64,000 bases of DNA from Saccharothrix syringae (GTDB lineage Bacteria; Actinomycetota; Actinomycetes; Mycobacteriales; Pseudonocardiaceae). The position numbers and the translations under genes are program-made. A model generated the notes under the pieces. That model was given only the letters and a program-made list of their open reading frames with translations, ran no database searches and was not told the origin of the DNA. This document shows, piece after piece, positions 1-64,000 of this stretch (positions are counted from its first letter, which is position 1; the number at the start of each line of letters is the position of its first letter). The stretch covers positions 2,046,001-2,110,000 of the forward strand of contig NZ_CP034550.1 in NCBI RefSeq assembly GCF_009498035.1, in the 5' to 3' direction.

Positions 1-1
1 G

Positions 2-295
2 GGCACTGCGGACCGACACCACACCGCGAGCACGACCCGCTTGACCCTGGCCGACAACCTCTGCGAACTGCCCGGCTGGACCGACGAGCTGACGCAGGCG
101 TGGAAGGCCCGAGCTGCTGCTCTTGCTGCCTACCGCAAGCAGTTGCCCGCTGAGATCGGCTCCGACGCGGTGCTGGAGTCCCTGCTGCACATGCACCACA
201 ACCGGGTCCTCGGCGTTGATCGCACGAGCGAGGCCGCCTGCCGCCGCATGGCCCGTCAAGCCGCCCTGGCCTGGCACGCCCGAGGTGCTCGGTGA
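2..295 (+). CDS. Lantibiotic dehydratase, C-terminal part (partial)
   Basis: The reading frame is open from the window edge and closes at a TGA, so only about the last 97 residues are present. They match the end of the thiopeptide-type C-terminal (SpaB_C) domain of class I lantibiotic dehydratases: a 'LPGW' segment, a basic 'WKARAAALAAYR' helix, and a closing 'ESLLHMHHNRV' followed by a Cys-Arg-Arg helix. In the family, this domain carries out glutamate elimination on Ser/Thr to form dehydroamino acids. The stop overlaps the next gene in GTGA, which fits a coupled lanthipeptide operon. The identification rests on the C-terminal signature and on the LanC neighbour. The missing upstream part should contain the glutamylation domain. 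Confidence 0.8.
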   Translation, partial: GTADRHHTASTTRLTLADNLCELPGWTDELTQAWKARAAALAAYRKQLPAEIGSDAVLESLLHMHHNRVLGVDRTSEAACRRMARQAALAWHARGAR

Positions 296-1464
296 CCACG
301 TTGACCAATACCTCGCTGCCAACTGCGCAGCCAGGTTGGGGACAGGACTTGAGCAGGGGAGCGGCAGGAATCGCCCTGCTGCACCTGGAGAACGGCCGGT
401 GGGACACCGCTCAGCCGTGGCTGCGCATGATGACCGAGCACCCCATCACCGCTGAACCCTCTGCCTGCGGCTTGTACCGAGGAGCACCAGCCGTTGCCTT
501 CACCCTGCACGCGGCCCGCCGAGCGGCCGGGAAGCCGGTCTCCCAGACCGCGCTGAACACCCTCGACGAGCACATCACGACCCTCACCCAGCAGCGCCTC
601 GCCGCTGCCCACGACCGCATCGATCGGCGCCGGCTCGCCGAGGTCCGCGAGTTCGACCTGATCAGCGGTCTTACCGGGATCGGTGCGTACCTGCTGCACG
701 CCCACGGCAACACCGAACTGCTGCGCCAGGTCTTGACCTACCTGGTCCGGCTGACCGAACCCGTGGTCGTCGACGGCGAGCAGCTACCCGGCTGGTGGAG
801 CGGCAACGGACCAGCTGGTCGCCCGGGAGACCGCTGGTCGGGCGGGCACGGCAACGTGGGCATCGCCCACGGCATCACCGGCCCACTCGCCTTGCTGGCC
901 ACCACCGCGCGACGCGGCATCGCAATACCTGGTCAGCACGAGGCGATGGAGCGGATCTGCACCTGGCTCGACGACCTGCGCCAAGGCCCGGTGGACACCC
1001 CGTGGTGGCCAGGCATCGTGTCCCGCGCCGAACACCGGAATCGCGTCGTTCACCAACACGGTCCGCAACGTCCCTCCTGGTGCTACGGCACACCGGGCCT
1101 CGCTCGTACCCAGCAGTTGGCCGCCCTCGCCCTGGAGGACCAGGCTCGCCAACACACTGCTGAACAGGCCCTCGTAGGTTGCGTGAACGACGAGCGCCAA
1201 CTCGCGCAACTGCACGACGCCTCGCTGTGCCACGGCTGGGCCGGACTCCTGCACACCACGCGGTGCACGGCTGCGGACGCCACCGACGATCGCTTGGCCG
1301 CCGGCCTGCCCGCGCTGCGCACCCGTCTGCACGACCACCTCGACCGCCACGGTCCGCCGACCTCACCCGGCCTGCTGGAAGGCACCACCGGAGTTCTCCT
1401 GACCGACCGAGCTGGTGCCGCGCCGGTCACCCGATGGGATGCCTGCCTGCTGCTCAACGGCTGA
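292..1464 (+). CDS. Lanthionine synthetase C-like cyclase (LanC)
   Basis: Encodes 390 residues, the usual LanC size. LanC enzymes add cysteine thiols to dehydroamino acids to close lanthionine rings, using a zinc ion. The repeated GxxG-type turns of the alpha/alpha toroid are visible ('SGLTGIG', 'GNVGIAHGITGPL', 'GTPGLA', 'EGTTGVLL'). The zinc ligands are in place: Cys264 in 'WCYG' and Cys313-His314 in 'CHGWAG'. The GTG start lies in the stop of the upstream dehydratase gene (GTGA), so translation is probably coupled. With the downstream FxLD methyltransferase this indicates an FxLD lanthipeptide locus. No precursor peptide is visible in the window, so it should lie upstream. Confidence 0.93.
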   Translation: MTTLTNTSLPTAQPGWGQDLSRGAAGIALLHLENGRWDTAQPWLRMMTEHPITAEPSACGLYRGAPAVAFTLHAARRAAGKPVSQTALNTLDEHITTLTQQRLAAAHDRIDRRRLAEVREFDLISGLTGIGAYLLHAHGNTELLRQVLTYLVRLTEPVVVDGEQLPGWWSGNGPAGRPGDRWSGGHGNVGIAHGITGPLALLATTARRGIAIPGQHEAMERICTWLDDLRQGPVDTPWWPGIVSRAEHRNRVVHQHGPQRPSWCYGTPGLARTQQLAALALEDQARQHTAEQALVGCVNDERQLAQLHDASLCHGWAGLLHTTRCTAADATDDRLAAGLPALRTRLHDHLDRHGPPTSPGLLEGTTGVLLTDRAGAAPVTRWDACLLLNG

Positions 1465-1536
1465 CATCCACCGCAACCCAGCGCGGTGCCTGGCGCACGC
1501 CGCTACCATCCGCCCGCCCGCACCGAAAAGGAACTG

Positions 1537-2736
1537 ATGAACACCACCACCAACTCCTCGCCCGAGGCCCTGCGCGCCGCGATGGTCGACCGCATCAAGG
1601 CCGCCGGCCACGCCCGCACCGCCGCGGTGGAGCAGGCCCTGCGCGAGGTTCCCCGGCACCGCTTCGTGCCCGCCGCGCAGCTCACCGACGCCTACGCCAA
1701 CCAGGCTGTGATCACCAAGCGCGCCGCCGACGGCGCCGCCCTGAGCTGCGCGTCCGTGCCCACCGTGGTCGCCATGATGCTCGACCAGCTCGACGTGCAG
1801 CCCGGTCACCGCATCCTGGAGATCGGCGCGGGCACCGGCTACAACGCCGCCCTGCTCGCCACGCTGACCGGCCCGACAGGCCACGTCACCACCGTCGACA
1901 TCGACCCCGAGGTCACCGCAGGCGCCCGCGCGGGCTTGGACGTCACCGGCTTCGCCGACGTGGAGGTGATCACCGCCGACGGCTCCCTCGGCGCACCCGG
2001 CAACGCCCCCTACGACCGGATCATCGTCACCGTCGGCGCGTTCGACATCCCACCAGCTTGGCGCGAACAGCTCGTTCCCGGTGGTCGCCTGGTCGTCCCC
2101 CTGGGCTGGCGCGGCCAGACCCGCAGCGTCGCCTTCGTCCGCGACGACGACCGGCTGCGGTCGGACTCGGTCAAGCTGTGCGGCTTCGTGCCCATGATCG
2201 GCCAGGACAGCGAGCGCTCCGCCCACCTCGACGACGATGAACAGGTCACCCTGTACTGGGACGCCGACCAGGACATCGACCCCGAACTCCTGCACGGCGT
2301 CTTGAGCACACCGAAGACCGAGGTCTGGTCCGAGGTCACCGTGGGCGGCTCCGAACCGTTCGACGGCGTCTGGCTGCGCATGACCGCCACTGAGCCCGCC
2401 ACCTGCCGCATCGCCGCCGACCAAGCCGCGGTCGACAGCGGCCTGTGTACTCCCGCCATTCCGAGCCGCAGCCCTGCCCTCGCCGAAGCCGACTCCTTGG
2501 CCTACTTCACCTACCGCCGCGTGGACCCGGATCAGAGCAGTGGCGTCCGCGCTGAACTCGGCGCGATCGGCCACGGTCAAGCTGGGGAGCGCCTCGCGCA
2601 GAGGCTGTGCGATCAGATTCGCGCCTGGGGAATGAATCGCACTGATGAGCCGGTCGTGATCGCCCACTTTGCTGAGCACCCCGTGGAAGGCCCGAACGTC
2701 ATCAAGCGCTGGATCAATTTGACCATCGCATTCTGA
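1537..2736 (+). CDS. FxLD-system methyltransferase (isoaspartate-type, PCMT family)
   Basis: A 399-residue SAM-dependent methyltransferase related to protein-L-isoaspartate O-methyltransferase. Residues 1-210 contain the PCMT core: 'VPRHRFVP' near residue 32, the SAM-binding loop 'EIGAGTGYNAALL' near 95-107, and 'YDRIIVTVGA' near 160. The C-terminal ~190 residues are the extra domain typical of the FxLD-associated family. Relatives in lanthipeptide clusters (OlvSA type) methylate an Asp side chain, which collapses to succinimide and isoaspartate. That chemistry is inferred here. The ATG at 1537 follows an AAAAGGAA ribosome site. The next gene converges on it, with a strong bidirectional hairpin between them. 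Confidence 0.88.
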   Translation: MNTTTNSSPEALRAAMVDRIKAAGHARTAAVEQALREVPRHRFVPAAQLTDAYANQAVITKRAADGAALSCASVPTVVAMMLDQLDVQPGHRILEIGAGTGYNAALLATLTGPTGHVTTVDIDPEVTAGARAGLDVTGFADVEVITADGSLGAPGNAPYDRIIVTVGAFDIPPAWREQLVPGGRLVVPLGWRGQTRSVAFVRDDDRLRSDSVKLCGFVPMIGQDSERSAHLDDDEQVTLYWDADQDIDPELLHGVLSTPKTEVWSEVTVGGSEPFDGVWLRMTATEPATCRIAADQAAVDSGLCTPAIPSRSPALAEADSLAYFTYRRVDPDQSSGVRAELGAIGHGQAGERLAQRLCDQIRAWGMNRTDEPVVIAHFAEHPVEGPNVIKRWINLTIAF

Positions 2737-2779
2737 ACCGGCGAATTCCTCAGTGTGCAGGTGAGCGGTTTCCGCCTTT

Positions 2780-2826
2780 GCTGACGGCCCGGTCCGGGCG
2801 GTGACGGTGTCGACCGGGCCGTCAGC
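2780..2826. terminator. Bidirectional hairpin terminator
   Basis: A perfect 15-bp inverted repeat (2780-2794 with 2812-2826) and a 17-base loop lie between the convergent FxLD methyltransferase and the DNA methyltransferase. It can serve both strands and separates the lanthipeptide operon from the defence operon. Confidence 0.8.
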
Positions 2827-2843
2827 ATCATCTGCGATTCAGG

Positions 2844-4790
2844 TCAGAACAGCCTGTCCGAGAACTCGCTGTCGCGGGCGGTCGCGCATTGGCGGGCCAG
2901 TGGACACCCCTCGCACATCGGTGCTTGCTTGTGGCAGTGGAGCTGGCCGACCAGTCGCAACGCGGCCATGCGCAACGGTGCCTTGGCGTCACCTCCCACC
3001 AAGCGGGACAGGTCGACCCTGCCGTCGGTGAGGCTGTTCGCTCGTTCCGAGCTGGTGTTGAGCACGCGTGACGACACGCGGATGACCGGTTGGCTGGTCA
3101 ACAGGACGTCGTCGCCCGCCAAGAGCTTCAAGAGGACGGTCTTCCCGGGTGGAAGGGCCAAGACCTCCGGCATGTCCTGGGGGTGCAACCAGAGTCTCCG
3201 GTCATTCTGCAACTGCCGCAAACGCGTGACCGCCGCAGCGGCCACGCGCCTGACTGCCGCCTGCTCGATGAGGTCCACCGCTTGCTTGGTGACCCGCCTC
3301 TTGCTGGCCACTTCACGGAGGCCGGGAGTGTACGCGGCCAGTTCAACGGGTGACGGGTCCAGCATCGCCACGACCGCGGCGACCGGTGGGGTCAACTGCT
3401 CCCCGGGGAGCACGCACCAGTAGTTCCCGTCACGCCGCTCCTCGGCCCAAGCGGCCAAGTGGTTGGCGAGAACGCGCCACCGGTTCTGACGGGCTTTGTC
3501 GATAACCGGTACCGGGGACAATGCGATGGCTGCGGCCTTGCCCAGCATCGGTGGAACGGCGTTGCCGATCTGCTGGAACGCGTGGCTGCGGCTGCCCGCG
3601 AAGCGGAAGTCGTCCGGGAACGTCTGGATGCGGGCGGCCTCGCGAACGGTGAGGGTGCGGTTCTCCGACGGGTGGATGTACCAGTAACCGTCTTTGGCGA
3701 TGTGCGCTGTGATGGAGCGGCTCAGCTCGTCCCAGTCCAACCGCTTGTACTTGTCGTCGAACGTTTCCGCCGTGTACCTGCGCAAGCTGGGGTCGATGTG
3801 CGCGTAGAGCGTCTTGGACGTCATCGAGGCGAAGATCTCGCGATCATCGTCGCGAACAGGTCGGGTCATGTGGTCCCACACCGTCTCCTCATTGGTGCCG
3901 CGCCTCATCACCTTGGCGAAATCCGACACCTCACCAGTGGGTGAATAGCTCAGCTCTCGACCGCCCGTGGTGAGGCCGAGGTCGGGTAAGTCGGCGATCG
4001 CGTCCCGCACGGTCACCGCTTTGCCGGGGCTGGGCCAGGTGAAGGTGTCGCTGTCCAGGCGGGCGAGCAAGATCAAGCGCTTGCGGTGCTGGGGAACGCC
4101 GTACTGCCAGGCGTCGACCAAGCGCAGGTTGGTCCGGTATCCGACGTCTTCCAGCATGTCCACGATCCGTCGCACGACGTGGAAGTCGTCGCCCAAGGCC
4201 ATGTCGGGGACGTTCTCCATGAGCACCGCACGGGGCTTCACCTTGAGCACGACGTCGACGTACGCCCGCCACAGCTCCTTGCGCTCGTCGAACTCGTCGC
4301 GCACACCCGCGTCCACCAGACTGCGGATCTTGCTGCGCCCGGCCCTGCTGAACGGTTGGCACGGTGGTCCACCGGCGATGAGGTCGATGTCGACGCGTTT
4401 GAGCCTCCTGATCAACGCGGCGCGCTTCTTCGGGTCTCCCAGGTCCACGTCGAGCGCGAGGCCGGGGAAGTTCGCCCGGTGGGTCTGGAGCGCGAACTTG
4501 TTGTGGTCGACCGAGGCCGCGACGGTCCACCCGGCGTCGGTCAAGCCCAGGCTCAACCCACCGCCACCGGAGAACAGGTCGACCGCGAGCCGGGCGCCGT
4601 TCGCCACCCGCTCGGCGCACCACTGCTCGAACGTCTCCTCGGTGCACGCGTCGGGGTGCACCGGCAGTTGGAGCAGGTCGCTGCGTTCGAGCTTCACCGC
4701 GTAGACCGCCACGTCGCCTCCCGTCCACCGAACAGGGACCCGCGCGGGACCTCCACCACCGACGATCTGGTTCTGCTCAACTTCTTCCAT
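2844..4790 (-). CDS. C5-cytosine DNA methyltransferase with endonuclease III-like C-terminal domain
   Basis: 648 residues. C5-MTase motifs occur in order: I 'DLFSGGGGLSLGL' (~72), IV 'GGPPCQPFS' with the catalytic Cys (~143), VI 'MENVP' (~192), VIII 'QHRKRL' (~236), and IX/X with 'QIGNAVPP' (~405). This core methylates cytosine at C5. The last ~200 residues are unusual. They read like a worn HhH-GPD glycosylase ('LPPGKTVLLKLLAGDD' near 547 in place of the helix-hairpin-helix, then 'QPVIRV'), and they end in Cys619-X6-Cys626-X2-Cys629-X5-Cys635, exactly the [4Fe-4S] spacing of endonuclease III. The start ATG has a GGGAAG ribosome site. It is 68 bp after the AIPR gene and is probably the last gene of the defence operon. 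DISARM class 2 also uses a C5-MTase. Confidence 0.92.
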   Translation of the reverse strand: MEEVEQNQIVGGGGPARVPVRWTGGDVAVYAVKLERSDLLQLPVHPDACTEETFEQWCAERVANGARLAVDLFSGGGGLSLGLTDAGWTVAASVDHNKFALQTHRANFPGLALDVDLGDPKKRAALIRRLKRVDIDLIAGGPPCQPFSRAGRSKIRSLVDAGVRDEFDERKELWRAYVDVVLKVKPRAVLMENVPDMALGDDFHVVRRIVDMLEDVGYRTNLRLVDAWQYGVPQHRKRLILLARLDSDTFTWPSPGKAVTVRDAIADLPDLGLTTGGRELSYSPTGEVSDFAKVMRRGTNEETVWDHMTRPVRDDDREIFASMTSKTLYAHIDPSLRRYTAETFDDKYKRLDWDELSRSITAHIAKDGYWYIHPSENRTLTVREAARIQTFPDDFRFAGSRSHAFQQIGNAVPPMLGKAAAIALSPVPVIDKARQNRWRVLANHLAAWAEERRDGNYWCVLPGEQLTPPVAAVVAMLDPSPVELAAYTPGLREVASKRRVTKQAVDLIEQAAVRRVAAAAVTRLRQLQNDRRLWLHPQDMPEVLALPPGKTVLLKLLAGDDVLLTSQPVIRVSSRVLNTSSERANSLTDGRVDLSRLVGGDAKAPLRMAALRLVGQLHCHKQAPMCEGCPLARQCATARDSEFSDRLF

Positions 4791-4858
4791 GCCACTTCCC
4801 GGGACCGGTCCGCTCGGCCGCCCCGACGCGCGAACGATGAAAACGGGGATGAAGTCGC

Positions 4859-6604
4859 CTAGCCGGCGAGTACGTCGGAGGGGGGAGCCCAGCCCACGGC
4901 GCGGACGCGGTCCCAGCAGGCGGTTTTCTTCGCCCACTCCGTGATGTTCCCCCCGCTCGGGGGAGAGGTGAGCACCCGCCGCACCGCCTTCGCGACATCG
5001 GGCACCGCCGTGGCGATCGCCTCGGGCAGCGTCTGCTCGCGCCAGAGCCGGTCCAAGTCGAGTCCACCGAGCGTGTGCACGATCAGCGACACGGTGTGCG
5101 CCGCAGTCTGCCCCAGGTAGCCGCCGAAGTTCTGCTTCTGGATGATCGACCTCACCTGGCGGAACAGGATCCCCTTTGCGACCAAGTGGCGGAAGTACAC
5201 GTCGTCGGGGGCTTCGCGCTCAGCCAAGCCCTCGTCCGACGTCCACGTCCGGAAGCACTTCTCGGCGCCCTGGCACACGACCTCCGGCCGGAGCGAGTAG
5301 GCGTACTCGTACTTCGCGGCGTCGGTCTTGCCGAACCGCTGCCGCACGGGGTTCTCGCGGTCGAACTTGCGCCGCGCGGCGGCGGTCGTGAACTTGTTCT
5401 TCTCGACGTCGTACTGCCCACGCACGCGTTCGTAGTACCAACGGGTCTGCTCGACGTCGACACCGAGAGGGGTCACCCAGGTGGTGCGGGACCAACGTTC
5501 CAGCCCCACGTGGAAGCGGCTGTTGCCCTCGAAGTCGGCCGGGGTGACGGCGTTCTGCGAGTTCGCGTAGCGGGAGATCTCCGGGACCATGCTGTCCAAC
5601 CGGTCGTCGGGGATCAGGGTGATCTTCGCGGGCACGGTGACCTCGGACAGGTCGATCCCCTTGCGGGCCGCGTGGTGCAGCGAGGCCGTGGTCTGCCCAC
5701 CGTTGACGATCTGCAACTCGGTCAGGGTCCGCAGCACCAGTCCGTTCGACGTCCGTTCGAGGTCCGCTGCACGAGCGGTGGCCGAGACGCCGTTGTTGTA
5801 GGCCAGGAACCGGCCGGGCTGTTCCTTGATCGTCTCCGCGATCCCCTTGTTGACCTTCCCCCGGGCCTGGAGGTAGGCGCGCACGTTGCGCTGGAGCAGG
5901 CGGCTGTGGTGCTCGTCGTACAGGTCGGCGAGCAGCTTGCCGGGCAGCATCGCCATCAGGCAGCGGTACCCGTCGGCCTGCTCGGGTGACTCCAAGCACT
6001 GCACCTCGTACCCCATCTTCGCGACGTCGATGAGGATGTCCTCCTGCTGGGCCCCCGAGCTGATCAGCTTCTGGAGGCGGCTGACGTCCCACACGTTCAC
6101 CAGGGTCGGGAGACCGGCGACCGTGGCTTCCTCCGCGCGGCGCAACCCGGTCTTCCCGTCGGTGAAGACGAAGATTTTGATCATCTGGAGCTGGGACCAC
6201 GCGCTGTGGATGCGCTCGACCATGTCGTACGCCGGACTCGACCGCTCCAGCTGCTCGTGCAGGCCGTTGCGGCAGAACTCCGCGAACGCGCCCACGTAGC
6301 GGACCAACTGGGTGAGCCGCTCTCGCTTCAACGGCTCGGCGTCCATGCCGTACTCGGACGTGACGAGGTGCAGGATCGTGCCGTCGCCCGTGATGTCGTA
6401 CCCGGCGACCTCGACGCGGCGGTTCTGCCAGGGCATGAACAGGTAGCAGGTGTCCAGGTCGTCCAGCGCCCCGTCGTCGATCAGGTGCTCGCCGACCAGG
6501 GTCACGAACGCGTCCCGCGCCATCAGCTCCGGTTCGGCCTGGACCCGGTCGTCCACCCTGCGCCGCAACTCGGCTGCGAAGGCGGCGAGCTCACCGTCCG
6601 TCAC
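4859..6604 (-). CDS. AIPR family protein (abortive-infection phage-resistance type)
   Basis: 581 residues. The centre contains the AIPR family signature: 'FLAYNNGVSATA' near residue 268 and 'LQIVNGGQTTASLHHA' near 300, followed by 'PEISRYANSQNAV'. AIPR proteins are found in abortive-infection and restriction loci, but their biochemical activity is not settled, so no reaction is assigned. The GTG start sits in the stop of the sigma-fusion gene (GTGA). A longer open frame extends upstream, but it reads as the out-of-frame shadow of the sigma-fusion gene and was not used. Co-translation with the sigma fusion, the DrmB-like and the DrmA-like proteins implies that it works in the same defence system, probably as effector or modulator. 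Confidence 0.88.
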   Translation of the reverse strand: MTDGELAAFAAELRRRVDDRVQAEPELMARDAFVTLVGEHLIDDGALDDLDTCYLFMPWQNRRVEVAGYDITGDGTILHLVTSEYGMDAEPLKRERLTQLVRYVGAFAEFCRNGLHEQLERSSPAYDMVERIHSAWSQLQMIKIFVFTDGKTGLRRAEEATVAGLPTLVNVWDVSRLQKLISSGAQQEDILIDVAKMGYEVQCLESPEQADGYRCLMAMLPGKLLADLYDEHHSRLLQRNVRAYLQARGKVNKGIAETIKEQPGRFLAYNNGVSATARAADLERTSNGLVLRTLTELQIVNGGQTTASLHHAARKGIDLSEVTVPAKITLIPDDRLDSMVPEISRYANSQNAVTPADFEGNSRFHVGLERWSRTTWVTPLGVDVEQTRWYYERVRGQYDVEKNKFTTAAARRKFDRENPVRQRFGKTDAAKYEYAYSLRPEVVCQGAEKCFRTWTSDEGLAEREAPDDVYFRHLVAKGILFRQVRSIIQKQNFGGYLGQTAAHTVSLIVHTLGGLDLDRLWREQTLPEAIATAVPDVAKAVRRVLTSPPSGGNITEWAKKTACWDRVRAVGWAPPSDVLAG

Positions 6605-9600
6605 GTCGTCCCCCCAGTTCGGTGTCGTTCGATCACGAGTTCGGACTTGCTGCGCGCTATGCGGGCGAGAGCGGCCAACCTCGGCCGGAGCGGCTCCGGC
6701 GGCACGACGGTGGCACCGGGGTGATCTCCACCCCACGTGGCGCGCTGTTCGGGCGGCACCTCGACGAGCACCCTGGCCAGTGCGGTGCCCTCCGCCATGT
6801 CCAGGCCGTCGAGCCCGAGCCAGCCGCCGCGGGAGAGGTATCGACCGTCGCACCGCACGTAGAAGCCCTGGCTCATCCGCCAGTCGGAGGGATCGCCCAC
6901 CGAAGCTGTGTCACCCGCCCGCAGAGCTTCCGGGTGGGGGAGGACGCGAGGGCTCGCCACCACCGACAACCCCGCGGCGGTCACCCGTTCCTCCCCGAGG
7001 TGCTGACCGGCCGGGTTGCCCCACAGGAAGGGGTCCTGAGCGGTGACCGCACGTCCGTTGACGTCGATCTCGACCTTTCGCCGCAACAACTCGCCGAACA
7101 CGACGCCGAGGTCGCGGACGCACCGGTCGAGGACCGCACCGACGCGCGCACGTGCGACCTGGGGCCGCGGGGCCCGGAGCAGCACGACCGACCACCGATC
7201 GGACTTCATCCCGGGCAGCAGTCCTGTGGGCAGCCTGCGCGTGGCGCGGTGCAGCCACCAGGCGTCGGTGTGCGCTGCGGAGGTGAGGACCAGGCAGGCC
7301 GAGGAGGTGTGGGAGTCCCAGGCGGTGACCTCGTCGTAGAGGGCGGCGGCGACACCGAGGGCCGCGGATCCGCGCGACACCTCCTGCCCTTCGCGGAGGG
7401 TCGAGAGCAGCGCGTACCCGGCGAAGGCGGCTCCGTCGTGGACCAGGGCGAGCCTGGAACTCGTGCCTGCGCCCGCGGTTCTGATCCGGATGTGACGGGC
7501 ACCGGACGACAATGCGCGGTCCGCCAAGGCGATCAGCAGGTGGCCGACAGCGCTGTCCTCACCCGCGGCGCCGAGCCGTTCCACCAAACCTGTCCCCGTG
7601 GCGATCTCCGTGCCGAGCGGCCGCCGTTCGCGGACAGGTGTCCGCACGACGCTCAACCGGCGGAGCGAGACCTCCTTCGAGGGAGTGGAGGTCGTTCCGC
7701 CGGCGGTGAGTCCCACGTCCGCCAGTTTCCCGACGAGCTTGCTCTTCGCCTTGCTCTCGATCTGCCGTATCCGCTCGCGCGTGACCGAGAAGTGCTCGCC
7801 GATCTTCTCCAGCGTACGGTCGTCACCACCGTCGAAGCCGAACCGCAACCTCAGCACCTCGGCCTCGCGCTCCTTCAGCTGCGACAGGGCTTTCCGCACG
7901 AGTTCGGCGCCGAGTTCGTTGTCGATCACGTAGTCGGGGTTCGAGTGGTGTTCGAACGGAGCGGGAACCAGTTCCGCGAACGAGATCTCCCCGTCCGCGC
8001 CCAGAGGTGCGTCCAGGCTGATCACGCCCCTGGACAACCGCAAGCAGTCCACCACCTTCTCCCGGGAGAACCCGGTGCGCTTGGCGATCTCCGCGATCGG
8101 AGCGTCCTCCTGCTCGAGGAGCAGCCTGTTCCGGACGGCGCGGACCTTGCGGACTTCCTCGTACTTGTGGACCGGCAACCGGATCGTCGCGCCTTCGTCG
8201 GGAACGGCGCGACCCATGTGCTGGTTGATCCAGTTCACCGCGTAAGTGGAGAACTTCAGCCCCCGCGAGCCGTCCCACTTCTCGATCGCCCGCATCAGGC
8301 CCAGCAGCCCGTGCTGGTACAGGTCCTCGTAGTCGAGTCCCGCGCCGAGGTGCCTGCCGATGCACGAACCGACGAGACCGGTGTTGTGCAGCACCATCGC
8401 GTCGAACGCTCGGGCCCGCACGTCGTCGTCACGCAGGGTCGAGCGGAAGCCCTTCGGCAGTTCGTCCGACAGGGCTTCGTCGGCTGAACGCATGAGCTGT
8501 GCCAACCCGACCTCCTGGTCGGCGGTCAGCAGGCGCTTGGACCGGGCGTTGCTCCGCATCGGGACTGCGAGCAGGGCGCGAGCGCTGTCGACCGCCGACC
8601 GGGTGGGCAGAACCGGTTGCTCCGGCACGGCGGCACGAGACGTCGGGAACTCGAAAGTCGGGTCTGCCTCCACCCATTCGCCACCAGGCGCGTCGCGGGT
8701 TCGGTCGTCGAGCAAGGCCGGCGTCAGCCCGCTCAACGAGGTGGGTCGTCCGACACCGGAGTAAGAGAGGAACAAATCCGAACGTGCCGTCGGACCGAGT
8801 ACCCGCAGCGCGTTCTCCAACCGGAAGCGGTCCTCCACGTGGTCGAGTCCCGCCAACACGATGTGGTCGAACCGCATTCCTATGGCGCTGACCCAGGTCA
8901 ACACCTTCACGCCGGGGTCGGACCAGGTGATCGCGGCGTGCTTCGGGGCCTTGACGCCCGAGAGGTGCCATTGCGTCTTGCCGTCGAACAGGTCTCCGAT
9001 CCCGTCCTTGAAGACCTGGACCAGTTCCCGGGTCGGGAGGAACACACCGATCTGCCGGTCGCGGTGCGCTGCCGCCTGCTCCACGACGAACCGGATCTCC
9101 TCGTCGACGTCTTCGTGGTCGACCAGCACCGGTCGTGGGCCTTCGCGGTGAGGCGCGGCCACCGGGAACGACCTGTCTCCGATGTGCGCCAGCAACTCGT
9201 GGATCTGCGCCGTACCGCCGTCAACCTCGTGGGAGGTGGTGGCGGTTCTCGCGCCGAGGAGAGTGGTCAGGTCCTCCAGCGTCGTGCCGGACTCGTCGAC
9301 CGTCTGCACGGGGTCGACGAATACCGTCGCCTCGATGCTGAGCAGACGGAGCACCGTGTAGAAGTCACGCGGCAGTTGCTGCCCTTGGACGACGATGACG
9401 TGCCGTCGGTCCAGAGGTCGGACGTAACGAGCCCGGAGGTGTTGCTTGAACTCCCAGAAGTCGATGTCGTAGTCATCCGCCTGCGGCTGCTTGATCCGCA
9501 GCACCGTGCGCCAGACGTTGGCGAAGTACGAGTGGTACGTCATCACGGTGTCGCCGCGGCTCTCGAACGGCATCAGCGTGCGGATGCGGTTCGTCAGCAC

Positions 9601-9753
9601 GCTCGACCGGGTGATGACGTGCAGCTCTTTGCCATGCCCCCGCAGGCGGCGGTAGGCCGCGACGGCTTCGCGTGCCTGGTCGACCGCAGGTGCGGCGACC
9701 ACCACAGCGTGACGGGGCGCCTCGTGGACCGAGGCGTGTAACGCGGCGCTCAC
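6601..9753 (-). CDS. Degenerate SF1 helicase / sigma-70 factor / GHKL-like fusion protein
   Basis: 1050 residues, with three recognisable parts. Residues 1-380 resemble a UvrD-type helicase but have lost the Walker A (the expected GxxGxGKT reads 'APAVDQARE' near 22). Later motifs survive in weak form ('TYHSYF', 'VIVVQGQQLP', 'LTWVSAIGMRFDHIVLAG'). Residues ~400-700 are a full group-1/2-like sigma-70: region 1.2 'LLTADQEV', region 2 'DYEDLYQHGLLGLMRAIEK' and 'KFSTYAVNWINQ', region 3, and region 4 'TLEKIGEHF' plus 'VTRERIRQIE'. Residues ~715-1050 resemble a GHKL ATPase ('HLLIALADRAL', 'VHDGAAF', 'GSAALGVAAAL'), again with key acidic and glycine residues altered. Both GTG start and stop overlap neighbours by 4 bp. 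A housekeeping-type -35 reading helix inside a defence operon suggests promoter targeting or RNA polymerase contact. That role is inferred. Confidence 0.85.
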   Translation of the reverse strand: MSAALHASVHEAPRHAVVVAAPAVDQAREAVAAYRRLRGHGKELHVITRSSVLTNRIRTLMPFESRGDTVMTYHSYFANVWRTVLRIKQPQADDYDIDFWEFKQHLRARYVRPLDRRHVIVVQGQQLPRDFYTVLRLLSIEATVFVDPVQTVDESGTTLEDLTTLLGARTATTSHEVDGGTAQIHELLAHIGDRSFPVAAPHREGPRPVLVDHEDVDEEIRFVVEQAAAHRDRQIGVFLPTRELVQVFKDGIGDLFDGKTQWHLSGVKAPKHAAITWSDPGVKVLTWVSAIGMRFDHIVLAGLDHVEDRFRLENALRVLGPTARSDLFLSYSGVGRPTSLSGLTPALLDDRTRDAPGGEWVEADPTFEFPTSRAAVPEQPVLPTRSAVDSARALLAVPMRSNARSKRLLTADQEVGLAQLMRSADEALSDELPKGFRSTLRDDDVRARAFDAMVLHNTGLVGSCIGRHLGAGLDYEDLYQHGLLGLMRAIEKWDGSRGLKFSTYAVNWINQHMGRAVPDEGATIRLPVHKYEEVRKVRAVRNRLLLEQEDAPIAEIAKRTGFSREKVVDCLRLSRGVISLDAPLGADGEISFAELVPAPFEHHSNPDYVIDNELGAELVRKALSQLKEREAEVLRLRFGFDGGDDRTLEKIGEHFSVTRERIRQIESKAKSKLVGKLADVGLTAGGTTSTPSKEVSLRRLSVVRTPVRERRPLGTEIATGTGLVERLGAAGEDSAVGHLLIALADRALSSGARHIRIRTAGAGTSSRLALVHDGAAFAGYALLSTLREGQEVSRGSAALGVAAALYDEVTAWDSHTSSACLVLTSAAHTDAWWLHRATRRLPTGLLPGMKSDRWSVVLLRAPRPQVARARVGAVLDRCVRDLGVVFGELLRRKVEIDVNGRAVTAQDPFLWGNPAGQHLGEERVTAAGLSVVASPRVLPHPEALRAGDTASVGDPSDWRMSQGFYVRCDGRYLSRGGWLGLDGLDMAEGTALARVLVEVPPEQRATWGGDHPGATVVPPEPLRPRLAALARIARSKSELVIERHRTGGTT

Positions 9754-11534
9754 AGGAGGTTCCCCGGGACACCGCCGACGGTTGCGGCCAGGTCCTTGAA
9801 GAACCCGAACTCCGGGTCGACCAGCAGGCGTCGGTCCAGCAGCCGGTTCGTCGCCTCACAGCTCGTCTCCGGCGTCAGCGAGCACGCGTGGCACGCGGCC
9901 AGCGACAGCCCGTCGGGCCCTTGGCCGGGGTGGTCCGCGCACACCGGGTCGAACGAGCACCACAGGGCGGTGGTGATCGACATGTCGAGGAGTCTGCCCA
10001 ACCGGGGGAACTCGCCCATCCTGACCAGGCCGCCCAGCGTGCCCTCCGAGTCACCAGCCGCCGTGTAGATCAGCACGCCGGACATGGGGGGACCGCCACC
10101 GTTCTTCGTCACGTACAGGCGCTCGCGCAACGAAGATGTCGAGTAGCCGGCTTCGAAGGCGGTGTTGCGCAGGAGCAGGTGCGCGAGGGTGTGCAACAGC
10201 ACGAAACGCGGCGTGGGCTCGGGGAGCCACGTCGCACCCGTCAGCTCGCGCCGGTCGGCCAATCGCCGGCACCGGGTCACCACCGGAGCGGACTTCTCCC
10301 ACCGAACGAGGGGCTCCTCGTCGAACCTGAGGAAGAACCCCTCTCCGAACACCTCGACGGCCGGCAGGAAGTCGGGGTCGTCGCTCAGGTTGGACGGCAC
10401 CTTCTCCTCCATCGCGTAGCGCTCGAAGTGCGTCAGCACCCGAACCTCGCGGAGGCGGTCGACCAGCACGACCTCTGGGATCAGCCGGCTCCAGCCGTTC
10501 ACGGTCCCACTCGCGGGGCGCAGCGGGCGATCGGCCCGTCGTGAGATGAACTGGTCCTGGTGGTGGTGCTCCTCTTCCCTCGGGTTGATCAGAGCTGCCC
10601 ACTCGTCCGGGCGGATGTTCTCGGGTCCGCCATCGGGTTGTGCGTGGGATGCGCTCATCTCGTTGGCCAGCGCCGCCTCGACCTCGGCGACGGACAGGCC
10701 GTGCTCGTCGGCGATGACCTCGATCATGGCCTTGGCCAACTTGTAGCCCGGGTTGTTGACGAGGAACTTGAAGTCGTCTCTCTTCCTCAAGACCGCCAAA
10801 GGCTCGCTGACGGAACTCCAATCCGAGTCGGGTGGGATGTCGATCGCGCTGACCACGTTCGGGAAGTACACGCTCGACGCGCCGCGCTGCATCGCCACCA
10901 CCTGCTTCGCGCACACCTTCGCGTCTTTTTGGTCCTGCCACGGCTGCCTGCCTGTGCACTTGCTGCCGATGTGCTTCAGCCCGACGCTCGTGGTGAGCCC
11001 GTCCAGCGTTCTCTCACCGCCGCAGGGCACGCACCGCACGACGAGGGAGTTGAGGCCGCCGCCGACGTTGGCCTTGCTGAGGAACTTCAGGTCCGATCGC
11101 TGGCACTGGTTCTGGTTGCGGTCGCGGCGATCGGCCGAGTGCGCCCAACGGACCCAGTCGACGTCCGACAGGTGCCCGTCGGCGCACACCGCCACGAACC
11201 GCATGGGGATGAGTTGCTTTCCGGCGGGGCAGTGCTCGCACTTCGGAGGGGTGTTGGCGACTTCTCTGGTGTACGACCACCGGCTCATGCGCCGACAGGC
11301 CGGGCAGAACAACCACTGCGGGAACCTGTAGTAGGGGATTGGCCTGCCCGGCATGGGCGAGGCCAGGGAGTTCACCCCGAGGTACGAGGCGAGCCTGGGG
11401 AAGTCGACGGGCACGCGTTGACGGGGCCACCTGCCCGCGTCCTCCACCACGAAGGACTCGCCGACGAGGTCGATGATCGCCCCGGGTCCGAACGGGCTGA
11501 TGACCTGTGAACGTCGAACCTTGCGCACGGTCAC
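9750..11534 (-). CDS. DrmB-like DUF1998 protein
   Basis: 594 residues. It begins with 'RKVRRSQVISPFGPGAIIDL', the typical opening of DrmB proteins of DISARM. A zinc-finger region near residues 78-105 has 'CPACRRMSRW' and 'CEHCPAG', followed by 'FVAVCADGHLSD'. The C-terminal DUF1998 region contains 'LLHTLAHLLLR', 'YTAAGDSEGTLGG', and a Cys-rich stretch 'CSFDPVCADHP...CHACS'. In DISARM, DrmA and DrmB form the core complex that engages unmodified phage DNA. The GTG start overlaps the DrmA-like stop, and the gene's stop overlaps the sigma-fusion start, so the three should be made together. No PLD nuclease (DrmC) is present beside it. Confidence 0.87.
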   Translation of the reverse strand: MTVRKVRRSQVISPFGPGAIIDLVGESFVVEDAGRWPRQRVPVDFPRLASYLGVNSLASPMPGRPIPYYRFPQWLFCPACRRMSRWSYTREVANTPPKCEHCPAGKQLIPMRFVAVCADGHLSDVDWVRWAHSADRRDRNQNQCQRSDLKFLSKANVGGGLNSLVVRCVPCGGERTLDGLTTSVGLKHIGSKCTGRQPWQDQKDAKVCAKQVVAMQRGASSVYFPNVVSAIDIPPDSDWSSVSEPLAVLRKRDDFKFLVNNPGYKLAKAMIEVIADEHGLSVAEVEAALANEMSASHAQPDGGPENIRPDEWAALINPREEEHHHQDQFISRRADRPLRPASGTVNGWSRLIPEVVLVDRLREVRVLTHFERYAMEEKVPSNLSDDPDFLPAVEVFGEGFFLRFDEEPLVRWEKSAPVVTRCRRLADRRELTGATWLPEPTPRFVLLHTLAHLLLRNTAFEAGYSTSSLRERLYVTKNGGGPPMSGVLIYTAAGDSEGTLGGLVRMGEFPRLGRLLDMSITTALWCSFDPVCADHPGQGPDGLSLAACHACSLTPETSCEATNRLLDRRLLVDPEFGFFKDLAATVGGVPGNLL

Positions 11535-14500
11535 TTGCGAGGCCCCCTCACTTGCACGTGGACCTCGACGTCGACGCTGCGCATCGAGTCGAGCGTCGCC
11601 CAACCATCACCCCGCTCGGTGAACCGCTTGAGCAGCTTGGGGCGCTCACGCCCACCTTGGCTGTAGCGCAGCCCGCCGAGGGGTTCCGCGTCGGCCGCCC
11701 GCTTCACCCACCTCTCGATCAGGGTGTCCAAGTGGGTCTCGACTCGTTTGAGCTCGGTCGCATCCGCCCGTTCCACGCGGCTGAGGAACCTCCTGAGGAG
11801 CGTGGCGAAGCGCTCGTCATCGGGGTCGAACGACGCAGCTTGCTGATCGCCCGACAGGCCGAGCGCGTGGCGTACCAGCACGACCAGGTCAGCGTGGAGG
11901 GCGCGCAGTCGCGCCGGCACCGAGAACGGGGTCACCGAACTCGGTTCCACCGAGCGGTAGAGGCTCGCGTGGTAGGGGGTGAACGACTCGTAGTGGGACC
12001 GGTCGCGCGGCTTGGACGGCGAGTAGACCGTCACCACGAGGCCGGGGCGGTCGACGTTCCGCCCCACGCGGCTGGTGGCCTGGATGTACTCGGCGGTCGT
12101 CTTCGGTTGGCCTACGACGGTCATGATGCCCAGCCGACCGACGTCGACGCCGACGGAGATCATGTTGGTGCTGGCCAGGAAGGCGACGCCACCGGGCGCG
12201 TCGTGCGGCTCCTTCAGCCGGTCGAGGCGTTTCGGGATCTGCGCGGAGGCCACGTTGCTGGTCAGCTCCACCACGTTGTCGTCGTGGAGCTGCCGCACGT
12301 GGTCCTCGGCCCGTGCGATCACCTTCAACCGCGACGGGATGTCGTCGGCTGCCAAGTTGATCGTCTTGCCCAGCTCGCGGAGGCTGTTGTGGTAGACGAC
12401 GAGGGTGGAGTACGCGTCCTCGGCCGCGGGCGTCAGCTCGACCTCCAACGGCGCCTGCAACTGCGCCGCGGCGACGTGGATGAGCGCGGTGAGCGGTGTG
12501 TGGCCCTGCGGCATGACACCCATGTAGGCGCGCCCGGGTGCTGAGTGGTTCGTGCGCACGAAGTACGAGTCGGTGGCGTCGAGACCTGCGGGTGGGAACA
12601 GCGAGACGGACCGCCCGAAGACACCCCTGGTCTGCTCGTCGGCCCGGCGGATGGTGGCTGTGGCGGCAACGATCTTCGGCTTGTTCCCCAGGTGCTCCAT
12701 CAGCACGTCGAAGGCCGCTTCGTAAAGGCCGACGATGGTACCCAGCGGACCGGAGATGAGGTGGAACTCGTCCTGGATGATCAGCGACGGACCGGGGTCG
12801 CGGCCCGCCCCGAAGAACACGCCGGTGTTCTCGTTCCACACCGTGCGGGCGAACTTGTCGACCGTGCCGACCAGCATGGTGGGCGGGTTCTGGTAGAGGT
12901 CCTCGTCCACCGACGACATCGGCAGTTCCGTGCGGAACGGGCACTTGTCGTTCAAGCACCGCACCCGGAATGAGTTGTTGGTCGCCGAGATGCCCCACCG
13001 CTGTTCGTCGTCCTGGTCGCCGGGGACGATCCGCGTTCCGCACCACGGGCAGGACTCGATCTGGAACCCCTTGTCGCCCGCCGCACCGTCACGCGCTCGC
13101 GCGAGTAATCGGCGGGCGTCCACGAAGCTGTTGGGGCTGTTCTCGCCGCCGACCCACAAGCCGATCGACACGGGGCGGCTGCCGAGTCGTCCGTTGGAGT
13201 CGCGGCGCACCAGCTCACAGGCGGCGATCATGGTCGCGGCTCGCTGGAACTGCTGGCTGGTGAGCAGCCGCAGGGTGTACCTGGTGATGACGGCGGTGCC
13301 CGCTCCGCCCTCCCCCAGGGTCAGCCTCCGGTGGAAGACGGTGAACGCGGCGAGCCCGAGGTACGCCTCGGTCTTGCCACCGCCGGTGGGGAACCAGATC
13401 AGGTCGACCAGGTCCCGATCCTCCCCCTCCTGGACCACGCCCTTAACGGTCATAAGCAGGAAACCGAGTTGGAAGGGACGCCAGGTGGGGTTGAGCGAGT
13501 CGTAGTCGACCCGCGGGTCCGGCGCTTCCGAGGGGGCGTGCGGTGAGCCGCCGAGGTGCGGCCGGCTGTGCGCCATCTGCATGGCCATCACCCTGTTGGC
13601 GAGCGCGAAGGCTTCGAGCGCGTCCGGGTCCTCGCGCAGGAAGTCCAGGCCGGAGAGCATGCGATCCCTGGCCCGGATCGCGCGGTCCCGCAACCGCTCG
13701 GCCGCAGGGCGGAGGCGCGGGTCGAGGTCTGCCGGCGCCGCGTCCCAGGTCTTCCCGATCCAGTCGGAGTACCGGTCGACGAAGCGGGTCAGAGCCGCGA
13801 ACACGGGCTCCGGAGTGGTGGCGATCTCAGCGAGGCCGTTCAAGCGGACGGCGTCCGCCACGTCGGGCAGGTCGAAGGCGACATCCGGCACGACGTGCAC
13901 AGGGAGGAACGACGTGCCGACCCACTCGGGCCGTTCGCCCGCGGTGTCCCAGCGGGCTGCCGTTCCGTGGCCGACGGCGTACACGGGCACATCGCGGTAC
14001 TGGAGTTCGAGTTCTTCAGCTTCGTCGTCGCTGTGGGCCCGTGCCTGCGTCGGATAGCGGATGATGGCGCTTCCCGCAACCCGGCAGCGGAGCCCGACTT
14101 GGAAGAGGCAGTCCTCCGGAGCCACCGCCCGGCGCTGCTCCTGCACCTTGCGGTTGACCAGGACGACGGTGACGATCACCCCACCCGGATGTGGACGCCA
14201 GGTGACCTCGGCGCTGGCGGCCTCGCCCCACAGGTTGACCTTCCGGTGAATCCCGGAGGACGGGGGCTCGACCGTCAGCGCGGCACTTCCCACGAGGTCG
14301 AGCGGTTCGCGCTGCCACTCGTCGTCCTCGTCCGAGAAGCGGTGGTACCGCGCGGCCCGCACCTCCACGCTGATCGCGGACCGGTCCGCGATCATGAAGC
14401 TGATGCCGGCCGAACTCGGTCGGCTCTGCCCTGCGAGGGTGATGGGATCGTCGTCGTCGTCCTCGATCAGGGCGCCCGCCTGGTCGTCGACCTCCTCCGC

Positions 14501-14698
14501 GTCATCCGCCGGACCGCTCGCGTCGGCGGTAAGCGGGGCGAGCGACACCGGGTACAGCACGGCAGTCAGGTACCGGTGCTGCGGCGCCTTCTCGTAGAGG
14601 ACTTCGTCATCCCCGTCGACCGGGCCGACCAGCTGGTCGTGCAGGTACTCGAGCACCCTGTCCCGGTCCGGGAACCCCGTGGTGTGCACCTCCGTCAC
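11531..14698 (-). CDS. DrmA-like SF2 helicase
   Basis: 1055 residues. It opens with 'RVLEYLHDQLVGP' and 'YLTAVLYP', the usual DrmA beginning. The SF2 helicase motifs are Walker A 'FPTGGGKTEAYLGL' (~436), a DExH variant 'IIQDEFHLISG' (~642), motif III-like 'VAATATI', and motif VI 'YIQATSRVGRN' (~877). A zinc ribbon 'CPWCG...CLNDKCPF' sits between motifs I and II (~552-582). An acidic low-complexity stretch lies near residue 55. The start GTG overlaps the upstream helicase stop (GTGA). The open frame runs about 280 residues further upstream, but that part is Arg/Gly/Pro-rich shadow sequence. In DISARM this helicase would load or move on invading DNA. Confidence 0.88.
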   Translation of the reverse strand: MTEVHTTGFPDRDRVLEYLHDQLVGPVDGDDEVLYEKAPQHRYLTAVLYPVSLAPLTADASGPADDAEEVDDQAGALIEDDDDDPITLAGQSRPSSAGISFMIADRSAISVEVRAARYHRFSDEDDEWQREPLDLVGSAALTVEPPSSGIHRKVNLWGEAASAEVTWRPHPGGVIVTVVLVNRKVQEQRRAVAPEDCLFQVGLRCRVAGSAIIRYPTQARAHSDDEAEELELQYRDVPVYAVGHGTAARWDTAGERPEWVGTSFLPVHVVPDVAFDLPDVADAVRLNGLAEIATTPEPVFAALTRFVDRYSDWIGKTWDAAPADLDPRLRPAAERLRDRAIRARDRMLSGLDFLREDPDALEAFALANRVMAMQMAHSRPHLGGSPHAPSEAPDPRVDYDSLNPTWRPFQLGFLLMTVKGVVQEGEDRDLVDLIWFPTGGGKTEAYLGLAAFTVFHRRLTLGEGGAGTAVITRYTLRLLTSQQFQRAATMIAACELVRRDSNGRLGSRPVSIGLWVGGENSPNSFVDARRLLARARDGAAGDKGFQIESCPWCGTRIVPGDQDDEQRWGISATNNSFRVRCLNDKCPFRTELPMSSVDEDLYQNPPTMLVGTVDKFARTVWNENTGVFFGAGRDPGPSLIIQDEFHLISGPLGTIVGLYEAAFDVLMEHLGNKPKIVAATATIRRADEQTRGVFGRSVSLFPPAGLDATDSYFVRTNHSAPGRAYMGVMPQGHTPLTALIHVAAAQLQAPLEVELTPAAEDAYSTLVVYHNSLRELGKTINLAADDIPSRLKVIARAEDHVRQLHDDNVVELTSNVASAQIPKRLDRLKEPHDAPGGVAFLASTNMISVGVDVGRLGIMTVVGQPKTTAEYIQATSRVGRNVDRPGLVVTVYSPSKPRDRSHYESFTPYHASLYRSVEPSSVTPFSVPARLRALHADLVVLVRHALGLSGDQQAASFDPDDERFATLLRRFLSRVERADATELKRVETHLDTLIERWVKRAADAEPLGGLRYSQGGRERPKLLKRFTERGDGWATLDSMRSVDVEVHVQVRGPRK

Positions 14699-16356
14699 CC
14701 GTCCACTCCCGTTCCACCCGGCTTGAAGACCCACAGGGCGGCCTTGGCCCGGGTCATGCCCACGTACAACTGCGCACGTGCCGCCTTTTCGTCTGCCGTG
14801 TCGTCCACTTCCAGGAGGACGTACCGGCTTTCCAGCCCCTTGAAGTCGGCCACTCGGGCGAATCCGACGCGACCTCGACCGGGCCGGCGCATGCGCATCA
14901 GGTCCAGCACATCGATGCGTTCGAGCCATTCCGCAGGCAATTCGACGAAGATCGATGCGTTCAACTGGTGCGGTGACAGCAGCACGACCTGCTCCGAAGG
15001 CACATCGTGTTCTTCGAGTTCGGTCAAGGCTGCCAACACCGCGGCGACCGCCTTCTCGCGGACCTCCTCGACCACCACGACCTCGCGGCCGTGGCCCGCC
15101 TCGGTCACCCCCAGATCGGCTCCTGTGCGCTCCTGGGTGGCGCGGACGATCTCGATGGTGTTCCGGCAGTTGTCCATCAAGTCGACGTTGGTTGGGCGGT
15201 GGGAGTCCAGCCTGGCCTTCGCATCGTCCTCGTAGCGACCGACCAGCCCCCGCTGGTTGTTGGAGTCGAGGAAGAACGCCCAGCGGCCGTCCGCCAGGCC
15301 GCCCACCAGCACGGTGTCCAGCACGTCGAGGTCGTGCCCGTTGACGACGTCCTGCCCCTCGTCCACCACGACCACGTCGAAGGTGTCCGCGTCGAAAGCC
15401 GACACCTGGTCGAACGGGACTGCGGTGATGCCGTCCAAGTCCTGCTGCGAGCGGATGAAGGCGGCGAGGACGTGGCTTCGGCAGGTCAGCAGGACACGTT
15501 CGCCGGAGACCCGGGCCCGCCTGCACATCTCGACCGCCAGCATGGTCTTGCCCGTTCCGGCACCGCCCTCGAACACCACCCGCGGGTTCCTGCGGTGCTG
15601 GTCCAGGGCCTTGTACTGGCTCTTGGTCAGGGCGACGAGTTCCTTCTCGACCAGGTCGTCGAGACGGCGCAGGGACAGCACGCGGTCGAAGTCGGGGCGG
15701 AGGACGTTGAGGTAGCGCTCGATGTCATCGGGTGACAGAGGTCCCCGCCCGCCGAGCTTGTTCTCCCAGAACGCGCCCAACCGGTCGAGGCAGTCCGCCC
15801 ATCCCTCGGACGCCAGTCGGACCTCGTTGATCACCATTTCCGGAGCCCATTCCACGCTGACCGCGTCGAACTCGCTGTCGGGGAAGACAGCTCCGTACCC
15901 GAAGACCGTGCGGTCGACCAAGTCCGGGTCGGCCGTGGTTCGGCGGAGGACCTTCTCCAGGGCGAACATGCTGGTCTGCGCTTGGTCGAGAGGGCTCTCC
16001 TTGAGTCGGTGCCGATTGCCCTTGAGGTCGCGCGTGTGCCACACACCCTTCCTCAACAGGATCTCGCCACCTTTGACTTCGAGTACCAGCAGGCCGCGTT
16101 CGCCGAGCAAGAGGAAGTCGATCTCGCACACCCGCTTGCGGTCGTGCTCGGGCAAGTTGGTGCTGTGCATGGCATATTCCCACCCAGCCACTTCGAGTGC
16201 AGCCAACTGGGAGAAGATCTCCTGCTCGGCCCGGCTGGCACCGGGATGCACCGAATCCGGGATCATGCGCACGGTAACCTGCCTGCTCTGCGACGAGTGG
16301 GGGAAGTGGTCGAAAGTGTGTTCGAGCAGTTCAGCGAAGTCCCCCTCTTGGATCAC
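14695..16356 (-). CDS. NERD nuclease-domain / UvrD-like helicase
   Basis: Up to 553 residues. The N-terminal third is a nuclease-related (NERD) domain with a PD-(D/E)xK-type core: 'EIDFLLLGERG' near residue 80 and 'LVLEVKGGEI' near 93. The remainder is an SF1 helicase with Walker A 'EGGAGTGKT' (~260), Walker B 'VVVDEGQD' (~328) and 'YVGMTRAK' (~532). Together these suggest a DNA-unwinding nuclease. It is the first gene of the coupled minus-strand operon and lies divergent from the Vsr gene, so the operon promoter should lie just above 16356. The first codon is uncertain: GTG at 16356 has a poor ribosome site, and an ATG at 16266 is the alternative. Confidence 0.86.
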   Translation of the reverse strand: MIQEGDFAELLEHTFDHFPHSSQSRQVTVRMIPDSVHPGASRAEQEIFSQLAALEVAGWEYAMHSTNLPEHDRKRVCEIDFLLLGERGLLVLEVKGGEILLRKGVWHTRDLKGNRHRLKESPLDQAQTSMFALEKVLRRTTADPDLVDRTVFGYGAVFPDSEFDAVSVEWAPEMVINEVRLASEGWADCLDRLGAFWENKLGGRGPLSPDDIERYLNVLRPDFDRVLSLRRLDDLVEKELVALTKSQYKALDQHRRNPRVVFEGGAGTGKTMLAVEMCRRARVSGERVLLTCRSHVLAAFIRSQQDLDGITAVPFDQVSAFDADTFDVVVVDEGQDVVNGHDLDVLDTVLVGGLADGRWAFFLDSNNQRGLVGRYEDDAKARLDSHRPTNVDLMDNCRNTIEIVRATQERTGADLGVTEAGHGREVVVVEEVREKAVAAVLAALTELEEHDVPSEQVVLLSPHQLNASIFVELPAEWLERIDVLDLMRMRRPGRGRVGFARVADFKGLESRYVLLEVDDTADEKAARAQLYVGMTRAKAALWVFKPGGTGVDG

Positions 16357-16671
16357 CTAAGCAGTCGTGCGCGAACGATCCATCGCTCGTTCGGGTGACA
16401 TGGTTACACGGCAAAAAATGTGAGCTTTAGTCACGTGTGCATGTCGGGCTCGTCATTCGATCAGAACACTTTGAGTGTGCCTGCGAACCCGATTTTTGCG
16501 GTCTCATGTTGCGTCGTACGAGTGGTGAAACACCCATGTAGGGGCACCTGTGAACAAGCTCGGCGCGCTGAAGTCGGCAGTTGCTCGGACGGGGCTGCTG
16601 CTACCAATCGCGCCATGCGGGGCAACCCTGAGACCGCCCTCATTTCGCAAGCGGTCGGTATCCGCGAAGTC
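16357..16671. promoter_or_regulatory. Divergent control region of the defence island
   Basis: This gap separates the minus-strand defence operon from the plus-strand Vsr gene and is AT-richer than its surroundings near 16410-16500. It holds a 13-bp palindrome, ACACT-TTG-AGTGT (16466-16478). Promoters in both directions are inferred from gene orientation; I could not fix convincing -35/-10 boxes. Confidence 0.4.
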
Positions 16672-17193
16672 ATGTCGACCGATGTCGAGGTGGGCCAGGT
16701 TGTCGGGGGTCACAGGCAACATGAGGGCGTGTACACCTACCTCGATCCTGGGCCGGCACCTCCTGCAACACGCCAGGCCACCGCGAAGGTGCTGCGCCGC
16801 ATGAAGCGGTCCGGCACGCGGCCCGAGCTGGCGTTGCGCAGTGCGCTTCACCGCCTGGGTCTGCGCTTCGTCGTGGATCGCGCTCCGCCCGGGACGGATC
16901 GCCGCAGGCGCGTTGACATCCTGCTGCGCGGTGCGCAGATCGCCCTGTTCGTCGATGGGTGCTTCTGGCACTCCTGTCCGGTACACGGTCAACTCCCGAG
17001 AGCCAACCGCACGTGGTGGCGGCTGAAGTTGCGGGGCGTCGTGTTGCGCGACCGCGACACGGACGCCCGGTTGACCGCAGCCGGGTGGTTGGTGGTCAGG
17101 GTGTGGGAGCACGAAAATCCCGCAGAAGCTGCGGAGCGCATACGCGGTCTGGTCGCGATGCGCACCACACATGCGCAGATAGGGGGAGGATGA
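16672..17193 (+). CDS. vsr: Very short patch repair (Vsr) endonuclease
   Basis: About 173 residues from the chosen ATG. The Vsr fold is clear: 'RRMKRSGTRPELALRSALHRLGLRF', the catalytic core 'VDILLRGAQIALFVDGCFWHSCP', and the terminal 'GWLVVRVWEHE'. Vsr nicks 5' of the T in T:G mismatches that arise when 5-methylcytosine deaminates, so it usually accompanies a C5-methyltransferase. Here that partner is at the far end of the divergent operon. The start is uncertain: an ATG at 16615 and a GTG at 16729 are in frame, and none has a good ribosome site. The Vsr signature begins near 16780. In a defence setting it could also act as a strand-specific nickase. Confidence 0.88.
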   Translation: MSTDVEVGQVVGGHRQHEGVYTYLDPGPAPPATRQATAKVLRRMKRSGTRPELALRSALHRLGLRFVVDRAPPGTDRRRRVDILLRGAQIALFVDGCFWHSCPVHGQLPRANRTWWRLKLRGVVLRDRDTDARLTAAGWLVVRVWEHENPAEAAERIRGLVAMRTTHAQIGGG

Positions 17194-18061
17194 CATCGGG
17201 CTTGACTTTCTGATGGCGCCTGCGCACCGCTTGCTGAGGCCAGCAGCGCGGCTCGCGGATCCTCGGTCGACGACTTGGCTCGGGAATGGGCGGTGTCATG
17301 AATTCTGGTGCGGTTGAGGCGGTGGTAGCTGCTGCTATCAGGCTTAGGTTGCACGCAGTCCCACGGGTTCTGCACTCGCCGAGACGGCGAGAACTCCTCA
17401 ACGGGACCGCTGGTCACATCACCCGTTCTGCGTCGCCCAGCTGAGGGATCGTGTGGCCAGTGGTCCACGGGCACAGTGAAGCAGGTGAACGTCCGACGTC
17501 TCGAAGTCCTGTTCCCCGCTCACGTGAATACCCGTGAGTACGCCATTGCCTGTGCGGTGTGGAGTGCGCTCGCGCCGACCGGGCCCATCGAGGACAACTC
17601 GTTGCGGTCCGACAAGGGCATGGGCGACGTAGAGTCGCGCGAGGTGTTCGACGAGGGTGTTCCTGGTTCCTCGTGAATGCCACAACCGGTGCTTGACTCA
17701 GCAGACCGGACAGATGTGTCGAGCTGCAGACCGCGAGGTTGTTCAGCTGTGCTCCGGATCCGCGTCGCTACGGGCGTTGCCACCTGAGCCAGCGGTGCCG
17801 ACGCAGAAGTCCCGGCTACTGCACGAGGATCGGAGCTTTCACCAGTGGTAGCGCAGTATGGGGCGGCGGTGAGTTGGAGGTGGGTGCGGACTCCCTGTGC
17901 CCACCTCCAGCGATGTTCCGGAGGGTTGGAACGAGAGACCTTCGACAGGTCTGCAGGAAGGTGCCGGAGCAACTGCAGTTGCTCCGGCAAGACCGGAACA
18001 AGACCTGTTCGAGCAGATCAGAACCTTTTCTTATCGTCCCTGCAGGGTTGAACAGCCAAGT
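17194..18061. other. Gene-poor junction
   Basis: Nearly 900 bp between the Vsr gene and the transfer module, with no coding region, tRNA or recognisable IS remnant on either strand. Short open frames here have no consistent codon bias. It is probably the seam between the defence cargo and the element's transfer genes. Confidence 0.5.
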
Positions 18062-18087
18062 GGGGTCGGCACAACTGTGCCGACCCC
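18062..18087 (-). terminator. Hairpin terminator after FtsK gene
   Basis: Perfect 11-bp inverted repeat (18062-18072 / 18077-18087) with a 4-base AACT loop, ten bases beyond the translocase stop. Confidence 0.75.
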
Positions 18088-18096
18088 GTTCCGGCC

Positions 18097-20253
18097 TCAG
18101 CTGCCGTGGATGGCGGCGCGGATCGTGTCCAGGTCGGCCACGCTGACCGGGTTGTCGTGGCCCGGCATCCGTCGCTTGCCCGCTGAGGGAACTCCGGCGG
18201 CGCGCAGTGCCTCACCGAACGCCTTGACCTCCCAACCGATGCGCCCGGCCAGCTCCGATCGAGCTACCAGGCCGTGCTCGTCTTCGCTGATCACGTTGGC
18301 CAGCAGCGTCAGCACTTCCGGTGGTTCGCGTCCCGGCTCGGCACCTGTGAGTTCTGGTGTACCGGCGGTGGCGGTGGCGACCTCGGTGGTCAGGCGTGCG
18401 GCTGCCGTCGGATCGAGCACCGCCAGGTCGTGCTCTCCGGAGGCGTCCCCGGTCAGCGTCCCGGCCTGCTCGCGCAGCACTCGGCCGCGTTCGCAAGCGG
18501 CGCGGATCGCGGTGATGTGCAGCAGGTGCGTGCGCACCGTGACCGCCTCCCTGGCTGACAGCTCGGTCTCACCGTCGGCACCCAGCAGCAGGCCGACGCC
18601 CTTGTGGCTGGTCAGCAGCTTGGAGGCGTCCATGCCGGCCTTGTAGGTGCCAGCGCCGAGGATGGTCTCCGATGCCTGCCAGGTCATGGTCTTCAGCGCG
18701 AATCGCGTCCCGAGCTGGCCGCGCAGCCCGTCCGGGATGACCTGGGCGTCCGGCTTCTGGGTAGCCAGGACCAGCGAGTAGCCCGCGGCCGGACCGGTCT
18801 TGGCGATGTAGGTCAGGAGTTCGCAGATGCGTGCGCCCACCTTCTTGCCCTTGGGGTTGTCATCGTCCAGTGGCACGTCGAGGCCGAGGAAGTTCTGGAC
18901 CTCATCGATGCCGATCACGGTCAGCGGCATTCGGTGGGTTGGGTCGCGGGTGATCTCCGGGGTGACCTTGGACTCGGGGCACAGTTCGTCGTCCATCTCG
19001 GCGAGCCGGTCGAACCGGTCGGCCACGTCCGCCGCGCACTCCTCCAGCACGCTGATCAGCCGGCGGGCGTCGGCCTCCCGGGAGCCTCGGATGAAGCGGT
19101 GTGCCACCTGTTCGAACGGTCGGAAGTCCTTGCCGCCCTTGCCGTCGGCGATGATCAGCCGCACGTGAGGGTCCAACGCCGCGGCGGTGAGCGGGAGGCG
19201 GGCGACGAACGTCTTGCCTTGGCGAGGGATCGCACCGATCAGCAGGGAAGTCCACACCACCGGCAAGTTCACGGTCGCACCGCGGGCGGTGGTGCCGAAG
19301 GGTACTGGCTGCCACAGGTCCCAGCTCGGCGCCGACGCGAGCGGGCTGGGGATCGGGTCGGTGGCGTACGGGTCGGCGTCGCCCACCCACAGCGCCAGCC
19401 GTCCGGCGTGGCCGTCGTCGCCCCGGACGCGTTCCACGATCAGCCGCACCTCGTCCACCGCCAGCGCCGAGGCCAGGGCTTCCCGCCTGCCGATCACGTC
19501 GGACGCCTTGCGCGACGGTGGCAGGTCGAGTGTCAGCGCCCATCCGGCGCCGTCGTGGCGCGGGGCCTTGACCAGCATCAGCGACTCGTCGCGGCCGATC
19601 AGCTTGGCGTCGCGGAACGCGGTGACCAGGTGGTCGCCGTTCATCAGCCACGCCAGCGACCGGGAGCCCAAGCGGGTGCTGCGTCCACCCGCGCCCTCCC
19701 GGCTTCGACCGGCCGCCGCCAAGACCGCAGACATCGCGCCAGCAGTGACCAGCAGCGGCAAGGAGCCGACAGCCAGTTCGGCGACCAGGCCGGCAAGGCT
19801 GGCCGCGCTCATCCCCACCAGGGAGATCACGCCTCGACGGCGGCGCACGACGGCGATCTCCTGCCACTTGTCGGCCAGCCGGTCGGCGGCCTTGGACGCC
19901 TCGTAGAAGTCCGTCACCCGTACCCAAGCCCACCAGGCGCGGGCCGACACCGCCAGGCCGCGCCCGACCGCCGCCGAGTAGCGCATCGGCACCAGCAGCG
20001 CTTGGTTCACCAGTTCAACCCCGGCCTGGCGGGCGGACTCGGGGGTCTGCCACTGAGTGGGCAGGCGGGACACCGCCGACTCGGCCAGGCGGCGGACGCG
20101 AGAACGCTGGTACTCGGCTTCGGTGATCAGCTCGCCGTCCAAGGCAGGTGCGGTTGCTTCCACCGCACCTGCGTCCTCGGCGTTCCCCTCGACGGGGGCG
20201 TTCGGGAACGGAATCAACTCGCCGCCCCTGTCGCCCTGCATCGTCAGGCTCAT
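18097..20253 (-). CDS. FtsK/SpoIIIE-type conjugative DNA translocase (TraB-like)
   Basis: 718 residues. It has a hydrophobic region near 140-180 (probably two membrane helices), then a P-loop ATPase with Walker A 'GAIPRQGKTF' (~340) and Walker B 'VIGIDEVQNF' (~449), followed by 'LVLATQKPDAQVIP'. This layout matches the TraB/FtsK translocases that move double-stranded DNA between mycelia in actinomycete integrative conjugative elements. The C-terminus ends in a winged-helix-like region that could read a recognition sequence, as in TraB. The ATG overlaps the stop of the SpdB-like gene (ATGA) and has an AGGAG ribosome site. It is the last gene of a five-gene coupled transfer operon. Confidence 0.88.
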   Translation of the reverse strand: MSLTMQGDRGGELIPFPNAPVEGNAEDAGAVEATAPALDGELITEAEYQRSRVRRLAESAVSRLPTQWQTPESARQAGVELVNQALLVPMRYSAAVGRGLAVSARAWWAWVRVTDFYEASKAADRLADKWQEIAVVRRRRGVISLVGMSAASLAGLVAELAVGSLPLLVTAGAMSAVLAAAGRSREGAGGRSTRLGSRSLAWLMNGDHLVTAFRDAKLIGRDESLMLVKAPRHDGAGWALTLDLPPSRKASDVIGRREALASALAVDEVRLIVERVRGDDGHAGRLALWVGDADPYATDPIPSPLASAPSWDLWQPVPFGTTARGATVNLPVVWTSLLIGAIPRQGKTFVARLPLTAAALDPHVRLIIADGKGGKDFRPFEQVAHRFIRGSREADARRLISVLEECAADVADRFDRLAEMDDELCPESKVTPEITRDPTHRMPLTVIGIDEVQNFLGLDVPLDDDNPKGKKVGARICELLTYIAKTGPAAGYSLVLATQKPDAQVIPDGLRGQLGTRFALKTMTWQASETILGAGTYKAGMDASKLLTSHKGVGLLLGADGETELSAREAVTVRTHLLHITAIRAACERGRVLREQAGTLTGDASGEHDLAVLDPTAAARLTTEVATATAGTPELTGAEPGREPPEVLTLLANVISEDEHGLVARSELAGRIGWEVKAFGEALRAAGVPSAGKRRMPGHDNPVSVADLDTIRAAIHGS

Positions 20254-21236
20254 GCAGCACTCCTGCGGAGGGCATCACGGACCTCGCGGGCCGTGTCGGT
20301 TCCGCACCCCAGCGCCTCCCGCAGTCGCGTGGCGGATGGGTCGGCGGACAGGTGGCCGGCGGCGATCATCCAGCGGGCGCGGTCTACCAGTAGGGCCACT
20401 CGGTCGCCGGTGGTCCCGCGCTGTGCTGCTGCGGTGCCAGGCGTGTTTTGCCTGTACTCGGGGCTGGTGGGGGTAGGAGTAGGGCCTACCGGTAGGCCGT
20501 GGTCGAGGTCGGCGAACGCTGTCCAGATGATCGGCAGCACCGCCACGGCGCCGACCGCGACCAGTGGGCCGATGGCGTGGGCGAGGAGTTGCATCGGGTC
20601 GAACCGTGCCCACGGCACCGACACCCACGGCAGGTACGGCCACACGTTGAGGGTCAGCGTCACCGTCAACGCGCCGTACTCGACCACCGCCAGGTGCGGG
20701 TGGTGCAGCACCCGGCCGCGGGTCGCCAGGAACGCCCGCGCGCCGACGACCACCAGCAGCACCGTCGAGATCACGGGCTCCACCGCCCAGGCGCCCCACC
20801 ATGCGGCGGTGCGTTCGACCATGCCCAGGGTGAGCGTGTGGTGAACGCCGGTGGTGGACCACGCCAGTGCCCCGACCAGTGCCGTCAGCGCTGCGGCGGT
20901 GAGCACCAGGCGCACCCGTGATGCCTGCCAGGCCCGTGCGGCCGGGTCTTGGGCGAGGGCGTGGAGGCGGGCGGCTTCGGCGGCGCGTTTGCGGCTGCGC
21001 CGGACCCGGTCGGTGTCCACCAGCAGCGGCGCGGCGTCGGCCTGCAACTCCAGCAGGAGGTGGGCCTCGTCGACCTCGGCACGGAGGTCGCGGACCCGCT
21101 TGGTGGCCGGTGCGGCAGCGGGTGGAGCCGGGTCGGCTGCGGCCGGGGCGTGGGCGGCGACGTAGTTCTCCAGCTCGGCCACGGCGCGCTCCACGTCGTC
21201 GTCGTTCGGCTCGGGGAAGGGCGTGGAGGTGTTCAT
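20250..21236 (-). CDS. SpdB-like transfer membrane protein
   Basis: 328 residues. An acidic, Ala/Pro-rich N-terminus (~1-45) and a charged helical stretch precede about four membrane segments (~105-125, ~150-170, ~190-210 and ~230-250), including 'LNVWPYLPWV'. Such proteins sit next to TraB/FtsK in actinomycete plasmids and integrative elements and are linked to intramycelial spread. The family match is by layout and neighbours rather than by a defined catalytic motif. Start and stop both overlap neighbours by 4 bp. Confidence 0.6.
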   Translation of the reverse strand: MNTSTPFPEPNDDDVERAVAELENYVAAHAPAAADPAPPAAAPATKRVRDLRAEVDEAHLLLELQADAAPLLVDTDRVRRSRKRAAEAARLHALAQDPAARAWQASRVRLVLTAAALTALVGALAWSTTGVHHTLTLGMVERTAAWWGAWAVEPVISTVLLVVVGARAFLATRGRVLHHPHLAVVEYGALTVTLTLNVWPYLPWVSVPWARFDPMQLLAHAIGPLVAVGAVAVLPIIWTAFADLDHGLPVGPTPTPTSPEYRQNTPGTAAAQRGTTGDRVALLVDRARWMIAAGHLSADPSATRLREALGCGTDTAREVRDALRRSAA

Positions 21237-21439
21237 CGCTGCACTCCGCAGTCGTCGCCGGGGCAGTCCACGATGTGCCAGGTGCGGCGCGCGGTGGCGC
21301 TGCGGCCAGACAGCAGGTTGGTGGCGTCGCGCAGCCGCTCTGCGGTGGTCCGGTCCTCCAGGCAGTGCGGCGAGGAGCGCCAGCCGTTGGGGTGCGCGAT
21401 GCTCGGCGGCTCCTTGTAGAAGAGGTGCACCCGGCTCAT
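21233..21439 (-). CDS. Small transfer-operon protein, unknown function
   Basis: 68 residues, starting with 'MSRVHLFYKEPP'. It has two Cys pairs' worth of potential metal ligands ('HCLED' and 'DCPGDDC'). Start and stop both overlap neighbours in ATGA. That coupling and the sensible codon use support it as a real gene of the integrative element. I do not recognise the family. Confidence 0.65.
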   Translation of the reverse strand: MSRVHLFYKEPPSIAHPNGWRSSPHCLEDRTTAERLRDATNLLSGRSATARRTWHIVDCPGDDCGVQR

Positions 21440-22065
21440 CGGGCACCCCCGTTTCGCTGCGGCGCGCAGCGCGGGCACGGCACCGACCGCGTGCGGTCCT
21501 CGTCCAGCCACAGGACGCGGGCGCTGACCGGGTCGGAGTCGCGGGCGTCGCACTGCCCGCACACCGGTGGCACCGCCGAGCGCCCGGTAGGGGGCGCGCT
21601 CGGCGCGGGACGGTTATCTGGACGGTTGAAGGACGGTTTGGGCGTCGTGGTGACGCCCCCGCTGGTCGCTGCTGACGCCCCCAGGCGCTTCTGCTGACGC
21701 CCCCTGCTGGTCAGGGGGGCGTCATCCTGACGCCTCTCGTCAGGGGCTGTGGACAACCTGGTGGACAGCGCGAGGTTGTAGACCTGGGGCCGCGAGTTGG
21801 CTTCCGGGATCTTGGCGTCGCGCACGTGCGTGTTGCCCGGCTTGATCAGGCCCAACTCCTCCAGCGACCGCAGCGAACGCTGGATGGTCCGTCGGGACAG
21901 GCGGGTGTAGCGCATCATCCGCTCGACCGACGGGAACGCGTCGCGGCCGTCGGGACCGGCGTGGTTGGCGAGCGCGATCAGCGTGATCGCCAGCGTCGAG
22001 GCATCCTTGCGGTCGGTGGGGATGGGGGCGTGGTTGAGCGCCCAGCTGATGGCTTCGACGCTCAC
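21436..22065 (-). CDS. Winged-HTH protein of the integrative element
   Basis: 209 residues. Residues ~40-85 form a helix-turn-helix ('FPSVERMMRYTRLSRRTIQRSL' split around the turn) followed by 'LEELGLI', like the HTH of MarR/replication-initiator-type proteins in actinomycete elements. The middle is disordered and Pro/Thr/Arg-rich. The C-terminus has two Cys pairs, 'CGQC' and 'CPRC', that could bind zinc. It may be a replication accessory protein or the regulator of the transfer operon. GTG start in the upstream stop (GTGA). Confidence 0.7.
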   Translation of the reverse strand: MSVEAISWALNHAPIPTDRKDASTLAITLIALANHAGPDGRDAFPSVERMMRYTRLSRRTIQRSLRSLEELGLIKPGNTHVRDAKIPEANSRPQVYNLALSTRLSTAPDERRQDDAPLTSRGRQQKRLGASAATSGGVTTTPKPSFNRPDNRPAPSAPPTGRSAVPPVCGQCDARDSDPVSARVLWLDEDRTRSVPCPRCAPQRNGGAR

Positions 22066-22367
22066 CAGGCACCGTCCACGGCGCGGGCGCGGTAGAGGAG
22101 GCTGGCGACGGTGCCGACCACCGAGGTGTCATGGGTAGCCAGCCACTCGATGACCCGCCGGTCGTGCTCACCCAGTTCGACACCGTCCAGCGGCTCCAGG
22201 AGAGCGATGACGCGGTCGGCGTGGCGACGAGTGCGCCGCCGGTCAGTGGTCTCGCCCGGCTGCTGGCTGTCGACGGGCCCGCTGTCCTCCATGTCGAAGG
22301 GCGGGCGAAGGCGCCGCGGTGGTCGTTGGAGCGGCGTAGTTGAGGTGGGGGAGGGGGTGGTGTTCAT
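22062..22367 (-). CDS. Hypothetical protein, first gene of the transfer operon
   Basis: 101 residues. A Pro/Arg-rich N-terminus is followed by a helical C-terminal half ('RVIALLEPLDGVELGEHDRRVIEWLA'-like region, residues 52-77). There is no recognisable domain. It is the most upstream gene of the coupled series and lies about 150 bp from the attachment site, where excisionase-type or regulatory proteins are often found. The function is unknown. Confidence 0.6.
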   Translation of the reverse strand: MNTTPSPTSTTPLQRPPRRLRPPFDMEDSGPVDSQQPGETTDRRRTRRHADRVIALLEPLDGVELGEHDRRVIEWLATHDTSVVGTVASLLYRARAVDGAW

Positions 22368-22520
22368 CGTGAACAGGACCTCTGGTGCTCGGGTCCCGTC
22401 TCACAGGCATCTCACGGACCTGTTGGACGGGGCCGGACTGGAGGCCCTGACCTGGACTGCCGTCGGACTCGACCAGCCACAACGGACCCGACAGGACCAC
22501 TGTGGACACCCCTTGTCCCG

Positions 22521-22562
22521 CTGGGGGTCAAGGGGTCGCAGGTTCAAATCCTGTCGTCCCGA
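22521..22562 (+). other. Attachment site: 3' fragment of tRNA-Pro(GGG)
   Basis: The sequence runs from the anticodon loop (C-T-GGG-GG, anticodon GGG) through the variable loop, T-arm (GCAGG-TTCAAAT-CCTGT) and the acceptor 3' strand CGTCCCG plus discriminator A. There is no D-arm or 5' acceptor strand, so it is not a functional gene. Such 3' fragments mark attR of elements that integrate in tRNA genes. A tRNA-type terminator follows, so the native chromosome lies to the right and the element to the left. Confidence 0.82.
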
Positions 22563-22572
22563 CGGTCTGAAG

Positions 22573-22616
22573 AAGCCCGCTGGCTTGGAAAGTTTGCCCA
22601 GGTCAGCGGGCTTTTT
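22573..22616 (+). terminator. Rho-independent terminator of the original tRNA-Pro locus
   Basis: AAGCCCGCTG (22573-22582) pairs with CAGCGGGCTT (22604-22613), followed by a run of T. It lies 11 bases after the tRNA fragment, as expected for the native downstream flank. Confidence 0.85.
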
Positions 22617-22854
22617 CGTGTGTTCGCGATGATCTTTGGTTGGTCACGGGACGGTAACTTTCCGATCTTGGTGAACGGTGTATAGGAGCGAAATCGGGAG
22701 CGGGCGGCTCCCGATCTTTGACCAACGCCAAGTGGGGTCGCCTCGAACGGGTGAATCCGCCCAACCGACGCCAAACATCACCCGGTGGGGTGAACCATCC
22801 TCAAGGTCCGTCAACCGCCCCTGCCTGTCCTGAGCGGCGTCGTAGGCTCGCCGG

Positions 22855-23799
22855 ATGACCGGAACCGACGCGACCGGGCGCAGGCTGAAGGTGACGGCCG
22901 AGGTCCTGATCGAGGTCACCGATCCCGCGGCGTTGGAACCGGCCGCGCTGCGTCGCATCGACCAGGCCGACTACTGCCTGGACGACACCGGGCAGACCCT
23001 CGAACAGGTGCGCGCCGACGAGCGGGAAGTGGTGCGCGGTGATGTCGAGGCCGCCCTGCTGGAGGTGGTCGACCCCTTCCTGATGGTCGAGGTCGACGGG
23101 GTGGAGGTCTCCGGCTCCGAGTGCCAGGTCGCCGAGGTGGACGAGCACGATCGTCCGATCCCGTCGTGGCCGGACTTCGCCTCCCTGTTCGCCGTGTGCG
23201 GATGCGGTACCGCGGACTGCGGGGACTGCGCGTCCGATTACGTCACACCGCGCACGGCGGCGGTGCTGTGGGGCATGGCCGGACTGCTGGCCGACCACGC
23301 CTACGACGACGTGACCACCCACGGCGACGACCCGGTGGACCCCGACGACGGCACCTGGTCGGTGTTCGACGAGTTCCCGCGGATCACCTGGCGCCAGGAC
23401 GCGATCTGGCGACGGCGGGCGGCCCGCGCCTTCGACGACCTGGCCGCCGATCTGGCGACGGGCCGGTGGCCGCGACCGACGTGTCCGGCGGAGGAGATGG
23501 CGCTGCACCTGATGCTGCGCTACGGCGAGGAACTGACCGACGACGGCGTCTCGGGCCTGGAGACCCACTTCGCCGGCCTGGTCGGCAACTGGGCCGGCGT
23601 CCTGGACATCACCGCCGCCTGGACCGGCGCCCGCTGGGGCGAACTCGCCGGACTCCAACGCATCAACACCCACCTCGACGACGGCTGCCTCGTCGTCGCC
23701 CCCGACATCGGCGCCCTCCATGAAGTCGACGGACAGCTCGAACTCGGCCCACCCAAACCCCCGAGTCCGCCCGCACCATCACCCTGCCCCCGTTCCTGA
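22855..23799 (+). CDS. Hypothetical protein fused in frame to an integrase remnant
   Basis: 314 codons. Residues 1 to ~235 are an acidic hypothetical protein with a Cys motif '[11 protein letters not shown]' and no family I recognise. From about residue 245 ('[17 protein letters not shown]') the sequence is the catalytic domain of a tyrosine integrase, including its first Arg. It then leaves frame near 23757 and ends in a Pro-rich tail. The first part looks like a chromosomal gene whose 3' end was replaced when an integrase gene fragment landed in frame. Whether the chimera is made is unknown. Confidence 0.6.
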
Positions 23800-24230
23800 T
23801 CGACCTACTGCGCCACCACCTCGACACCCACGACCACCCCCACGTCTTCGCCACCGCTGACCACCAGCTGCTGCGCCGCTCCAACTACTCCCGCCGCGCC
23901 ATGCGCCCCGCGGCCGACGGCAACCGCCACCGCTACAACCCCGCCATCCGCCTCAACCCGGTCAAACCCGGCCTGACCTTCCACGGCTTCCGCCACAGCC
24001 ACAAAACCTGGCTCATCGCCGACGGCATCCCCGAAGTCGCCCAAGCCCGCCGCCTCGGCCACAAACTCCCCGACAAGATCCAGGAGATCTACTCCCACGT
24101 CGCCCCCGAAGTCGAACACCGCCTCCTCCACGCCCTGCGGAAGCGGTGGACCGACGCCCTGACCGGGCTCCAACTCACCACCAGCCACACCGCAACCCCA
24201 TGGCCATCCCCGGCGCTGCCTGCGGCCTGA
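23590..24230 (+). pseudogene. Tyrosine integrase, truncated and frameshifted
   Basis: The two frames together give the catalytic domain of an actinomycete phage/ICE-type integrase: '[11 protein letters not shown]' (Arg box), 'LTFHGFRHSHKTWLI' (HxxR box), 'RRLGHKL' and 'IYSHV' with the nucleophilic Tyr. One base appears to be missing near 23757-23763: restoring it would change 'KPPSP' to 'KTPESAR'. The core-binding N-terminal half is absent and is replaced by the upstream hypothetical gene. Not expected to be active. Confidence 0.8.
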
Positions 24231-24541
24231 ACATGCAGTCGACAGCGACACGGACCCACGCCCTTCCGTGTACTTCTCGGAAGGCGCCGACGGTGTAGCG
24301 GGCAACGCACACCGGACACCGACACAGAACCTGCATGACGAGCAAGTTCACCAACAGGGGAGGGGCGCTCACCCGGCGTCGGACGATCGTAGAGGCAAGA
24401 CACGTCGCCGCCCGCCCTGCGATCAGTGCAGCCGACGGCATATGGGACCGTGGATGCATGGGAGCCGAGCAGCGGACGATCAACAAAAACGAAGTGAATG
24501 AGAAACGCTGTTTTGGTTCGTAAAGCCGCTGGTCGCGAAGC
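24231..24541. other. Non-coding stretch
   Basis: No gene, RNA or repeat recognised between the integrase relic and the CRISPR relic. Confidence 0.4.
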
Positions 24542-24631
24542 CTCGACCCCGCGCACGCGGGGGTGTTCCGTCCAACTTCTCTTGCTCGATGTCCTTGTCG
24601 CTCTCGATCCCGCGCACGCGGGGGTGTTCCT
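24542..24631. CRISPR. Two-repeat type I-E CRISPR relic
   Basis: Two 29-bp repeats (24542-24570 and 24603-24631) share the core CCCGCGCACGCGGGGGTGTTCC and differ at the sixth/seventh and last bases. They flank one 32-bp spacer (24571-24602). The repeat length, the GCGCACGCGGGGGTGTTCC form and the 61-bp period are those of actinomycete type I-E arrays. No cas gene is in the window. The second repeat abuts the broken 3' end of an IS110 transposase. Confidence 0.8.
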
Positions 24632-25600
24632 GAGGCTGCGGATGGCTTCGCAGGATGAGTTGCCGTCGGCGAGTTTGCGCCGGTAGTAGGCGCGACACCT
24701 GGATGTCGTGGCGGAGTTGCACATTGGCCATGATGTGCAGGACGCGGTTGATGCGGGGTGGTTGCCAGCCTGGGAGAGGCGATGTCGGCGTTGGTCACCG
24801 CTGGAGGCGTCGATAGGCGCGGTGCCGTTCCAGCTAGCGAATCGTCCGCGGTCGGGGAGGCGGCTGATGTCGCCGACGTCGCCGAGGATCCTGGCGGCTG
24901 GACGAACCGATGTCGTAGAGTTTGCACAGGTCGCTGCCAGCCGTGTCGAGTAGTTCGGCGGGTGCTTGTTGGCGGAGGTCGTCTTCCGGTCGATCGTGGC
25001 CAGTTCCGAGATCAATTCGGCGGCGAGCTGTCGTAGGGTCTTGTCAACTACGTCCCGCGGGCGGGACGCCGGTGAGCAGAGCGCGTGCCTGGGGCGCGGA
25101 CAGGAACTTCTCGGCGTCGGGAATCAGCTCGGTCAGCAGCTTGCGCAGGCGGTTCACCGTGTCGGTGCGAGTTCGTCGCGCCGGTCGACCAGCAGCTGCA
25201 GGGCCCCGGTGTGGTCGTCGGCGACGACACGGTTCAGGCCGCGCCGGTGCGCAGTGCGACCAGGGCGATCGAGCGGGCGTCGGTGGTGTCGGTCTTGCGT
25301 GCCTGTCGCGTGCCGAACACCCGTGCCCGCGCTGCGAGCTTCGCGGGCACGTCTACGACCGGTTCACCGTCGGCGACGAGGCGCTGCGCCAGGGGCTTGC
25401 CAACACCGTTGCAACCCTCGACCGTCCAAACCATGGCCGGCCGGTTGCGTCCTTCTTCAAGCATCCGTCGGTAGCTACCGTTGTCGGTGCCGAACTGTCC
25501 TTGTCCGATGGTTCGTTACGGGTCGTCGATGATCTCGGTCGTGCCCGGGTGCTTGTGCGGGTCGACACCGATGACCACGGGACTCACATCGGCTCCTCGC
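24632..25600 (-). pseudogene. IS110-family transposase remnant
   Basis: Read on the minus strand, pieces in several frames reconstruct a DEDD transposase of IS110: 'VVIGVDPHKHPGTTE' at the N-terminus (~25570), 'VWTVEGCNGVGKPLAQRL' and 'RQARKTDTTDARSIALVALR' (~25420-25260), and the C-terminal 'GDISRLPDRGRFASWNGTAPI' with 'YYRRKLADG' (~24850-24680). At least two frameshifts and internal losses separate them. The last ~30 residues are missing because the gene runs straight into the CRISPR repeat at 24631. Confidence 0.8.
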
Positions 25601-25639
25601 CTGTTCAGGGCACCTGACAGACGGGAGGGCAACGCTACT

Positions 25640-26240
25640 TCGAACTGGACGGACCCCTCTTGAGTCACAACCCCGCCTCGATGCCCGGCGCGACACACGT
25701 CATAGATGAGCCACACCGCCGCATACGCAGGTGGACAGCCGATGAGAGAGCGTCCCGCCCAACATCTCGATCGAGCCTGGTTTGGCATCGGCCGTGGCAC
25801 CAGTCAACAGGACCAGATGAGCGGACGGTCGGTGATGTCGAACCCTGCCTCCGCTCGGCGCGGAGCTCAACACGCCTACTTGACCATGCGAAAACTGGTG
25901 TACGCCGACGACCTACCGGCGCGGCTGCTGTGACCGGCGACCAACCGTGAGGTAGCAGAGATTCCACACTCGGTGGACTCTTCCGCTGTCGGAGCCTCAG
26001 CAACACCACGGGCGAGCACCTCCGCCGGTGGATCGGCCACGAGTTCGAGGCCGGCCCGGGTCGCCCGCGTGCACCTGGCAGGTCACCGTCCACAGGAGAC
26101 GATCGCCGTCCATAGCAGCCTCGGCGACAGCGTCGTAGCGCCTGCGGCCCAACGTACGGCCCGCGGGGCGGACGACGACCACAGCATCCGGACGGTGTTC
26201 TCGTCGTCGCCCAGGACTCTTGACGAGCGGCATACGCGGC
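25640..26240. other. Decayed accessory sequence
   Basis: No intact gene. A short minus-strand stretch (about 25900-26090, 'LVADPPAEVLARG' style) looks once-coding and may belong to the DUF3152-like fragment next to it. Confidence 0.3.
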
Positions 26241-26376
26241 GTCGCCGGTGGCCGAGCCCGAGGAAGTGCCCCACCTCTTGGTTCACCCCGTAGATCCGGT
26301 AGCCGCGCAGGTCGTCGCCGCAGGCAACCGGGGTGCGGGAGGTGCGGCGGACTGGTTCCGGCAGAAGCATGATCAA
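26240..26376 (-). pseudogene. Fragment of a DUF3152-like protein
   Basis: About 45 residues, with 'YRIYGVNQEVGHFLGLGH'-like sequence split over the strand. It resembles the metallopeptidase-like motif of actinobacterial DUF3152 proteins (normally N-H-E-V-G-H), with the first His changed to Gln. Frame breaks on both sides. Confidence 0.35.
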
Positions 26377-26466
26377 TCGCCGAAAAGTTTCGGAGCATTA
26401 TTTCTGTGCACTACGCCCAATGTTGCCAGTCTCCGTGCATGATCGACTCACGAAAAACTTTCGGAG
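26367..26466. promoter_or_regulatory. Pair of direct repeats with palindromic CGAAA-TTTCG cores
   Basis: Two copies of a ~29-bp unit (26367-26395 and 26437-26466) both begin GCATGATC and end TTTCGGAG. Each contains an inverted repeat (CCGAAA-AG-TTTCGG at 26380-26393 and CGAAA-AAC-TTTCG at 26451-26463). The layout is that of tandem repressor operators. They lie about 210 bp before the first gene of the biosynthetic cluster. Confidence 0.5.
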
Positions 26467-26675
26467 ATCCGGATTGTTTTCGGCGGTGATGCATGTCACA
26501 CGAACTGATCTTTCTGCTCATCGGTGACGCCGCTACGGTGGTGACTGACGGTGTTTGCATGGTGTGTCACCGTCATCTATCGGGGGACAATAGATCGGTC
26601 CGTTGAGGGCTGGTCATATCTGTGCGCACGGCTGTGCCGTCTGCGCGTAAGCAAGTTGCTTCGGGGGGTAGTTCA

Positions 26676-27815
26676 GTGTATTCACGCTGGGCAGATTCAG
26701 CGAGAACTCTGCAAGTCGGCGGCATTCCGGTTACCATCAAGCCGGACCGGACCCTGCGCGCCAAGGTAACGGACTCCTGCGGTCTGACCTGTACCTTCTG
26801 TCACAACGAAGGCACGCCGGTCACGGTCGACAATCGGGGTCGGAGCTCGCGCACTTTCCTTGCGTCGGGGCGTTCCGGGAGGTCGTCCATTTATCTCGGT
26901 CGCAATGGGGTGGATTTCCTCGCCGCGACGATGCGCGCGGACGAGGACCTGCGGCAGGCGCTGGAGTCGATGGCCGCCGGCCTGGATCTCGACGAGCTTC
27001 ACCTCACAGGCGGCGAGCCGACCCTGCACCCGACTATCGCCGACATCGTCGCACTGGGCGCAGCGGCCGGTTACCGCGTCTGCATGACCTCGAACGGTGA
27101 GAACGGCGAACGGGTGATGAGGGCCTGCGCGAAGGCGGGTCTCGACCGCGTCAACCTGAGCATCTTCGGGACGACCCCGGAGGAACTCGCCGAGGTCCAG
27201 GAAGAGCGCTTCCGGGACGTCCGCCTGGCTGCGAAGAAGATCGAGGCGCTGGAACGAACGATTGACGCTGCCTTGACGCACGGCGTGAGGGTCAGTGCGA
27301 ATATCGTCGTGCCCGATCGGACCCACATACCGCGGGTGCACCGCCTCTTCGAGGCGTACTCGGATCAACTCTCCATTCGCCTGCTGAACTCACTCGGCGA
27401 CGGCATGGAGTCCATCCGAAGCATCAACCAGGTGCTCGACGAACTCGGCGCCAGGCCGGTCGCGCACCACGCGACCGCTGGGGCATCCGGTTACCGGACG
27501 GAATATGTCCTGCCGAACGGGCGCACCGCCTACTTCAAGAAGATCCGTCCGACCAGGCTTTCAAAAACCTGTGCGACATGCCGCTTCCGTGACCCCGCCA
27601 CGTGCGAGGAAGGGTATTACGGGCTTCGTCTCTACCGATCCACCGACGGTCGCTACCTGACGGGTGTGTGCATCCAGCGGATGGACTTGTGTCTGCCGGT
27701 GGAGGAATTCGTGTCGAGCGCCCTGGCCGACGAGGTCCGCGAACTGAGGGAACGGGAACTCGCCGACCCCGAAGCGATACTCAACCACCTGAGCGTCGAA
27801 TTCGAGCAAGTCTAG
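26676..27815 (+). CDS. Radical SAM enzyme of the biosynthetic cluster
   Basis: 379 residues from GTG 26676, chosen because a GGGGGG ribosome site lies 6-7 bases upstream; a GTG at 26622 would add 18 residues. The radical SAM cluster is Cys35-X3-Cys39-X2-Cys42 ('CGLTCTFC'), followed by 'LHLTGGEPTLHP' for SAM. The fold is MoaA-like. A second Cys group near the C-terminus ('CATCRFRDPATC' and 'GVCIQ') may bind an auxiliary iron-sulfur cluster. It opens a run of eleven plus-strand genes, most overlapping or a few bases apart. The neighbours imply modification of a sugar or nucleoside core, but the reaction is not predictable. Confidence 0.85.
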   Translation: MYSRWADSARTLQVGGIPVTIKPDRTLRAKVTDSCGLTCTFCHNEGTPVTVDNRGRSSRTFLASGRSGRSSIYLGRNGVDFLAATMRADEDLRQALESMAAGLDLDELHLTGGEPTLHPTIADIVALGAAAGYRVCMTSNGENGERVMRACAKAGLDRVNLSIFGTTPEELAEVQEERFRDVRLAAKKIEALERTIDAALTHGVRVSANIVVPDRTHIPRVHRLFEAYSDQLSIRLLNSLGDGMESIRSINQVLDELGARPVAHHATAGASGYRTEYVLPNGRTAYFKKIRPTRLSKTCATCRFRDPATCEEGYYGLRLYRSTDGRYLTGVCIQRMDLCLPVEEFVSSALADEVRELRERELADPEAILNHLSVEFEQV

Positions 27816-27836
27816 AGCCTCGAGAGGGTTTGTTTA

Positions 27837-29195
27837 ATGTCCAGGAATGAAATCGCGGTCGTCGTCCTCGAGTACAATCGGCACAAGCGTCTGCAGTTGA
27901 TCCTCGAACGGCTGACCGAGCAGGACATCGGCCAGGACAGGTTCCGCGTCGTCGTCGTCGACAACGGTAGCGCCGAACCACTCCGCCCCGTCGTCGACGA
28001 CTACGCCTCCAAGCTCTCGATCGAGTACCTCCGCATCGAGAAGCCGGTGAGCAGGGGCAAGGCGAGGAACTGCGGCATCGAAGCTGTGCGAGAGCCTGCG
28101 GTGCTCATCCTCGACGGTGACACGCTGCCGGACCGGGACCTGGTGCGACGCCACCTCGAGGTGCTCGCCGACCCTGACGTCGCGGTGAGCCTCGGCTCAC
28201 GGCGAGAGCGCCGGGTCCGTTCCTTGACGACCCCGGTGCCGCTCGACCACGACTCGCCCACCACCTTCGCGGCGTTGCACGAGCAGGCGGAGCGTGATCT
28301 CCGGGTACCCGACATCGACCAGCCGGTGATCCAAGCCAACTTCCGCAGGATCGGCTACTTCTTCTTCTACAGCCACAACATCGCCGTGCGGACGGACATC
28401 GCCAAGGCGGCGGGGGGCTTCAACGAGGAGCTGGTCGGCTGGGGGTTGGAAGACCTCGAGTTCGGGTTCAGGATCCGGGAGGTGTTGTCCGGGGGGCAGA
28501 CGATGAAGTGGTCTCCGCAGGCGGGCTCGGTGCACGTCCCGCACCTGCGTGACTTCGTCAGGAACTTCGGCGACTTGAAGTCGAACCAGGAGAAGCTGCA
28601 CCAGAGCTACAAGTCGTTCCACTGGGAGGGGCACAAGTTCGCGACTCCGTTGCTCGAGTGTTTGCGCATCATGATGATCGAGGAACTCACCGAAGCGTTG
28701 CCGCACGACGCCGTCCTCCCGGAACTGCCGGAGATCGAACGTTGGGTGGGCGACGTCGAGTCGGGCGACTCGTGGCTTCTGGGAATCGGCAGGGTCGCTG
28801 GGTGGCGCGGTATTGCGCCGCAACTGCGCTCGTCTCTTGTGGACTGGCGTGATCCCGCCGTGCCGAGTTTCTGTGGCACGCAGTTCCTGCACCAGGACAA
28901 CACGTTCCGCAATGTGATCAACCTCGATGTGTGGCGCGCACTGCCTTGGCACCACGTGTCGGAGGCACTCGGCGAAGCCAGGCGCGTCTCGCAGTTTCCG
29001 ATCTTCGTGGCGACCGCGGCACACGACGCGAATGTCGCGGGCCTGGAGTCGAGCCCGGGCCTCGACCGGAGCGTGCCGCGGTTCGTCGAGGACGCCGAAT
29101 GGCTCGCGGCGGCCGTGCGCGACTTCGGTCTAGCGTGTGAAACCACGCGGACTGCGGAGGCGGTCGCGGTGCGGGTGCTTCCGGTCGGGTACTGA
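27837..29195 (+). CDS. Family 2-type (GT-A) glycosyltransferase
   Basis: 452 residues. Residues 1-260 are a GT-A fold: 'VVVLEYNRHKRLQLIL' at the start, a DXD-type 'LILDGDTLPD' near residue 90 for metal and nucleotide sugar, and the acceptor-base motif 'GWGLEDLEFGFR' near 200. The remaining ~190 residues do not match a domain I know. An AGAGGG ribosome site precedes the ATG. It is 21 bp after the radical SAM gene and 6 bp before an MFS transporter. It probably attaches a sugar to the cluster's product; donor and acceptor are not inferable. Confidence 0.85.
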   Translation: MSRNEIAVVVLEYNRHKRLQLILERLTEQDIGQDRFRVVVVDNGSAEPLRPVVDDYASKLSIEYLRIEKPVSRGKARNCGIEAVREPAVLILDGDTLPDRDLVRRHLEVLADPDVAVSLGSRRERRVRSLTTPVPLDHDSPTTFAALHEQAERDLRVPDIDQPVIQANFRRIGYFFFYSHNIAVRTDIAKAAGGFNEELVGWGLEDLEFGFRIREVLSGGQTMKWSPQAGSVHVPHLRDFVRNFGDLKSNQEKLHQSYKSFHWEGHKFATPLLECLRIMMIEELTEALPHDAVLPELPEIERWVGDVESGDSWLLGIGRVAGWRGIAPQLRSSLVDWRDPAVPSFCGTQFLHQDNTFRNVINLDVWRALPWHHVSEALGEARRVSQFPIFVATAAHDANVAGLESSPGLDRSVPRFVEDAEWLAAAVRDFGLACETTRTAEAVAVRVLPVGY

Positions 29196-29201
29196 CGAAC
29201 C

Positions 29202-30419
29202 ATGGCCGAGGTGCTGACACCGGCAGGGAAGAGGTCGTGGCCGTTCTACGTGGCGGGGTTCGTGGACTCCGTGGGCTCCGGTCTGTTCCTCCCTGTCTCC
29301 ATGCTCTACTTCATCCGAGTGGTGGGTCTGCCCGAGTGGCAGGTCGGCACCTTCATCGCGTTGTCGAGCGTGATCGCGCTCGTCGTGCCGGCATTGGTCG
29401 GATCGTTGATCGACCGGGTCGGGCCGCTGCGAATCATCGTCATCGGCCAAGTCCTGCAGGCAGTGGGAACGGCGGGCTACCTGCTGGTCGGCAGCCCGTT
29501 CGGGGTGCTGGTGGTGACGATGCTGTGCGCGGTCGGGCAGCGTGTGTTCTGGTCCTGTTTCTTCGGCCTGGGCGCTCAACTGGCGGGTGATGGCCCGAAG
29601 GAGAAGTGGTTCTCGGTCGCCTCGACCATGCAGGCCGGGGGCGCGGGCATAGGTGGACTTCTGGCGGCGTTGTTGTTCGTTTCCGACACCGCGGCCAGCT
29701 ACGTGCTCCTGATCGTGCTCAACGCCGCCAGCTTCGCCGTGTCGGCGGCGCTGCTACTCGTCATCCGGGTGGGCAAGACCGGCACATCTCTCGACACAGG
29801 CGATGGCGTATCCGGGAACGGGGGATACCGGCTGGTGCTCCGAGACCGGCGATACCTGCTGATCGTCGTACTCGGCACCGTCCTGGCGATTCCGAGCACT
29901 TTCTTCGCCTCGGGGCTTCCGGTCTACCTGACCCAGGAACTGGACGCGCCGTCGTGGATCAGCGGCGGGCTGTTGACGACGGTCACCGTGCTGATGGTTG
30001 CGTTGCAGATGCTGGCCGTGCGCGTGGTACGAGGCGTCCGGCACACCACCACACTGGCCATCTGCGCCTTCTTGTGGACGGCGTGGGCGATCGCGATGGC
30101 GGTGGCCTCGACCGTGGACGACTCCGTGCTGGTGGCGTTCCTGTTCGCGGTGACCGGCTTCTACATCGTGGCCGACCTGCTGCACGGACCGATCGTCAAC
30201 GCACTCGTCGAGGAGATCGCTCCTGGGGGGATGAAGGGCCGCTACCTGGCCTTCTTCCAGTATTCGTACAACTTCGCCGCAGTGCTGTCGCCGCTGTTGG
30301 TGGCGGCGTTCGCCTGGGGCCCCGCGCTGCCGTGGGGGATCTTCGCCGCGCTGAGTGGTGCTTCCGGCTTGCTCTTTCTGATGCTCAACGTGGGGGGACG
30401 TCGTGCCAGGAAACCTTGA
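29202..30419 (+). CDS. MFS transporter (exporter-like)
   Basis: 405 residues with about twelve membrane helices. The first reads 'FYVAGFVDSVGSGLFLPVSMLYF', and a loop with 'GSLIDRVGPLRI' matches the MFS motif A region between helices 2 and 3. It lies between the two glycosyltransferase genes, which suggests export of the product or self-protection. The end overlaps the next gene by 17 bp. Confidence 0.82.
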   Translation: MAEVLTPAGKRSWPFYVAGFVDSVGSGLFLPVSMLYFIRVVGLPEWQVGTFIALSSVIALVVPALVGSLIDRVGPLRIIVIGQVLQAVGTAGYLLVGSPFGVLVVTMLCAVGQRVFWSCFFGLGAQLAGDGPKEKWFSVASTMQAGGAGIGGLLAALLFVSDTAASYVLLIVLNAASFAVSAALLLVIRVGKTGTSLDTGDGVSGNGGYRLVLRDRRYLLIVVLGTVLAIPSTFFASGLPVYLTQELDAPSWISGGLLTTVTVLMVALQMLAVRVVRGVRHTTTLAICAFLWTAWAIAMAVASTVDDSVLVAFLFAVTGFYIVADLLHGPIVNALVEEIAPGGMKGRYLAFFQYSYNFAAVLSPLLVAAFAWGPALPWGIFAALSGASGLLFLMLNVGGRRARKP

Positions 30420-31737
30420 CGAACCACGACGCCGTCGTGCGCTGGTGTATTGCACCTTCGACGGTGTGGCCAATCTCTATCACGGGATCGGAACACAGAC
30501 CAGGTACCTGATCTCCTGTCTGGGTGGTCACCGCGCCGAACTCGTTGACGCGGTAGGGGAGTTCGACGTGCACCTGCTGGTACCGGACGCGAGCTACTCG
30601 CGTCCCGGTTACGCGGTGGACGAAGCGATGCTCGCCGCCAACCGCTTGCGGGTCGAAGCAGCGGACATCACGTTGTGGGAGCTCGCCCACGACGACTCAC
30701 GGCTGTTCCACATCGACAAATGGCACCAGGTGTCCGCCGAGGCGGCCAGGGTCGTCAGTGTCCTCGCGGAGCGCTACGACGAGGTGCTGGTGGTCGCTGT
30801 CGACGCCATCTACTGCGTGGTGGGCGACCACCTGGACCGGCTCCTGACCCCAGGCCAGTGGGAGCGGACGTCGCTGGTCTACACGCTCTACAGCAGTTCC
30901 CGTATCCCGGGCACCACTCAGGAGCCGGGACGCGACGAGGGCGAGCTCGCCGCGGTGATGCGGGCGAACACCGACCCGAGGGTGTTCTTCGCCGATGTAG
31001 GCACCTATTTCTCCGCGCATCTGGTGGAGGACTTCGGGCTCGACCCCACGCGGCTGCGCCCGTTCATCCAGGCGCTGAGCCTGGACGACCCTGAGCTGCA
31101 GCGACGTGATCGCGCCGAAGCGCTCGAAGAGGTCCGGTCCTGGAACATCCCGCTGGACCGGCCGATCGTGCTGTCGATGGGCCGCGCGGATCCGATCAAA
31201 GGACTGGATCGGGCGATCAGGGCGGTGACCCCGCTGCGCGAACGGCTCCACTTTGTACTCATCGCGGCGCCGTACACACCCGAGGACGCCGAGATCCGCA
31301 AGTACCGGACGCTTCTGGCCGAGTCGGGCCTGCGGCACACGCTGGTCCCCAGGTTCGACAGAACTCTGCCGCGTAGCCTGTGCTCGTTGCATGAGACGGC
31401 TGCGGTGCTGTCCGCATCACTCGGCGAACCGTGCGGACAAGTGCCCCAGGAGGCGGCGCTCTGGGCGCAGGGCGGCGGCCCGGTCGTGATCGTGCCCGAC
31501 GAAGGTGGCCTTGCGGCGCAGATCATCCCGGGCACGACCGGGTTCGTGTTCCCCCAGGGCGACATCGGGGCGATGACCCGCATGGTCGAGACCGTTCTGG
31601 ACCAGACACCCGAGGAACGGGATCGGATGCGCGCGGCAGCGACGCGGAAGGTCCTGCAGGAACGCGACTTCACTCGGTCGCTGGGCACGTTCCTGAAATC
31701 GGTGTGGGGTGTTCGACAGGCGGTGTCGCATGGCTGA
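30403..31737 (+). CDS. GT-B glycosyltransferase (family 4-like)
   Basis: 444 residues. The second Rossmann domain starts with 'RPIVLSMGRADPIKGLDRAI' near 260, the typical nucleotide-sugar side of family 4 enzymes. It is followed by 'SASLGEPCGQVPQEAALWAQGGGPVVIVPDEGG', broken here by the family's E-x7-E-like site. The N-terminal acceptor domain includes 'YHGIGTQTRYLISCL'. The GTG start overlaps the MFS gene, and the stop overlaps the SDR gene by 8 bp. It is the second glycosyltransferase of the cluster, so the product may carry two sugars or a disaccharide. Confidence 0.82.
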   Translation: MPGNLDEPRRRRALVYCTFDGVANLYHGIGTQTRYLISCLGGHRAELVDAVGEFDVHLLVPDASYSRPGYAVDEAMLAANRLRVEAADITLWELAHDDSRLFHIDKWHQVSAEAARVVSVLAERYDEVLVVAVDAIYCVVGDHLDRLLTPGQWERTSLVYTLYSSSRIPGTTQEPGRDEGELAAVMRANTDPRVFFADVGTYFSAHLVEDFGLDPTRLRPFIQALSLDDPELQRRDRAEALEEVRSWNIPLDRPIVLSMGRADPIKGLDRAIRAVTPLRERLHFVLIAAPYTPEDAEIRKYRTLLAESGLRHTLVPRFDRTLPRSLCSLHETAAVLSASLGEPCGQVPQEAALWAQGGGPVVIVPDEGGLAAQIIPGTTGFVFPQGDIGAMTRMVETVLDQTPEERDRMRAAATRKVLQERDFTRSLGTFLKSVWGVRQAVSHG

Positions 31738-32704
31738 GTCGACGGTGTTGGTCGTGGGCGGAGCCGGGTTCATCGGCACGAACCTCGTCCGCTATTGGCT
31801 GGACGAGCACCCTCGGGACCGGGTCATCTCGCTGACCAGTCCGCGGCACCGCAAGCACGCGCACGACTCCGCTGTGAACGTCGAGTGCGAGCTGGACAAT
31901 CCTGTCCGCATCCGAGAGGTCCTGTCCGAGCACGACGTCGACACGGTGATCAACTGTGGTGGTTGGTCGGACAACGCCAGGGCGGTACGTGATCCGCTGG
32001 GCTGTTTCCGCGCCAACGTGGCCGACTGCGTGAACGTTCTGGAGGCTTGCCGCACCAGCGGTGTGCGCCGGTATCACCAGGTCTCCTCCGCGGAGGTCTA
32101 CGGAGACATCGACGACCGGGCCACCGCGGACGTCGACGAGTCGGCGGCGCAGCGCCCGTTCACCCCGTACAGTTCGACGAAGGCGGCCGCGGACCACCTA
32201 GCTCTCGCGTATGGCCGGACCTACCGGTTCGACGTGACGATCACGTTGTCCTCAAACAACTACGGGCCGGCCCAGCTACCGGAGAAGTTGATCCCCCGCT
32301 TTGTGATCCGGGCACTGCTGGGGCAACAGCTCCCGATCTTCGACTCACCGGGGTCGAGCAGGGAGTGGTTGCACGTCAAGGATCACTGCCGCGCGATCGA
32401 CCACATTCTCGCTCATGGCACCCCGGGACAGCGGTACAACGTCGGCAGTGGGGAGAGCGCGGATGCGCATCAGATCGCGGACCTGATCCTCGACTACCTC
32501 GGCCTGCCTACGGCTTTGAAGACCCTCGTGCCCTCGCGGCCTGTGCTGTTGCGCCGCACGGGTGTGGACTCGGGCAAGCTCCGCACCGAGGTCGGCTGGC
32601 GACCGGAGAAGCACTTCGCGACCGCCCTCAAGGAAACGATCGAGTGGTACGTCGACAATCGCACGTGGTGGCTTCCCCACGTCGACCTCGTGGGGGCTCG
32701 ATGA
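31730..32704 (+). CDS. RmlB-like extended SDR, lacking the dehydratase Asp
   Basis: 324 residues. NAD-binding 'GGAGFIGTNLVRYWL' is at the start and the catalytic 'YSSTK' is present. Strong similarity to dTDP-glucose 4,6-dehydratase appears in 'SSNNYGPAQLPEKLIPRFVIRALLGQQLPIFD' (spread over ~175-206) and 'REWLHVKDHCRAI'. However, the active-site segment that reads T-D-E-V-Y-G in RmlB is S-A-E-V-Y-G here. The Asp used for water elimination is gone, so a 4-epimerase, decarboxylase or altered dehydratase is possible. ATG 31730 is preferred to an earlier in-frame ATG at 31709. Confidence 0.82.
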   Translation: MAESTVLVVGGAGFIGTNLVRYWLDEHPRDRVISLTSPRHRKHAHDSAVNVECELDNPVRIREVLSEHDVDTVINCGGWSDNARAVRDPLGCFRANVADCVNVLEACRTSGVRRYHQVSSAEVYGDIDDRATADVDESAAQRPFTPYSSTKAAADHLALAYGRTYRFDVTITLSSNNYGPAQLPEKLIPRFVIRALLGQQLPIFDSPGSSREWLHVKDHCRAIDHILAHGTPGQRYNVGSGESADAHQIADLILDYLGLPTALKTLVPSRPVLLRRTGVDSGKLRTEVGWRPEKHFATALKETIEWYVDNRTWWLPHVDLVGAR

Positions 32705-32740
32705 TGATGGCTCGGCTCACTGGCAAGGGGGTGTCCGACG

Positions 32741-33916
32741 TTGGCTGACACCTCACAGCGCGAGCGCATCGCCGCCTTCGATCCGGCGTACTGGTCGCTG
32801 GCTGCCGTGTTTCTCTTCAACGGCTTCCAATTCAGCACCTGGATCAGCCGGGTTCCGGCCCTGACCGACCAGATCGGCGCAGACGTCGGGGGTATCGGCC
32901 TCGCGCTCACCATCTCGGGTGCGGGGATGCTGGTCGCCACGCCGTTCGCACCTGGCCTCTGTGGGTGGCTGGGTCTGCGACGGGCGGTCGTCGTTCCCGC
33001 GCTGATCGCCGTGCTGCTGCTGCCGGTGGCCGGGCTGACCCGGTCCGTGGTTCAGCTGTCCTGCGTCTTGTTCTTGATGAGCGCTTGCATCGCAGTAATG
33101 AACGTGGCGAGTAACCTGAGCGGTCTGGCGCTGGCCCGTCGGCTCGGCCGACAGGTGATGCCGTTCTTCTACGGGGTAGCCGGGCTCGCGGGGCTCGGTG
33201 GCGCCGCAGTGGCCTCTGTGCTGTCCGGCGCGGGGTGGTCACCCCTAGCGCACTTCTCGGCCGCCGCGGCGCTCATGGCGCCCGTGTTGCTCATCGCCTC
33301 CCGCTTCCTACCGGTCGAGGAGTCGGCGGAGCAGGACCGCACGCCTCACGTCCGGGGACTACCTGTGCGTCGTTTCGCGGGGTACGCGATCGCGGCCTTC
33401 GTGATCACCTTGGCGGAGTCCACGACGCTCGACTGGTTCGGACTGCTGCTCACCCGTGAACGCGGAGTGACGGAGGCAGCGACCGCTGCGGGCCTCGCGG
33501 TGTTCTCCCTGTCGATCGCCGGGTTGCGGTTGGTCGGCTCATGGGTCGAGGCGGCCGTGCCGGTCAGGGGCCTGCTGGTCGTCGGAGCCGCGTTGGCGGC
33601 GTCGGGGATGACCCTGCTGGCCGTCGGCCTGGTGCCCGGATCGGTGTACGTGGTCTACGTGCTGGTCGGCGCCGGACTGGCCTACCTGTACCCGGCGGTC
33701 GTCGGACAGGTCGGCAGGAACGACCCGCAGGCGGCTCGGACGAACATGGCGGTCGTAGCCTGGGCTAATTCGCTGGGTTACGCGGTCGGTCCGATCGTGG
33801 TCGGAGCGGTCGCCATGGGGTGGTCCATTCCGATCGCGATCATGATGGTCGCCGCACTGCTGATGGGCGGCGTGCTGCTCGCCGTGTCGACGGCGGTGGG
33901 GAGATCGGTGAAGTGA
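32741..33916 (+). CDS. MFS transporter
   Basis: 391 residues, about twelve hydrophobic segments, starting with TTG at 32741 behind a GGGGG ribosome site. It resembles the fucose-permease/YbjJ-like MFS group ('FNGFQFSTWISRVPALTDQIGA' region, residues 28-49). It is the second transporter of the cluster. The stop overlaps the DUF402 gene in GTGA. Confidence 0.8.
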   Translation: MADTSQRERIAAFDPAYWSLAAVFLFNGFQFSTWISRVPALTDQIGADVGGIGLALTISGAGMLVATPFAPGLCGWLGLRRAVVVPALIAVLLLPVAGLTRSVVQLSCVLFLMSACIAVMNVASNLSGLALARRLGRQVMPFFYGVAGLAGLGGAAVASVLSGAGWSPLAHFSAAAALMAPVLLIASRFLPVEESAEQDRTPHVRGLPVRRFAGYAIAAFVITLAESTTLDWFGLLLTRERGVTEAATAAGLAVFSLSIAGLRLVGSWVEAAVPVRGLLVVGAALAASGMTLLAVGLVPGSVYVVYVLVGAGLAYLYPAVVGQVGRNDPQAARTNMAVVAWANSLGYAVGPIVVGAVAMGWSIPIAIMMVAALLMGGVLLAVSTAVGRSVK

Positions 33917-34413
33917 TACACGGACCACGAACGAGCTTGCTCGACACCGCCACGGGGCGGTACCGGACCCCACGCGGACGCGTGGCGGCGATCGACCGGT
34001 TCGAACCGCGCGGAAGCGTCCTGTACTTCGCCGCACCGGAGGTGGACAACCCTCGTCTGCGCTCGCTCGAGTGCTGGGTGCTCCCACACCGGAGTCTCCG
34101 CGTCCTCCGCTGGGAACTGCTGGATCCCGCGACAGCCACCGAAGCGGATTTCGACTACTACATCGACTTCTGCCGGATCGACACCTTCCCGGGCAGGGTC
34201 GAGATGACCGATGACTACCTCGACGTGAAAGTGTGGCACGGGAAACGGCTCTCGGTGGCCGACGTGGACGAACTGCTCGCCGCGGTCGCTGCGGGGTTCA
34301 TCGGGTCCGACGAAGCACAACGTGTCATCGAGTCAGCTTTCGAGGTCGCAGTGGCGGTGACCGCCGCTGGTTTCCTCGTGCCCGAGTGGCTGGCGCAGGA
34401 GGGAGGGAAGTGA
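33913..34413 (+). CDS. DUF402 (FomD-like) nucleotide hydrolase
   Basis: 166 residues. The DUF402 signature is present: 'LECWVLPHRSLRVLRWEL', 'DFDYYIDFCRID' with the conserved Tyr/Asp, 'DDYLDVKVW', and 'VDELLAAVAAGFI'. The best-known member, FomD of fosfomycin synthesis, hydrolyses a CMP-phosphonate to release CMP; other members are nucleoside phosphatases. Next to a cytidine deaminase this points to a nucleotide-linked intermediate. The GTG start lies in the MFS stop and the stop lies in the deaminase start, so translation is coupled on both sides. Confidence 0.78.
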   Translation: MIHGPRTSLLDTATGRYRTPRGRVAAIDRFEPRGSVLYFAAPEVDNPRLRSLECWVLPHRSLRVLRWELLDPATATEADFDYYIDFCRIDTFPGRVEMTDDYLDVKVWHGKRLSVADVDELLAAVAAGFIGSDEAQRVIESAFEVAVAVTAAGFLVPEWLAQEGGK

Positions 34414-34853
34414 TTGTCGTGATGGAAATCCTCGAGAAGTTGCGGTCCATCGCCGTCGACACCGCGCGAAACGCATACGTGCCCTATTCCGAGTTCCCGG
34501 TGGGTGCGGCTGCGGCGACGTCGACCGGCGAGATCTACCGCGGGTGCAACATCGAGAACGCCTCGTTCGGCATGACGTTGTGCGCCGAGGCGTCGCTCAT
34601 CGGCTCCCTCGTGAGCAACGGCGGCGAGGGGATCGAGGTGATCTCCTGCCGCACCGTGGCCGGTGTCGCCCTGGCGCCGTGCGGCCGCTGTCGACAGATG
34701 ATCATGGAGATCGCCGGGCCGGCCTGCCTGGTCGATCTCGGCGAGGAGTTGGTCAGACTGGACACGCTGCTTCCCGTCGCGTTCACCGGGCGGGACATGG
34801 ACATCGAGACGACGCTCAAGAACGGAAAATGGAACCCGTCCAATGGCAATTGA
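34410..34853 (+). CDS. Cytidine deaminase-like protein
   Basis: 147 residues from the GTGA-coupled GTG (ATG 34422 is an alternative). Zinc-deaminase motifs are complete: 'NIENASFGMTLCAEA' (Cys ligand and catalytic Glu) and 'LAPCGRCRQ' with the two further Cys ligands. The family converts cytidine or deoxycytidine to uridine; relatives such as blasticidin S deaminase give resistance to cytosine antibiotics. Inside a biosynthetic cluster it could act on a cytosine nucleoside intermediate, recycle released CMP, or protect the producer. It overlaps the CYTH gene by 11 bp. Confidence 0.86.
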   Translation: MIVVMEILEKLRSIAVDTARNAYVPYSEFPVGAAAATSTGEIYRGCNIENASFGMTLCAEASLIGSLVSNGGEGIEVISCRTVAGVALAPCGRCRQMIMEIAGPACLVDLGEELVRLDTLLPVAFTGRDMDIETTLKNGKWNPSNGN

Positions 34854-35376
34854 GTTCGAAGCAAAAGTGCTCGACGTAGATCCCGTCGCGAGCGAGCAAC
34901 TGATCCTCGCCCGTGGCGGGGTCAAAGTGGGTGACCGGCTGTTGCGGCGCTTCGTCTACGACATCCAGCCGGGCGACCAGTCGCGCTGGGTGCGCCTGCG
35001 CGACACCGGTGACGAGATCACGCTGACCGTGAAAGAGATCCGGTCGGACGCCATCGGCGGAACCATCGAAACGGAAGTCGTGGTGGACGACTTCGACAAG
35101 ACGAACGAACTTCTGGGTAAACTCGGATACGCGCCGAAGTCGTATCAGGAAAATCGCCGATCCAGCTTCACGCTCGACGAGGCCCGGCTTGAGATCGACC
35201 ACTGGCCGCTCATTGCTCCGTATCTGGAGATCGAGGCGGATTCAGCGGAAGAGGTCAAACGCGTGGCCACAGCGCTAGGCTACGACGAATCCGAGTTGAC
35301 CACTGAGAACACTGTCGCGGTGTACGCCCGCTATGGCATCGATCTCGCCACTCTCGCCGAGGTCCGGTTTGAGTGA
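34843..35376 (+). CDS. CYTH-domain protein (class IV adenylate cyclase / triphosphatase family)
   Basis: 177 residues. The N-terminal 'EFEAKVLDVD' is the ExExK tunnel motif of CYTH enzymes, followed by 'SRWVRLRD', 'ITLTVKE', 'YQENRRSSF' and 'LEIDHWPLIAPYLEIEA', all characteristic basic/acidic strands. Known CYTH proteins are class IV adenylate cyclases, thiamine triphosphatases and inorganic triphosphatases, all acting on triphosphates. In this cluster a triphosphate-handling step on a nucleotide or sugar is more likely than cAMP signalling. That is inferred. Confidence 0.83.
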   Translation: MAIEFEAKVLDVDPVASEQLILARGGVKVGDRLLRRFVYDIQPGDQSRWVRLRDTGDEITLTVKEIRSDAIGGTIETEVVVDDFDKTNELLGKLGYAPKSYQENRRSSFTLDEARLEIDHWPLIAPYLEIEADSAEEVKRVATALGYDESELTTENTVAVYARYGIDLATLAEVRFE

Positions 35377-36169
35377 CCTGCCGCGTTTGATCGCCACCGA
35401 TCTCGACGGCACCCTGCTTAACGACGATTACGCCGTGTCCGCTCGCACTCGCCGCGCATTGGAGGCGGCGGGTGCGGCGGGTATCGAAGTGCTGTTCGTT
35501 ACGGCGAGGGCGCCACGTGCCGTCCATGACATCGCCGATCAAGCCGGTCACGAGGCGCACGCGGTGTGCAGTAACGGTGCCATCCTCTACGACGTGGGTA
35601 CCCGGACGATCCTGCTGACCGACTTCATCGCCAAGGATCTGGTGACCCTCGTATGTCGCCGACTTTCCGAGGTGCTGCCGGGCTTGCATTTCGCCGTCGA
35701 AACGGGCCAATCCCTCCAGACGCTACCGGGCTTCGTCGTGCCTTGGAACGACGAGTGCTCAACGGTCGACCACTACACCGATTTCGGGCCTGCTGGCAAG
35801 CTCTTCGTCCGGCTGGAAGGACTTGACAACGACGCCCTCGTCGCCGTCGTGCGTGATGTGGTCGGCTCGCTGGTGACCTGCACCCACTCGGGTGGTCAGG
35901 GGTTCGTGGAACTGACCGCCGCCGGAGTCTCGAAGCTCGACGCCGTCATGGACTATTGTGCAAGCCGCGGGATCGATCGGTCGCAGGTGCTCGCCTTTGG
36001 TGACATGCCGAATGACCTTGACTTACTCGGGTGGGCGGGGGGCGCGTACGCGCCACGCAACGCACACACCAGCGTACGCGCGCTGATTCCAGTGATCGAC
36101 GGCAACAATGAGGACGGGGTCGCCAAAGTCCTCGAAAACCTCTTGAGCGCCACGGACTCGACTGGATAG
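35369..36169 (+). CDS. HAD-superfamily phosphatase (Cof-type)
   Basis: 266 residues from TTG 35369, which overlaps the CYTH gene by 8 bp; an ATG at 35333 would overlap by 44 bp. HAD motifs are motif I 'IATDLDGTLLND', motif II 'VLFVTARAP', the Lys of motif III in 'GVSKLDAVM', and motif IV 'VLAFGDMPNDLDLL'. Cof-type HADs remove phosphate from sugar phosphates and small phosphorylated metabolites. It could dephosphorylate a pathway intermediate before transport. A 100-bp gap to the next gene may hold a promoter. Confidence 0.85.
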   Translation: MSDLPRLIATDLDGTLLNDDYAVSARTRRALEAAGAAGIEVLFVTARAPRAVHDIADQAGHEAHAVCSNGAILYDVGTRTILLTDFIAKDLVTLVCRRLSEVLPGLHFAVETGQSLQTLPGFVVPWNDECSTVDHYTDFGPAGKLFVRLEGLDNDALVAVVRDVVGSLVTCTHSGGQGFVELTAAGVSKLDAVMDYCASRGIDRSQVLAFGDMPNDLDLLGWAGGAYAPRNAHTSVRALIPVIDGNNEDGVAKVLENLLSATDSTG

Positions 36170-36274
36170 CGTCATTCCATTTGTCCGTGACCTGGCTTAC
36201 CGGGTTGAATCAATCACGTTAATCGGACCCTGTGCGACAGATGCGGTATGTCAGGGCCTGAGTTTGGGGGGCAA

Positions 36275-37561
36275 GTGTCCTTCTATCGAGTTGTGGTGGT
36301 CGGGGTCGGCTATGTCGGTCTGACGACGGCGGCGTGCCTGGCCTCGCTGGGCCACCACGTGGTGTGCGCGGACATCGACGAGGCCAAGGTCGCGGCGCTG
36401 CGCGAGGGCCGGGTATCCATCCTGGAGCCGGGGCTAACCGAGCTGGTCGCCAAGGGTTTGGCGGCTGGACGGTTGGAGTTCGTGGTGGGCGCGCGGGCGG
36501 CGGTGGGGGAGGCCGAGGTGGTATTCCTGTGCCTGCCCACGCCGATGGGCGCGGGCGGCGCGGCGGACCTGTCGGCGGTGGAGGCGGTGATTGCCGAGGT
36601 GCGCGGGTTGCTGCCGCCGGGCTGCGTCCTGGTGACGAAGTCGACGGTGCCGGTGGGCACGGCGGCGCGGGTGACGGAGCTGCTGGGCCGTGGGGACGTG
36701 GCGGTGGTGTCCAATCCGGAGTTCCTGTGCGAAGGCAGCGCGGTGGATGATTTCATGCACCCGGACCGGATCGTGGTGGGTTCGGACGTGCAGCACGCCG
36801 CGGAGCGGGTCGCGGCCTTGTACGCGCGGGTGGGTGTGCCGACGGTGTTGATCGACGCGGCGTCGGCGGAGATGGTGAAGTACGCGGCGAACACGTTCCT
36901 GGCGATGAAGCTGTCTTACGTCAACGCGATGGCCGAGCTGTGCGAGCGGTTGGGCGCGGACATCGCGGACGTGGCCGAGGGGATGGGGTTCGACCACCGG
37001 ATCGGGCAGTCGTTCCTGCGGCCGGGGCCGGGATGGGGCGGGTCGTGCCTGCCCAAAGACACCCATGCGCTGTTGCGGATGTCGGAGGCGGCTGGGTTCG
37101 ACTTCTCGCTGTTGCGGGCCACGATCGAGACCAACGAGGGGCAGCGCGACCGGGTGGTGGAGAAGGTGCGCGCCGCGGTCGACGGCAGGCTGGACGGCGC
37201 CCGCCTGGGGCTGCTGGGGCTGGCGTTCAAGGCGGGCACCGACGATCTGCGCGACTCGCCCGCCCTGGCGGTGGCGCATCGGTTGCGGGAGGAGGGTGCG
37301 GAGTTGGTGGCGTTCGACCCGGCCGTGCCCGCGGCGGTGGTCGGTGTGACCGACGACGTGGCGGTGGTGAGTGACGCGGGGCAGGCGGTCAAGGGCGCGG
37401 ACGCGGTGGTGGTGCTGACCGAGTGGCCCGAGTTCCGCAAGCTGGACTGGGCGGACATGGCTGGGCGGATGTCGGGTCGGGTCGTGGTTGACACGCGCAA
37501 CGTGCTCGACCAGGACATCCTGGGCTTGGCCAACCTGAGCGTGATCGGCATCGGCCGCTAG
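36275..37561 (+). CDS. ugd: UDP-glucose 6-dehydrogenase
   Basis: 428 residues from GTG 36275 (GGGGGG ribosome site; ATG 36248 adds nine residues). It oxidises UDP-glucose to UDP-glucuronate with two NAD+. The motifs are 'VVVVGVGYVGLTTAACLASLGH' (NAD, residues 5-26), 'TKSTVPVGTAARV', 'VKYAANTFLAMKLSYVNAMAEL', and the catalytic Cys in 'GWGGSCLPKDTHAL'. Its codon use is more GTG/GCG-extreme than that of the preceding genes, which suggests a different origin. Paired with the UXS gene 466 bp downstream, it would supply UDP-xylose. Confidence 0.92.
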   Translation: MSFYRVVVVGVGYVGLTTAACLASLGHHVVCADIDEAKVAALREGRVSILEPGLTELVAKGLAAGRLEFVVGARAAVGEAEVVFLCLPTPMGAGGAADLSAVEAVIAEVRGLLPPGCVLVTKSTVPVGTAARVTELLGRGDVAVVSNPEFLCEGSAVDDFMHPDRIVVGSDVQHAAERVAALYARVGVPTVLIDAASAEMVKYAANTFLAMKLSYVNAMAELCERLGADIADVAEGMGFDHRIGQSFLRPGPGWGGSCLPKDTHALLRMSEAAGFDFSLLRATIETNEGQRDRVVEKVRAAVDGRLDGARLGLLGLAFKAGTDDLRDSPALAVAHRLREEGAELVAFDPAVPAAVVGVTDDVAVVSDAGQAVKGADAVVVLTEWPEFRKLDWADMAGRMSGRVVVDTRNVLDQDILGLANLSVIGIGR

Positions 37562-37570
37562 GGCCTGTCC

Positions 37571-37990
37571 TCAAAGCCAGATGAGCAGCGTGGCCAGGTC
37601 GAGCATGCCTCGATAGGACACGGCGGTCTTGTCGAAGCGGGTGGCGATGGCGCGGAACTGCTTGAGCCGGTTGAAGCAGCGTTCGACCACGTTGCGGCGC
37701 TTGTAGGCAATCGGGTCGAAGGCCGGTGGGCGTCCGCCGGCCCGGCCGCGGCGGCGCCGGTTGGCCTGTTGATCGCGGCGTTCGGGGATGGTGGCCGGGA
37801 TGTGGCGTCGGCGCAGGTAAGTGCGGATGGCGCGGCTGGAGTACCCCTTGTCCGCGATCACCCGGCTCGGCCTGGTCGCCGGCCGTCCCGGTCCCGGCCG
37901 GTCGAACCGGATCCCGGCCAGTACCTCCCCGATTCCGTCAGGGCCTCTGATCGTCGTCTCGACGGATCCGTCCTGCAACGCGTCGGCTGA
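37571..37990 (-). pseudogene. IS5-family transposase, C-terminal fragment
   Basis: About 135 codons matching the end of an IS5-group DDE transposase: 'VIADKGYSSRAIRTYLRRR' and 'KRRNVVERCFNRLKQFRAIATR'. The N-terminal half and the other inverted repeat are missing. It sits between UDP-glucose dehydrogenase and UDP-glucuronate decarboxylase, probably splitting a former operon. Confidence 0.85.
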
Positions 37991-38026
37991 TCGACGAACT
38001 GATAATGAGAGAAAGGATCTGCGGTG

Positions 38027-39010
38027 ATGCGAGCGGTAGTCATGGGGGGTGCGGGCTTCATCGGCTCGCACCTGGTTGACCGGCTGGTCGCCGATGGGTG
38101 GCGGGTCGTCGTGCTGGACGACCTGTCCTCCGGGCACACCGCGAACATCGCCGGGCACCTGGAGCGGCCGGGCTTCGAGTTCCACGAAGTCGACATCTGC
38201 GGCGACTGGGAGGTCGCGGGCGGGGTCGACCTGGTGCTGAACTTCGCGAGCCCGGCCTCGCCGCCACGCTACCTGCAACGGCCGTTGGAGACCTTGGACG
38301 TAGGCTCGACCGGCGTGCGGCGGGTCGCGGACTTCGCCGCTGCCAAGGGCGCGCGGTTGGTGCACGCGTCCACCAGCGAGGTCTACGGCGAGCCACAGGT
38401 GCACCCGCAGACCGAGACGTACTGGGGCAACGTCAATCCGATCGGCCCGCGCAGCGTCTACGACGAGTCCAAGCGGTTCGCCGAGGCGCTGCTGGCTGCC
38501 TACCACCGGCTGGGCCGGGTGGACGTCGGGTTGGTCCGGATCTTCAACACCTATGGGCCGCGACTGCACGCATCCGACGGGCGCGTGGTGTCGAACTTCG
38601 TGGACCAGGCGCTGCGGGGCGAGCCGCTGACCGTCTACGGGACCGGGCAGCAGACGCGCAGCTTCTGCTACGTCGACGACCTGGTCCGCGGCATCCTGGC
38701 GTTCGCCGCCGCCGGGAGCGAGTTCGGCCCGGTGAACCTGGGAAACCCGCACGAGGTCACCGTGCTGGAGCTGGCGACGTTGGTGGGCGAGCTGACCGGC
38801 ACCGAGGTGAATCTGGTGCACCACGACCTGCCGGTGGATGACCCAACCCAGCGCCGGCCGGACATCACCCGGGCCAGCGAGCTGTTGGGCTGGAAGCCCG
38901 AGCACTCGCTGCGCGACGGCCTCGCGCATACCGTCGACTGGTTCCGCGAACGATCCAACAGCAACGCGGTCAAGGTCTTTGCCGAAGGCGCCAACTGCTC
39001 GGGCCACTGA
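38027..39010 (+). CDS. UDP-glucuronate decarboxylase (UDP-xylose synthase)
   Basis: 327 residues; AAAGGA ribosome site. An extended SDR with 'VVMGGAGFIGSHLVDRLV' for NAD, the UXS hallmark 'NFASPASPPRYLQRPLETL', the active site 'STSEVYGEPQ', 'YDESKRFAEAL', and 'FNTYGPRL'. It converts UDP-glucuronate to UDP-xylose. With the upstream UDP-glucose dehydrogenase it forms a two-step UDP-pentose supply, plausibly the donor for one of the two glycosyltransferases. The residues after ~315 ('NSNAVKVFAEGANC') do not look like the family and may come from IS-derived readthrough. Confidence 0.92.
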   Translation: MRAVVMGGAGFIGSHLVDRLVADGWRVVVLDDLSSGHTANIAGHLERPGFEFHEVDICGDWEVAGGVDLVLNFASPASPPRYLQRPLETLDVGSTGVRRVADFAAAKGARLVHASTSEVYGEPQVHPQTETYWGNVNPIGPRSVYDESKRFAEALLAAYHRLGRVDVGLVRIFNTYGPRLHASDGRVVSNFVDQALRGEPLTVYGTGQQTRSFCYVDDLVRGILAFAAAGSEFGPVNLGNPHEVTVLELATLVGELTGTEVNLVHHDLPVDDPTQRRPDITRASELLGWKPEHSLRDGLAHTVDWFRERSNSNAVKVFAEGANCSGH

Positions 39011-39207
39011 TCGAAGATGATGACCTTGCGGGGCTGGATCGTCGTCGACCCGGCGCGCGCACCCGCCGTGCTGGATGTGCTCATTCCAAAAAGACGGTTC
39101 ACTGACCGCCCACCAGGCATGCCGCCAGTCCGTACCGTGACACAGATGAGCGCCTGGTCAAATAGGTCCGACACCAGGCGTTGGCCGTGCGATCAAACCG
39201 CGCATAA

Positions 39208-39300
39208 ACACCTGTGGGGTGTCAAAAGTCGGCCACATGCTCTGACCTGCAGTTAGGCTGCTGCGGGTTCGTACTCGTTGATCAGGTCGCCGAGGACTGG
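39208..39300 (-). pseudogene. 3' end of an integrase-core transposase
   Basis: On the minus strand this reads 'PVLGDLINEYEPAAA-stop' followed by a trailer. It matches, base for base over long stretches, the end of the transposase relic at 61470-61560. It is the tail of the same IS type, cut off by the element that starts at 39337. The rest of 39011-39336 has no gene. Confidence 0.7.
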
Positions 39301-39336
39301 TCGACGGCGTTGTGCCTGTCGAAAACCTCGTCCGTA

Positions 39337-39671
39337 GGGACTGTACAAATGTCGGCTCTGGCCCGTAGTCGGTGGTAACGGTGAGTAGCCGGTCACGGCC
39401 GTGACCTTGCGGTGGAGATCGATCCCCTTGCCGGGAAGGTGCTTTCGGACTGTCGACGCCTTTGTCATCGCAGCGCCGGGCATCGGACGGCACGGCCACA
39501 ACCCGGACAGGGGACCGCGACCACTGCCCTCCGCCCCGCATCCAACGACCAGAACCGACAGTCCGGAAATGCTGTCCCGCAAGGGGGTCGGCATTCATCA
39601 TAGATCACGAACCGACCGGCTACTCACCGTTACCACCGAAAGTGCACCAGAGCCGACAACTGGACAGACCC
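39337..39671. mobile_element. Non-autonomous transposon (MITE-like), copy 1
   Basis: 335 bp with long imperfect terminal inverted repeats. The outer ends are GGGACTGT and ACAGACCC; the inner arms contain CGGTGGTAACGGTGAGTAG and its complement near 39370-39388 and 39620-39638. The interior encodes no transposase. A second copy, in the opposite orientation, is at 57389-57726. No target duplication is evident here, so this copy is probably old. Its right end abuts the toxin gene. Confidence 0.8.
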
Positions 39672-39688
39672 ACGAGACTGCCAAGGCG

Positions 39689-40882
39689 ATGGCCAGTCAG
39701 GGCATCAGCAAGGAGGACTACGAGCGGGCCCTGGCCGATGCCCACAAGACCAAGTGGGATGTGATCAAGGAGGTCGCCTGGGACGTCCTGAAGGAGATCT
39801 CGGGCTGGAACGACATTGTCGACTGCTTCACCAAGGGTGACATCTGGGGTTGCGCCGGCATGGTCGCGGGCTTGGTCCCGTGGGGCAAGGTCGGCAAGAT
39901 CCTCGAAGCCGGCTGGAACGCCATCAAGGCCGTCGACCGACTCACTTCCATCGTCAGCAAGGCGCAGGGCGTGCTGCGCCGCGTCCAGGGCATCACCGAA
40001 CGGGTGACTCAGGCTGTCACCGAGAAGTTCCAGAAGCTGGGCTCTCGCGGCGGCGACGTCGGTGAGAGTTGTGTGCTGCACAGCTTCGTCGGCGCGACCC
40101 TGGTGCTGATGGCCGACGGCTCGACCAAGCCGATCTCCGAGGTCGAGATCGGGGACGAGGTCAAGGCCACGGACCCGGCCACGGGTGAGACCACCGACCG
40201 CGAGGTCGTCGCCACCATCGTCCACAACGACGAAGGCGACATGACCAAACTGACCGTGGCCGGTGAGGACGGCACCACGGGCAGCGTGAGCGCCACCTCC
40301 TGGCACCCGGTCTGGGTCGACGCCGAAGGCCGCTTCGTCAACATCGGTGACCTCGAACCTGGCCAGCGCCTCGCCTCGGCCGACGGCGGTGGCGGCGGCG
40401 TACCGACCGTCACCGACGTTGACCGCTACACCCACTACGAACCGGTCTACGACCTCACCGTTGAGGGCGTTCACACGTACTACGTGCTGGCGGGGACCAC
40501 GCCGGTCTTGGTTCACAATTGTGGCAATGCCGTCAGCGTCAAGCAGGTTAAAATGGCGGTGGGCAGGGCTGACATGAGCGTTTCCCAATACGACATAGTG
40601 CACGTTCCAGAAATTCGCACCACGGGTGATGGTATTCCTGCCTACGGGAACAGTCCTCACGACGGCAACGGGAGGCCGAATCTGGGCCCGCGAGGACGTC
40701 CGGTGATCCAAATCTCAGACATGGGGCTGGCCGACATGGACACGGCAGTGGCGACGATCTTCCACGAGGTCTACCACCATCGGATGTATGCCACTCGGCG
40801 AAGCTCCATGGGAGGCACGGAGGCCGACGCAGAGGCATACGGACAGGCTATGCTTGGTGTCTTCAGGCGGAGGACGAGTTGA
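39689..40882 (+). CDS. Polymorphic toxin C-terminus: Hint domain plus HExxH metallopeptidase-like domain
   Basis: 397 residues from ATG 39689. A helical pre-toxin region (~1-125) is followed by a Hint/intein-like autoprocessing domain. It begins at 'CVLHSFVGATLVLMADGST' and ends 'TPVLVHNC', the standard C-terminal His-Asn-Cys. The terminal ~120 residues contain 'ATIFHEVYHHRM', a zinc HExxH motif at 359-363. In polymorphic toxin systems, Hint releases the C-terminal toxin. Here the toxin would be a metallopeptidase, which is inferred. The gene lacks the delivery N-terminus. The open frame continues upstream into the MITE (to 39401), so the original gene was probably truncated there. The stop touches the next gene (TGATG). 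Confidence 0.8.
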   Translation: MASQGISKEDYERALADAHKTKWDVIKEVAWDVLKEISGWNDIVDCFTKGDIWGCAGMVAGLVPWGKVGKILEAGWNAIKAVDRLTSIVSKAQGVLRRVQGITERVTQAVTEKFQKLGSRGGDVGESCVLHSFVGATLVLMADGSTKPISEVEIGDEVKATDPATGETTDREVVATIVHNDEGDMTKLTVAGEDGTTGSVSATSWHPVWVDAEGRFVNIGDLEPGQRLASADGGGGGVPTVTDVDRYTHYEPVYDLTVEGVHTYYVLAGTTPVLVHNCGNAVSVKQVKMAVGRADMSVSQYDIVHVPEIRTTGDGIPAYGNSPHDGNGRPNLGPRGRPVIQISDMGLADMDTAVATIFHEVYHHRMYATRRSSMGGTEADAEAYGQAMLGVFRRRTS

Positions 40883-41250
40883 TGAATCGAATTACGCGCT
40901 TCACGTCCCAGGAGTTGGAGGCCCTTGGGCGGGAGCGGAACTTTCTCCGGGACCAGTCGGAATGGCTTTGTCCCGCATGTGGCGAGATTTCAGTTCGCAC
41001 CTATCTCAGGAACGCGCAACACGCAGGTCGTCCTGCGGTGATCGGTTACACGTGGTGTGCTGCTTGCCGCAGGATGTCCGGCTCGACCGGTCCGCTGCCA
41101 CCCGGGCTGGTCATCTCCGATCCGTGGCGAGAACTGGACAGGGCGGCGTGGGAAGAGTTCGACACGAGCCTGCCCAGGCTCTTCGCCAGGCTTGACCGGC
41201 TGTGGGAGGACGGGGTGCTGCCGCAAGGCATCAGTTGGAGCCGGCGGTAG
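40882..41250 (+). CDS. Putative immunity protein
   Basis: 122 residues with a zinc-ribbon-like pair 'CPAC' (~32) and 'CAAC' (~59), and an acidic C-terminal helix 'REELDRAAWEEFD'-like. Its ATG overlaps the toxin stop by one base. A small acidic gene directly after a Hint toxin is the normal place for the cognate immunity protein. The assignment rests on position, as no family is recognised. Confidence 0.6.
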   Translation: MNRITRFTSQELEALGRERNFLRDQSEWLCPACGEISVRTYLRNAQHAGRPAVIGYTWCAACRRMSGSTGPLPPGLVISDPWRELDRAAWEEFDTSLPRLFARLDRLWEDGVLPQGISWSRR

Positions 41251-41279
41251 GTCGGCGACGTTATAACCCGAGCAAGCGC

Positions 41280-41310
41280 AGGTCCCGCCAGGTCCGTCTT
41301 GGCGGGACCT
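41280..41310 (+). terminator. Hairpin terminator after the toxin-immunity pair
   Basis: AGGTCCCGCCA (41280-41290) pairs perfectly with TGGCGGGACCT (41300-41310) around a 9-base loop, 30 bp after the immunity stop. Confidence 0.75.
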
Positions 41311-41520
41311 CTCGGCCTGAACGTTCCTGATCGGCACACCGCCCCGTCGCATAACGGATCACATCAAGATGCCGCCTGCCCGCCGCGAGGCCGGCACCCC
41401 AGTAGCCGGTCCCGCAGCTCCGGTCGGCAGGTCACCAGGTCGGGGATCAGCGGGGCCAGGTTGCCGTACACCATCGACCTACCATCCAACCGGGAGCGTG
41501 CGCCCCGGCGGCCTGTGCAT

Positions 41521-41629
41521 GCCGAAAATGTCATCCGCGCAGGTCTGGCAACGTGGTGGTACTCGTTGAGGATGCTGCCCAACCGCCGTTGTTGGCGGAG
41601 GCGATGTCGGACAGCGGATACGGGAACAA
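41521..41629 (+). repeat. Interspersed ~118-bp repeat, copy A
   Basis: Starts GCCGAAAATGTCATCCGCGC and ends near CGGGAACAA. Similar along its length to copies B (44379-44496) and C (41843-41959, inverted), with a small internal deletion. Confidence 0.7.
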
Positions 41630-41842
41630 TCGGTCCAGCGCTGCGGCGTTGTGCTTGGGCGGGTCGTCGCCGGACTGAGTGCGGCCTTAGCCACTTGATT
41701 TCGTGGTCAAGTGAGCAGGCTCCACCGGGATTAAGCACTTCAGCGACACGGTCATGCCTGTCGTACGGCTCGTGGATGGCGTGACCGACCCGACGTGCCC
41801 CGACGCGCTGTGCGTGACGTTCGCTCGCGTCGAGCATCATGC

Positions 41843-41959
41843 TGTTCCCGCACCCGCTGTCCGGCCGGTTCGACAGCGCCTTCGGCGACGACAGCGGTCG
41901 GACAGTACTCTCAACGAGCACCATCATGCTGTCTGACCTGCACGGACGACATTCTCGGC
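41843..41959 (-). repeat. Interspersed ~118-bp repeat, copy C
   Basis: Minus-strand copy: starts GCCGAGAATGTCGTCCGTGC at 41959 and ends CGGGTGCGGGAACAG at 41843. Together with copy A it forms an inverted pair about 320 bp apart. The rest of 41311-42048 holds no gene. Confidence 0.7.
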
Positions 41960-42048
41960 AGGCACAAGCCTTGCGGCTGGCTGGTTCACTTCTGGAGTTC
42001 AGGTGCTCTCGCGCGGCGCTACCCAGGTGGCGTTGACAGCGCCGCCCG

Positions 42049-44205
42049 CTACGGCAACGGGATCCGTCTCGGAACGCGGAGCCCAGGGCTGGTCGGCGCG
42101 TCCTCGGCACCGACGAGGCCGAGCTTGGCGAGCGCTCTGGCCAACCGCCGCGAGCCGTGGTCCCCGCCGCCCACGCGTCTCATCAGCGAGAAGAACCGCT
42201 GCACCTCCGCCTGCGACCCCAGCCGTGCCTCCAGCGCCACGTGCAGCGGTCGCCACCGTTGGTCGAGGTATGCGTGGATCATGACATCCTCGCCGACCAC
42301 GCCCGCTAGTTGTTCCACGACGCGGACGTTGCGGTCGTAGGCGTTGCGCACAGTGGCCGCGCCGGACCACCGGCGAGCCAGCCACTCGGTGACGCCCTCG
42401 TTCCAATAGGTGCCGAGCAGGACGTTCGTGCCCGACCGCTGCGACGCCCAGTGCAGCATCTCGTGGAACACCTCGTGGTCGGTGGCTCCCGGCGGCAGGT
42501 GCAACGCCCCGCGCACGTGCACGACCAACTCCTCACGCGCCCGCGAACGCAACGGACGTTCGCGGAAGAACGCGCCGACGTCTTGCGGCGCCACACCACG
42601 TACCGGATCAAGGGCATAGGTCGCCTCGAACGACTCACGTGACGGATGCGCTCGCACGACGCTGCGACTGGGGCCCGGCCTGCGCACCGTGCGGAGGAAG
42701 CGTTCCAGCACGCGGTCCACCCGGACGTCGGCAGGCTGTCCCGCCGACGGGGCGGTGGCCTGCGTCCTAGGCACTTCTTGTTCTACCTCCTCGACCTGGT
42801 GCAGGACTTGGTCCACTTCGCGCTGGATACGCTGCCGGGAAGCGCCGGTCGACTCGAGCCCGCGGCAGCGGTCGCGAAGCCCGCGGAACACTTGCGGCGT
42901 GGACCTGACCATCCGGGCCATCCCGTACACCAGCACCAACTGGTTCACGGTGTCCCAGGCGCGCAGGAACTGCCGACCCTCCGCCGTACACCCCAGGTCG
43001 TCGCGCATCTCCCGCACGGCCAGGTCCGCCGCGCCGTACGCGAGGTCCACCGCGGCGACGAGCCTGGCCGCGCGAGACCCGGCGGCGATGACGCCGTGAC
43101 CGCCCATCGCCAACGCGGCGACGTCGGCCACCGTAGCCATCTCCTGCCGGAACTGCTTGTTACGCAACGAGAACAGGTTCACTGCCGGCAGGTTGACCAC
43201 GTCACCGGACCGTGCACCGACCTCCGGCTCGGCGGCGAGGAACCGCACCGCGACCAGCTGGAGCGGGTCGAGGTCCCACGTGCGTCGCCACACCCGCACC
43301 GGTCCGACAAGGGCGTCCAGGCACAGCCGCAACCGCCCCGCGGACGTCCACTCGAGCACCTCCACGTGCACCCGCTGCCGGAACCGCGCGGCCTGGGACA
43401 GAGGAGGATCGGCCCATGGGATCTCGGGCGCGTTCTCGGCCTCGACCAACGCCCGCGCCGGGTCCAGCGCGCCGAACGTCAACCGCCGGAGCTCACTGTG
43501 CAGAGCGCTGTTCTCCGTACCGTCGACCACCGCCTCCAACCGGCGCAACAGCGCCGACCCGCCCGATCGGAGCCGGGCGACGAGCGTCGGCCGGTCGGCG
43601 GTCCCGGTCGTGGCGAGTAACCGCACGATCTGCCGTTCATCGTCGTCCGCGACGACGACCCCGCCGGCGAGGTCGGAGAGCAGCCGGACCCGGTCATCCA
43701 ACGGCAGCGAACGCACCTCGTCGTCATTCAGCTGGTCGATGGTGATGAGACCGCGCCGCAGCTGCTCGAGCCTCTCGGCCACGCGTTGCTCCGCCGGAAC
43801 CGGCCGCCGCCGCACCCACGCCTCGATCCTCAGCAACGCCGAGACCGGGTGGTCGAACACCTGTCGCTGCGCCGCCGCGTCCAGCCGGAACAGCTGGAGC
43901 GCGTCCAGACCGGCGAGGTGCCGCTCCTGCTCATCCGCCGTCCACGAGTAGTACAGCGCGGCCGCGCGGTCCCAGGCGCCACCGGCGACCGCCGACGCCC
44001 AAGCCGACTCGCCCTGGCCTCGGCTCTGCCGCTGCACCACGGTCTCAGGCCGGCTCCCTGCCCGAATGGCGCGGGCCACGGCCCGGTTGCCCGCCGTGCG
44101 CTGCAACGAGTCCCATGCGCCCAACGGCATCCGCTGCACAGGTTGCCCGTCCTGGGTAGGGTCCAGCGCCGACCGCCCGCTGCCAGGCCACCGCCGAGTA
44201 ACCAC
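42049..44205 (-). CDS. eCIS-cargo-like protein with HExxH metallopeptidase domain
   Basis: 718 residues from GTG 44205 (GGAG about 12 bases upstream; the frame is open to 44268). The N-terminus holds 'SLQRTAGNRAVARAI' and 'VVQRQ', the short motif common in proteins linked to extracellular contractile injection systems. The long middle is helical. The C-terminal domain has the zinc site 'DHEVFHEMLHWAS' (His581-Glu582-x-x-His585) and a downstream 'NEGVTEWLARRW' whose Glu could be the third ligand, a gluzincin pattern. It is probably a secreted or injected protease effector. No eCIS structural genes are in the window. Confidence 0.7.
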   Translation of the reverse strand: MVTRRWPGSGRSALDPTQDGQPVQRMPLGAWDSLQRTAGNRAVARAIRAGSRPETVVQRQSRGQGESAWASAVAGGAWDRAAALYYSWTADEQERHLAGLDALQLFRLDAAAQRQVFDHPVSALLRIEAWVRRRPVPAEQRVAERLEQLRRGLITIDQLNDDEVRSLPLDDRVRLLSDLAGGVVVADDDERQIVRLLATTGTADRPTLVARLRSGGSALLRRLEAVVDGTENSALHSELRRLTFGALDPARALVEAENAPEIPWADPPLSQAARFRQRVHVEVLEWTSAGRLRLCLDALVGPVRVWRRTWDLDPLQLVAVRFLAAEPEVGARSGDVVNLPAVNLFSLRNKQFRQEMATVADVAALAMGGHGVIAAGSRAARLVAAVDLAYGAADLAVREMRDDLGCTAEGRQFLRAWDTVNQLVLVYGMARMVRSTPQVFRGLRDRCRGLESTGASRQRIQREVDQVLHQVEEVEQEVPRTQATAPSAGQPADVRVDRVLERFLRTVRRPGPSRSVVRAHPSRESFEATYALDPVRGVAPQDVGAFFRERPLRSRAREELVVHVRGALHLPPGATDHEVFHEMLHWASQRSGTNVLLGTYWNEGVTEWLARRWSGAATVRNAYDRNVRVVEQLAGVVGEDVMIHAYLDQRWRPLHVALEARLGSQAEVQRFFSLMRRVGGGDHGSRRLARALAKLGLVGAEDAPTSPGLRVPRRIPLP

Positions 44206-44378
44206 GCAGCCATGGTGCTCCGAATGCCGATGCCGCCGTACGCAATGCTGCGGATCGCATGCGACCACACGTATGCGAACCCTTATAGCCGCGCGGCCGT
44301 CGTGGGTGACTCCGGTCGTGGTTCTGCTGGTCGAGCGGGGTGATCTGGCCGGCGCGATGGGCGTATGGCGGTGTGCTT

Positions 44379-44496
44379 GCCGAAAATGTCATCCGCGCAG
44401 GTCAGAGAGCATGGTGGTACTTGTTGAGGGTGTCGCCAGACCGCCGTCGTCGGCGGAGGTGCTGTTGGACCGGTCGGACGGCGGGTGGGGGAACAG
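44379..44496 (+). repeat. Interspersed ~118-bp repeat, copy B
   Basis: Starts GCCGAAAATGTCATCCGCGC, identical to copy A for its first 27 bases, and ends GGGTGGGGGAACAG. It directly precedes the second CRISPR relic. Confidence 0.7.
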
Positions 44497-44517
44497 TTGA
44501 TTCTGGGCAACATCGCG

Positions 44518-44606
44518 TGACTGGTCCCAGTGTGCACGAGGTCGAGGTGCTCCACCGGGAACGCTGGCGCTCGGCGGGGGAACACCCCCGCGTGCGCGGG
44601 GTCGAG
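44518..44606. CRISPR. CRISPR relic, one good and one worn type I-E repeat
   Basis: 44578-44606 is the reverse complement of the 29-bp repeat at 24542-24570 with one end difference. A 31-bp spacer (44547-44577) separates it from a degenerate terminal repeat (44518-44546) that keeps CCC, GTGC and GGTCGAG. The orientation is opposite to the first relic, and no cas genes are nearby. Confidence 0.6.
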
Positions 44607-44730
44607 GCAGATGGCAGCCGTGCCCATGGGCGCTTCGAGGTCTTGAGCTCCGCACGCCTTCCACCTGCGTGGACGAAGTTACCGGCAGGCACGAGGCGTA
44701 AGGCAAGCCGGAGCAGCACGGTCGGCCATC

Positions 44731-44842
44731 ATGCCGCGTCAGCCGAGGGAACTGCTGAGCTGTGGCCGCACCCGGAAGTTCTTCGACCCCTCATGCTGTG
44801 CATAGCTTCAATCTGCATGGATGGAGTTGTCGGCAGGCACAG
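44731..44842 (+). repeat. Interspersed 112-bp repeat, copy 1
   Basis: From TGCCGCGTCAGCCGAGG to CGGCAGGCACAG. It aligns without gaps to 63236-63347. A third, partial copy of the 3' end (CACCTGCGTGGACGAAGTTA...GGCAGGCAC) lies at 44655-44691. Confidence 0.65.
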
Positions 44843-44939
44843 AGGCGGTGACGGCGATCTGCTGCAGCAGCCGCTGGGCCTCCCTCATCCGTCGACTACG
44901 GACCGGAGCCGCTCGTCTTGCAGTCCCGTTCCCGGTGCC

Positions 44940-45103
44940 GGACACCGCAACCGCGCACTGCGACTGATGGCCGCCGGTCCCGACCGTGCCTGGCGACCCC
45001 GCGAACTGGCCAACGCCTCGGGAATCCACGGCACGAAGAGCTTCGGCACGCAGATGCCCACGTGGCCGGCCGAAGGATTCCTCCGCGAAATCCGTCGCGG
45101 CAC
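44940..45103 (+). pseudogene. Remnant of an HTH regulator C-terminus
   Basis: About 60 codons reading 'LRLMAAGPDRAWRPRELANA' and 'TKSFGTQMPTWPAEGFLREI', the winged-helix ending seen in several actinomycete regulators. There is no start or upstream part, and it runs into the convergent TetR gene. Confidence 0.35.
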
Positions 45104-45826
45104 CTACGCCCTCGCCGACGTCTGGCAACCACGCGCGGAGGACTTGACGGCCCCGTCATCCCTCGACTGCGCGGCCTTGGGGCAAGTCCCTCGAGTCGCC
45201 GCGACGCGGTCCGCGATGTGGTCGATGACCACGTTGACCGCGCGGCGGTACGGGGTGGCGTCTTGCTGCACCTGGGACAGGAGCATGCCGCCCTGGATCG
45301 CGGCCAGCAGCGCGACCGCGAGCGCCGAAACGTCCTCGTCGGCTCCGAGGTCGCCGCGCTCGCGCATGCGAGTGAGCCCGGATTCGATCGCCGCCTGCCA
45401 CGCGGCGAATCCCGTAGCCAGGCCGAGGCGAGCCGAGGGGTCGATGTCCGACAGCTCGCTCGCGAGCGAGCCGATCTCACACCCTCCGGCGCAGCGCACC
45501 GCGTCCAGGCGGACGGCGGCGCGTTCGCACCACTCACGCAGTGCCTCGATGCTGTCGAGGTGGTCGAGCAGGGGCCGCTGCTGTTCGAGCTTCACGGTGT
45601 TCTGGTACTCGATCACCGCCGCCGTGAGGCCCTTCTTGTCCCCGAAGTAGTGATAGATCTGCGAGGCACTCACCTGAGCACGGCGTTGCACGTCGGGGAT
45701 GCTCGTGCCGGCGACGCCCTGCTTGAACATCAGCTCGGCGGCGGCGCGCAGGATGCGGTCCCTCGTGCGACGACCACCCTCGGTACTCGCTGCCTTGACC
45801 TGGGCTTCGGCACCGCGTGTCGGCAT
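45104..45826 (-). CDS. TetR/AcrR-family regulator
   Basis: 240 residues. The N-terminal HTH is typical: 'RDRILRAAAELMFKQGVAGTSI' (residues ~23-44), then 'VQRRAQVSASQIYHYFGDKKGL'. The C-terminal domain resembles TetR_C groups with 'CAGGCEIGSLASEL'. It is divergent from an alpha/beta hydrolase gene, with a palindromic site in the shared 104-bp gap, so it likely represses that hydrolase and itself. Confidence 0.88.
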   Translation of the reverse strand: MPTRGAEAQVKAASTEGGRRTRDRILRAAAELMFKQGVAGTSIPDVQRRAQVSASQIYHYFGDKKGLTAAVIEYQNTVKLEQQRPLLDHLDSIEALREWCERAAVRLDAVRCAGGCEIGSLASELSDIDPSARLGLATGFAAWQAAIESGLTRMRERGDLGADEDVSALAVALLAAIQGGMLLSQVQQDATPYRRAVNVVIDHIADRVAATRGTCPKAAQSRDDGAVKSSARGCQTSARA

Positions 45827-45844
45827 GGGAGCGAGCCTACCAAG

Positions 45845-45864
45845 ATTGGAATTGACTTTCCAAT
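45845..45864. promoter_or_regulatory. Probable TetR operator overlapping a -35 box
   Basis: ATTGGAA-TTGACT-TTCCAAT: perfect 7-bp arms around TTGACT, which itself is a good -35 element for the hydrolase gene, with TACGGT about 18 bases on. A half-site (ATTCCAAG) follows at 45892-45899. Confidence 0.65.
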
Positions 45865-45930
45865 TTCGCGATGCCTACGGTTGGAGTGTTCATTCCAAGA
45901 TCGCTCCGGTGCCCGCGAAAGGTGGAGCTC

Positions 45931-46869
45931 ATGGCCCTCAACCCCCAGATCCAGACCGTGCTAGACGGCTTGGCCGCGACCCCCGCGCCCGCGGCCAACA
46001 CGCTCACCGTGGCGGAGAACCGCGCCGCCGGCCTCGCGTTCGCCTCGTTCGCCGGTGACGTCGTCCCGGTTCGCGAGGTTCGCGACACGACCTTCCGCAA
46101 CGGCGACCACGACGTCCCGATCCGCATCTACACGCCCGAGACGATCCCGACGAGCTCGCCCGCTCCGGTGACGGTGTTCTTCCACGGCGGCGGCTGGGTG
46201 TTCGGCGACCTCGACACCCAGGACCACTTCGCCAGGGTCGTCGCGACGCGCTCGAAGACCATCGTCTTCTCCGTCGGCTACCGGCTGGCGCCGGAGCACC
46301 GGTTCCCGGCAGCCGTCGAGGACACCTACGCGGCGCTGCGCTGGGTTGAGCGGAAAGCGAGCACCTTCGGCGGCGATTCGAAGCGCATCGCCCTGTTCGG
46401 AGAGAGCGCGGGAGGCAACCTCGCCGCCGTCACCGCACAGGAAGCGAAGCGACGCGGCGGACCCGCCGTCACCTTCCAAGCCCTCGCCTACCCTGCAACC
46501 GACCGCTTCGACGACAGCGCATCGATGTACGACCACGCCGCCGGCCCCCTGTTGACGTGGCCTTGGCTCGAGTGGTTCTGGGGCGCCTACCTGAACACCC
46601 CCGACGAGGGCGCCGACCCCCGCGTCTCCCCGCTGCGCGCGGGAGACCTCACCGGGCTCCCGGCCACGTTCATCGTCACCGCCGAACTCGACCCACTGCG
46701 CGACCAGGGCATCCGGTACGCGGACGCCCTCCGCGAGGCCGGGGTGCCGGTGACGCACCGACCGGTCGAAGGGGTGCCCCACGCATTCCTGTGCTTCACC
46801 CGCGACGTCCAGGTCTCGCGTGAAGTGCTGGACGAGATCGGCGACGCCATCGGCGCGGCCTTCGCGTGA
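45931..46869 (+). CDS. Alpha/beta hydrolase (hormone-sensitive-lipase family esterase)
   Basis: 312 residues from ATG 45931 (AGGTGGAG ribosome site). HSL-family marks are the oxyanion 'FFHGGGWVFGD' (~82-92), the nucleophile 'LFGESAGGNLAA' (~154), an Asp in 'AELDPLRDQG', and a His in 'VPHAFL'. It hydrolyses carboxylic esters of small substrates; the true substrate is unknown. Control by the divergent TetR regulator suggests an induced detoxification or catabolic role. Confidence 0.9.
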   Translation: MALNPQIQTVLDGLAATPAPAANTLTVAENRAAGLAFASFAGDVVPVREVRDTTFRNGDHDVPIRIYTPETIPTSSPAPVTVFFHGGGWVFGDLDTQDHFARVVATRSKTIVFSVGYRLAPEHRFPAAVEDTYAALRWVERKASTFGGDSKRIALFGESAGGNLAAVTAQEAKRRGGPAVTFQALAYPATDRFDDSASMYDHAAGPLLTWPWLEWFWGAYLNTPDEGADPRVSPLRAGDLTGLPATFIVTAELDPLRDQGIRYADALREAGVPVTHRPVEGVPHAFLCFTRDVQVSREVLDEIGDAIGAAFA

Positions 46870-46954
46870 CGGCCGGCCAACGGTTCGCCGAGGCGCCCGC
46901 CGCGGAGCCGATGCCGAGTGGAGCGCCGACCGGCACACCGCGACCACGAGCCAC

Positions 46955-47605
46955 ACGACCAGAAACCCGGGCACGTTCGTCACCGTCGTCGAGGCGAGTG
47001 GCAGGGTCGAGGTGCTGCGCACCGACCGCCGCGACCGCAGATTGCGCGGCAAGAGCGACACCATCGACGCCGAGAACGCCGCCCGCGCCGTGCTCAACAA
47101 CACCGCCACCGCAGTACCCAAGACCAACGACGGCACGGTCGAGATGCTGCGTCAGATCAAGGTCGCCAAGGACGTCGCGGTCAAGGCCCGCACCTCCGCC
47201 ATGATCACCCTCAAAGCCGTGCTCGTTACCGCCGACCCCGAACTGCGCGAACAACTCCAACCACTGACGAAGACGGCGCTGATCCACCGCCGCGCCGGCC
47301 TGCGTCCCGGCACGGTCGACAGCGTCACCTCAGCGACCAAACACACCCTGCGCGCCATCGCCCGCCGGTGGCAGCACCTCGACGAGGAGATCAAGGCCCA
47401 CGAGGCGTTGCCGGGCGAACTCACCACCCGGCTGGTGCCACAGCCGGTCGACGCGTTCGGCATCGGCGCCGACACCGCCTCCGAGATGCTCATCGTCGCC
47501 GGCGACAACATCGACCGCGTCCGCTCCGAACCGGCCTGGGCGCGGCTGTGCGGCGTCGCCCCGGTCCCGGCGTCCTCCGGCATGACCCACCATCGTCTAC
47601 GTCGC
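46955..47605 (+). pseudogene. IS110-family transposase fragment
   Basis: Continuous frame of about 215 codons: 'LRGKSDTIDAENAARAVL' at the start, and the C-terminal IS116/IS110/IS902 domain with 'VDAFGIGADTASEMLIVAGDN' and 'RVRSEPAWARLCGVAPVPASSG'. The first DEDD residues and the C-terminal catalytic Ser region are missing. It is a different IS110 subtype from the relic at 24.6-25.6 kb. Confidence 0.85.
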
Positions 47606-47630
47606 CCGACGAACCACAGTAGGAGCGTCT

Positions 47631-48080
47631 GTGACTGTCGCGGAGGAACCGTGGGACAGCGCGGATGGCCTCCGGCTGCGCCGCGCTATGCAAACCGAGT
47701 TGGCCGCCCGGTACGACATGCCCGACCGGGAGACCGAGCCGACCACCGCCGAAACGATCAGCGTGTTCCTCATCGCGCGCGACGCGGGAGGCGACGCGAC
47801 GGGCTGTGGCGCGCTGCGCCTGCTGGGCGACGGCGGGGCCGAGATCAAACGGATGTACGTGATCCCGGAGGCCCGCGGCACCGGCGTGGCGACCCGCGTC
47901 CTGCGTGCGCTGGAGGACCACGCCCGACGGCACGGGACCGGCTCGGTGGTGCTGTCGGCCGGCGTGGAGCAGCCCGATGCGATCCGGTTCTACGAGCGTG
48001 AGAGCTATCAGCCGATCGACGGTTGCGGGCCGTACTTCGGCGAACCGCCGGCCAGGTGCCTCACCCTTGAACTCGGCTGA
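47631..48080 (+). CDS. GNAT-family N-acetyltransferase
   Basis: 149 residues. The acetyl-CoA site is 'IKRMYVIPEARGTGVATRVL' (motif A, R-x-x-G-x-G/A), followed by 'AGVEQPDAIRFYERESYQPI'. The substrate is not inferable. The GTG start lies 30 bp after an IS110 fragment, so its native promoter may have been lost or replaced. Confidence 0.85.
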   Translation: MTVAEEPWDSADGLRLRRAMQTELAARYDMPDRETEPTTAETISVFLIARDAGGDATGCGALRLLGDGGAEIKRMYVIPEARGTGVATRVLRALEDHARRHGTGSVVLSAGVEQPDAIRFYERESYQPIDGCGPYFGEPPARCLTLELG

Positions 48081-48161
48081 ACGAGGCACCCGCCGAGCCG
48101 GACCGGCCGGGGGCCGCTCGGAGCCGGAGGCGGGTGCCCCGACGTCGTCAGGTTGGGGAAC

Positions 48162-49097
48162 CTATTCGGAGAACATGGTGAACGAGCGCATCTTGTCGAA
48201 GCGCTTGGCCGCGAGGTCCTCGAAGCTGATCAGGAAGCATCCGTAGTGAACGTCGCTCTGCGTGTAGAACTGGGCGAGTGGCACCCACTCCCGGATCAAC
48301 CGGTGCTCCTCCGCCTGGATCAGGGGAAAATTCCACGTCTCCGCACGGTCGAGGCCCGCTTCAGGTCGGTTCTTGAGGTTCGCCACCGCCATCTGGTGCC
48401 ACGGGCCGTCGCTACCGCCTATCTCCATGCAATGCCCGCCGATGCGGAGCGTGGACATGCGGCGGCCAGGCCCCGGCCAGAGGCTGTCGACGATTTCACA
48501 CAGTTGGTCGAAGTGCTTCAAGTCGTTGAACAGCTGCCTCACGTAGCCCGGCTGGAGTTCCATGTCGGACTCGTCGGTTTCCTCCATCCACTCCGGCAGA
48601 TCCGCCTCGACCCACGCGGAAAGCTCGTACTCGGGAATGAGGAGCGGCATGCCGTAGACGTCCATCCCGTCGAGCTCGGGCGGCAACGGCGCCACCACCG
48701 TCTCCGCGCCCGCCGGGACGTACAGAAGCCGCGCGTACTCCGGCTGCTCGTCGGGGCTGAAAGGCTCCAGTGAATCTTCCTCGTACTGCAGGAACAGGAG
48801 GAGGGAGCCGTCCGTCGGCAGGGGAAGCCCTTCGACCCGCGGAAGGGCCGCGCAGTCGACGGAGGCGATGAACGGCAACGCGTACCCGTTCCCGTCGGTG
48901 GGCCATTCCGTGCCCACCGGCAACCGGGGCAGCCCTCCGGCCTGTCCGACGACCTCCTGGTCGGAGCCCGCGCCGCCCAGCCAGACCGCGAATCGGAGCT
49001 GATCCGCGAACTTGCTGATCTCGTCGTTCGGGATACCCTGGCTGGTCGCCGCTTGGCGGAATTGCTCGTAACGGTTCGTGGTCGCATCGTCGTACAT
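48162..49097 (-). CDS. DUF1963 (YwqG-like) protein
   Basis: 311 residues. DUF1963 marks are 'WLGGAGSDQEVVGQAGGLPRLP' near 40-60, 'LPFIASVDCAALP', 'LLLFLQYEED', and the C-terminal 'HYGCFLISFEDLAAKRFD'. The family's function is unknown; members often sit in toxin-immunity or SUKH-like contexts. A short gap to the GNAT gene, on the opposite strand, contains a weak GC hairpin. Confidence 0.8.
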   Translation of the reverse strand: MYDDATTNRYEQFRQAATSQGIPNDEISKFADQLRFAVWLGGAGSDQEVVGQAGGLPRLPVGTEWPTDGNGYALPFIASVDCAALPRVEGLPLPTDGSLLLFLQYEEDSLEPFSPDEQPEYARLLYVPAGAETVVAPLPPELDGMDVYGMPLLIPEYELSAWVEADLPEWMEETDESDMELQPGYVRQLFNDLKHFDQLCEIVDSLWPGPGRRMSTLRIGGHCMEIGGSDGPWHQMAVANLKNRPEAGLDRAETWNFPLIQAEEHRLIREWVPLAQFYTQSDVHYGCFLISFEDLAAKRFDKMRSFTMFSE

Positions 49098-49266
49098 CGA
49101 TGAGAGCGCTCTCTTGGTGGGATCCGCATGGGGATCGTTTTCCTGCCCTGCGGCAGGCGACAGCTTTCTTCGGGAAGGACGGACTTCGGCGGACGGCAGT
49201 GCCTCCTCGCGGGGAACGTCCGCCAGGGATCAGGGTCCGAGGTGATCGGTGTTGTTTTCGGTCATG

Positions 49267-50628
49267 TCAGCGGTCGGGCAGGAGTCGGCCGGTGGCGATG
49301 GTGAAGCCGATTGCCGCTCCGCCCCCGGCCCGGTTCCCGGCGAAGGTGGTTCCGTCGTGCGCTTCGGCGATGCCGGCCACGATGGCCAGGCCGAGACCTG
49401 AACCGGGTAGTGACCGCGAGGTGTCCGCGCGGTAGAACCGGTCGAAGATCCTGCCGAGGTCGTTGGTGCCGAGTCCGGGTCCGCGGTCCGACACGGTGAT
49501 CGTGCCCGCGCGAACCTCGACGCCGATCGGGGCGGTGCCGTCGGTGTCGAACTTCGCGGCGTTCTCCAGCAGGTTGCCGACGGCGCGTTCCAGGGCGAGG
49601 CGCTGTCCGCGCACCCGCGTCCGGTCGGCGTCGACGGTGATCTCGCGTTCGGTCCGGCGCCGTGCCCGTGCGGCCGCGTTGCGGACGACTTCGGCGAGCT
49701 CGACTTCGGCCTCCTCCTCATCGGTCCCTCTCGCGAGTGCCAGGGTGATCAGTTCGTTGACGAGGTGGGAGAGCTCCCTGGTCTCTCCTTCGACGTCGGC
49801 GAGCAGGCGCGCGCGGGACTCCGGCGGGAGCTGGTGGAGGCGGTGCAGGACGTGGGCGTTGGTGCGCAGGCTCGTGAGGGGCGTGCGGAGCTCGTGCGCT
49901 ATGTCCTGGATCAGTCGTTCCTGCGCCTCCCGTGCGTCCGCGAGCCTGCGCAGCATGGTGTTGAACGACGACGACAGCCGAGCCACCTCGTCCCGCCCCT
50001 CCACCGGGACCTCACCGGCACCCGGTCCGGTGGCGCTGACGTCCTCGGCGATCGCGGTCAGCCGCACCAGCCGCCGGGTGATCCGGCGGGCCAGCACCCA
50101 GCCGAGGCCCGCGGCGACCGCGGTCACGAGCAGGGTGAGCACGGTGATCTCCTTGGCCATGCCGCTCATCACCTGCCGCGACTGGTTGACGTCGATGCCG
50201 ACCTGCACCGCACCGGCACCGTCTCCCAGCGAGGTGGTCAGCACCCGGTAGGTGTCGTGCTCCACGATCACCTCCGCGGTGTTCGTGGAGCCACGGGCGG
50301 ATCCGGTGGCGAGGGCGCGGTCGGCCTCGCTGACCGGGAAGACCACAGCCCGTCCGCCGAGCGGTGTGACGCCACCGTCCGGCTCGATGCGCTGTGCGGT
50401 CAGCGGCGGGGGCTGCTCCTGTCCCGCGTCGCCGACGACATCGCCGTCCGGGTGGTGCAGTACCCCGTGATGCCCGTCGATGATCGCGGCGGAGGCGGTG
50501 TGCAGGCCGCGGTTCACCTCACCGATCACGCGTTCGACCGCGGAGCGGAAGGCGAGCACGCCGACCACCCCGGCGGTGAGTGCGACGACGAGGGCGAAGG
50601 CGAGTGCGAGCCGGGTTCCGAGGTTCAC
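49267..50628 (-). CDS. Sensor histidine kinase
   Basis: 453 residues. One N-terminal membrane helix ('LALAFALVVALTAGVVGVLAF'-like, 7-27), an extracytoplasmic sensor of ~120 residues, a second helix near 157-177, HAMP, then HisKA with the phosphorylated His in 'IQDIAHELRTPLTSLR' (~245), and HATPase with N box 'VGNLLENAAKFD', G1 'VSDRGPGLG' and G2 'PGSGLGLAIV'. The GTG start overlaps the regulator's stop (GTGA). It forms a two-component system with the upstream regulator and probably controls the divergent exporter. Confidence 0.92.
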   Translation of the reverse strand: MNLGTRLALAFALVVALTAGVVGVLAFRSAVERVIGEVNRGLHTASAAIIDGHHGVLHHPDGDVVGDAGQEQPPPLTAQRIEPDGGVTPLGGRAVVFPVSEADRALATGSARGSTNTAEVIVEHDTYRVLTTSLGDGAGAVQVGIDVNQSRQVMSGMAKEITVLTLLVTAVAAGLGWVLARRITRRLVRLTAIAEDVSATGPGAGEVPVEGRDEVARLSSSFNTMLRRLADAREAQERLIQDIAHELRTPLTSLRTNAHVLHRLHQLPPESRARLLADVEGETRELSHLVNELITLALARGTDEEEAEVELAEVVRNAAARARRRTEREITVDADRTRVRGQRLALERAVGNLLENAAKFDTDGTAPIGVEVRAGTITVSDRGPGLGTNDLGRIFDRFYRADTSRSLPGSGLGLAIVAGIAEAHDGTTFAGNRAGGGAAIGFTIATGRLLPDR

Positions 50629-51311
50629 GGCTGCCGCACCGCGTAGCCGATGCCGCGCACCGTGTGGATCACGGACGAGGCGCCCGCCGCCGCCAGCTTG
50701 CGGCGCAGGTAGCCGACGTAGACCGCGAGGTTCTTCGAGTCACCGCCGAAGTCGAAGCCCCAGATCCGGTCGTAGATCGACGTGTGGTCGAGCACGACCC
50801 CCTCGTTGCGCATGAGCAGCTCCAGCAGGTCGAACTCGGTCTTGCTGAGGTTCAGCTCGGTCGTGGCCCACCACGCGCGCCGACTGGCCGGATCGAGCCG
50901 CAGCGCCCCGACGGACAGGGCACGATCCCCGGTGCCCTCCGCCGGGACGGCCCTGCGCAGCAAGGCCCGCAGGCGTGCCAGGAGCTCGTCGAGCTCGAAG
51001 GGTTTGGGCAGGTAGTCGTCGGCGCCGGCGTCGAGGCCCGCGACCCGGTCGGAGGTCTCGACCCGTGCCGTGAGCATCAGCACCGGCACCCGATCACCTT
51101 CCGCTCGCAGGAGCCGGACGACGCCGAGCCCGTCGAGCTCGGGCATCAGCACGTCCAGGATGAGGACGTCGAACCTCTGCCGGCGGACCCGGGTCACCGC
51201 CTTCACCCCGTCGTCGACGTCGACGACGGAATAGCCCTCGAGCTCCAGCGCACGGACAAGCGACTCACGAATCGCGCGGTCGTCATCGGCGATCAATACG
51301 GTGCACGTCAC
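50625..51311 (-). CDS. OmpR-family response regulator
   Basis: 228 residues from GTG 51311 (GAGAGGGG ribosome site). Receiver domain with acidic pocket 'IADDDRA', phospho-Asp in 'VLILDVLMPELDG', Thr in 'VLMLTAR' and Lys in 'DYLPKPF'. Winged-helix output domain with 'LSKTEFDLLELLMRNEG' and 'NLAVYVGYLRRKL'. Longer frames upstream lack a ribosome site and overlap the divergent control region. It likely regulates the MFS gene starting 222 bp away. Confidence 0.92.
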   Translation of the reverse strand: MTCTVLIADDDRAIRESLVRALELEGYSVVDVDDGVKAVTRVRRQRFDVLILDVLMPELDGLGVVRLLRAEGDRVPVLMLTARVETSDRVAGLDAGADDYLPKPFELDELLARLRALLRRAVPAEGTGDRALSVGALRLDPASRRAWWATTELNLSKTEFDLLELLMRNEGVVLDHTSIYDRIWGFDFGGDSKNLAVYVGYLRRKLAAAGASSVIHTVRGIGYAVRQP

Positions 51312-51532
51312 CCGGTTCCCCTCTCCCGACTCGGCCACTGCGGATGATTCTCGCGGAGCGACACACCGCGCCGCACAAAAGTTCACCCTGAGAAGGGTAG
51401 GAACTCGGTGAGAATCCACCGGTGAGGAGCCCTTCGCCGTTGCCGCCGGGTGAGGACGATTCTTACATTCGGTCACGAGCGAGCACTTTCCCGCGGTCCG
51501 CGGGTGCCGCACCCCCTCACCCAAGGAGTTTC

Positions 51533-52975
51533 GTGGATACCACCATGAGCACTCACGCCCCGCCGGGCACGCCACCGCACACGCGGTGGAACCCGCGGCT
51601 CGTCGGGCAGATCGCCGCGTTGCTCCTGGCGAACGTCACGGCGGACTCGGTGATCGTCATGCCCCTGTTCGTCCTGCCTCAGATGCTCGACCACTTCGAC
51701 ACCACCCAGGCGGCGTGGATCGGCTCCACCGCGATGCTCGCGGGGGCGATGTGGGCGCCGCTGTTCGGCAGGAGCGCCGACATCCACGGCAAACGCCGGA
51801 TGCTGGCGGTCGCGTTGCTCGTCGCCTGCGGTGGTGCCGTGGTCTGCCTCGTCGCGCCCAACCTCTGGATCTTCGTGCTGGGGCGAATGCTGCAGGGCGC
51901 CGCGGTGGCGGCGGTGTTCCTGACCGTCTCGCTCGTCCGCGACCTGTGCGCACCGCGGATCGCGATGCCCGCGGTCGGTGCGGTGACCACCTGCGCTGGA
52001 GTGGTGGGCATCGCCCTGACCTCCAGCGTCGAATCGCTCGTGGCGGAGTTCGGGTTCCAGGTGGTGTTCGTGGCCTCGGCGCTGTCCGCGACCGTCGCGG
52101 TGACCTGCATCCGCGCCTTCGTCCCGGAATCGGAGGTGAGGACACCGGGACGGGTCGACGTCAGGGGAACGCTCCTGCTCGGCGGAGGCGTCATCGCGGT
52201 GCTCGGCTACATCAGCCTCGGATCGGACATCGGCTGGCTCAGCGCGGGCGCGCTCGCGCTGCTCGCCGCCGGCGTCGCGGCGTTGACCCGGTGGTACCTC
52301 GTCCCGAGCCGGGCTCCCGAGTCGGTGATCGACCTCAGGAACCTCGGCAGGCCGATGGTGCTCACACTGCTCGTGGTCGTGCTCGCCACCGGTGCGGGGC
52401 AGAGCATGGACCAGCTGCTCAGTCTCATCGCCCAGGTCTCGCCGGACCAAGGGCTCGGCTACGGGCTCGACGCCCAGGGCTCGCTCGCGCTGCTGTTCGG
52501 CCTGCCCGCCATCGGGATCATGGCGGGAGGACTGCTCTCGGGCCGGCTCGCGGCCCGTACCGACCCCGCCGTGGCTCTGGCCGCAGGCGTCCTGGTGGGC
52601 ACCGTGGGAGCCCTCGGCATGTTCCTCGGCGCGTCCTCGTTCCCCGTCGCCGTCTTTTTCGTCCTCTTCCTGAACCTGAGCATGGGATCGCTGCTGGCCT
52701 CCGGGTTCAACATGGCGGCCGTCCTCACGGCGCCGCACCGCCAGGGCGCGACCGCGAGCATGGTCTCGGTCACGAGCGCGATCGGGTCGGTGGGGGTGAG
52801 CTTCGCCGGTGCGGCAGTCCTCTCCGGCACGAGGGTCACGGTCGACGGCAGAACGGTCAACTCCGCCACGGGCGTGTACAGCTACATCGCAACCTCAGCT
52901 GGGCTGTTCGTGATCGCCGCTGTGCTCGCCCTCCTGCTGCTCGCTCAGCGGCGCGCCGAGCAGCCACGGCACTGA
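51533..52975 (+). CDS. MFS drug exporter (EmrB/QacA-like)
   Basis: 480 residues from GTG 51533, placed by an AAGGAG ribosome site; ATG 51545 is too far from it. About 12-14 membrane helices. Family marks are 'FGRSADIHGKRRMLAVALL' (motif A) and 'LGRMLQGAAVAAVFLTVSLVRD' (motif B/C). It probably exports hydrophobic toxins or antibiotics by proton antiport. Divergent from the two-component system, which suggests ligand-induced expression. Confidence 0.88.
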   Translation: MDTTMSTHAPPGTPPHTRWNPRLVGQIAALLLANVTADSVIVMPLFVLPQMLDHFDTTQAAWIGSTAMLAGAMWAPLFGRSADIHGKRRMLAVALLVACGGAVVCLVAPNLWIFVLGRMLQGAAVAAVFLTVSLVRDLCAPRIAMPAVGAVTTCAGVVGIALTSSVESLVAEFGFQVVFVASALSATVAVTCIRAFVPESEVRTPGRVDVRGTLLLGGGVIAVLGYISLGSDIGWLSAGALALLAAGVAALTRWYLVPSRAPESVIDLRNLGRPMVLTLLVVVLATGAGQSMDQLLSLIAQVSPDQGLGYGLDAQGSLALLFGLPAIGIMAGGLLSGRLAARTDPAVALAAGVLVGTVGALGMFLGASSFPVAVFFVLFLNLSMGSLLASGFNMAAVLTAPHRQGATASMVSVTSAIGSVGVSFAGAAVLSGTRVTVDGRTVNSATGVYSYIATSAGLFVIAAVLALLLLAQRRAEQPRH

Positions 52976-53222
52976 GTGACGTGCTCGAGCTGGTGGAGGG
53001 CAGGCGGAGCCTGCTCACGGGTGGCCTGATGCTGTCACTGGTCCGACCTCCTACCTGCATGTCGTGTCGGCAGGTGGACTCGACCCGGTCACCGACGTGA
53101 TCGGTGACGACGTGTTCGTGCACAACGGCACCGGGTGGCTGGGGGCTGCTCCTCCGTCGCCGGCCGCGGTGAGCGGCCTGCTGGTGTGGAGTCTGCGCCA
53201 CGGCGCCGGGCCGGCGAGGTGG

Positions 53223-53660
53223 CTGATCGCCATCGCCGCCGACACGTTCCCGCCGGACGCCAACGGTGCGGCGCGTTTCGCCCAGAGCCTCGCCACCGGC
53301 CTGGCCGAAAACGGTCGTGATGGCTTCTGCCCGCCGTGGCGGGTCTCCCGCGAGGCCGACGAGCTGCTCGGCGCCTACGCCCGCGCCGACCTGTTCGTCA
53401 TGTCCGGTGTCGCCGAGTCGCAGGGCCCCGCCACGATGGGGGCGGTGGCCGCGGGCAAGCCGGTGATCGCCGCGAACGCCGTGGCCCCGCCGCCCTCGTG
53501 CGCCCCGGCCGGAACGGCCGGCTGTTCGAGCCGGGAGACGTGAACCAGCCGGCCCGGCGCCTGCACACGCTCGTGCACCACGTGCCGATGCGCGCCCGCA
53601 CGCAGCGGAACCACCTCCCACCACGCGCTCGCTACGACGCTGGAGCGGTTCGACGCCCTG
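53223..53660 (+). pseudogene. Glycosyltransferase family 4 with internal deletion
   Basis: The start 'IAIAADTFPPDANGAARFAQSLATGLAENG' (two segments) is the usual N-terminus of actinomycete GT4 enzymes. It jumps within 15 residues to the C-terminal donor site 'ELLGAYARADLFVMSGVAESQG', 'ATMGAVAAGKPVIAANA', then changes frame for 'VRPGRNGRLFEPGDVNQPARR'. About 200 residues in the middle are gone. Confidence 0.75.
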
Positions 53661-53762
53661 TACGCACGGGCGATGGGCCGCACGGCGCCCGTGAGCACTC
53701 CCGCGCCCCGATCTTTCGGGCCTCCCTGGCCCGAGTCACTTCAATCCAGTTGAGGAGTTCCC

Positions 53763-54890
53763 TTGTCCAACACCGACCCAAGCCACCCGGACGCGAAGAT
53801 CCTGTCAGTCCACCAACGTCTCGCCACATCCGGCGCCCGCAGCGCACACGTGTTCCGAACCGACCGCGGACTGCATCTCGTCGTTCCCCAGTTGGCTGAG
53901 GACGTACCAGGACGGGCGCCGGACATGAACGGTGGCAACGCCGACGTCGACGCGCTCCTCTACCGCTGGGAGGAAGAGCGGTTCGTCGAGGTGAACCGCC
54001 TGCCCTGCCCGAGCGGCGAGGACGCGCTGAGCTTCCGCAGCGGAGGGAGGAACTACCTGGCGTTCGCCAACCTCCGCACCGGGAAAGGTCCCTATGAGAC
54101 CGACGTCAACTCGCTCATCTACCGCGAGGACGAAGACGGGGAGTGGGTCGTGGACGAGGCGCTGCCCACCTTCGGCGCCAAGCAGTGGCACCACTTCTCG
54201 ATCGACGACCGCGAATTCCTGGCGCTGGCCCAGGGCCTGACCATGCCCGGCCTCACGCCCAAGGGCCACGGACGTTCGGTCATCTTCGAGCGCATCGACG
54301 GGCGGTGGAAGGAGTTCCAGGTCCTGGGAGGGCGATGGGGCTACAACTGGACCGACTTCCAGGTCGGCGGACGCCACTTCCTGGCTTATGCCGACCAGGT
54401 CACGCCAAGTGTCGTCTACCGCTGGGACGGGGACTCCTTCATCCCTTACCAGACTTTCGCGGAGACGTCCGGACGGAGCTTCCGGCACTTCTCGCAGGAC
54501 GGCGGGGACTGGCTCGCCTTCGCGTGCATCAGCGGTGACTCGACGCTCTACCGCTGGAACGGCGAGCTCTTCGAGCCGCACCAGTTGCTCGGCGGCCCCG
54601 GAGGCCGCGAGTTCGCACTCTTCCGCCACCACGACGACCTGTTCCTCGTCCGGATCTGCTTCGTCCGCGGAAAGCCTCCCGTCGCCAAGACCGATCTGAT
54701 GTCGCAGCTGTACAGGTGGGACGACGGGAAGTTCGAAGTGATCGAGGAGTTCCCCACCTTCGGCGGCACCGACGCGAGCTTCTTCGAGGCCGACGGCAGA
54801 ACCTTCCTGGTCGTCGCCAACAGCCTCACCCCGGACGTGCGGTTCCGCCAGGACAGCATCGTCTACGAGCTCTCACTCGACAACGCCTGA
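53763..54890 (+). CDS. EAR/EPTP-repeat beta-propeller protein
   Basis: 375 residues, TTG start with GAGGAG upstream. It consists of about seven repeats of ~48 residues following the pattern 'F..F...G..FLA.A......S.(I/L)YRW....F'. Examples are 'HHFSIDDREFLALAQ', 'TDFQVGGRHFLAYAD', 'RHFSQDGGDWLAFA' and 'SFFEADGRTFLVVAN'. EAR/EPTP repeats form seven-blade propellers that bind protein ligands in LGI1-type proteins; bacterial functions are unknown. There is no signal peptide. It is probably co-transcribed with the next gene, 23 bp away. Confidence 0.75.
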   Translation: MSNTDPSHPDAKILSVHQRLATSGARSAHVFRTDRGLHLVVPQLAEDVPGRAPDMNGGNADVDALLYRWEEERFVEVNRLPCPSGEDALSFRSGGRNYLAFANLRTGKGPYETDVNSLIYREDEDGEWVVDEALPTFGAKQWHHFSIDDREFLALAQGLTMPGLTPKGHGRSVIFERIDGRWKEFQVLGGRWGYNWTDFQVGGRHFLAYADQVTPSVVYRWDGDSFIPYQTFAETSGRSFRHFSQDGGDWLAFACISGDSTLYRWNGELFEPHQLLGGPGGREFALFRHHDDLFLVRICFVRGKPPVAKTDLMSQLYRWDDGKFEVIEEFPTFGGTDASFFEADGRTFLVVANSLTPDVRFRQDSIVYELSLDNA

Positions 54891-54913
54891 CCCGTAACGA
54901 CAAGGAGAATCCG

Positions 54914-56089
54914 ATGCGCTACCAACCCAACCCGCACTTCATGCGGCTGTTCGAGATGTTCACCTCCGCCCCGGACAGCATCGGCCAGAACCTGCAACAG
55001 CGACTGGGCGAGGCCCATTCCGACTCGCCGTTGCTGCTGGCGACGGGCACCGACCTGGTGCTGTTCCCCGGCGGCGGACGCCCGCCCACGTCGGTCGACA
55101 TCAGGAAGGGCACCAAGGGGTTCTTCGAGATCACCGCGGTCTCGCACCTCGGCCTCGCGATCCCCTACCTGGCCCGGCTGCGCGAGCTCGGCGACCTCGG
55201 CTGCAAGACGGCCGCCAGGGAGCTGATCGCGCAATGTCGCGTCGTGCAGGACTTCAACAGCGTCTCTTACTGGCGTGACGAGGTCGCGGTCACCGCGTGG
55301 CGGGGGCACGAGGAGAAGATCACCGATCTGGTCGACTACACCTGTGCGACCACCGCGGACTACCTGGAACGCGCGGTCGAGAACCCGAAGCTCCTGAACT
55401 TCGAGTACATGCGCGCGAACCTGCTCGAAGGCGACGGGGCGGACGCGGTAGCCGTGCCGTTCAACGACATGATGGCGGCGACCTTCGCCCTCTCGGCACT
55501 GGACTCGCTGCACCGGAGCCTGAAGTGGCTTCACGAGCAGTCCATCGACTGGGCCCGGCTGATGGTGATCGTCGCCGGTCGTGCCGGACGCCCGAGCGCC
55601 GGCCTGACCTGGCAGACCAACAACGTGTGCCCGCTGCTCTACGAAGCGTCGAACCACGAGCTCGATCCGGCCAGGCTCATCATCGCCCCAACCGCCCCGG
55701 CCATCGAACTCGAGCAGCTCACCGACAACGAGGCCAGCGCTCGCGCCGAGGCGCAGTACCGCAGGTTCTGGTACGGCTGCTTGTCGTCGGTGGAGATGAG
55801 CCGCCTCATGTGGCCGGGCTACCCGGCTTTCCGGAAGGGGATCGACCAGACGCCCGTGGTCGACTCCGACACGGAGGTGGTCGACGCCATGCCGCGTGTC
55901 CGGTCGGTCCACGACAAACGAGCCATCGTCACCAGGCTTCGCTACGTCATGGAAGACCCCGGCGCGCAGATCGCGACCGCCGGTATGCAGTTCGTGCTCG
56001 ACCAGTTGAGCGTCAACGGGAACCGCCCCGAGCTCGTCGAGATCCCGGGTTTCACCTACACCACCTACCCGGTCGGGTCGCGGAGGTAG
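54914..56089 (+). CDS. Conserved hypothetical protein paired with the EAR propeller
   Basis: 391 residues from ATG 54914 (AAGGAG ribosome site). No signal peptide or membrane helix. It contains 'FEITAVSHLGLAIPYLARLREL', 'YWRDEVAVTAWRGHEEKI', 'GLTWQTNNVCPLLYEASNHELDPARLII' (in parts) and 'FWYGCLSSVEMSRLMWPGYPAF'. I do not recognise the family. The close spacing to the propeller gene suggests that the two proteins work together. Confidence 0.72.
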   Translation: MRYQPNPHFMRLFEMFTSAPDSIGQNLQQRLGEAHSDSPLLLATGTDLVLFPGGGRPPTSVDIRKGTKGFFEITAVSHLGLAIPYLARLRELGDLGCKTAARELIAQCRVVQDFNSVSYWRDEVAVTAWRGHEEKITDLVDYTCATTADYLERAVENPKLLNFEYMRANLLEGDGADAVAVPFNDMMAATFALSALDSLHRSLKWLHEQSIDWARLMVIVAGRAGRPSAGLTWQTNNVCPLLYEASNHELDPARLIIAPTAPAIELEQLTDNEASARAEAQYRRFWYGCLSSVEMSRLMWPGYPAFRKGIDQTPVVDSDTEVVDAMPRVRSVHDKRAIVTRLRYVMEDPGAQIATAGMQFVLDQLSVNGNRPELVEIPGFTYTTYPVGSRR

Positions 56090-56099
56090 GACCCGCCCG

Positions 56100-56138
56100 C
56101 GCCGGTGCGGATCGGGCCTCACCCGGTCCGCACCGGCG
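56100..56138 (+). terminator. Hairpin terminator
   Basis: CGCCGGTGCGGA (56100-56111) pairs perfectly with TCCGCACCGGCG (56127-56138), 11 bp after the stop of the EAR-partner gene. Confidence 0.75.
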
Positions 56139-56189
56139 TGTTGCCGGTCGGCTCGCCTTCGGTGTCCACTTCCGGTGGTTGCCGAGAAG

Positions 56190-56380
56190 TGGATGACCAA
56201 CGCGTTCGCCGTGCTCGACGAGGTCCTGCTCCAGTCGGCGGTTCTCCCGCCGCAGCCCGACCAGCTCCTCGCGCTCGTCGCCGGTCAACCCGTCGGTGCG
56301 GGTCCACGATCTCGGCCTTGGACTCCGGGGTGAACGACCGCCGAGGCCGCCGCTTCTTCCCGCCCAAGGACTCCATGATG
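56190..56380 (-). pseudogene. IS3-family OrfA remnant
   Basis: Minus-strand pieces 'MESLGGKKRRPRRSFTPESK' and 'LTGDEREELVGLRRENRRLEQD' belong to the HTH/leucine-zipper OrfA of an IS3 element. The two pieces are in different frames with the middle lost. Confidence 0.75.
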
Positions 56381-56491
56381 GGACATCCTTCCGGGGACCG
56401 GTGTCCCCTGATCCCGGATGATCCTCCCCTGGTTGTTCGGAGTCGGGTTGCTGGATGATCACTCATTTCAGTAGCCGGAGGACAGCACACG

Positions 56492-57388
56492 ATGCCCGGG
56501 CGGTACCCACCCGAGTTCCGTCGCAAGGTGCTCGACCTGGTCGCTGATGTCGAGGTCCGCCGCGACCTGGGCGACGCGGCAGACCTCGACATCAGCGACC
56601 AGACCACCTACGCCTGGCGCCGCCAGGAGCTCGTCGACACCGGACAGATGCCCGGAACGACCAGCACCGACAACGCCGAGCTGGTCGCCGCGCGTCGAGG
56701 GATCGCCGAACTCGAGGCCGAGGTCGCCGTCCACCGCCGTGCCGCCGAACTGCTCAAGGAGGGCAGCACCCCACAAGACGGTACGAGGCGGTCACGGTGA
56801 TCGCCGCCGAGGGCCGGTCGATCCAGCTCGCCTGCCGCGTGCTCGGGGTGTCGGAATCCGGCTTCTACGACTGGCGAGGGCGTGCGCCCTCGCCGCAGGC
56901 GGTCCGACAGGTCTGGCTCGTCGACCTGATCCGCCAAATCCACGTGGAGTCGTTCCAGGTTTGCGGCGCGCCGCGGGGCATGCCGAGCCCACCCTCGGCC
57001 GCGGGATCACCGTCGGGCACAACACCATCGCGCTTCTCATGCGCCGCAACGCCAATCAAAGGGCTGCCCAACCGCCGTCGGCCGCGCCCGAAGCACGACA
57101 CGCCCACCTCGGCGGACCTGGTCGACCGCGACTTCGCCCGCGCCGCGCCGAACCAGTTGCGGGTCACCGACATCACCGAACACCCCACACGTGAAGGAAA
57201 GGTGTACCGCGCGGTCGTGCTCGACGTGCACTCCCGCCGCGTCGTCGGGTGGTCGATCGACTCCAGCCAGACCGCCGCCCTGGCCACCAACGCGCTCGGC
57301 ATGGCGATCTCCAACCGGTCCCCGCTGTCGGACACGGTGATCCACTCCGACCACGGAGTCCAATTCCCATCATGGTCTTTCACCAGAC
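56492..57388 (+). pseudogene. IS3-family transposase, frameshifted and interrupted
   Basis: OrfA begins 'MPGRYPPEFRRKVLDLVADV' and includes 'DNAELVAARRGIAELEAEV'. The OrfB part shows 'LACRVLGVSESGFYDWRGR', 'ITEHPTREGKVYRAVVLDVH' (DDE region) and 'HSDHGVQFPSWSF'. There are frame breaks near 56770 and 56960. At 57381-57388 it stops at a MITE insertion, whose 8-bp flank CACCAGAC nearly repeats on the other side. The missing 3' part cannot be recognised beyond 57727. Confidence 0.85.
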
Positions 57389-57726
57389 GGGGACTGTAAG
57401 ACGAGCGGCTCTGGCACACTTTCGGTGGTCACGGTGAGTAGCCGGTCGGTTCGTGATCCTGTGATGGATGCCGATCCCCTCGCGGGGACGGCATTTCCGG
57501 GCTGTCGGTTCCGGTCGTCGGGTGCGTGGCGGAGGGCGGTGGTCGCGGTACGTGTCCCGGTTGTGGCCGTGCCGTCCGGTGCCCGGGGCTGCGATGACGA
57601 AGGCGTCGACAGTTCGGAAATACCGTCCCGGCAAGGGGGTCGATCTCCGCCGCAAGGTTACGGCCGCGACCGGCTACTCACCGTGACCACCGAAAGTGCG
57701 CCAGAGTCGCTCGTTTGACAGACCCC
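57389..57726. mobile_element. Non-autonomous transposon (MITE-like), copy 2
   Basis: 338 bp, with ends GGGGACTGT and ACAGACCCC, inner arms CACTTTCGGTGGTCACGGTG / its exact complement, and no coding capacity. Flanks CACCAGAC and CACCAGAT form a 7-of-8 match, so the target duplication is 8 bp, as with IS256-type transposases. It interrupts an IS3 transposase gene. Same family as 39337-39671. Confidence 0.85.
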
Positions 57727-57964
57727 CACCAGATTGGGAACGACTTGGTCATGGAGGCATCTCAGTGGTGGCCGTGGCTGACGAGGGCATCGCCGGTCTC
57801 CTGCCGGGCACCGGTTCTCGTCGAAACCGCTCCGGAAGTCCAAGCGGTGTTTCCGGCGTACCGATTGGCACGACGGCATCGGTCGAGGTCGTGCGATTCC
57901 TTCCGCCCGCTCCGCGGTGCGGGGGTTCTGGACAGGCGGCGCGCCGGCGCCTCCCGGTCGGGGG

Positions 57965-58435
57965 CTACACCCCTGTGGCAGCCGTCTCGGCGGCCTCGAT
58001 CGCCGACTTGAAGTCGGGGGCGGCTCCGATCTGGGCGAGCATCACGCTCGTCGCGTTGTAGCAGTTGAACCTCGCGATCTTCCCCTCACGGAGGTACCAG
58101 AGGTCCGCCGCCGGCATGTCGATGCGCCTACCGGTCGGGCGGATGTCGCCGATCGGGGTCGGGAACCCGCCGAGGTGCGTTCCCTGGATTCGCAGTTCGA
58201 CGGCAACGACATCGCCGAGCGCGCGGACTTCGAGCAGTTCGCGGTGGATGTCGGGAAAAATGCCGGCGAGGCCCGTCAACGCCTGAGGGATCTGGTCCCC
58301 GCGGAAGGTCTGGGAATTCGGCACGTCGTTGAACGTCCCGTCCTCGGTGAACAAGGCGCGAAAACCGGCTCCGTCGAGGACGTTCCCTTCCGCCAGCCGG
58401 TACGCCTCGCGGACGATCTCTTCGTTGCTCTTCAC
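57965..58435 (-). CDS. SnoaL-like ester cyclase / polyketide-cyclase-fold protein
   Basis: 156 residues with the SnoaL-type alpha+beta barrel pattern: 'LFTEDGTFNDVP', 'FPDIHRELLEVRALGDVVAVELRI' in parts, 'GTHLGGF', 'GRRIDMPAADLWYLREGKIARF'. Members include aldol cyclases and small hydrolases, and many have unknown roles. It faces the TetR gene at 58658 across a 220-bp gap with a strong palindrome, so it may be that regulator's target. Confidence 0.8.
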   Translation of the reverse strand: MKSNEEIVREAYRLAEGNVLDGAGFRALFTEDGTFNDVPNSQTFRGDQIPQALTGLAGIFPDIHRELLEVRALGDVVAVELRIQGTHLGGFPTPIGDIRPTGRRIDMPAADLWYLREGKIARFNCYNATSVMLAQIGAAPDFKSAIEAAETAATGV

Positions 58436-58623
58436 TTCTGCTCTCCTGTGATCCTTCGCATCGCTGCGGGGAACAAGTCGCCGCCGCCCGGGCGGCGGCG
58501 CGGGCCCAGGGGCTCGCGGGCGGCCCGGGGTCGGGCAGGAGTCGGGTGACGATGCCGTCCGCCAGGGCGACGACGCCTCCGACGTGGTCTTTCCGATGCG
58601 CGCCCAGTCAAGCTAGCAAGTTT

Positions 58624-58639
58624 TTGACCATATGGTCAA
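58624..58639. promoter_or_regulatory. TetR operator palindrome
   Basis: TTGACCATATGGTCAA, a perfect 16-bp palindrome ending 18 bases before the TetR start codon. TAACGT right after it could be the -10 box, which would make the transcript almost leaderless and explain the lack of a ribosome site. Confidence 0.7.
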
Positions 58640-58657
58640 TAACGTAAGCTTGCTCAC

Positions 58658-59284
58658 GTGCCTCGTCCCCGCAAGTTCCGCGAGAGTGATGTCATCAGCA
58701 GCGCCGGCGAGGTGTTCGCCGTGCGCGGCCTCGCCGCTGCGACGCTGGATGACCTGGTGCGGGCGACCGGCCTGGGGAAGCAGAGCCTGTACAACGCGTT
58801 CGGCGGGAAGCGGGAGTTGTTCTTCCGGGCGCTCTCCGAGGACCGGGAGGAGGCGACGCGCGCCGTCTCGGAAGCGCTCGGGCACGATGGCGCTTCGCCG
58901 CTGGAACGAATCCGGGGCCACCTGCTCACGATGGCGATCGAGTTCAGCAGCAGTGATCGGCGGGTCTCGCTCACCACGCGTGCGCTGGTCGAATCGACCG
59001 GTGAGGAGGACCCGCTCTCGACGGCCACGAAGGCCGGCATCGAACAGCTCGCCGGGGTCTACGCCCGATGCCTGGAACACGCGCGGGAGAACGGGGATCT
59101 CGCGGAGGACGTGAACGTGCAGTCGCTGGCGCTCTACTTCGTCGCCGTCACCCGGGGGATGGAGTTGCTCGGCCGCGCCGGTGTCGGCCGCGGCGTTCTC
59201 ACCGCGGTCGCACTCGACGCGCTTCGCGCGCTCCGCGGTCAGCGCATGGAAGAGGCCGGTGATCGCCCGTCTGTGCGGGAGTGA
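58658..59284 (+). CDS. TetR-family regulator
   Basis: 208 residues, GTG start. HTH: 'VISSAGEVFAVRGLAAATL', 'LVRATGLGKQSLYNAFGGKREL', close to the AcrR/RutR-like group. The C-terminal ligand domain includes 'VQSLALYFVAVTRGMELLGRAG'. The 16-bp palindrome overlapping its promoter indicates autorepression. A second target may be the divergent ester-cyclase gene. Confidence 0.88.
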   Translation: MPRPRKFRESDVISSAGEVFAVRGLAAATLDDLVRATGLGKQSLYNAFGGKRELFFRALSEDREEATRAVSEALGHDGASPLERIRGHLLTMAIEFSSSDRRVSLTTRALVESTGEEDPLSTATKAGIEQLAGVYARCLEHARENGDLAEDVNVQSLALYFVAVTRGMELLGRAGVGRGVLTAVALDALRALRGQRMEEAGDRPSVRE

Positions 59285-59719
59285 CCGCCGACGTCCGGCC
59301 GCTGCCGAGGTGAACCCCCTGCGACAGGTCCGCACACCCGCCGCCGGGTCGGTTGTCACCGGTCGTGGAAGTCACTGCGATCCGGCTGGATGTCGAGCAC
59401 CTGCCCCGTACAGCGACACCGAAACCGTTGTGGCTCTGGTGCTCGACGACCGGTCGGGAAGCCACACCCACCGCGGCCCGGATGGATCGGTCGTGGCAGA
59501 CGTTCCTGCTTCGGTTCGATCCGGAACACACCTTCGGGTCCCTCGAGCAGACCCCGGGTCGGAGCACACGGGACTTGACCCAAGGCCGGGTAGTTGACGT
59601 TTTCGCTGGTCACGCGATCGAGTGGCAGGAGTCGCGACGCAGGACAACGGAGTTCGTTGGTACAGGCAGTCGACCAAGACAGCTTGTTCCCGAGGAACTC
59701 CGTTGCCCTCTCATTGTGT
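59285..59719. other. Non-coding stretch
   Basis: No supported gene; low similarity to anything recognised. It probably includes the upstream part of the IS4-type element that follows. Confidence 0.4.
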
Positions 59720-60665
59720 CCCGCCGCCTGCGCTGACGACCATCACCCGCACGGTCACCGTGGCCGCGGGCCGGTTCGCTCCCGGGTACCTGGGGGAACT
59801 GACGCGAGTGGTCCCGTTCGATCTCGTGGACGCGATCCTCGCGGAGACCAGGACGGTCCAGTGGCGGCTGCGTGACCTGCCCTCGCGGGTCGGTGTCTAC
59901 TTCCTGCTCGCGATGTGCCTGTTCCCCGAGGTCGGCTACCGGCTGGTCTGGCAGAAGCTGATTGGCGGACTGACCGGTCTTATCGCATGGTCTCCTTCGA
60001 CGGCTGCAGCTCGATCAAGGTCCCCGACACCGCCCGCAACCGGGCCTGGCTCGATTCCCCGGGCAACGGCGGCCACCCCTGATGGAGCGATGACACTGGT
60101 CGAGACCGACTACACCAGACGCCTGCTGCACCTTCTCACCCCGGACATGGTGGTGTTGTGGGACAAGGGCTTCGACAGCAACGCCTTCCTCGCCGACGTG
60201 CACGCCACCGGCGCGCGGATCCTGGGGACGGCTGCGCGACAACCGGCGCATCCCCGTCCTGGACCGTCTCGTCGACGGCTCCCACCTCTCGACGATCGGC
60301 GCCGTGCGGGACCACGTTCACCGGGACCTACCGGCTGGTCACGAGCCTGACCGACGCCCGCCGCCACCCCGCCTCCGCCCTGAACGCCCTCTACCACCAG
60401 CGGTGGGAACACGAATCGGCGTACCACGCCCTGCGCCACACGATCACCGCCGGACGCGTCCGGCCGGGCTCGAGCAGGAGATGTGGTCCCCGCTCACGCT
60501 CTACCAACTCCTGCGCACCGTCATGGTCGACGCGGCGCAATCCCGGCCCGGCACCGATCCCGACCGCTGCGGGTTCACCATCGCCCTGCACGCCACCCGC
60601 GACCAGGTCGTCCAGGCGACCGGAATCACCGTCGACAGCAACGAAGAATCCTGTGGGGTGCCAGA
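59720..60665 (+). pseudogene. IS4-family transposase, multiply broken
   Basis: Pieces in several frames follow the IS4 order: N-terminal 'TITRTVTVAAGRFAPGYLGEL' region, 'RLRDLPSRVGVYFLLAMCLFPEVGYRLV', the DDE stretch 'VSFDGCSSIKVPDTARNRAW', 'LLTPDMVVLWDKGFDSNAFL', 'FTGTYRLVTSLTDARRHP', 'LYHQRWEHESAY', and C-terminal 'DPDRCGFTIALHATRDQVV'. There are at least four frameshifts or deletions. Confidence 0.85.
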
Positions 60666-60727
60666 ACTCTGCACTGAGGCGCTTGAGCTGCGGCGATCGC
60701 GCACCACGAGCTGTAGGAGCATGATCG

Positions 60728-61505
60728 TGAGGCGTGGTGCTACGACTGCTTTACCTGATCTTCGTCCGGGTCGTCGGCTGATTGGTTCTGTTGGGTCGGT
60801 CACCGGCGGCCAAGGACGTGGAGTTGCTGGTGCTGCGGCACGAGGTCGCCGTGCTGCGGCGGGCCAACCCGTGCCCACGACTGGATTGGGCCGATCGTGC
60901 GGTGGCACCGGCGCCTGGTCGCGAAGAAGTGGACCTACCCGAACCGCACCGGCCGACCACCGATGGACGATGCCGCGGTGGTGTTGATCGAGCGGATGGC
61001 CCGGGAGAACGCCGGCTGGGGCTACCGCCGCATCCAAGGCGAGCTGCTCGAACTCGACCACCGAGTAGCCGCTTCAGCGGTTCGCCGCGTGCTCAAGCGC
61101 CTGCGACTTCTTCCACGTCGACTGCGCCGTGACGCTCAAGCGGGCCTACGTGCTCTTCGTGATGGAGTTCGCCACCCGCTACGTCCACATCCTCGGCACC
61201 ACCGCCAACCCGGACGGAGCATGGACCACGCAACAAGCCCGCAACCTGCTGATGAAGTTCGGCGACCGGGCAGACGACTTCCGGTTCCTCATCCGCGACC
61301 GGGCCGGTCAGTTCACCGCCTCGTTCGACGCGGCCTTCTCCGGCGCCGGCATCAAGGTCGTGAAGAGCCCACCACAACCACCGCCGACCCCACCGAGCAC
61401 TGCAACTCGCACCACCACGACCGGACCGGCCGATCGCAGAGCCGGGCTGTACCTCGATACGCCGCCAGCCGATTCTCGGCGGCCTGATCAACGAGTACGA
61501 ACCCA
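60728..61505 (+). pseudogene. Integrase-core (rve) transposase remnant
   Basis: Starts 'LRLLYLIFVRVVG', has a nonsense codon, then '[29 protein letters not shown]'-type sequence in parts, '[21 protein letters not shown]', '[16 protein letters not shown]', '[22 protein letters not shown]', '[17 protein letters not shown]' and the tail '[14 protein letters not shown]'. It has deletions and frame changes. The 3' end matches the relic at 39208-39300. Confidence 0.85.
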
Positions 61506-61746
61506 CAGCCGCTTAACCGCAGGTCAGACCATACGGCCGACTTCTGGCACCCCACAGGGAGCCGGCGTTTGCGGCTGCATCGTTGCGGTCCTTTCCGAGA
61601 GATGCGGATCAGCAGTGCCCGGCGCGGACGGATGTGGGCGAGACCGCGCGCACGTTCGCCTTCAGGCCACCGACCTCGATGTGGCGATCCGCGAGCAGGT
61701 GAGCGGGATCAGGCTCGAACCCGCTCACCGGGCGAAGTAGCGGAGC

Positions 61747-62499
61747 TCAGGAATCCAGTCCGGGCAGATAGCCGCCGGCGGCGCCGCGCACGGCACTGTC
61801 GACGAGCCTCCTGATCTCGTCGGCGGGAACCGCGGCGCCGGGGTTGTTGACGAACCAGCGGTAGACCTCCTCCGGCTCCGCGTCCTGAGGCCGTTGTCCC
61901 GCGAAGTAGGGCTCGACGTAGACCGGGCTGTTGGGCTCGCTGCGCCAGCTGTCCGCGAGGCCGCCGATGTCCACGGCGTCGTAGCCCAGCTTGTCCAGCA
62001 GCACGGACACCTCCTTCTTGGCGGCGTCGTCGTCACCTGCGATGGGCAGGGCGCTGCGGTCGGGCGCTCCCGCAGGCCGCGCCCGGCTGCCGAGGCTGGC
62101 GTAGACGATGCTGTTGAACGCCTTGACCACAGCGGACCCGGCCAGGTGCCGCTGCACCAGCTGGCTGGACGTCAGCTCGTTCGAGTCCAGTTCCGCGATG
62201 CGGCCGTCGCGCTGCGGGTAGTAGTTCATCGCGTCGACCACGATCCTGCCGGCCAACGCCTCCGCCGGAAGCGACCGGTAACCGTGCAGCGGGATGGCGA
62301 CCACCACCAGGTCACCCGCTCGCGCGGCGTCGGCGGGGGTGCCGGCACGGGCGTGGTCCCCGAGATCGGCGACGAGATCGGCGAGGGTTTCGGGCCCGCG
62401 CGAGTTGCTCAGGACGACGTCCAGACCAGCGGCGATGGCCAGGCGGGCCACCGTCGTGCCGATCATGCCGGAACCGATCAAACCGAGGGTTGTGCTCAC
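61747..62499 (-). CDS. NAD(P)-binding reductase of the F420-dependent NADP reductase-like family
   Basis: 250 residues from GTG 62499 (GGAGGAAG ribosome site). The N-terminal Rossmann motif is 'LGLIGSGMIGTTVARLAIAAG', followed by 'VVLSNSRGPETL' for the NADP phosphate, 'LVVVAIPLHGY' and 'VVDAMNYYPQRDG'. The middle 'VKAFNSIVYASL' and 'LPIAGDDDAAKKEV' are typical of NADPH:F420 reductase-like and YqcB/DUF-type reductases. The true substrate is unknown. It is divergent from a TetR gene with two operator copies between them. Confidence 0.85.
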   Translation of the reverse strand: MSTTLGLIGSGMIGTTVARLAIAAGLDVVLSNSRGPETLADLVADLGDHARAGTPADAARAGDLVVVAIPLHGYRSLPAEALAGRIVVDAMNYYPQRDGRIAELDSNELTSSQLVQRHLAGSAVVKAFNSIVYASLGSRARPAGAPDRSALPIAGDDDAAKKEVSVLLDKLGYDAVDIGGLADSWRSEPNSPVYVEPYFAGQRPQDAEPEEVYRWFVNNPGAAVPADEIRRLVDSAVRGAAGGYLPGLDS

Positions 62500-62522
62500 G
62501 TGCTTCCTCCAGTCCACGTTTA

Positions 62523-62554
62523 CCTACATCTGTAGGTTAGCCTACAAATGTAGG
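62523..62554. promoter_or_regulatory. Tandem TetR operators
   Basis: Two perfect palindromes, CCTACA-TC-TGTAGG (62523-62536) and CCTACA-AA-TGTAGG (62541-62554), 18 bp centre to centre, between the divergent reductase and TetR genes. Confidence 0.8.
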
Positions 62555-62572
62555 AAAGATAGACTGGTGGGT

Positions 62573-63202
62573 ATGGCCAGGACGAAAGGCGGCCCTCCCG
62601 TGGTCGATCGCCGGGTGCGGCGCACCCAGGCGGCACTGCAGTGCGCGCTGATCGACCTGGTCGAGGACCGGGAGCTGTCGCAGATCAGCGTCGCCGACGT
62701 GGCCGAGCGCGCCGAGGTGAGCCGCTCGACCTTCTACGACCACTACCGGGACGTGCACGAACTGGCCGAGGCCGCCTGCACGGAGATGCTCGACGAGCTG
62801 ATCAGCCTGGTGAGCGCGATCGGCGGCGATCCGGAAAGAGGGGGACCGACGGGGTCGTTGGAAACCTTCTTCGCCACCCTCGCCAAGCACGCCGGCCTGT
62901 ACAAGAGCCTGCTCGGACCACAGGGAAGCGCCCGCATCATCGACCACATCCGGCGCCGCATCACCGCGGAAGCGCTCTTGACGTCCACCGGCAAGGCAAC
63001 GCCAACGAAGGACGATCCAGACAACGTGCACGCCGCGTTCGTCGCGGGCGCGCTCATCGGGCTGGCCGCCGACTGGCTGCAACGCGACTGCGCCCACACG
63101 CCGGCGGAGATGGCCGCGCTCGCCTGGCCCCTGCTGTCCAGCTGCCGCTTCGGCGCGGACGGCGTCCGCGCCACACCCGTCTGCGACGGTTCGCACACCT
63201 GA
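62573..63202 (+). CDS. TetR-family regulator
   Basis: 209 residues from ATG 62573. HTH: 'ALIDLVEDRELSQISVADVAE' and 'AEVSRSTFYDHYRDVHELAEA', followed by the TetR_C_7-like C-terminal domain with 'LETFFATLAKHAGLYKSLLG' and 'HAAFVAGALIGLAADWLQRD'. It most likely represses itself and the divergent reductase through the two palindromes at 62523-62554. Confidence 0.9.
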   Translation: MARTKGGPPVVDRRVRRTQAALQCALIDLVEDRELSQISVADVAERAEVSRSTFYDHYRDVHELAEAACTEMLDELISLVSAIGGDPERGGPTGSLETFFATLAKHAGLYKSLLGPQGSARIIDHIRRRITAEALLTSTGKATPTKDDPDNVHAAFVAGALIGLAADWLQRDCAHTPAEMAALAWPLLSSCRFGADGVRATPVCDGSHT

Positions 63203-63839
63203 TCAGCTTTCGCTTGCCGGCCGGAAGATTCCGGCGTGCCGTGTCAGCCGAGGACGCTGCGGACCTGCGGTCGCACTCACGAGCAACTCGGCCCTTCACG
63301 CTACGTACGGCTTCAACCTGCATGGACGGGGTTATCGGCAGGCACAGCGTTGCCGCACCTTGAGCACGTGTGGTCCGGTCGGCAGCTCTCCGACGAGGTC
63401 GTCGCGGCTGTCGACCGGGTCCAGTGCCACGCGCACCAGCCGTTCTCGTGGGACCGGCCGACGTCCACGGCCGCGGGCGGTCGCCGGCTCACTCCGTTCG
63501 GGGATGAACTCCGGATCTCGGGCTGAGGGACTGCGGCCGCAGCCGGGAAGTGCTGGAGCGCACTGACGACGTCCCTCACCCGAACACGTTGCTCATCGCC
63601 CGGTACGACGCCGATGCCGTGAGTGGGCTGCCACGCGACCACGGGCACATGCGGCCGGGCCAACCGGCCCGAGCACCGTTCTAACGGTCGTCTCAGGTTC
63701 GCTCGGTATGAAATGGGCATCGCCGGGCGACGCGGTCCCGTCCTCGCCGGACATGCGCGCTCCACGGCGGCACGGTCGGCGCCGGTCCCGCACCGGACGG
63801 CGGCTGGACCGTCCACGCGACCCCGAAAGGCAGCCGTTC
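63203..63839. other. Non-coding stretch with a dispersed repeat
   Basis: Contains the second copy of the 112-bp repeat (63236-63347). No gene recognised in the remainder. Confidence 0.5.
63236..63347 (+). repeat. Interspersed 112-bp repeat, copy 2
   Basis: Gapless match to 44731-44842, strongest at TGTCAGCCGAGG and over the last 38 bases (CTTCAACCTGCATGGACGGG...GGCAGGCACAG). Confidence 0.65.
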
Positions 63840-64000
63840 ATGATCTCCGTGCTCGTGGTGGACGCCCAGCCGCTGCAGCGCTTCGGGTTTCGCGTGCTGC
63901 TGGAGAGCACCCCCGACACCGAGGTCGTCGGCGAGGCCGAGAACGGCGCCGAGGCCGTTCGGCGGACCACCGAGCTGCATCCGGACGTGGTGCTGATGGA
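63840..64000 (+). CDS. Response regulator, N-terminal part (partial)
   Basis: The first 53 residues of a receiver domain: 'ISVLVVDAQPLQRFGFRVLLE' opening (two segments), 'VVGEAENGAEAVRRT', and 'HPDVVLM', where the phospho-Asp would be in 'PDVVLMD'. The style is that of NarL/LuxR-type regulators. ATG at 63840 with AAAGG about 9 bases upstream. It runs off the window. Confidence 0.85.
   Translation, partial: MISVLVVDAQPLQRFGFRVLLESTPDTEVVGEAENGAEAVRRTTELHPDVVLM

Follow-up and report, generated by a model that had tools for sequence, protein, structure and literature searches.

A sigma-70 module between a degenerate helicase and an MzaB-like domain in a DISARM-like operon of Saccharothrix syringae

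DISARM, MZA and TALON/TOTE are the described systems closest to the locus analysed here. The DrmAB core of DISARM is activated by 5′-overhang DNA, and methylation sensing has a section of its own in the same source, of which excerpts are used here (PMC9142583). TALON combines a YprA-like helicase and a NERD nuclease with TBP, according to the passages covered (PMC12458937). MZA contains a sigma factor, for which the literature passages covered give no mechanism, and the reason for a sigma factor in anti-phage operons is the question addressed here. Among the matches listed in the literature and in the passages covered, no sigma factor is described in a DISARM-type system.

The present locus lies on the 10.93-Mb chromosome of S. 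syringae, within a stretch of 64,000 nucleotides (the window), and joins DISARM and MZA, so far catalogued apart. We read the cluster as a DISARM–MZA hybrid in which sigma serves as a structural hub for targeting; it does not fit the definition of DISARM or of MZA in full. With DISARM it shares a drmA–drmB core whose helicase motifs are intact, as well as a C5 methylase and a DrmB above the NCBIfam cut-off. It differs in adding a NERD helicase, a sigma fusion and an AIPR protein, in a DrmA under the NCBIfam cut-off, and in that DrmC, DrmD and DrmE found no match among the window proteins scanned (a subset of the ORFs that includes the six cassette genes). With TALON/TOTE, in the passages covered, it shares an operon that combines a basal transcription-initiation factor, a YprA-family helicase and NERD, but the factor there is TBP, which is not homologous to sigma, and the partners differ (PMC12458937). 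The question can now be put in testable form: does sigma serve defence by reading promoters, by holding on to RNA polymerase or by driving transcription?

Gene order and domain anatomy

The operon runs on the minus strand in the order NERD-SF1 helicase, drmA, drmB, fusion, AIPR and C5 methylase, and each of its first four junctions (nerd-drmA-drmB-fusion-AIPR) is a 4-nt GTGA overlap. Catalytic motifs are intact in NERD, DrmA and the methylase. The first gene (14695..16356, 553 aa, start possibly some 30 codons later) encodes a NERD nuclease joined to an SF1 helicase and contains EIDF..EVK, Walker A and DEGQD; its nearest model is the helicase of an RT-associated defence system (RTasNERD-Hel, 111 bits). 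The YprA-like SF2 helicase DrmA (11531..14698, 1055 aa) contains TGGGKT, DEFH and QxxSRxGR and scores 694.5 bits with PADLOC and 902.7 bits with NCBIfam DrmAS, slightly below the 950 cut-off. A reading of 11531-15526 as a single DrmA was rejected, its N-terminus of ~280 residues being false: the alignment crosses stops in a sister locus, and a different frame holds a gene (NERD-SF1). DrmB (9750..11534, 594 aa) reaches 428.9 bits with NCBIfam DrmB_fam (cut-off 240). Downstream of the fusion, the AIPR/MzaE-like protein (4859..6604, 581 aa) has MzaE as its sole NCBIfam match (353 of 1050 bits). The DrmMII-like C5 cytosine methyltransferase (PCQ, ENV and QxRxR present) scores 260.6 bits with DrmMII and up to 285.5 bits with generic C5 methylase models; its coordinates, 2844..4937, are those of the ORF as listed, with an uncertain start at 4937 at most and probably further in. 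A Vsr-like endonuclease gene (plus strand, 16420..17193, Pfam Vsr 44.8 bits, real start probably later) diverges from the operon. Two minus-strand ORFs lie nearby: one of 438 aa behind the methylase (1363-2679), with no Pfam or PADLOC match, and one of 718 aa (18097-20253), with a weak SspH-like PADLOC match (36.6 bits) and none in Pfam.

The fourth gene (6601..9753, minus) codes for 1050 aa with no stop inside the frame. The initial annotation had described it as one intact gene with a sigma factor between a dead helicase and an altered GHKL domain, and this description holds. Wrong folds of the flanking domains and a one-off fusion had been set beforehand as outcomes that could overturn it, and neither was seen. 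Pfam matches neither flank of the sigma part. Residues 1-395 (8569..9753) have a UvrD-type SF1 fold from which Walker A and B are missing, extending the earlier remark that Walker A was absent. The domain shares a UvrD-like SF1 core with HelD/HelR, but UvrD is the closer fold, so kinship with HelD was rejected; the HelD-specific arms presumably have no room in it. Residues 405-680 (7714..8541) form the sigma part, and of the regions 1.2-4 described earlier, 2, 3 and 4 pass the Pfam cut-off and 1.2 falls below it. Residues 716-1050 (6604..7608) consist of a degenerate GHKL domain and an MzaB C-terminal block. Their homology to MzaB (hhalign 99.8%; PADLOC match at residues 875-1036) and the loss of the ATPase motifs bear out the altered nucleotide motifs noted earlier; the operon has no separate MzaB gene.

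Every domain of the fusion is under purifying selection, with dN/dS (Nei-Gojobori, five comparisons) of 0.09-0.46 in the domains and 0.22-1.53 in the linkers. The matches that Foldseek listed for the full fusion model are to sigma factors in initiation complexes. The domain arrangement of that model is not trusted (pTM 0.41), and its packing was discarded as evidence.

Two labels borrowed from MZA were rejected for the fusion. Only its sigma part (446-673) matches NCBIfam MzaA, at 216 of 800 bits, the MzaA-specific N-terminus finding no counterpart. The PADLOC MzaA label is not discriminating, because the sigma part of E. coli RpoD (250 bits) and other sigmas (up to 239 bits) outscore the window sigma (134 bits). 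A plain MzaA–MzaB fusion does not fit either: canonical MzaA, found on Thalassospira and Neorhizobium plasmids, keeps its sigma motifs, has a different N-terminus made of ankyrin repeats (checked for Thalassospira) and groups with housekeeping sigmas. A single clade of defence sigmas and MzaA was not rejected by the AU test (p 0.43), so sigma may have been recruited either once or twice.

Distribution of fused and unfused clusters

Full-length relatives of the fusion were found in 3 of the 23 other genomes searched of the window's genus, and the N-terminal part, used as a protein query, recovered 23 proteins of 839-1061 aa, every one with sigma domains. The N-terminal profile gave one match in the protein database, a 385-aa protein on a 9.9-kb contig. 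Two peptide patterns from the C-terminal profile, which miss distant members, recovered eight loci from 84,980 species genomes (Saccharothrix, Lentzea, Amycolatopsis and Nocardia). In all eight, drmA, drmB, AIPR and NERD accompany the fusion, as the coupling to DrmA/DrmB and AIPR proposed at the outset, also visible in the GTGA overlaps, would have it. A methylase follows AIPR in six; the locus edge of L014 holds a methylase piece upstream on the opposite strand, and no methylase was found in L015. Window ORFs of 438, 718, 398 and 209 aa are unmatched in these loci, which on the upstream side extend only ~1.3 kb past the NERD gene.

Searching 397 genomes of the order with the N-terminal profile matched six, the window's own included. 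Two of the other five carry a fusion (L069, and L070, the Lentzea fradiae locus met a second time) and three have the parts unfused. In L066, which is a Micromonospora locus (UvrD 100% identical), and in L067, a free-standing divergent sigma adjoins an operon nerd-drmA-drmB-mini-UvrD, and in L068 sigma, drmA, drmB and mini-UvrD lie all in line.

To sample more widely, DrmB (PDLC02583) was searched in 394 genomes of the class and found at 71 places in 59 genomes. The best 40 of these places were taken, 14-20 kb each, leaving out the window's own locus and G166. Home-made profiles detected sigma in 7 of the 40 neighbourhoods, four unfused (L071, L072, L074 and L102) and three fused (L091, L099 and L101). 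DrmA scored at least 1260 in all seven sigma-bearing places and at most 864 in the 33 without sigma; the DrmA profile had been built from sigma-bearing members, and for that reason a tree was built also. It contrasted 16 drmA sequences from sigma-bearing places (9 of them not class draws: the window, four named C-terminal-pattern loci and four N-terminal-profile loci of the order) with 35 from places without sigma (two of them, L036 and L038, from an MzaB search), and required a single change (SH-aLRT 100, quick method, LG+G4). The sigmas behave likewise: a single clade unites the 17 defence sigmas and sets them apart from 17 others (E. coli RpoD and actinobacterial sigmas), with support 100/100. 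In the sets sampled, the sigma association is thus confined to a single drmA clade and a single sigma clade.

The fused loci number 13, ten from Pseudonocardiales/Nocardia and three from another family. The latter (L091, L099 and L101) have AIPR and methylase and no NERD. Behind the fused operon, L091 and L099 carry a second, divergent C5 methylase gene (about 17.7-19.8 kb), and in the L101 genome an MzaB-like gene follows (L117). At least two kinds of fusion with defence modules occur in the sigma clade: one with UvrD-like and MzaB-like flanks without catalytic motifs and one, in L072 (156-3749, minus, 1197 aa), with an HTH followed by a PDC-M33A-like part, next to nerd-drmA-drmB-mini-UvrD.

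In the seven unfused loci the mini-UvrD always keeps GK[ST] and DEGQD, and only HelD/HelR matched it, weakly (at most 27.5 bits), in NCBIfam at E 0.001. Since the parts persist in these sister clusters as individual genes that look intact, sigma appears to be a genuine functional component of the defence rather than an accident. The clade offers a natural series, from a separate sigma with a live-looking helicase, through fusion with a dead helicase, to loss of the melting residues.

Searches of mobile elements gave partial matches. The full fusion matched 464 plasmid records, none at 80% coverage; the free-standing sigma matched 200 phage records in part; and of ten viral-contig stretches that fit a pattern, none encodes a relative.

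The sigma module and a promoter-like motif

Compared with primary and group 2 sigma-70 factors, the defence sigmas share regions 2-4 and the -35 helix and differ by standing as a clade apart from the 17 sampled and by a family mark in region 2.2, where QEGN has become QHGx (His in 14 of 17, Asn changed in all 17). The fusion differs further in that region 1.1 is missing, with the dead helicase in its place; in free sigma-70, region 1.1 masks DNA binding. The -35 helix, TRERxRQ, is kept in 16 of the 17 aligned defence sigmas, region 4 of the remaining one (L102) not being found in the alignment. The promoter-melting double Trp of region 2.3 (WW) is kept in nine and lost in eight, namely seven Pseudonocardiales/Nocardia rows and L102; the first of the two is missing from 20 of 20 close homologues of the window sigma.

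In E. coli numbering, the window branch keeps Trp434 and Gln437; the first melting Trp is replaced by Asn, Thr440 by Gly, Tyr425 by Leu and Glu407/Asn409 by His/Leu. The earlier description of one Trp and the -10 Gln kept, with Asn for the other Trp, was accurate. Positions 407 and 409, which we take to be core-contact positions, are changed in 16 and 17 of the 17 defence sigmas, respectively, and Asp403 (17/17) and Gln406 (16/17) are kept. Between regions 3 and 4, GADGEISFAEL of the window is mostly preserved across 20 homologues. With its altered melting and core-contact residues, the window branch may bind RNA polymerase or open promoters less well.

Upstream of the operon lies a two-box promoter-like motif, TGTAAC-N17-CGAT (16382..16408, minus). 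It reads in the direction of the operon and stands just 5′ of the first gene in nine of the ten fused Pseudonocardiales/Nocardia loci, several of which are close kin and so not independent; the tenth (L016) has GGTAAC-N17-CGAT. Between distant loci the spacer varies in sequence and is constant in length. One extra exact match, with an 18-base spacer, occurs elsewhere in L013. Exact matches with spacers of 16-18 were absent from 33 control loci (642 kb), and the motif was absent from ten other sigma loci. The motif resembles the site of the ECF-type BldN, CGTAAC-N16-CGTTGA in the excerpt covered, and is unlike TTGACA/TATAAT (PMC2375139). No TTGACA/TATAAT pair was found in a scan of 16200-16750, and a pattern search of chosen stretches of ten sister loci gave one match, in L102. 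On these scans, auto-activation through a canonical promoter was rejected. A region 4.2 of the TTGACA type would not be expected to read an ECF-like motif such as the conserved one, so self-transcription of the operon, one of the roles first suggested for the fusion, is not supported. The interpretation in the initial annotation stands in part: its proposal that the fusion recognises promoters or RNA polymerase is plausible. It had missed the NERD-helicase gene, the likeness to MZA and the unfused relatives.

What the sigma part may do

We tentatively favour the fusion as a hub subunit: through its sigma part, a DISARM-like machine would be directed to promoters or to RNA polymerase on unmodified DNA. 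We place this reading somewhat short of evenly balanced. The fusion would have arisen by the joining of a mini-UvrD helicase and an MzaB-like GHKL protein to a dedicated sigma, and the flanking enzymes would have died afterwards and been retained as binding modules. The sigma part may bind promoter DNA, core RNA polymerase or both; once bound, it would bring the DrmA–DrmB translocase, the NERD nuclease-helicase and AIPR, presumably as a complex, to DNA starting transcription. Unmodified incoming DNA would be attacked, and host DNA would be marked by the C5 methylase. Arguing for a hub are the fixed, stoichiometric place in the operon, the repeated fusion with defence modules, the clade-wide association, the intact DrmA and NERD motifs, the presence of a methylase and, in the passages covered, the TBP precedent in TALON (PMC12458937). 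It is weakened by the pTM of 0.41, by the altered residues of the window branch and by the divergent sigma in five of the seven unfused loci, a layout equally typical of a regulator and a subunit. That sigma delivers a DISARM-type helicase-nuclease machine to promoters opening on unmodified DNA, as transcription-initiation-guided restriction, is possible, though doubtful; if true, the start of transcription itself marks the invader, and sigma is the bacterial counterpart of TBP in TALON/TOTE.

The fusion could instead be a true transcription factor that senses infection via its flanks, the dead domains acting as anti-sigma or sensor, and sends RNA polymerase to defence or suicide genes. We regard this as unlikely yet well worth weighing. 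In six of the seven unfused loci the sigma retains WW together with the -10 Gln and the -35 helix (that of L072 being itself fused), and WW is kept in all three fused loci of the other family. Where the parts are unfused, sigma either diverges from the operon or heads it, and canonical MzaA combines sigma motifs with ankyrin repeats. Such a role is at odds with the ECF-like operon motif, with the seven exact motif sites in the 10.9-Mb genome (none in a backward control), among which no clear target set emerged, and with the place of the fusion as fourth gene of a translationally coupled operon, like a stoichiometric subunit.

A capture or blocking of RNA polymerase by the protein during infection, which would make it an abortive (shut-off) effector or a decoy for anti-sigma proteins of phages, is improbable, although core-contact positions are part kept and part altered, the weak NCBIfam matches of the unfused mini-UvrD are solely to the RNA polymerase-binding HelD/HelR, and the Pfam name of AIPR comes from abortive infection. 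A sigma module that no longer meets RNA polymerase and serves only as a sequence-specific reader of double-stranded DNA would account for the missing region 1.1 and the changed positions 407 and 409; the retention of Asp403 and Gln406, the largely preserved GADGEISFAEL stretch and the strong selection on the sigma regions make it quite improbable. Despite its two domains without catalytic motifs, a one-off fusion, pseudogene or assembly artefact is practically negligible, given 13 distinct fused loci with the same partners (NERD or methylase missing in some) and dN/dS below 1 in every domain.

DISARM-like and MZA genes also meet in another actinomycete (L036, 3578-19290), where MzaB-MzaC-MzaD-MzaE and a C5 methylase adjoin drmB-drmA with one helicase gene between, and no sigma lies in the 20 kb covered. 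On two plasmids a sigma heads the canonical MZA operon (L119, 5417-7669; L120, 5744-7627), with N-terminal ankyrin repeats shown for L119.
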